DNA from: a virus
Direction: 5' to 3' (one strand)
Virus record (IMG/VR): IMGVR_UViG_3300008114_000270
Coordinates: 1-22,602 of that record
DNA length: 22,602 nt
Shown here piece after piece: positions 1 to 22,602 of the stretch (positions are counted from its first letter, which is position 1; each line of letters opens with the position of its first letter). A program made the position numbers and the translations under genes. Below the pieces are notes generated by a model, which had not been told where the DNA came from, did not search any database, and saw only the letters and a list, made by a program, of their open reading frames with translations.

Positions 1-384
1 ATATTCCTTTTGTGCATCTGATTGTCTATCCTTCCCATACTTAATCTCAATCTTAACTGACCGCCCTCTTATAGTTGCAGAGATGTCTGCAGTTCCTTTG
101 GTGCTTTGCCCAGGTGTCCACTTGCCGGGGAGTTGTTTTGTGTGAGCCATCATACCTGAGCCAACTTGTATCTTAGCTCCTTCCCTGTACTGACCTTGAG
201 ATGAGATTCTCTCTGCTTGACCTCCCATGAACTGGATCCATGCAATGACACATTTTGTCAAGGCATTGGCATTGTTATCATTCCATTCTGTTTTAGGGAT
301 GTAAGCCTCTGGCATGTTTGGGTATTTCAGTTTCAAGCTCTCCATCATGAGTGCATTGAGTTTGTCTTTGTTAGATCGTTTCAT
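1..384 (-). CDS. VRR-NUC-like (PD-(D/E)XK) nuclease, 3' end cut by window edge
   Basis: The ATG is at 384 and the frame is open for 128 codons to the left edge, so the C-terminus is missing. Residues 97-125 carry the pattern of a VRR-NUC/PD-(D/E)XK nuclease: GTAD with Asp100, then IEIK at 112-115 giving Glu113 and Lys115, followed by Gln121 and Gln125 in a QSxxQ-like stretch. In known VRR-NUC proteins these residues bind the metal and cut DNA; phage members act as Holliday-junction or flap-type nucleases in recombination and replication. The gene overlaps the end of the HNH gene by 14 bp, which suggests translational coupling and a shared role in DNA processing. The N-terminal 90 residues are not recognised. 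The fold is inferred from the short motif spacing only; the branched-DNA substrate is an inference from family members. Confidence 0.72.
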   Translation of the reverse strand, partial: MKRSNKDKLNALMMESLKLKYPNMPEAYIPKTEWNDNNANALTKCVIAWIQFMGGQAERISSQGQYREGAKIQVGSGMMAHTKQLPGKWTPGQSTKGTADISATIRGRSVKIEIKYGKDRQSDAQKEY

Positions 385-979
385 TTTTATGTATTTTATT
401 ATGATGACAATTATAGCAAACTGATATCAATTCAAACATTAATTCATTTTTCCAATTAGCATAAGTCAAATGATGTACTTCTGTTGCTTGAGATTCAAGG
501 CAACCTTGACATAGATAATTATCTCTTTTTAAGACTTTTTGTCTTATACTCTTCCATTGTGGTGTTTGTAAATACTCATTATGTTCTTTAAACCAGGTAT
601 CTCTTTTTTCTTGTGATTGTTTTTGATACTCCTCTTGCTGTTTTTGTTTTTTTTTCTCGTGGAATGGTTTTGAATATTCATTAAAATATCTATTATAAGA
701 TGGTCCATTATCCTCTAATGATTGACTAAATTTTTTAATTTGATTATTTGATATTTTTTCTTTTAAATTTTCAACCTCTGAATGTTTTAATGATCCACCA
801 GTTGATTTTATTCCACATGTTTGACATTGTTTGTATAACATTATCCTGCCTGTTTCACTTAGTTTGTAAACATGTTCATAATAATGTTCCTTATCACAGT
901 TGTATAAAATCCATTCATTTCTCCAATCTTCATAAGATAATTGCTCATTTAAATCTAAATCTATTACATAAGTTTTCAT
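371..979 (-). CDS. HNH endonuclease
   Basis: A 202-residue protein with an HNH nuclease domain at about 137-197. Two Cys pairs (Cys157/Cys160 and Cys188/Cys191) would hold the structural zinc; His169-His170 provides the catalytic His, and His197 closes the motif. The leading YLQTPQWKSIRQKVLKRD stretch is typical of this HNH subgroup. Residues 105-130 are a Lys/Gln/Glu-rich helix, probably a coil linker, and an extra CxxC at 52-55 may form part of a separate N-terminal DNA- or metal-binding region. The gene starts one base after the stop of the primase-helicase gene and overlaps the following nuclease gene, so it is in the replication operon. Such enzymes may be free-standing homing nucleases or act in DNA processing near packaging; context slightly favours a replication-linked role, but this cannot be settled here. 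Confidence 0.88.
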   Translation of the reverse strand: MKTYVIDLDLNEQLSYEDWRNEWILYNCDKEHYYEHVYKLSETGRIMLYKQCQTCGIKSTGGSLKHSEVENLKEKISNNQIKKFSQSLEDNGPSYNRYFNEYSKPFHEKKKQKQQEEYQKQSQEKRDTWFKEHNEYLQTPQWKSIRQKVLKRDNYLCQGCLESQATEVHHLTYANWKNELMFELISVCYNCHHNKIHKNETI

Positions 980-980
980 A

Positions 981-3359
981 TTAAAAAGGTGTTTCGTTTA
1001 TAGGTGTAATATTATCCCAAACATCTGCAGGTTTTTCCTCTTTGTTTGGCTCTCTAATTATCATTTTACCAATACCTCCTGAGTAGGATGTTTCAAAAAT
1101 AAACTTATTGAACTCACAGTATTTTTTTAGATTTCGAGTCATTAAGTTTTGACTTATATTTCTTTTCCTTAACTCTGGGAAGTTATCCATTAGGTTATCA
1201 TAAGTGGATTTGATACTTATATATTCATTCTTTACAAGGCCAGCAAAAAAGATATTCATTTCATTACCTATCTGATCAATCAATTTTCTGTAGTCAAGAT
1301 TCTTTAATGGCATGTCAAGTAAGCCCTCTTTAAGATATATGCTAATACATTCCATCATATAGTTGTCAAAGTTGGCCCACTCATCATCTGACCATTCATT
1401 GAATAGCTCATGTCCAAATTCCATTATGGGAGTATAAGTGTCATTGAAATAAGAGCTCATTTCAACCTCATATTTTCTGGCATTGAATGAGGCACTATCT
1501 CCCTGGATGGTGTAATTGGTTGTGATTATAATTTTAGGTGACTCAGTTACATCCAATTTAATGCTGTCCTTACCTTTGTACTCTATTGTAATCCCCTCTG
1601 TTATGACACTAAATAGATTCTCAAAGTTAAATGACTTTCTAACATCATCAAATACTAACACTTGACAGTCTGTTGATACACTTTGATAAGGGAATGATTT
1701 GTTAAAATCAAAGGTTTTACCATCTAATGCTTGTACTTTTCGGAGTTGTTTGAGTGCATTCCAAAATAATCCCTTCCCGGATCTTCCATTTGGGCTGTCA
1801 GAAATTACCTCATCATTGAATATTATAGCTTTGTTATTGCTGTTTGTCTTAAATGAGTGCAGTAAATAACCAATTACAGTCTCAAATGCCTTATATTTTT
1901 TCTCATCTTGACCGGCAATCTTCCAGATAAACGTTCTATATTCAGACAAATGGTGATCAGTTGGATAATAATCTCTGTTAATCACCTGGTCTCTCCAAAT
2001 TGCCATGTTTACATCTGAATAACTTATTACCTCTTTATTGTCTTTGGTCACTTTTACAATGCAATTCTTATAAAATAAGTAACACTCATCCTTAGTATCC
2101 TTCAAAACATCAATAGGTTTTGATTTTAATAGGCTTAGATAGTCTCTTTTAAAGAATTTCAAGTTACCTGTCATTAGATTGAACACTCCCTCATCACATT
2201 GATTCTCTTCAATCCACTCAATGACAAAATCTTTGATGTCCTTTTCATAGATTAACTTTAAAAATATACCTTGTTTCTGAATAAAATCAAATGTACTGCC
2301 CTCATTAGGTGAGTTTTTAAAGAAATCATGTGACTCAAGGAAGTCTTTAAAGCGTTTATTATTCAATGAATAGTTACCTTTCTCATTCTTACTCCAAAAC
2401 TCCTCATTATCCACCATGTTAAACCTCTTGCGAAGCTCATCCTTTGCTCTCTTCCAGTCACCATCATACTTTAACTCAGTGAGGATGTTAAATGGGGAAT
2501 AGGCCTGCCTTGCTGTAAATGGTTGGCAGGATAGATCCTCTGAAAAGATATAAAACATCCCTGTATAATGTCCAAATGTAGCAGAGAACCCCTCTTTAAT
2601 ATCTTTATTTGGTCTGGTCCAATACTGTACATCATCATTTCTGGTCTCACAATACTGCCAGCCTGCTTTTGCAAGTAAATCAATAGCCTCTGATTGAAAT
2701 TCAAGGTTATATTTTCCATCCGGTGTGGTATCCTTCCATGACTCTGCCCATTTCTTATTTGGATCTGTTCGTTTTGACTTAGATACTATCTCTTTGTACT
2801 TATTAAATGAGTGAGCAAAATCCTGAATAGTCTGCACCTCATCAATCCCTTCCAATGCAGTGAGCTTAACATACTCTGGCCCCATGATATGATCATAACC
2901 TGCACTTGGCCAACAACAAACATACTGACCATTACCTCTAATCTCAATCATTACTGACTTAGTCTCCCAGTAAGCATAAGTTTTACCACTCAATACCTCA
3001 TCTTTGTAGATAAAATAAATGTGATATCCTCCACCTGCAGTCTTATAAATGGATAACTTTCCCTCCTGAATAAGACCTTGAATGTAAGGGATCTTAATAT
3101 AGCTTTCAAAGATGTTTGTAATTGGCTCATCCTTATGAGCGTCAAAATCTAACACATAAAAACCATCTGATACCTTACCACAGGCTATCCCTATTTTGGT
3201 AGTATCAACATCTGTAAAAAGTTTATCAATATGATCTTCATTAACAAGTTCATATAAGTAAGGATGTCCTGACTTAAGGTTTGGAGCTTTAGTGTGTTTC
3301 AATGGAAGTGGATTAAATCCATCCATTAGTAAATCATAGGCATAGTCTTTTAGAATCAT
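981..3359 (-). CDS. Prim-pol / superfamily 3 helicase replication protein
   Basis: A 792-residue two-part replication protein. The N-terminal archaeo-eukaryotic primase (prim-pol) domain covers about residues 5-185: the catalytic DFD is at 71-73 (in VLDFDAHKD), the GGGYHIYF motif with His113 at 109-116, and the third-acid strand IEIRGNGQYV at 138-147. The C-terminal SF3-type helicase covers about 455-640: Walker A SPNGRSGKG at 522-530, Walker B VLVFDD at 567-572, and motif C KIIITTNYT at 609-617 with its sensor Asn615. The C-terminal 100 residues may be a winged-helix DNA-binding part. This layout fits phage and plasmid proteins that unwind the origin and make primers. The gene follows the AT-rich candidate origin and is the first gene of the left operon. 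The start ATG at 3359 has an A/T-rich leader with no Shine-Dalgarno. Confidence 0.93.
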   Translation of the reverse strand: MILKDYAYDLLMDGFNPLPLKHTKAPNLKSGHPYLYELVNEDHIDKLFTDVDTTKIGIACGKVSDGFYVLDFDAHKDEPITNIFESYIKIPYIQGLIQEGKLSIYKTAGGGYHIYFIYKDEVLSGKTYAYWETKSVMIEIRGNGQYVCCWPSAGYDHIMGPEYVKLTALEGIDEVQTIQDFAHSFNKYKEIVSKSKRTDPNKKWAESWKDTTPDGKYNLEFQSEAIDLLAKAGWQYCETRNDDVQYWTRPNKDIKEGFSATFGHYTGMFYIFSEDLSCQPFTARQAYSPFNILTELKYDGDWKRAKDELRKRFNMVDNEEFWSKNEKGNYSLNNKRFKDFLESHDFFKNSPNEGSTFDFIQKQGIFLKLIYEKDIKDFVIEWIEENQCDEGVFNLMTGNLKFFKRDYLSLLKSKPIDVLKDTKDECYLFYKNCIVKVTKDNKEVISYSDVNMAIWRDQVINRDYYPTDHHLSEYRTFIWKIAGQDEKKYKAFETVIGYLLHSFKTNSNNKAIIFNDEVISDSPNGRSGKGLFWNALKQLRKVQALDGKTFDFNKSFPYQSVSTDCQVLVFDDVRKSFNFENLFSVITEGITIEYKGKDSIKLDVTESPKIIITTNYTIQGDSASFNARKYEVEMSSYFNDTYTPIMEFGHELFNEWSDDEWANFDNYMMECISIYLKEGLLDMPLKNLDYRKLIDQIGNEMNIFFAGLVKNEYISIKSTYDNLMDNFPELRKRNISQNLMTRNLKKYCEFNKFIFETSYSGGIGKMIIREPNKEEKPADVWDNITPINETPF

Positions 3360-3373
3360 AACTGTTTTTTTTA

Positions 3374-3413
3374 TACACTGTTAAAATAAAATAGGGGGAA
3401 AAGGAACAGTGTA
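3374..3413. repeat. 9-bp inverted repeat in primase leader
   Basis: TACACTGTT (3374-3382) and AACAGTGTA (3405-3413) are a perfect 9-bp inverted repeat around a 22-nt spacer, 15 bp in front of the primase-helicase ATG. ACTGTTAAA also recurs at 3541-3549. It could be a hairpin in the mRNA leader that controls the replication gene, or an operator for a dimeric protein. There is no U-run on the coding side, so it is not a normal terminator. Confidence 0.6.
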
Positions 3414-3449
3414 ACCTTTTTACTGGGCAGCTAACCGCAAACCCCTATG

Positions 3450-3457
3450 CAAATTTA
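3450..3457 (-). promoter_or_regulatory. Possible -7 element for replication operon
   Basis: On the minus strand this reads TAAATTTG, a match to the Bacteroidota -7 element TAnnTTTG, about 90 bp before the primase-helicase ATG. The expected TTTG -33 element is not found 19-21 bp upstream, where the sequence is only A/T, so the call is weak. A promoter is expected somewhere between the terminator at 3732-3765 and 3359. Confidence 0.25.
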
Positions 3458-3480
3458 AAAATAATTTTAATAGAAAAATA

Positions 3481-3723
3481 GAAATATTCAGAAAAAAAAT
3501 ATTTCTAAAATATTTCGGTTGTAACTTATTTAAAATCAAACTGTTAAATGCACTTTGTAAAAATAGAAACTTTTTTTTCAGAAAAAAATAATTTGTTTTT
3601 GCTATTCGTTCATAGAGCGTATAGGGGTAAAAAATATTTCTTTTTTCTAACTACTTAATAATGTGAGTTTTAACCCGTAAAAATTAAATTTTCAAGATAT
3701 TTCAAAAAATAAATATTTCGGTT
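3481..3723. repeat. AT-rich repeat region, candidate replication origin
   Basis: The stretch 3360-3790 has no convincing gene. Within it AATATTTC occurs at 3498-3505, 3509-3516, 3633-3640 and 3712-3719, with a one-base variant at 3696-3703. GAAATATT at 3481-3488 is the inverted form and makes a perfect 8-bp inverted repeat with 3498-3505. The longer form AAATATTTCGGTT is repeated exactly at 3508-3520 and 3711-3723. The region lies between a DnaA domain IV-like gene and the primase-helicase gene. Repeats plus very low GC plus these neighbours suggest an origin or a regulatory region; no classical DnaA box (TTATNCACA) was found. Short AT-only motifs can recur by chance, but the 13-bp GC-containing repeat is less easily explained so. 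Confidence 0.45.
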
Positions 3724-3731
3724 TTGACCAT

Positions 3732-3765
3732 AAAAAAATCCCCTGAGCTCGTTTGCAAAGGGGAT
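3732..3765 (-). terminator. Intrinsic terminator of the early operon
   Basis: AGGGGAT (3759-3765) pairs perfectly with ATCCCCT (3738-3744) around a 14-nt loop, and on the minus strand the stem is followed by a seven-T run (3732-3738). It lies 26 bp downstream of the stop of the DnaA-IV-like gene. A short CTTTT on the other side gives only weak potential for plus-strand termination. It should separate the early unit from the replication operon. Confidence 0.85.
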
Positions 3766-3790
3766 CTTTTCGTAAGTATAATAATAATAA

Positions 3791-4171
3791 TCAAATATGA
3801 CTCTCCAAATTTAATTCTTTATAAAGATTATTTCTCAATCTAAACTTAATTTTTTTCAACACTGGGATTGAGTAACATCCCATGATGTCATCAACCAAAC
3901 TGTAATTATGATCTAAATTTTCAAATAATAATCTCTCCTGTTCAGTGTGCTCAATGTAGATACTGTCATTGATTGACATAAAATCTTTGTGAATCTTGAT
4001 GCCATACATGATAGTTGCATGATCCTTTTTGAATATCTTACCTATCTCCTGTAATGTTAATCCATTGTTGCGAAGTAAGTTTGATAAATAAAATCTTTTG
4101 TAAACCAGATGCCGGTATCTATCTTTTGAATTCAATTTATTCTCTTCAATATACTTTATTATCTCTTCCAT
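3791..4171 (-). CDS. DnaA domain IV-like DNA-binding protein
   Basis: A 126-residue protein. Residues about 20-62 resemble the C-terminal DNA-binding domain of DnaA: a helix ending in KRFYLSNLLRNNG, then LTLQEIGKIF, then KKDHATIMYGIKIH (49-61), which matches the DnaA signature DHTTVxHAxxKI. There is no AAA+ ATPase part, so this is a stand-alone domain-IV-like protein and not a full initiator. The rest (65-126) is unrecognised and mostly helical. It is the last gene of the early operon and lies directly beside the repeat-rich candidate origin, which supports a role in binding origin or promoter DNA; it could bind host DnaA boxes or phage-specific repeats. The start ATG lies within the micro-ORF 4159-4242 (13-bp overlap). 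Confidence 0.75.
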   Translation of the reverse strand: MEEIIKYIEENKLNSKDRYRHLVYKRFYLSNLLRNNGLTLQEIGKIFKKDHATIMYGIKIHKDFMSINDSIYIEHTEQERLLFENLDHNYSLVDDIMGCYSIPVLKKIKFRLRNNLYKELNLESHI

Positions 4172-4242
4172 ATTTTTCCTGTTATAATCATAATTATTCC
4201 AACTGCTAATAATAGCAGTGCCATCTTTGCCTCCTCAGCCAT
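4159..4242 (-). CDS. Micro-ORF, 27-residue single-span membrane peptide
   Basis: The frame encodes 27 residues beginning MAEEAK, then a hydrophobic span at about 7-22 (MALLLLAVGIIMIITG) and the basic end KIWKR. It exactly fills the gap between two genes: its ATG overlaps the stop of the upstream gene by 8 bp and its stop overlaps the start of the DnaA-IV-like gene by 13 bp. The acidic start, membrane span and positive tail form a sensible small membrane protein and the tiling is what is seen for real genes in this operon. Function is unknown; small phage membrane peptides of this kind can act in superinfection exclusion, host takeover or membrane anchoring of replication. No homology evidence is available. 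Confidence 0.55.
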   Translation of the reverse strand: MAEEAKMALLLLAVGIIMIITGKIWKR

Positions 4243-4663
4243 TTGTCACCTCCTCTACTTTGTAACCATTTTGCAGATACCATTCAAGAGTACTCCATTC
4301 CTCTTGATCATATCCAGGATCATAAAGATATCCTTCATTGTTTAACTTGCAATGCCACCAATAACCGCCTTCCTCTTCCATGGTATCTGGGAACCAAACT
4401 CTGTAATGTTTGTGGCCATTTTTAATTGGTAAGTGAAAATTGTTTTTAAAATATTCTCTTGCATCTTTGATGGACCATGTTGGATCATCATCTGTTGCAA
4501 ATTCAACTCCTTTCAAAAATCCGTTGATTGTTTGAACTTCCTCCATTTTAAGAAACTTCCAAAACTGATTGACAAACTGTCTACCCTTTTCAGTGTGGAT
4601 ATCAAATAATGATGGATGCAATATCTCTAATTCAGAGAATACTTGTTGTAATACTGTTTTCAT
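4235..4663 (-). CDS. Hypothetical protein, acidic, aromatic-rich
   Basis: A 142-residue acidic protein of unknown role. The N-terminal 50 residues look helical (MKTVLQQVFSELEILHPSLF...). The second half is rich in Trp, Tyr and acidic residues (GGYWWHCKLNNEGYLYDPGYDQEEWSTLEWYLQNGYKVE), suggesting a small compact beta/alpha fold. No catalytic motif is visible. It belongs to the early operon and is preceded by micro-ORF 4665-4736, whose stop is one base before this ATG. Early, acidic small phage proteins often act against host proteins, but nothing in the sequence shows that here. Confidence 0.8.
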   Translation of the reverse strand: MKTVLQQVFSELEILHPSLFDIHTEKGRQFVNQFWKFLKMEEVQTINGFLKGVEFATDDDPTWSIKDAREYFKNNFHLPIKNGHKHYRVWFPDTMEEEGGYWWHCKLNNEGYLYDPGYDQEEWSTLEWYLQNGYKVEEVTNG

Positions 4664-4664
4664 A

Positions 4665-4736
4665 TTAACTAAATTTAGTTGTGTAATAAATAGCTTTGTA
4701 AGCTAAGATTAATCTTGTTGGGTTTTTTACTGTCAT
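4665..4736 (-). CDS. Micro-ORF, 23-residue basic peptide
   Basis: The frame reads MTVKNPTRLILAYKAIYYT and four more residues (23 in all). The start forms an ATGA overlap with the stop of the 4733-4978 gene and the TAA ends one base before the ATG at 4663, so it fills the gap completely. The peptide is basic with a possible short amphipathic helix. Overlap geometry is the main evidence; at this length an open frame can arise by chance, so it is less certain than the two membrane micro-ORFs. Confidence 0.4.
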   Translation of the reverse strand: MTVKNPTRLILAYKAIYYTTKFS

Positions 4737-4978
4737 GCTATTTGTTTTTGTTGGTCAATATCTTTGAATAATTCTGTTTCAGTTCCTGCCTTGCCCATTG
4801 CTTTGAGGAAGTCAACCTCGACCTTTGCAGACTGGATGATCACACTTCCAATTTGTGCAATTGCCTCTGCTTTGTTTATCTCTAAATTGAGTTGCTCAGG
4901 AGTGAGCTCATCATTATCTAATCTCTCAAGAGATGCGAATAGGTGATCACGTAGATCATTAATTTTGTTTCGTGCCAT
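4733..4978 (-). CDS. Hypothetical small helical phage protein
   Basis: An 81-residue protein, predicted helical throughout, with a MARNKINDLRDHLFASLERL start and a later AEAIAQIGSVIIQSAKVEVDFLKA helix. Small proteins with this arrangement are frequent among phages, usually next to regulatory or HNH genes, but I know of no proven function. The gene overlaps the end of the upstream HNH gene by 20 bp and has an ATGA junction with the downstream micro-ORF, so it is embedded in the early operon. The charged, heptad-like spacing suggests a dimer or helical bundle. A role as an adaptor or DNA-associated regulator is only a guess from context. Confidence 0.82.
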   Translation of the reverse strand: MARNKINDLRDHLFASLERLDNDELTPEQLNLEINKAEAIAQIGSVIIQSAKVEVDFLKAMGKAGTETELFKDIDQQKQIA

Positions 4979-5573
4979 TGATTTTCTTTTTTAGTTTACT
5001 ATTTAATTTCATTACCTCCTGTATCTCTGCAGGAAATCTTTGTATTGTGTTCAGCTCCATGTTGCCAGATTGATGTAACATCTCAAGGTTGTTAATATCC
5101 CAATTCATTGTGTTACCATCTTTGAATCTAATGACATAACCTGGAGGTATTGGTCCATTGTGTTGTTCCCATACTACTCTATGCATCAACCTCCAATCAC
5201 AGTCTTTGATTTTGATGTAAGCATAATTCCTGCCCTCCTTATCCATCCTCCAGTTGATTGTGCCAACAGGCTGTGTGTTGTGAGGTTTGCCACCTTTTTT
5301 GAACATGGTATGTTTGACTCTCTCGTAAACATCTGAACTCATTGGAACTCCTTTATTGTGAGGAGTATCACCTTTTTTAAACCTGGTTCCCTTACCACGC
5401 TCTTTAAGGTCTGCCCATCCAGGTTGATGCGTTCTAATATACTCATCTGTTTTCTTTAATCCCATTGAATAGGCTCTATTATAAACCTGCCTAATTGAGA
5501 TATTCAGATCACGTGCAATCAAATCTGTTGGCTCATGTGGATAACGCTGTCTAATATGGTCATTGATTGTCAT
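4959..5573 (-). CDS. HNH endonuclease with N-terminal helix-turn-helix
   Basis: A 204-residue protein. Residues about 14-40 form a helix-turn-helix (TDLIARDLNISIRQVYNRAY), probably for DNA targeting. Linkers with FKKGDTPHNKG (65-75) and a second FKKG...PHN copy (91-99) are common between DNA-binding and nuclease parts of phage HNH proteins. The nuclease part, about 125-165, has His131 (MHRVVWEQHNGPIPPG) and the FKDGNTMNWDINNLEML stretch with Asn157 and Asn161/162. The position where the classic motif has a His (VNHIDG) is Arg149 here, a known variation of this subfamily. It resembles free-standing homing endonucleases. The start overlaps the upstream HTH gene stop as ATGA. Its position among essential early genes without an intron fits a mobile free-standing nuclease or a domesticated one. 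Confidence 0.82.
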   Translation of the reverse strand: MTINDHIRQRYPHEPTDLIARDLNISIRQVYNRAYSMGLKKTDEYIRTHQPGWADLKERGKGTRFKKGDTPHNKGVPMSSDVYERVKHTMFKKGGKPHNTQPVGTINWRMDKEGRNYAYIKIKDCDWRLMHRVVWEQHNGPIPPGYVIRFKDGNTMNWDINNLEMLHQSGNMELNTIQRFPAEIQEVMKLNSKLKKKINGTKQN

Positions 5574-5761
5574 TTCTGTATCATTATTTTATTAAACTTA
5601 TCTTTTATTATCTTGTATCCAAGTGACCTGTATAACTTGAGATACCTGTACACTGTCCTTTCAGTTACATTGAGATACCTTGCTATGGTATGGATGCACC
5701 TGGACTTATCTTGAAGGAGCTCCATTAACCGGATGCACCTGTACATTTTGTGTTGGTTCAT
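5570..5761 (-). CDS. Small HTH DNA-binding regulator
   Basis: A 63-residue basic protein that is almost entirely one winged-helix-type HTH: LMELLQDKSRCIHTIARYL (12-30), turn NVTE, recognition helix RTVYRYLKLYRSLGY (35-49), then a short strand pair KIIKDKFNKIMI that would form the wing. It resembles the HTH_11/DeoR-type N-terminal domains of bacterial regulators without any effector domain. It may control the early promoter at 6737-6767 or switch to late expression; the direct repeats at 6827-6858 are possible targets, though this link is inference. It couples to the HNH gene by an ATGA overlap. Confidence 0.8.
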   Translation of the reverse strand: MNQHKMYRCIRLMELLQDKSRCIHTIARYLNVTERTVYRYLKLYRSLGYKIIKDKFNKIMIQK

Positions 5762-5773
5762 ATCCTCTCAATT

Positions 5774-5989
5774 TTAATGATTAGTTTCTCCCAAACATTG
5801 CTCATCCTTCGAGCCTCCCATTCTGCATCTGCTTTGACAGTCTTTTCTAATATCCTCCATGCTCCTCCGATGTAACCTCGATAACGTACTTTCCACATAA
5901 TTCAATGCTTTTAAATAATTAATGTATCTATCCATGTCAAAGTGATCCCATCCATTGACATATGCCAGTGTAATTTTAGGCTCTCTCAT
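5774..5989 (-). CDS. Hypothetical protein, Cys-rich tail
   Basis: A 71-residue protein starting MREPKITLAYVNGWDHF. A longer form beginning with TTG at 5998 is possible, but the ATG at 5989 follows the micro-ORF stop (TAG at 5991-5993) by a single base, the same junction seen at 4665/4663, so I prefer it. The middle part is helical (DMDRYINYLKALNYVESTLSRLHRRS), and the end holds three Cys (CQSRCRMGGSKDEQC) that may bind metal. No family is recognised. It sits 12 bp upstream of the HTH regulator gene. Confidence 0.68.
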   Translation of the reverse strand: MREPKITLAYVNGWDHFDMDRYINYLKALNYVESTLSRLHRRSMEDIRKDCQSRCRMGGSKDEQCLGETNH

Positions 5990-5990
5990 G

Positions 5991-6089
5991 CTATCCAATT
6001 AAACCGATGTATATAAACACACCTGTAAATAATAATAATGCACCAGAAACGATTAAAATATCTCTTATGGCTTTTTGATCTTGGCTCAT
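5991..6089 (-). CDS. Micro-ORF, 32-residue single-span membrane peptide
   Basis: The 32-residue frame starts MSQDQKAIRDI and continues with a single hydrophobic span at about 11-31 (ILIVSGALLLFTGVFIYIG). The ATG overlaps the TGA of the zinc-finger gene as ATGA, and the TAG ends one base before the next ATG at 5989. This complete tiling of an otherwise empty gap and the clear polar-then-hydrophobic layout make it a credible gene. Function is unknown; it is similar in type but not in sequence to the 4159-4242 peptide. Confidence 0.6.
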   Translation of the reverse strand: MSQDQKAIRDILIVSGALLLFTGVFIYIGLIG

Positions 6090-6448
6090 GCTAATTGATT
6101 TTTAAGATTAACTAAATGACTTTCTAATCTTGCAAGGCCACGAGCTTGTGTATTAAGTTTGTTCTTATACTTAGGCAGTAACTCATAGAACATTCCTTTA
6201 CTTAGGTCTTTTAATGTGTCAGATGTCAATCTAATGCGAGTCAACATTCCATCAATCATGTACTCAACATCCTCAATTCTGCAATAAAATTTAATGATTT
6301 CCTCCTCATCCTCAATCTGGCCCTCACCATGACACTCCTCACATGTTACTGAATAGTCATAAGATGGACACTCATCCCATGAGTCATTTGCTGCAATTGT
6401 TCCACTGCCACAGCAAGTGTTACATTCTTTGATAAATTCTTTTTTCAT
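6086..6448 (-). CDS. DnaJ-type zinc-finger phage protein
   Basis: A 120-residue protein. Two CxxCxGxG repeats, CNTCCGSG (9-16) and CEECHGEG (36-43), would bind one zinc as in the central DnaJ zinc region. The rest, about 50-118, is predicted helical (KFYCRIEDVEYMIDGMLTRI and later helices) and has no J domain, so it is not a co-chaperone by itself. Similar short CxxCxGxG proteins are common in phages and their role is unknown; they may bind proteins or nucleic acid. The leader contains TAACAAATCA three bases before the ATG, the same element and distance as in front of the 6511-6711 gene. Confidence 0.82.
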   Translation of the reverse strand: MKKEFIKECNTCCGSGTIAANDSWDECPSYDYSVTCEECHGEGQIEDEEEIIKFYCRIEDVEYMIDGMLTRIRLTSDTLKDLSKGMFYELLPKYKNKLNTQARGLARLESHLVNLKNQLA

Positions 6449-6510
6449 ACTTGATTTGTTATTGATTATTTATTAAATGTGCGTTGTCAAGCCGCACCCC
6501 TTGATATTTA

Positions 6511-6711
6511 TTATTTTGACAATCTTAATTCTGTTACTTTAACATCTTCAATCAAACAAGTTGATAAAAACTCACTTGAATATTTTGCCAAAAATGGTAG
6601 TGTTAATGGAAGTACTTTGTAAAAATCTGATAAACTTTTACAATCATAAAGAGAAATTGATAAATCCATGTAATCATTTCTCATTTCTTTTCTGTTAATA
6701 GCTGTTTTCAT
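6511..6711 (-). CDS. Hypothetical first early-operon protein
   Basis: A 66-residue protein of unknown function, the first gene after the early promoter; the predicted transcription start is about 20 bp before its ATG. The composition is mixed, with helices (DFYKVLPLTLPFLAKYSSEFL) and one Cys near the end. Small first-in-operon phage genes are often involved in host takeover, but no motif shows this. The leader TAACAAATCA plus GAT precedes the ATG. The gap to the next gene (6449-6510) holds a weak hairpin only. Confidence 0.72.
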   Translation of the reverse strand: MKTAINRKEMRNDYMDLSISLYDCKSLSDFYKVLPLTLPFLAKYSSEFLSTCLIEDVKVTELRLSK

Positions 6712-6736
6712 ATCTGATTTGTTAATTATTATAGGA

Positions 6737-6767
6737 CAAAGTTAATATCTTTTTTCATATATGCAAA
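6737..6767 (-). promoter_or_regulatory. Early promoter of Bacteroidota type
   Basis: On the minus strand TTTG (6764-6767) is followed after exactly 19 bp by TAACTTTG (6737-6744). This matches the Bacteroidota housekeeping sigma consensus TTTG, 19-21 bp, TAnnTTTG. Transcription would start around 6730 and reach the first early gene at 6711 with a leader of about 20 nt. It lies just downstream of the late operon terminator, as expected for an independent early unit. Confidence 0.75.
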
Positions 6768-6826
6768 TAATTGAACAAAATAAATATTAACATTTGATTG
6801 TTGATAAGTGTCGATTAGTTAAACAC

Positions 6827-6866
6827 ATGTCTAAACTATGTCTAAATAATGTCTTAAATTAGACAT
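6827..6866. repeat. 11-bp-phased ATGTCTAAA repeats, candidate operator
   Basis: ATGTCTAAA at 6827-6835 and 6838-6846 and the near copy ATGTCTTAAA at 6849-6858 start exactly 11 bp apart, one helical turn. AGACAT at 6861-6866 is the inverted form and makes a 6-bp inverted repeat with 6849-6854. The array is about 60 bp upstream of the early promoter -33 element, so a protein bound cooperatively on one DNA face could activate or repress early genes. The last copy borders the T-run of the late terminator. Confidence 0.6.
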
Positions 6867-6890
6867 AAAAAAGCCCCCTTAATGGAGGCT
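6867..6890 (-). terminator. Intrinsic terminator of the late operon
   Basis: On the minus strand AGCCTCC (6884-6890) pairs with GGGGGCT (6872-6878) with one T-G pair and a 5-nt loop, followed by six T (6867-6872). It is about 70 bp downstream of the last late gene and in front of the early promoter, so it closes the structural and lysis operon. Confidence 0.88.
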
Positions 6891-6894
6891 CAGG

Positions 6895-6960
6895 CCATAG
6901 ATACTATCTATGGTGGGGCGTTGATCCGGTAACTGTTCTTATGGTAAGTATCCAGATACT
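6895..6960. repeat. Two inverted repeats between late operon and terminator
   Basis: CCATAGAT (6895-6902) and ATCTATGG (6906-6913) form a perfect 8-bp inverted repeat with a 3-nt loop, and AGTATC (6947-6952) with GATACT (6955-6960) is a second with a 2-nt loop that touches the stop codon of the last late gene. They share ATACTAT-like sequence. They may be 3'-end mRNA hairpins protecting late transcripts, or protein sites. Confidence 0.55.
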
Positions 6961-7246
6961 ATTTTCCTACCTTGAAACGTCTAAGAATGAACTTAACTAC
7001 TCTCTTTGCAATGACTTTCCAAAGACCGCCTTTAGAGTCAACTTTCACCTCCACTCCTTCGGCAGTCTTGGAAATTTCAATATCTATATTTTTACCATCT
7101 AATTTAAACTCTTTGTTAACCTCATCTTTGATGTATGAGATGTCAAGGTTTTTAGTGTCAACATCCAGCTTGATGTTGGTGCCATCCTTTTCAAGGTTGA
7201 TGTCTACATTATCAGTGTCAATTTTGACTGTTTTTTTCTTTGCCAT
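6959..7246 (-). CDS. Three-repeat small protein with cationic amphipathic tail, lysis-linked
   Basis: A longer frame reaches 7372, but that would lie inside the endolysin gene; the ATG at 7246, 7 bp after the endolysin stop, is the likely start (95 residues). Residues 13-72 form three tandem 20-residue repeats starting NVDI, NLDI and NIDI and ending in VDTK, LDGK and VDSK; each looks like two beta strands with acidic and basic residues alternating. Residues 73-95 (GGLWKVIAKRVVKFILRRF then KVGK) are a strongly cationic amphipathic helix resembling membrane-disrupting peptides. It is the last gene of the late operon. A role in the final outer-membrane step of lysis, like known cationic disruptins, is my inference; a DNA-binding or virion role remains possible. 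No database family is recalled. Confidence 0.78.
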   Translation of the reverse strand: MAKKKTVKIDTDNVDINLEKDGTNIKLDVDTKNLDISYIKDEVNKEFKLDGKNIDIEISKTAEGVEVKVDSKGGLWKVIAKRVVKFILRRFKVGK

Positions 7247-7253
7247 AACTATT

Positions 7254-7628
7254 TTATTTTGCCCATCTTGCTTTATGTCCTCTGTGGTCAAAATGTGTCC
7301 ACGTGCTGTATGTACCCAATCCACCCTCTTCCATCTTACCAGCTGCAATAAGTTTCTCAATGACAGCGGCAACCTCTTTTGGAGTCATGCCGGCAATCTT
7401 AAAGTCAGCTGCCTCACCTGTGATGTGGCGTGAACTTTTTACTCCACCAACTTTTGCATTGTGTTCTGGTGATCTGTAACCACTTGTAATCTTAATTGGT
7501 TTCTTTACCTCATCTCTAAGGACCTGCAGATTGTTTGCCAGTGCCTGGATGTTTCTCAATACAGTTTCACTCAAAGCAAATCCATGCTTGTTGAACTCTG
7601 ATAAGTTAAAGTTAGTTGTCAGTTGCAT
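7254..7628 (-). CDS. M15 peptidase endolysin
   Basis: A 124-residue protein with the full active site of M15-type (VanY/peptidase_M15_3) zinc peptidases. The SxHxxGxAxD motif is SRHITGEAAD at 66-75, giving zinc ligands His68 and Asp75, and the WxHxD motif is WTHFD at 110-114, giving the third ligand His112. ITSGYRSPEHNAKVGG at 47-62 is the typical preceding stretch. These enzymes cut the peptide part of peptidoglycan, usually as L,D- or D,D-peptidases. It has no signal peptide, so it should need a holin to reach the cell wall. Its position in the last part of the late operon beside a holin-like membrane protein fits a lysis cassette. Confidence 0.94.
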   Translation of the reverse strand: MQLTTNFNLSEFNKHGFALSETVLRNIQALANNLQVLRDEVKKPIKITSGYRSPEHNAKVGGVKSSRHITGEAADFKIAGMTPKEVAAVIEKLIAAGKMEEGGLGTYSTWTHFDHRGHKARWAK

Positions 7629-7630
7629 AA

Positions 7631-7882
7631 TTATTTTTTTGCTAATATACGCTTTTTAGTATCAATCACAGCAACAGTGTCATTCTTTATGATCGGAGCT
7701 TGTGGCTGTTTCTCTTCAATAGGTTTTCTGTTATAATACTCATTCTTATCTAAGCAGTTATACAAGCGAGCTTTAACATCCTGCACCTCGAAGTGAGTAT
7801 AAGCCAACCACATGGCAAGTACTCCCACCGCTCCCTGCTTTTTAATTATTTCTATGAATTGAGTGATAGGTAACATTTTCAT
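7631..7882 (-). CDS. Holin-like single-span membrane protein
   Basis: An 83-residue protein with one hydrophobic span at about 16-30 (QGAVGVLAMWLAYTHFE), a short amphipathic N-terminus (ITQFIEIIKK) and a charged C-terminal tail of about 50 residues. The Lys/Arg-rich end (DTKKRILAKK) faces one side. It is 2 bp from the endolysin gene, and single-span proteins with this arrangement next to endolysin are commonly annotated as holins or spanin-like lysis proteins in Bacteroidota phages. Holin function is inferred from position and topology; a Cys at 43 (YNCLDK) could allow dimer formation. ATGA overlap with the 7879-8115 gene supports coupling. Confidence 0.62.
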   Translation of the reverse strand: MKMLPITQFIEIIKKQGAVGVLAMWLAYTHFEVQDVKARLYNCLDKNEYYNRKPIEEKQPQAPIIKNDTVAVIDTKKRILAKK

Positions 7883-8115
7883 TTGACTTCATACTTTGGT
7901 AGTTCTACATTATTAACCCAGTCAATGATATCTTGATCATTCCAGTCATCTTGATATGTATATCCTGCAAAGTCAACACCAAATATTGCAGATGGAGTTG
8001 TCAGTAATACATTTGCTGTACATACTTTATCAATGATGTTATCAACAACTGTTGTCACAGTTACTGTTGGATTGATAATTTCTACGTTGAATTGAGGGAA
8101 TTTATAAGTTGCCAT
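7879..8115 (-). CDS. Hypothetical protein, beta-strand N-terminus
   Basis: A 78-residue acidic protein. The first half is strand-like (MATYKFPQFNVEIINPTVTVTTVVDNI), then a VLLTTPSAIFGVDFAGYTYQDDW stretch and an Asp/Trp-rich end. The pattern resembles small virion or tail-tip components of phages more than an enzyme, and it ends with a short charged helix. It sits between the DUF1566-like protein and the holin-like gene, overlapping the latter by ATGA. Function unknown. Confidence 0.75.
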   Translation of the reverse strand: MATYKFPQFNVEIINPTVTVTTVVDNIIDKVCTANVLLTTPSAIFGVDFAGYTYQDDWNDQDIIDWVNNVELPKYEVK

Positions 8116-8118
8116 AAT

Positions 8119-8709
8119 TTATGATAATGTTGTTCCTGTTACGGTGAAAGTTCTACATGCTATCCATCGAGCTCCTGATGTTGTTTTAGATGTTAGGTTT
8201 ACCCATGATTGAGCCATTGTATAAGCTAATGTTGTTGTTGCTAAATAAGTAGTTGAAATCCAAATTGTAGCATTTAAATTAAATGGGGAGTAGTTCAAAA
8301 TAAAAGCAGTTCCATAATTGCAAATGCTTTCCATTTCTAATTTATTTGGCATCCTCCATCCACTTGTAAATGTTCCAATAGACAAAGCCAGAGCCGCATC
8401 AATAGCAGCGTTCCAACTTGCTGCAACTGTAGCAATGCGATAATATCCCAACACAGTAGAACCATTATAAGTACTCCAATCAATTACTATATTATTTGCG
8501 TATGTAAATCCACCAAGCTCATCAGTAAATCTATCAAAAGTATTGAATGGATTTTTACTACCTAATATAGTGAATGATGTTGCACGTCCAGCCTCAAGAT
8601 CTCCATCATCTCCTGTTCTATATGATACAGTTTGCCCTGTTTTAGTTAGGGTTGCACCAATGGGAGCAGTTCCTCCTCCACCTATCTTGACGTTCAATGC
8701 ACTTATCAT
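8119..8709 (-). CDS. DUF1566/Lcl-like tail protein, candidate receptor binder
   Basis: A 196-residue protein with the marks of the DUF1566 (Lcl C-terminal) domain, whose fold is related to C-type lectins: GQTVSYRTGDDGDLEAG at 25-41, RFTD at 60-63, a WNAAIDAAL helix at 99-107, GWRMPNKLEMESI at 117-129, TIWISTTY at 148-155 and ARWIACR at 180-186. The Gly-rich start (KIGGGGTAP) may join it to the virion. In phages such domains are found in tail fibre or tip proteins, where they bind the host surface. The position after the tail genes and before lysis fits. It could instead be a host-derived extracellular-type domain used as decoration. No reverse transcriptase or template repeat is visible nearby, so there is no sign of a diversity-generating system. 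Confidence 0.75.
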   Translation of the reverse strand: MISALNVKIGGGGTAPIGATLTKTGQTVSYRTGDDGDLEAGRATSFTILGSKNPFNTFDRFTDELGGFTYANNIVIDWSTYNGSTVLGYYRIATVAASWNAAIDAALALSIGTFTSGWRMPNKLEMESICNYGTAFILNYSPFNLNATIWISTTYLATTTLAYTMAQSWVNLTSKTTSGARWIACRTFTVTGTTLS

Positions 8710-9014
8710 AGTACCAATATGACAGAACCAGATGTTAATTTAATTGATCTAAATAATTTGCTTTGAATAGGTCTAATGATTGCACCTGCTTTCAATGCTG
8801 TGCCAGGAGCTGCAATGTAAGATGACTTAACATCCGCTGCATTACCAACATGAGCAAATGAATCAAATATTGTATCCTCCAAAACAACTATTGCCTTAAC
8901 AGGATTAGCCGCATAGGTAGATGTATTATTGACAATATAGGTACCACTGGCAGCTGCAAGTACTGCATCACTACCATTTTTTGAGCTTAATTCGTAAACT
9001 GATGGACTTGACAT
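8706..9014 (-). CDS. Hypothetical small beta-rich structural protein
   Basis: A 102-residue protein rich in Ala, Ser and Val, with predicted strands (GTYIVNNTSTY, AIVVLEDTIFDSF, LFRSIKLTSGSVILVL). Proteins of this type, with a VLEDT core and an IKLTSGSV end, occur near tail or fibre genes in many phages and may form a small jelly-roll or sheet trimer on the virion; the exact role is unknown. It overlaps the DUF1566-like gene by ATGA and follows a 44-bp gap that holds a possible promoter element. Confidence 0.75.
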   Translation of the reverse strand: MSSPSVYELSSKNGSDAVLAAASGTYIVNNTSTYAANPVKAIVVLEDTIFDSFAHVGNAADVKSSYIAAPGTALKAGAIIRPIQSKLFRSIKLTSGSVILVL

Positions 9015-9030
9015 AATCTTATTTTTTGGT

Positions 9031-9038
9031 CAAAGATA
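9031..9038 (-). promoter_or_regulatory. Possible internal late promoter (-7 element)
   Basis: TATCTTTG on the minus strand matches the Bacteroidota -7 element TAnnTTTG and lies 17 bp before the ATG of the 8706-9014 gene, inside the 44-bp gap 9015-9058, the longest empty stretch in this part of the late operon. No TTTG is seen at the expected -33 position, so it is a weak call. Confidence 0.25.
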
Positions 9039-9058
9039 ATACTTAAATTTTTTAGTTT

Positions 9059-10195
9059 TTAGTAGTAGGTTCTTTTGTTCTTAAATTTGTCTGCAACCGT
9101 ACACTTTAATGAGGCCTTACGAGCAAAGTCATAGTATGTTAACTCTGGACTTTCACTCACAATTACAGGCAGGTCATTGATGCAATAGTCATGGTTGTGA
9201 GCATTGTAATCTGAGATGTATAAGTTATTCTCACTTAATAGATACAAATCAACAAGTGGCTTAGTAACACACTTCAAAGATGGATCAACGAGAATCTCAT
9301 ACTCATTCAAGTTCTCTCTTATCACTCTCCTCATCTCTCTATTATTGTAAATGATATTATCTATCTCAGTGTTTGGTTGCCTGTTGCCAATGAATCCATT
9401 GAATCTGTAAGTACTTTCAATCCCTGAGCCTGTGAAATTGATTTGCTCAATCTCATGGTATCCATCAAAGTTTGCTCTCAATCTGGCTGTTGCAATTGCA
9501 TTCTGTATTGTGAATGGCAATAGTCTATATTTCCCCCATGAGATGGTTCCTGTAATACCGGAAATATCATATTGTACTTCCAATTCATAACATCCAATTC
9601 CATCTGCATTCAATACATCAATCCATTCTATTGTAGTATAATAAGCATTGGTTTCATTAGGGAAGGCAACCACTGATGGAGTGTAAGTTGTTAACACACC
9701 ATCTTTATAAAGGTTGAATGTAACAGTATCTGCAGGATCACTGAGCTTCATCCATGCACTTGTTTTATCTGTCTCCCAGCTGTTTGATGTGGACTTAGCA
9801 AGGACCAACTCCTCACAACAACACTCCTCAAAGCCTCTATCCTGTGGAGGACAAACACCTGGTATCTTAATTGACTTGTAATCAAAATACATTCTGTCCT
9901 CATTCTTAGCACATTCGCAAGCTTTTGTCTCAGTTGTCACAGCAAAGGAAAGCCATTGAGATGGATCACCTAATGGACATGGATCACTTGTCTTTAAGCT
10001 ATCAATGTAAGTTCCACCCCCAACTAAATCTGTTATAAACCATGTTTCAATACCATCAAACCAGATGTAATAAGTATTACCAAAGTAAGTAAACTCAAAT
10101 GTATTGAATCCATTATAGGTACCGGATGCATCAACCTCGAAATAAAGTGTTGAATAAGTACCAGATTGAAACGTTATATTAATGCAATCACACAT
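9059..10195 (-). CDS. Cys-rich tail tip or adhesion protein
   Basis: A 378-residue mostly beta protein. Cysteines are unusually many for a phage virion protein: CDC at 2-4, then CPLG, CEC, GVCPP and a cluster ECCCEE at about 127-132, plus later single ones; some probably bind metal. The N-terminal third has aromatic strands (FNTFEFTYFGNTYYIWFD). The middle looks Ig-like (TVTFNLYKDGVLTTY) and the C-terminal 130 residues hold repeated hydrophobic and charged strands. The place after the large tail proteins and before the candidate receptor binder suggests a distal tail component. It overlaps the stop of the preceding gene by 8 bp. No exact family is recognised. Confidence 0.72.
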   Translation of the reverse strand: MCDCINITFQSGTYSTLYFEVDASGTYNGFNTFEFTYFGNTYYIWFDGIETWFITDLVGGGTYIDSLKTSDPCPLGDPSQWLSFAVTTETKACECAKNEDRMYFDYKSIKIPGVCPPQDRGFEECCCEELVLAKSTSNSWETDKTSAWMKLSDPADTVTFNLYKDGVLTTYTPSVVAFPNETNAYYTTIEWIDVLNADGIGCYELEVQYDISGITGTISWGKYRLLPFTIQNAIATARLRANFDGYHEIEQINFTGSGIESTYRFNGFIGNRQPNTEIDNIIYNNREMRRVIRENLNEYEILVDPSLKCVTKPLVDLYLLSENNLYISDYNAHNHDYCINDLPVIVSESPELTYYDFARKASLKCTVADKFKNKRTYY

Positions 10196-12374
10196 AGCAG
10201 CCTTTTATTTTTGAAGTAAATTTAACACCATTGGATAAGTTAACATTGTTTGGATTAAAGTAACACTCAATCAATGCAACCTGTGGAGTAGGGAATGATA
10301 AGTCAGCATATAATCCAGTAATCGGAGTCAACGGATTTGCCAGGTTATTATCATAAGGCACTACAGTAGAACATATCCATCGAGGTGCAGCCTCTGTTGG
10401 TTCTATTGTAATCATCCCCCATACATTAGCTTGATCCCAAACATCTGCAGTATTGATTGTGTGATACGCACTAACCTTATGTAACTCACCTTCGACAACT
10501 ACAGAAACCACTTGAGATGTGCTAACCACTTCCAAATCCATTGTCTGATCAATTGCAGGATCTGAATCATAATCTTTGATAACAATATTCTCGCTGTAAA
10601 TATAGTCAAGTTCATTGATGTCAACAGTAACTCTGAGCTGTAACTTCCAATCTGTTTCAGTTCCATATGGCAACCAGTTGCGTGTCTGCTTATTTGGAAA
10701 AAAGAAAGCATTTGCATTTGGTTGTGCAATCCAATATTGCCAGCTGTAAAAGAATGGCAAGTAAACCCTCATACCATAATGAGTAACAGTGTCAATGTAC
10801 GCATCTCTCTCAAGTTGTGCAGTCAGTTTCTCAGATGTTGTTGGAAGAGTTGTTATAACACTTTGAGATAGATTAACCGGATAATATCCTCCGACCTTTG
10901 GAATAGCTGTAAAATCAAAATAAGAGCTATTCAATAAGAACTCCTCATTAGTCACTGCATTAACTGACCATATCTCAGCCTTAGTGTATTTGATATCCGC
11001 ATTGATAGGAACTAAAAACTTGCCAATGAATGCAATGTCATCCTCAAGATTACCTTCAAATCCTAACTTAGTCACATTATCATCTGCAAAGTTTTCTGAG
11101 TGATCAACAAATCTATGAACAACCATATCCAATACTCCAGGAGCTGGTGGCTTTTCACTTAGTTGGTCCTCAAATAATAACAAGTTTACTGTTCCATACT
11201 TGGCCCAAATATAGAATAACCGATCACCAATACTGCGTGCATCCATGAAAGTTATAAATGCAGCGTTTGGAGTAAATTCCCAGTCCCATGTGGTCACTGT
11301 TCCAACAGTTACCGGATTGCTAAATTCAAGAGTGTATCCTGCTCCACTTGGATTAAGTGGTGACGTGAGTATAATCGGAGCTGCACTTGTCTGAGTTTCA
11401 GCCAGCATGCTTAATTCACTCTGGTCTATTGTTTGATTTTTATAATATGTGGCATCCACTGGCATATATCCTGCACCAAATCCAAAGGATGCACTTGCAG
11501 AATCAATTGAGATGGTTCCTGTTTGAACTGTGTTGAACTCAAGGCCTGTAATACCACTCACAAGAGTAGCATTGGCAACACCTAAATTAAATGGCTCATC
11601 AAACCATCCAGTATCTGCACTCTCACTGATTACAAAAGTTGTATTATTGTTTGGATTGCCATAAGTACGCTGCCAAACTGTGCCGAAATAAGTTCGTAAG
11701 CAGTTGCCAAAATCAAAACTTGACTGCAACATTGGACCGTTTTGAATAAACTCCACCTCTAAATCATAAGTCCTGGTCTTATTTGGATAAGTTGTTTGGT
11801 CAGTTATGGTTGCACTCACAGCATACTGCCCTGACATGATACCAACCTGAGTACCTGTTACAACTTGACCATTGGTTGTGCCTGTGAGGTTGAATAGTAT
11901 CTTGTTTACTGAGCCATCTATTAAGCTATTTGCACTCAGTGATGCAGTCTGCTGTATAAAGTTTAGATTAAGTTCTAATCCATTCCTTTTTGAGCCGCCT
12001 TTTTGCTTTGCTATGATGTAAACATATTGCGTTCCACTCTTCCAGGTTAACGTTGCGTTTACTACCATTGAATTGGCAGTCACACTTACTATCTCAACAG
12101 TATTTGTATGATGGATATTACCATTGGTATTGTAAATTATTACCTCAATATCATCACCTGCCAAAAAGCCCTCTGATAAAAAGCTCGCACCGGATAAACT
12201 TATCTGGTTTTGACCTGCAAAGTAACTCAATACTATAGCAGGCGTCTCAGTTATTGAGATGTTTTCTGTTAATGTACATGTATAAGTTTGTTTGTCACCT
12301 GCATTGGCTCTATAAAACCCCAGATTGACATTAAACATGTCATTGTAATTCTGATTACTTACTATAATTGGCAT
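10188..12374 (-). CDS. Large tail tip / baseplate protein
   Basis: A 728-residue protein with beta-rich domains throughout and no catalytic motif seen. Residues about 25-130 look like an Ig-like or sheet domain (KQTYTCTLTENISITETPAIVLSYF), followed by further strand-rich parts with many Asn, Thr and Tyr. The size and position after the hub-like protein and before the tip genes fit a tail fibre or upper baseplate protein of long-tailed Bacteroidota phages. It overlaps the previous small gene by 20 bp and the next by 8 bp. The assignment to tail rests on context; nothing in the sequence tells whether it binds the host or serves as scaffold. Confidence 0.75.
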   Translation of the reverse strand: MPIIVSNQNYNDMFNVNLGFYRANAGDKQTYTCTLTENISITETPAIVLSYFAGQNQISLSGASFLSEGFLAGDDIEVIIYNTNGNIHHTNTVEIVSVTANSMVVNATLTWKSGTQYVYIIAKQKGGSKRNGLELNLNFIQQTASLSANSLIDGSVNKILFNLTGTTNGQVVTGTQVGIMSGQYAVSATITDQTTYPNKTRTYDLEVEFIQNGPMLQSSFDFGNCLRTYFGTVWQRTYGNPNNNTTFVISESADTGWFDEPFNLGVANATLVSGITGLEFNTVQTGTISIDSASASFGFGAGYMPVDATYYKNQTIDQSELSMLAETQTSAAPIILTSPLNPSGAGYTLEFSNPVTVGTVTTWDWEFTPNAAFITFMDARSIGDRLFYIWAKYGTVNLLLFEDQLSEKPPAPGVLDMVVHRFVDHSENFADDNVTKLGFEGNLEDDIAFIGKFLVPINADIKYTKAEIWSVNAVTNEEFLLNSSYFDFTAIPKVGGYYPVNLSQSVITTLPTTSEKLTAQLERDAYIDTVTHYGMRVYLPFFYSWQYWIAQPNANAFFFPNKQTRNWLPYGTETDWKLQLRVTVDINELDYIYSENIVIKDYDSDPAIDQTMDLEVVSTSQVVSVVVEGELHKVSAYHTINTADVWDQANVWGMITIEPTEAAPRWICSTVVPYDNNLANPLTPITGLYADLSFPTPQVALIECYFNPNNVNLSNGVKFTSKIKGCYV

Positions 12375-12576
12375 ACTTATTCATTAAGTTATTGATTTGA
12401 CTCATGTCTTTTGCCTGCTGTGCCTCTGATAAATCCCTTAACAGCTCATCTGCCTGCTCTGGATTGTCTTTTGCTACCTCTTTTATTGCCATGTGTGCCA
12501 TAGATAACACCCCTTGAAGTGAATTAGCAAGGTTTTCTGACATTGCTTTGAGTTCATTAGCTTGTTCCTGTGTCAT
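12355..12576 (-). CDS. Small helical protein in the tail operon
   Basis: A 73-residue all-helical, Met/Gln/Ala-rich protein with heptad-like spacing (ANELKAMSENLANSLQGVLSMAHMAIKEVAK), probably forming a coiled coil or helical hairpin. The ATG overlaps the TAA of the hub-like gene by one base and its end overlaps the next large tail gene by 20 bp. Such tiny helical proteins between tail genes can be assembly chaperones or minor virion proteins; nothing here decides. Confidence 0.75.
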   Translation of the reverse strand: MTQEQANELKAMSENLANSLQGVLSMAHMAIKEVAKDNPEQADELLRDLSEAQQAKDMSQINNLMNKYANYSK

Positions 12577-14315
12577 TAGTTTATTTTTAACAATGTTACT
12601 TTACCATTTGCCCAATCAAGCGGCTCTTTATAGGTGATTGTTGCTGCACTCTTCTCATCAATCCACTCTATTCTGAGCACCTCACACCATTTATTGTTGG
12701 TAAAAATATAATTATTGTTCTGCAAAGATACAAATTGAGATTGTCTTAATCTTATTCGAGCCTCTTCGTGTATAATATAATCATTATTTGCTATGAAATT
12801 AATGTAATGAAACTCATCCCATAGGGCTGTTGCACTGTATCTGGTATCATAGAATTGAGTGTCAAGGCTTACCTTATTTCCACCTGCAGGTGCCTGCTTA
12901 ACATATAAACTTTTTGTAATACCAAAGTATTCATTAGATACCTTTAACACGTTTATTCTATCCAATACCTGAGCAACATAATTTGTTGCATTGCCAATGC
13001 CAATAGATGCAAATGTGGATGTAACAGAATCTGCCAGGGCAAAGAATGGAATTGCCAACAGCTCAATGAAACTCAACTTTCCTTTTGGAGCTCCCATTGC
13101 AAAGTTAATTCTAACCTCATTCAATCCTTTTATTGTAACAAGGTCTGCATTGGTTGTTGGAACGTTATTCTCAGTTGAGTACTCCGCTTGATGCCTTGCA
13201 AACATCTTACCATCCACAGTGTGAGCATCAGTGTAATCTAATGTGTAAGCTATGTAATATCTCTTCCATGTCTCTTCTGTATTGTAAGTGAATTGCTCAT
13301 CCCTTTCCGGTTGCATGTTTAATGCAGGATCAATCTGTAAGGATGTCTGATTATCAAGCCAGTCTCTTCTCTCAATTCTCACAGTCTTATTTACAGGATC
13401 AATGAATAACTTTGCATTGAATTGCTTTAACACCTCATCAAGCCATGCTCCAAAGGTTGGAGTAGTGTCAGATGCAGAGCATGTTGGTTTATTCTTTGGA
13501 TCTGCTAAGTCATTAGATATACCATCAAAGAAACTATCATTATCCTCATTCAATGGAACCGGCAAAGTAAACCAACCTGGTTGAACGTTGAATATTGTAT
13601 CAGATGGAAGTGGAGTATATCCTAAAAATTGACATCCTTTGTTGAATATCTCTGAGTAATACAACCCTTTGAAGTACTTTATTCGAGGGAATAATATAGG
13701 GAATAATTGACTAAGTAATGATATAATGGCAGCCAATACACTTATCCAGTAAATGATTTGAATTACCCACTTTAACGCACCCTGCAATGGAGTGGTTGTG
13801 GTTTCTGCAAGTCTATCTGCAAAGTCTTTGATTGATTGTACTAATTGAATAGTCATCATAAATATTGAGACACTCAATTGAAATGCCATCATAGCAGCGT
13901 CATCCCTTACAACTATATATCCTAATCTTTTAGTGTCAAAATAGGTTGGATTATCTTTGATCATCAAATCAAATGAAGTACCTCGAGCTTTCTCCCAGAA
14001 TGTGTCTGAGCCATTACGCCTCTTTAACTTGACCTCAATCTCATGCTGTCTGACAATAGGCTTAGCACTTGAATCTGACAAGTCAATGTAGTAATCAAGT
14101 GTAATGTTACCATCCATCTCAACAGTGTAAGGAATGCCCAGGAACAAACCATTATTTTGTATCCATGTTTTGATATATTGATTTGCCTCTCTTGGTAGGA
14201 TAAGAGTATCCACATTCAAACTCAATACATCTGGATTGCCTGTGAAGTCACTCACTACCCCAATTGAATCCCTGTTACGTGGACTTACCTCAATGCCATT
14301 TAATAAATGTCTCAT
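12576..14315 (-). CDS. Baseplate hub / tail-associated protein with membrane-like segments
   Basis: A 579-residue protein coded directly after the tape measure, where distal tail and hub proteins sit in siphoviruses. The first 120 residues look like a distal-tail type beta domain (DVLSLNVDTLILPREANQYIKTWI). Two hydrophobic stretches follow: about 140-160 (AAMMAFQLSVSIFMMTIQLV) and about 181-209 (LKWVIQIIYWISVLAAIISL onward), long enough to span a membrane. The C-terminal half (about 290-579) has the alternating strands of tail-hub proteins, with a DPVNKTVRIERRDWL portion. The gene has ATGA overlap with the tape measure gene. The membrane-like part may be buried in the tip and inserted into the host on DNA ejection; this is inference. 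Confidence 0.78.
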   Translation of the reverse strand: MRHLLNGIEVSPRNRDSIGVVSDFTGNPDVLSLNVDTLILPREANQYIKTWIQNNGLFLGIPYTVEMDGNITLDYYIDLSDSSAKPIVRQHEIEVKLKRRNGSDTFWEKARGTSFDLMIKDNPTYFDTKRLGYIVVRDDAAMMAFQLSVSIFMMTIQLVQSIKDFADRLAETTTTPLQGALKWVIQIIYWISVLAAIISLLSQLFPILFPRIKYFKGLYYSEIFNKGCQFLGYTPLPSDTIFNVQPGWFTLPVPLNEDNDSFFDGISNDLADPKNKPTCSASDTTPTFGAWLDEVLKQFNAKLFIDPVNKTVRIERRDWLDNQTSLQIDPALNMQPERDEQFTYNTEETWKRYYIAYTLDYTDAHTVDGKMFARHQAEYSTENNVPTTNADLVTIKGLNEVRINFAMGAPKGKLSFIELLAIPFFALADSVTSTFASIGIGNATNYVAQVLDRINVLKVSNEYFGITKSLYVKQAPAGGNKVSLDTQFYDTRYSATALWDEFHYINFIANNDYIIHEEARIRLRQSQFVSLQNNNYIFTNNKWCEVLRIEWIDEKSAATITYKEPLDWANGKVTLLKIN

Positions 14316-16525
14316 GATCTAACTTTGAATCTGTTGTATATTGTCGTATTACCTTTGCGAGTGGACTGTACTATCTCCATTGCTGACTGTGTTATCTCTC
14401 CCAGTTGGATGTTGGTTTCTGGTTTGTGTTTGATAACCTCTTTTAAGTCTCTCAACTCATTAACCATAATAGCCAAATCCAATGAGCTATGAGCCACATC
14501 CTGACCAACTAACCGCCCATTTTGATACTCCATTGCAAGCCTTGTTAACTGCTCATTTGTTAAGTTACCTATCTGATCATTCAATGACTTAGGAATAACT
14601 CTCTCATGTGGATGTAACACAGCGTGAAAGCCTCCTTTACCATCTACTCCTCCACCTCTTCCAGTGTCCTCTGTTCCATCGTAGAACATTGGCAGTGAAC
14701 TAATGAAAGCCTGTAATAAACTTGCATCCTTAATAGTATTCATTAGGGCTGTTTTAGGATCCTTTGCAGCGTGACTTGCATAGGTTTGGTATATGGTATT
14801 AGCCAGCTCCATCCTTTGCTGTCTCTTTTGCTCTCTCTCTTTTTTCCTGTTGGACTCTGCAATGATACGCTCTTGCTCAGCTAATGATTGTTGTGCATTG
14901 ATGTTACCATTGGCTGCTAAATCTCGATAGAAATCTGCTTGCTTTTGAGCCGCTGCAATCTCTTTATCTATCAATGCAATTCTCTCATCAGATTGTTTCT
15001 TTAAAAAGTCAGTAGCCTTTTGTGCGAACTCCTGTGTAGTTTTTAATTTTTCTTCATTCTTTTTTCTATCACTTTCCTTTTGCTCTTGATCTGCCTTATC
15101 CTCCGCTGCTTTGATTTGTTTGTTTCTATTTTTATAAGCTAATGCAGTGAGTTTATCATACTCCTCCTGAGTAATTTTCTTCTCATCTAATTGGTTCTGC
15201 AATGCCCACAACTCATCCTGGTAAGCATCTTCAATTAGTTTCTTATCCTTTGCAAGTCCATCCTTCATTAAGGCTGTCTCTGCATCTCTTAATTTCTTTT
15301 GAGCATCATAAATTCTTTGATCATCTGCAATCATTTGAGCAACCAATTTAGCCTCTGCCTCTGCATCAATAGCATCCCATTTGTCATTGATTTCTTTTTG
15401 CTTTGCTCTAATACTCTCTTGATATTGAGCCTGTAATTGTGCTATCTTAGCCGCCTTCTCTTTGTCATCTTTGAGCTCAGTGTTTGCATCCTCTAATTTA
15501 CGCTTGTAATCAAGAGCCAACGCATCTAAATCTTTTTTCCTGCTCTCCTCTCTGATTGCCATTTTCTCATCCTCTAATCTGCGTTGGATATCAATCTCAC
15601 TTTGAGCAGTATCATTGGCATTATTTATTGCGTCTTTTGATGCATTTTTATTACCTTCTTTTTGGCTAAGTATCAATCCATCTCGCTCTCCTTTCATTTG
15701 TGTAACAACTAACTTTTGTGCATCAATTGCCTTTTTACTTTCCTCATTTATTGACTTTGGATCAAATAATAAACCAGATAAAAAGTCAGCCCCCTGAGCA
15801 GTCATCTTACTAATTTCTTTATTGATATTTGTTGTTGCAATTTTACCAATCCCCAATGCCTCACTAACTAAGTTGGCAGTCTCAAGTACAGCATCAATTG
15901 GTAAGGCCATGGCTCTAAACACAAGCATGTAACCTTCCAACTGCATTCTAAAAAACATTTCAGCATATCCCTTATTCCTTACAGCCGCATCATATTCTAA
16001 CTTAGCAGTCATTTCAAGTGACTTCAATTTGTTTTCTGCAAGTTTAATATCTGTATTAAGTTGATTAATCTTATATTGAATAATCTCCTTTTCACTTTTG
16101 CCCTGTAGTTTTAAAGTGTTTTCTTGAGCGTTAAGCATCTCACCTTTTAACTTATTGGCTGCAATATCTTTATCCAGTTGTTGATTGTATTTCTTTTGCT
16201 CTGCAGATACACCACCAACAGCCGCCTTAATATCATCCCAATAAGCAACCACAGTACCCAATGCGACAACCAAAAGTCCTATCCCAGTTGCTGCAATACC
16301 ACCCCTAATACCACTCAATGCAGCCTTAGCAGATTTGCCCATGTTTGTGAATCCTGTACTTCCCGCTGCAACAGCTGTATTTTGAGCATTTTGAGCAGCT
16401 GTAAATTGAAAAGTTTTAGCAATTGCCGCTGTGAATCCTGCCCTAATCTCAGTAAGCATGTCACCTAATCCACCCAATGTCTTTAATGCATCACCTAATC
16501 CGGCAAGAGCCTGAAGTTTTGCCAT
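14312..16525 (-). CDS. Tape measure protein, C-terminal part
   Basis: A 737-residue frame from ATG 16525, beginning MAKLQALAGLGDALKTLGGL. A longer frame reaches 16579, but its first 18 residues do not look like this family. Residues about 76-95 are a hydrophobic span (GIAATGIGLLVVALGTVVAY), as in most tape measure proteins, followed by long charged helices and coiled coils (about 105-590) and the typical C-terminal FYDGTEDTG and GKGGFHAVLHPHERVIP stretch at 614-645. This protein would set tail length and pass into the host membrane. The first part of the usual protein lies in another frame, 16491-17309; the two overlap by 35 bp. The join is therefore a split gene, a +1 shift or a real deletion (see findings). 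Confidence 0.9.
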   Translation of the reverse strand: MAKLQALAGLGDALKTLGGLGDMLTEIRAGFTAAIAKTFQFTAAQNAQNTAVAAGSTGFTNMGKSAKAALSGIRGGIAATGIGLLVVALGTVVAYWDDIKAAVGGVSAEQKKYNQQLDKDIAANKLKGEMLNAQENTLKLQGKSEKEIIQYKINQLNTDIKLAENKLKSLEMTAKLEYDAAVRNKGYAEMFFRMQLEGYMLVFRAMALPIDAVLETANLVSEALGIGKIATTNINKEISKMTAQGADFLSGLLFDPKSINEESKKAIDAQKLVVTQMKGERDGLILSQKEGNKNASKDAINNANDTAQSEIDIQRRLEDEKMAIREESRKKDLDALALDYKRKLEDANTELKDDKEKAAKIAQLQAQYQESIRAKQKEINDKWDAIDAEAEAKLVAQMIADDQRIYDAQKKLRDAETALMKDGLAKDKKLIEDAYQDELWALQNQLDEKKITQEEYDKLTALAYKNRNKQIKAAEDKADQEQKESDRKKNEEKLKTTQEFAQKATDFLKKQSDERIALIDKEIAAAQKQADFYRDLAANGNINAQQSLAEQERIIAESNRKKEREQKRQQRMELANTIYQTYASHAAKDPKTALMNTIKDASLLQAFISSLPMFYDGTEDTGRGGGVDGKGGFHAVLHPHERVIPKSLNDQIGNLTNEQLTRLAMEYQNGRLVGQDVAHSSLDLAIMVNELRDLKEVIKHKPETNIQLGEITQSAMEIVQSTRKGNTTIYNRFKVRS

Positions 16526-17309
16526 GCACACCAATTTGCCCTGCCTTGGCAACAGAACCAGCAAAGTTTTCCATTGCACTACCTGCAGTGGCTTTTACCA
16601 CAGCATTAGTATCTGCAATCTGGTCCTTTAATGCACCGGCTTGCTGTGTCATTTGTTGGAATCTTGGATCAGATGAGTCCATGTTCTGCAATTGCTGAGT
16701 TAACTCCCTTAATTGTAGCTTTAAACTCTTAGTCGCACCCTCATAATTACCTACATTTCTCTGATGTTGCCCAACAGTTGCATCAACTTTTTTGAGTTGT
16801 GCATCCAAACGTGTTACAGTATCAAGTAATTCTTTGCCCTCTGCTGTGTTTTCTTGGTTGGTAACTGCCAAATCTTTGTAAGCCTTGCGGGCTTTGTTTA
16901 ATTCTGCACTCAATTTACTGTAGGCACTTGCCTCACTTGATGCCAACTTAGCCGCTTTCTCCTGTTCCTTTGCTACCCTTGCAAGTTCCTGAGCCTGCAT
17001 CTTTTGGAGCTTGACAATTTCCTGCTCTGCCTTTATCTTTTGTTGGTCTGCCTGGGCTTTTAACTTCTCAATCTGTATTGATTGCTGCATTAACTTATTT
17101 GCCTGCTCTGTTGCCGCTCCAAATTGCTTTAATTGTGCAGTTGATGCCTGAGTATTGGCAGCAAGTTCACCTTTCAAACCTGTTGCAGTCGCTTTAAGTT
17201 CAGCCTGTAACTCATTAAACACTGCAAGTGTCTTAGTTGCTGAATCCCTAACTCCTTTGAACAGGTCTTCCTGCTCAAATAAATCACTGCTACTTATCTT
17301 TTTTGCCAT
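16491..17309 (-). CDS. Tape measure protein, N-terminal part
   Basis: A 272-residue protein, coiled-coil rich (Ala, Lys, Gln and Glu; e.g. EQANKLMQQSIQIEKLKAQA and AQELARVAKEQEKAAKLASS), starting MAKKISSSDLFEQEDLFKGV. The section about 145-250 (VGQHQRNVGNYEGATKSLKL through RFQQMTQQAGALKDQIADTN) is the common N-terminal motif of Bacteroidota-type tape measure proteins. It ends with FAGSVAKAGQIGV and then a short tail HGKTSGSCRIR that looks out of frame. The natural continuation, KLQALAGLGDALKTL, is in the +1 frame and begins 35 bp before this stop. It overlaps the 17290-17874 gene by 20 bp. Confidence 0.85.
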   Translation of the reverse strand: MAKKISSSDLFEQEDLFKGVRDSATKTLAVFNELQAELKATATGLKGELAANTQASTAQLKQFGAATEQANKLMQQSIQIEKLKAQADQQKIKAEQEIVKLQKMQAQELARVAKEQEKAAKLASSEASAYSKLSAELNKARKAYKDLAVTNQENTAEGKELLDTVTRLDAQLKKVDATVGQHQRNVGNYEGATKSLKLQLRELTQQLQNMDSSDPRFQQMTQQAGALKDQIADTNAVVKATAGSAMENFAGSVAKAGQIGVHGKTSGSCRIR

Positions 17310-17874
17310 TTTGTGCCTTTAAATAACGTTCATATTCTCTTTGTAGTGTAAAGAACTCTTTAACACTTATCTCCTTTGTCTTAATCCATTGACCTAACCA
17401 CTTCGACATGTGGATTAACATCTCCTCAATCCCTACTCCACCGCCTGCAGTGTTCAAAATATTCTTTAATCTGGTCTCTTCCATCTCAATCAAGGTCAAT
17501 TTAAACCGATCACCTGTAATTACATACTCCAGTTCCTGTATTGCCTTGTCTTTTATCACTTTCAATATCTTTGCATGCACCTTTGACAGTCCAAACTCCT
17601 TAATGTACTCATCATGTATCTGTTCCCACATGATTAAATCATTTTGCTCTGAGCCTTTTTGAGCCGTTCTAAGGAACTTTAACTCACCGCCTAAGCATTT
17701 ATACCAATTATAGATTGGAAGGTCCTCAATACTCTGATAATATCCTTCTAATCTCTTTGTCGTACCTTTCGAGGAGTTCGATTTGTAATTTATTTTTGCT
17801 CTCCTCAGTGAGCCCAATAATGCCCTCCCCGAATTTTGTAAATAAGTTATCATTGCCTTTAATTGGATCTGCAT
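17290..17874 (-). CDS. Tail assembly protein candidate (chaperone position)
   Basis: Position between the tube-side genes and the tape measure is where tail assembly chaperones lie in siphoviruses. The 194-residue frame has a likely real part from about residue 43 on (GYYQSIEDLPIYNWYKCLGG), continuing with helices IMWEQIHDEYIKEFGLSKVH, ITGDRFKLTLIEMEETRL and FTLQREYERYLKA. The first 48 residues lie on top of the 3' end of the upstream gene (149-bp overlap), and are basic and unlike the rest. Starts at 17874 and 17853 are ATG, but no ATG, GTG or TTG exists near the upstream stop; only an ATT at 17730. The start is therefore uncertain and a +1 frameshift fusion with the upstream gene is a possibility. 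Confidence 0.75.
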   Translation of the reverse strand: MQIQLKAMITYLQNSGRALLGSLRRAKINYKSNSSKGTTKRLEGYYQSIEDLPIYNWYKCLGGELKFLRTAQKGSEQNDLIMWEQIHDEYIKEFGLSKVHAKILKVIKDKAIQELEYVITGDRFKLTLIEMEETRLKNILNTAGGGVGIEEMLIHMSKWLGQWIKTKEISVKEFFTLQREYERYLKAQNGKKDK

Positions 17875-18196
17875 CTATTTCAAAAAAATCTTTTCCCAAC
17901 AAAAATACCATACTTCTGTAGAAATCACCACTATCAAACAAATTATATGGCTCACCTGCTCTCTTCCTACCATCACTTAACATCTCAGTAGTTTCAGAAT
18001 AAGTGGTGCGACCATTATCTTTATTCCTTAATGGATTACCTGTCTCATCAACACCCTCATTGAGTAACTGATCCTGTTGAATGTACTCCACTATGATAGT
18101 GTTCTGCAAGGTTTTATCTAAAAATACTCTCTTCCATACCTCATCTGGCTTTAAAAAAGCTGCAATATTATCCAGTAAGTTGATGGCCTCCTCCAT
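17726..18196 (-). CDS. Tail/neck structural protein, start corrected
   Basis: A 156-residue protein with start ATG at 18196 (MEEAINLLDNIAAFL). A longer reading to 18229 would run its N-terminus (MRVFFYTFDF) through the arm of the terminator hairpin at 18214-18252, so I chose the later ATG. The middle, with EGVDETGNPLRNKDNGRTTYS, then NLFDSGDFYRSMVFL and FGEGIIGLTEESKNKL, fits a widespread phage structural family with the pattern of Gly-Thr-Gly linker, a DTGDFY-like motif and a GLTEE end; it is usually near the neck or tail genes and its exact role is not known. It lies between the major tail protein and the assembly gene. The end overlaps the next gene heavily. Confidence 0.78.
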   Translation of the reverse strand: MEEAINLLDNIAAFLKPDEVWKRVFLDKTLQNTIIVEYIQQDQLLNEGVDETGNPLRNKDNGRTTYSETTEMLSDGRKRAGEPYNLFDSGDFYRSMVFLLGKDFFEIDADPIKGNDNLFTKFGEGIIGLTEESKNKLQIELLERYDKEIRRILSEY

Positions 18197-18213
18197 TTCA
18201 AAATCAAAGGTAT

Positions 18214-18252
18214 AAAAAAAGACTCGCACATTTCTGAACGAGTCTCTTTTTT
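18214..18252. terminator. Bidirectional terminator after major tail protein gene
   Basis: AGACTCG (18220-18226) pairs perfectly with CGAGTCT (18239-18245) across a 12-nt loop. On the minus strand the stem is followed by at least seven T (18214-18220), and a further A/T stretch outside the stem gives a matching T-run on the plus strand. It starts 20 bp after the stop of the major tail protein gene, inside the late operon, and should cut downstream expression in part. Confidence 0.85.
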
Positions 18253-18271
18253 GAGTTTATAGTTTGAACTA

Positions 18272-19177
18272 TTAAGCCGCTGTGAATGTTACAGAACCTG
18301 TAAATCCATCCTTAACAACTGACACTGTGTAGTCATCACCAGATACAAACGCTTTCAATAAAGTGTAAGTTCCTGCAGGTGACTCAGATACACCAGTTGG
18401 AGATCCTAATGATAACTGGTTGGTTACATCAAATATCTCCCAGTCAGACGTAGATGTCACACCTTGAAGTAAGATAGGGTTCAATGCTGTTCCATAATCA
18501 AATGTAGCATCCAATGTAACTGAAACAGTTGTAACCTGAGATGCAACCGCTAAGTTAACATCAATCAATCCAGTCAATGTGTTGAAGTCAAGGTTTGCCT
18601 CTGTTGCTGTAATCATGTACATAGTTGAATCATCAAACAAACGATCAAAGTCGAATGTTAACATGATTTTCTGTACAGTTGAATCTGTTGCAAACATGAA
18701 TGTAGGGTTCCATGATTGGTTATCTACAGGGATAGGATATAAATATCCATTCACTTTTGAACCAATTAAGTTACCTGTTACGTCAACAACATACACTCCG
18801 AAGTTCACACAACGACCTGCTTTCATTTTACCTAATAAGGTTGGAGTTGAATCCTCTCCCCATAACTCACCAGAGAATGATCTTTTACCTTCTCTTAGGA
18901 ATGCCATACGTCCTGAGTTAGCCTCTTCAAATTGAGACTCTGCCTTTGGTAATTCTACATTCTCAAATGCCGGTAAAGGGAACCATCTCTTTGATGCATC
19001 TGGCTCATTTACTAAGCTATTCCATGTTGGAAGTGGAGCAGATAAATCTATCCCGTTCAATGTTCCATCATTGGCATTCAATGGAACCATTATTAATTTA
19101 CTTGTTACGCTCTGAATAGGAACGCACCCTGGTCTCCCTGTGTTGCCAAGACCAGCATTACAATTACATCCTGCCAT
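18272..19177 (-). CDS. Major tail tube protein
   Basis: A 301-residue protein, beta-rich, in the classic position between head completion proteins and the tape measure module. The first 20 residues have an unusual Cys/Gly/Asn composition (MAGCNCNAGLGNTGRPGC). The body (about 25-205) has tube-type strands and a TFMFATDSTVQKIMLTFDFDRL region; residues about 215-301 look like an added Ig-like domain (SVTLDATFDYG, GVTSTSDWEIF, AGTYTLLKAF, YTVSVVKDGFTGSVTF). Ig-like C-terminal additions are well known on phage tube proteins and decorate the tail. The terminator immediately behind the gene agrees with a very highly expressed product. Assignment rests on position, size and fold pattern. Confidence 0.8.
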   Translation of the reverse strand: MAGCNCNAGLGNTGRPGCVPIQSVTSKLIMVPLNANDGTLNGIDLSAPLPTWNSLVNEPDASKRWFPLPAFENVELPKAESQFEEANSGRMAFLREGKRSFSGELWGEDSTPTLLGKMKAGRCVNFGVYVVDVTGNLIGSKVNGYLYPIPVDNQSWNPTFMFATDSTVQKIMLTFDFDRLFDDSTMYMITATEANLDFNTLTGLIDVNLAVASQVTTVSVTLDATFDYGTALNPILLQGVTSTSDWEIFDVTNQLSLGSPTGVSESPAGTYTLLKAFVSGDDYTVSVVKDGFTGSVTFTAA

Positions 19178-19189
19178 TTTTTCTATTTT

Positions 19190-19855
19190 TTAGCATTTAC
19201 AATTCTGTTTATATTTCGTTAATTTTATTCGTAGCTCAACACCACTTAAATTTGCATCCAATATGTTTTGAAAATAACCATTTGCCTGCTCAGTTCCAAA
19301 CCGAGTGAAGTTCACAACCTCATAGCCCTCCAGAGTTTTATATGATGGACTGTTATCAATCACCTCAATGAACTTGCCAGCGAGCTTACTCATTGGAACA
19401 ACAACATTATCAATGTGGTCCTTTGTGTAGTAGTTCACAATGTCAGTCTCATCAAGGAAAAATATCCTCAAGTCACTCTCCCATTCGTAAACACTTTCAC
19501 GTCCAAACTTTTGATATCTCACATCATGCAACAACCATACTAATGGAGTCTTTTGTGTGAGGTCATTGCTGACTGCTGTCCATTCATTGTTGGCTGCTAT
19601 CTTAGTGCCTGGCACAAAGTAAGGCTGTGGAAGTGTCAACACCCCTGTAGCATTACCTGCCTGAATCCACTCATCTGTCTCAATGGCTGTGATTAACAAT
19701 TGACCATTAATAGGATCTGTGATGTACTTTCCAACCCTTGCATAAGACGTGTCACATGTGATTGTCTTTTGCTGAATTGGATCATACAACCCAAGTATCT
19801 CATTATCTATCTGAGCAACTAAATCCTCAACTGCCTGTGATACATCCTGTGTCAT
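19190..19855 (-). CDS. Head-tail joining or tail completion protein
   Basis: A 221-residue protein, start ATG at 19855, chosen because it makes an ATGA overlap with the upstream stop; the alternative is a TTG at 19861. The N-terminal part is helical (SQAVEDLVAQIDNEILGL); the rest is mixed with strands (VWLLHDVRYQKFGRESVYEW, DLRIFFLDETDIVNYY). The C-terminal CKC ends the chain. Genes at this spot between connector and tail tube proteins usually code for tail terminator or neck proteins. No clear family motif is visible, so the role is from synteny only. Confidence 0.72.
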   Translation of the reverse strand: MTQDVSQAVEDLVAQIDNEILGLYDPIQQKTITCDTSYARVGKYITDPINGQLLITAIETDEWIQAGNATGVLTLPQPYFVPGTKIAANNEWTAVSNDLTQKTPLVWLLHDVRYQKFGRESVYEWESDLRIFFLDETDIVNYYTKDHIDNVVVPMSKLAGKFIEVIDNSPSYKTLEGYEVVNFTRFGTEQANGYFQNILDANLSGVELRIKLTKYKQNCKC

Positions 19856-20634
19856 AACCAATACGCTGTTAATTTAGGAACTCCTCTGAATTTTCTATAA
19901 TCACCTATGCCAACGTATGTAAGCTCTATTGTGGCATCATTATTCCCACCAGGTAAAGTGAACGTGTCACCTATTGTGTAGCCGGTTCCTGTTTGTGTTA
20001 TGGTAACCTCATCAACTACTCCTGAGCCATCCTCTATGATGTCAACTTTCAACCCTGTGCCTGTGCCTCCTGTTAAACTTACATTTGTTTGATTGACATA
20101 TCCAGTGCCCCCACTTGTCAAATTCAGTGTAACTGCTTGACCTAATGGGGGAGCTGTGGTATATCTTATGAAATCTCGAATTGAATTATAGGACCGTATT
20201 GCCTCATTATAACGAGTGTACATCATGCTGAATAAAGTATTAGCCACTGTACTGTTCTCATTATCTGGCTTAACTAATCCTATTGGCGTGATTTGGTTAC
20301 TCAAGTCTTTGACATATTCAAAATAAATAAATCCTTTCAACATCTCTTTTATCCCCTCTGAGTCCAATTGATTTACACCCTCATATATTCCATTGAAATA
20401 ATAAAAGTTGTATCCCATGTCCTCCGATAATGGATTAAATAAGACTAAGAAATTAGGGCTTTGAGGTACATTGTTTAATAGGTCACTTTTAAACTCATTG
20501 TAAAAAGTAATCCCAAACAACTCCTTTAAATATCTTGGCTCATACCGGTTGATATAATCCTGCAATTTAGCTTGATCATACATACCTGTAGATACTTGAT
20601 ATTTGCCCGTAAAATCTTGAATTGAAAGTATCAT
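19852..20634 (-). CDS. Head-tail connector with inserted beta domain
   Basis: A 260-residue protein. Residues 1-160 are mostly helical (YINRYEPRYLKELFGITFYN; GIKEMLKGFIYFEYVKDL; LFSMMYTRYNEAIRSYNSI), as in the head-tail adaptor proteins that follow the capsid gene in Bacteroidota phages, and the end (DYRKFRGVPKLTAYWL) belongs to that same fold. Between them, about 166-241, lies a Gly/Thr-rich beta stretch with two GTGY motifs (176-179, 216-219) and TGGTGTGLKVDII, like the repeated Ig- or adhesion-type modules of phage virion proteins. This looks like an insertion that may stick out from the neck. The ATG follows the previous stop by one base. Confidence 0.72.
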   Translation of the reverse strand: MILSIQDFTGKYQVSTGMYDQAKLQDYINRYEPRYLKELFGITFYNEFKSDLLNNVPQSPNFLVLFNPLSEDMGYNFYYFNGIYEGVNQLDSEGIKEMLKGFIYFEYVKDLSNQITPIGLVKPDNENSTVANTLFSMMYTRYNEAIRSYNSIRDFIRYTTAPPLGQAVTLNLTSGGTGYVNQTNVSLTGGTGTGLKVDIIEDGSGVVDEVTITQTGTGYTIGDTFTLPGGNNDATIELTYVGIGDYRKFRGVPKLTAYWL

Positions 20635-20635
20635 T

Positions 20636-20869
20636 TTATTTTATTTTACCATATCCTTTTTTAACCAATGCCTCTGCCTTTGAGCCTAACATCTTCCATA
20701 TTTGACCTTTTGCAAGGCCAGGGAAGGTGCCATTGCTAATGAATGTATACTCTTTGGATGGATCTAAGCTCACAGCCTCAACAGTTTCAACCGCCTCAAC
20801 CTGTGGAGCCTCAATCTTATTCTCAAGTTCTACATTAGCAACTTTCTTTTTGCGTGGTTTCTTTTCCAT
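20636..20869 (-). CDS. Small head-region hypothetical protein
   Basis: A 77-residue protein with a Lys-rich start (MEKKPRKKKVANV), an acidic low-complexity linker (EAPQVEAVETVEAV) and a compact C-terminal part (EYTFISNGTFPGLAKGQIWKM) that looks like a small SH3-like or beta fold. It lies between the capsid and connector genes, where small head proteins are often found. Function unknown; it may act as capsid decoration or packaging-linked. Confidence 0.75.
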   Translation of the reverse strand: MEKKPRKKKVANVELENKIEAPQVEAVETVEAVSLDPSKEYTFISNGTFPGLAKGQIWKMLGSKAEALVKKGYGKIK

Positions 20870-20882
20870 AATGGATTGAATT

Positions 20883-21995
20883 TTAGTCGTTGATTAGAGC
20901 TATATCAGTTGCGATATCTGATTGAACAAACGCATTAACATCATTACCTTTGATGTAAGCTACCAAACGAGCCTCACATAAGATAGTAACCATGTTACGA
21001 GTGAAGTCATCATTCTCATATCCTACTGACATATTCATGTCCTCTCTGAACTTGATGTTGAATTTAGTGAAGTCACCAACAACCAAAGTACCTGCAGTGA
21101 TGTTGTTTGAAGATACGATAGTCAAACCAGCCAACATCATATTAGCATCCCAAAATGCAGGATAAGTGTACTCACCAGATGATGTCTTAGTCAACTCAAT
21201 TTTAGCAACATCCTCTGGGTTTAATACTACGTGAGTAGGTTGAAAATTAGCAGCTTGAATCTGAGCCTTAGCAACTCTGATTAAGTCAGAAATGTTTGCT
21301 CCTGGGATAGTACCTGCAAATGTACCTGCAGAGAATGCCGGTGCAACAGATAATAAACCATTTAAGTCAACACCACCGTTACCATTTACTAATGAAAAAT
21401 CAATGTTTTGCTCAATAGCTTCCATCAATTCAGTGTTGATTTCAGATCTAACGAATGATAAGTCAGCCAACATCTCTTTTGAAACCTTGATGTAAGCAGC
21501 AATTTTCTTAACTTCCTCAGATACCTCCTCATACTTAACCTCTCCATTGAATTTTGCACCAGCCTCATTTACCCATAGAGTTCCTTCAGCTCCTGGAGTA
21601 ACGTTTTGAGTTTGTTGGATGTAAGTAACGAATTTTGATGTAGTTGTTCCTACATTAGAAATCTCACGTATTCTACGAATAGGACGTGCAATTCTGTTTA
21701 CTCCTGGCTCTAATACACTCAATGCAACATTACCAGAGTAATCTCCATCAATTGTAGTGTCAGTCTTAACATCCTTAGGTGCATCAACTGCCTTCTCAGA
21801 CATAGCCTCAATACGACCTTCCATTTTAGCAATAGCTTTCTCCATTTCAGAGTTCTTAACTTCGATAGACTTGAAGTTATCAAGCTCGCTTTTCAATTGT
21901 GCAACCTCATCCTTTGTAGGAACTGTTGCCATTTTTTCAGAGAACAAACCGTTGATTTTTTCAACAACTTGCTCAGGTGTTAAATTGTTTTCCAT
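20883..21995 (-). CDS. HK97-type major capsid protein
   Basis: A 370-residue protein with the domain order of the HK97 family. Residues 1-90 are a charged coiled coil (EVAQLKSELDNFKSIEVK, AIAKMEGRIEAM), the delta-domain that acts as built-in scaffold and is cut off by the protease encoded next upstream. The body begins near 95 with PGVNRIARPIRRIREISNVG, then the strand segment WVNEAGAKFNGEVKYEEVSE, the long helix YIKVSKEMLADLSFVRSEIN, EAIEQNIDFSLVNGNG, LNPEDVAKIELTKTSSGEY, VVGDFTKFNIKFREDMNM and the closing strands. Cleavage site not determined. The leader has no Shine-Dalgarno and is A/T-rich, as in Bacteroidota. Confidence 0.95.
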   Translation of the reverse strand: MENNLTPEQVVEKINGLFSEKMATVPTKDEVAQLKSELDNFKSIEVKNSEMEKAIAKMEGRIEAMSEKAVDAPKDVKTDTTIDGDYSGNVALSVLEPGVNRIARPIRRIREISNVGTTTSKFVTYIQQTQNVTPGAEGTLWVNEAGAKFNGEVKYEEVSEEVKKIAAYIKVSKEMLADLSFVRSEINTELMEAIEQNIDFSLVNGNGGVDLNGLLSVAPAFSAGTFAGTIPGANISDLIRVAKAQIQAANFQPTHVVLNPEDVAKIELTKTSSGEYTYPAFWDANMMLAGLTIVSSNNITAGTLVVGDFTKFNIKFREDMNMSVGYENDDFTRNMVTILCEARLVAYIKGNDVNAFVQSDIATDIALIND

Positions 21996-22019
21996 TTTTA
22001 GTTTAAAAAAAATTAATAA

Positions 22020-22602
22020 TTAAAGTTTACTAATTACCTCACTCCAATCAAATGCTTTTTGCTCCGGCTCATACAATTCAACAGAATGGCTTTCCGGTTC
22101 TGTTTGTGCGAGTAAAGTCAATTGACTTGACAGAAAGTTGGCTTTCATTTCGAGTTCAAACAAACGCTCATCTGACCCCTTTCCATTTGCTAAGGCTTTG
22201 ATTACTGTTTGTAAATCATCTGAAATCTTATCTATATAAGTTTTTTTAGTTTCGCTTTTCATGATGTCAACCACATTAGTCAACTCATTTGCTCCAAAGG
22301 TAACAGCCGAACCCTCCCAAAGTTTTACTTCTTGAAGTAGTGTGAATCCTCCTAATGGATTAGAACTATCCTTTACAAATTTAGTCTTATCAGATACCCT
22401 TTGGAATCCTACTGAATGCTCTTTTATGATACCCTCTTGATAATCTCTCCAGGCATCCTCTCCCATTGTTGAGGTGCCTAATCTACCCACAGCAAAGAGT
22501 CCATTGTCATCCTCTTGTAACTTACTGAATACTCCGATCTGTTTCTCCCAGTCATGATGTCTTAGGAATGCAATCTTACGATTAGATGCAGCCTGTGGTC
22601 CT
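22020..22602 (-). CDS. Prohead (HK97-type) maturation protease, 5' end cut by window edge
   Basis: The frame is open from the right window edge; 193 codons are visible and the start is missing. The visible part starts near the N-terminus (GPQAASNRKIAFLRHHDWEK). His15 or His16 in RHHD supplies the catalytic His, and Ser63 in EHSVGF is the nucleophile, with the DDNGLFAVGRLGTSTMGEDA (33-52) loop between, a full match to the S78/U35 prohead protease pattern. It would cut the capsid scaffold domain before DNA packaging. It lies directly before the capsid gene with a 24-bp gap, the standard order. The C-terminal ~80 residues are helical. An internal GTG at 22490 is not a likely start. Confidence 0.93.
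   Translation of the reverse strand, partial: GPQAASNRKIAFLRHHDWEKQIGVFSKLQEDDNGLFAVGRLGTSTMGEDAWRDYQEGIIKEHSVGFQRVSDKTKFVKDSSNPLGGFTLLQEVKLWEGSAVTFGANELTNVVDIMKSETKKTYIDKISDDLQTVIKALANGKGSDERLFELEMKANFLSSQLTLLAQTEPESHSVELYEPEQKAFDWSEVISKL

Follow-up and report, generated by a model that had tools for sequence, protein, structure and literature searches.

The window analyzed here is a 22,602-nucleotide stretch of viral DNA (IMG/VR record IMGVR_UViG_3300008114_000270, positions 1 to 22,602) carrying a lysis cassette in which a gene for a conserved 83-aa protein is followed by the gene for an M15 peptidase endolysin and then by a gene for a small protein, here termed P0001 (Table 1). P0001 starts 7 nt past the endolysin stop, and the terminator-like site behind it is probably the end of the late operon. 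The coordinates and length of P0001, its place after the M15 endolysin, and a C-terminal tail of 23 residues with 8 Lys/Arg had been given in an earlier note on this DNA, and all proved accurate.

Table 1. Features of the lysis cassette and of P0001 in the window
Feature	Position	Strand	Remarks
P0001, 95 aa, last gene of the lysis cassette	6959..7246	-	ATG at 7246, stop ends at 6959; 75 or more distinct viral loci have a homologue
M15 (VanY-like) peptidase endolysin, without signal peptide	7254..7628	-	PHROG 894, endolysin (E = 1.7e-38); Pfam Peptidase_M15_3 (E = 9.8e-22)
83-aa conserved protein, putative holin	7631..7882	-	one weakly hydrophobic segment; directly upstream of the hydrolase in related loci
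Terminator-like hairpin and T-run	6871..6891	-	about 70 nt past P0001
Repeat 1, NVDINLEKDGTNIKLDVDTK	7151..7210	-	residues 13-32; predicted β-hairpin
Repeat 2, NLDISYIKDEVNKEFKLDGK	7091..7150	-	residues 33-52; predicted mostly helix 36-49
Repeat 3, NIDIEISKTAEGVEVKVDSK	7031..7090	-	residues 53-72; predicted β-hairpin
Cationic tail, GGLWKVIAKRVVKFILRRFKVGK	6962..7030	-	predicted amphipathic helix, residues 76-90

The 83-aa protein has a Kyte-Doolittle peak of 1.22 (19-residue window) with no clear transmembrane (TM) segment, and a family match was sought without success. A resemblance to BhlA-type holins was considered but found no support in Pfam, as the BhlA/UviB family PF10960 was not matched at E ≤ 10 by any of five records. 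The cassette thus lacks a convincing holin, for which the 83-aa gene is a weak candidate. P0001 itself was considered as a holin of a known type and rejected by the TM criterion, with no 19-residue window exceeding a Kyte-Doolittle value of 1.6. Elsewhere in the window, the tape measure gene (14312-17309, minus strand) runs in two different reading frames, one at 16491-17309 and the other at 14312-16579. The two parts share one frame in a relative (L329), so a frameshift or a sequencing error in the window is likely.

The three repeats of P0001 share 7-8 of 20 identities in every pair, and their summed BLOSUM score of 115 was equaled by none of 500 plain shuffles and by none of 500 shuffles preserving the hydrophobic/polar pattern; self-comparison of 61 homologues scores highest at offsets of 20 and 40 residues. 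The three exact-length repeats described in the earlier note are thus significant against 1000 shuffles in all, and the exact length is lost in the homologue from locus L183, where repeat 1 is two residues short. Because two AlphaFold models (pLDDT 61 and 65) assign strands to the first and third repeats and a helix at residues 36-49 to the second, the body is more aptly seen as a small α/β domain, net acidic and with a repeat in its sequence, than as three equal modules or the "repeat domain" of that note; at this low to moderate model confidence the repeats do not appear structurally alike. Both models also place a helix at about residues 76-90, which may belong to the fold rather than being a free peptide. 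A 40-residue "hairpin plus helix" duplication, with the tail as a second copy of helix 36-49, was rejected, as the helix halves were no closer to each other than shuffles (16%).

The tail has a charge of +8 in the window and of +7 or +8 in 61/61 distinct homologues, the rest of the protein ranging from 0 to -5, and the hydrophobic or cationic class at each of residues 75-91 is kept in 97-100% of these sequences. In an 18-residue scan, it was the most cationic amphipathic stretch among the 29 predicted proteins of the window, its best 18 residues having a charge of +7 and a hydrophobic moment of 0.49, and the amphipathic cationic helix of a disruptin is thus present by prediction. The moment is not unusual for the composition, being equaled or exceeded by 13% of shuffled tails, and it is therefore conservation in the homologues that carries the argument, as the stronger evidence for the tail.

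The P0001 family comprises 61 distinct sequences that are 59-99% identical and evolve under purifying selection, with dN/dS of about 0.11 for the whole protein and 0.15 for the tail. Pattern searches derived from P0001 found homologues in uncultured viral contigs only; the sole genome-contig match (L089, Acidobacteria) was discarded as a chance match within an oxidoreductase-like ORF. A tblastn search of 50,697 phage records with P0001 and its divergent relative from L183 gave no match at E ≤ 1, and that collection thus offers no known member from a cultured phage. No family for P0001 was found in PHROG, Pfam, or NCBIfam, where the weak matches (best E 0.0038, most above 0.01) were inconsistent between homologues; a sequence search of solved structures gave nothing below E 0.17, and Foldseek against the PDB and viral models nothing at E ≤ 0.001. 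By these searches, P0001 represents an undescribed family of Flavobacterium-type phages.

The linkage of P0001 to lysis genes was followed through 75 distinct loci, the count once repeats of the same locus had been removed. The gene lies behind a peptidoglycan hydrolase in 75/75 of the distinct loci that reach far enough, with a gap of 1-11 nt or with an HNH gene inserted between the two. It is present in 67/67 distinct loci whose sequence continues for at least 1000 nt past the 83-aa gene and in 8 shorter ones, and the 10 loci without it all end too early. The 83-aa gene directly precedes the hydrolase in related loci, and whereas the neighbors on either side vary, the trio stays in every complete locus. 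The placement behind the endolysin proposed in the earlier note therefore extends to the homologues, always behind an M15 or a YkuD-like hydrolase; homologues far from lysis genes, which the note had counted as evidence against its reading, were looked for, and none was found in the 75 loci.

Several further genes were observed around the cassette in related loci. An HNH-endonuclease-like gene lies between the M15 endolysin and a retained P0001 in four distinct loci (L013:4159-4701, L017, L020, and L027). In L183, the locus that diverges most, the end of the 83-aa gene is overlapped by the gene for a protein of 55 aa that has a C-terminal TM segment (L183:2854-3021), and the M15 enzyme that follows is a different one. 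Many relatives, among them L331 (15236-15382), L055, L059, and L039, encode a few hundred nt behind P0001 a protein of 48 aa that has two hydrophobic segments and is possibly an extra lysis or membrane protein; it is absent from the window.

The M15 endolysin gives way in about 40% of distinct loci to an unrelated YkuD-like protein of 182-195 aa, which matches PHROG 33083 (endolysin, best E 1.2e-8) and, weakly, YkuD and Tlde1. The hydrolase class changes 8 times on the P0001 tree, and although this tree is built from few columns and has many weak forks, at least 6 of the changes are forced by well supported branches; P0001 copies that are 96% identical adjoin an M15 enzyme in one case and a YkuD-like enzyme in the other. 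Since the hydrolase class is swapped while P0001 is kept, P0001 is unlikely to be the partner of one specific enzyme, and its task is likely general to lysis. The YkuD/Tlde1-like lysins carry an HG...GGWSEGC or GAWSAGC motif (L053:2802-3350, L063:4447-4995, L007:3279-3866, and similar) and in many relatives are flanked by the same two genes as the M15 endolysin; their homologues in crAss-like phages are mostly annotated as hypothetical.

The observation of the earlier note that no spanin pair is visible holds for the 22.6-kb fragment. A six-frame lipobox scan of the window found no credible lipoprotein ORF (its only hit, of 37 aa, runs antisense to the lysis genes), and no spanin candidate lies on the coding strand of the fragment. 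The same scan of four longer relatives gave scattered small candidates, the best a 41-aa lipoprotein ORF in L325, far from the lysis genes. A disruptin-bearing phage is expected to lack a spanin; here the coding strand of the window shows no candidate and one relative has one lipoprotein ORF, but the window is a fragment, the longer contigs may be incomplete, and a distant spanin gene is possible. P0001 as a spanin was rejected: every aligned homologue begins with MAKK, and the protein has neither lipobox nor TM segment, without which it cannot bridge the periplasm as spanins do.

The position behind the lysin is occupied differently in other phages. The lipobox scan flags gp18 of Flavobacterium phage Fpv5 (L090:10529-11113, annotated as hypothetical), which lies directly behind the Fpv5 lysozyme and combines a lipobox (IIGC) with a C-terminal TM segment in a classic u-spanin layout; Fpv5 also carries a remote homologue of a 378-aa protein of the window. 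In several crAss-like phages with a YkuD-type lysin, the genes behind the lysin encode an N-terminal TM segment, a C-terminal TM segment, or a lipobox and are spanin-like. Another product annotated as hypothetical, tant8-1 gp061 (L091:10360-11007), lies directly behind the hydrolase, has an N-terminal TM segment, and looks like a spanin. Near relatives keep separate multi-TM holin candidates besides the gene behind the lysin, and Nonlabens phages with a related M15 endolysin have an annotated holin behind it and lack a P0001-like protein. By analogy, P0001 sits in the slot of an outer membrane disruptor; the argument is positional and falls short of proof.

Taken together, these data suggest a reading to which we give an even chance, namely that P0001 is a disruptin-like outer membrane disruptor that replaces the spanin and would stay in the cytoplasm until holin triggering. 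Beyond a lysis gene with a conserved cationic helix, we infer the following steps. P0001 would be expressed late, as the last gene of the lysis operon, and stored in the cytoplasm, where the acidic body (-3) could balance and dampen the +8 helix. Opening of the inner membrane by the holin, probably the 83-aa gene product, would then release the hydrolase and P0001 into the periplasm, where the cationic helix could bind the anionic outer membrane and disrupt it, so that the outer membrane would break after or along with wall degradation. Membrane activity and outer membrane targeting are part of what is inferred, and so would be the shielding or delivery of the peptide by a repeat domain that the earlier note put forward. 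Somewhat short of an even chance is the wider proposal of a widespread disruptor class in Flavobacterium-type phages, in which a folded acidic domain with a cationic amphipathic C-terminal helix has replaced the u-spanin in its slot and serves unrelated hydrolases.

We consider it unlikely that P0001 is instead a small chaperone-like or regulatory lysis protein, whose final helix would have a structural role, packed against the sheet, rather than act on membranes. VIA-align matched 77-88 of the 95 residues to numerous class I type III secretion chaperones as well as to YbjN, with InvB the best (Z 8.3, r.m.s. deviation 2.8), and the helix lies within the predicted fold in both models; however, Z values of 7-8 are background by the tool's own note, the Foldseek searches were empty at their threshold, and the models are of low to moderate confidence. 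Moreover, the nearly identical copies beside M15 and YkuD enzymes speak against a hydrolase-specific partner, and the constant charge of the tail would then need another reason.

A role at the inner membrane, with P0001 acting as a holin-like, depolarizing, or antiholin protein through its helix on the cytoplasmic face and the 83-aa protein doing something else, seems to us about as unlikely. Cationic amphipathic helices bind anionic inner leaflets, P0001 is synthesized in the cytoplasm and has no export signal, and as a holin the 83-aa protein is a weak candidate, with neither a clear TM segment nor a family. P0001 has, however, no TM segment, unlike known holins, relatives have spanin-like genes in its slot, which suggests the outer membrane as the target, and near relatives keep the separate multi-TM holin candidates described above. 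Least probable is a linked late protein with no part in lysis (virion, packaging, or host takeover) that merely closes the late operon, as its place before the terminator-like site and tail genes not far upstream might suggest, since the 83-aa gene, the hydrolase, and P0001 occur together in every complete locus while their neighbors vary, and neither inserts nor enzyme swaps have separated the three.

Disruption of the outer membrane, the reading preferred here, would bear on a wider problem. A spanin goes unrecognized in about 13% of surveyed phages, such as those of Bacteroides and Croceibacter, and the literature leaves open how they breach the outer membrane (PMC6139136, PMC12819732). The P0001 family offers a concrete, conserved candidate for this step in Bacteroidota phages, with natural controls in the relatives that have a u-spanin in the same slot and in the repeated hydrolase swaps, and with a tail short enough to be assayed directly as a peptide.

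Among known systems, the disruptin of Escherichia phage phiKT is the natural comparison. Its gp28 (Holt et al. 2022, cited in PMC12819732) is the only proven disruptin, cationic and described as an amphipathic helix peptide; disruptins are described as diverse (PMC12819732), and phiKT has no identifiable spanin (PMC6139136, Table 10). Like P0001, gp28 has a cationic amphipathic helix and is encoded directly behind the endolysin, but it is a protein of 56 aa, whereas P0001 has 95 aa with an acidic α/β body, and in a common 18-residue scan the tail of P0001 exceeds gp28 in both positive charge and amphipathicity. No alignment between them was obtained at E ≤ 100, and P0001 is, as judged from this comparison, not homologous to gp28; given the diversity of disruptins, this rejects homology and leaves the analogy untouched. 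The disruptin-like lysis role put forward in the earlier note is thus supported in part, by the link to lysis, which survived the changes of hydrolase class, by the lack of a visible spanin in the window, and by the spanin-like slot in relatives. In its mechanism, P0001 would represent a variation on the disruptin theme, and it belongs neither to the gp28 homologues nor to the spanins. With the unimolecular spanins (T1 gp11 type, with Fpv5 gp18 as the local counterpart) it shares the slot behind the lysin and the proposed task, but these have a lipobox and a TM segment and P0001 has neither. The membrane-active endolysins of phiKMV-like phages have a charged amphipathic C-terminal region like the P0001 tail, and its helix has been proposed as their route through the outer membrane (PMC6139136, section 15); there the helix is part of the hydrolase, whereas in P0001 it is carried by a separate protein that is kept while the hydrolases are exchanged.
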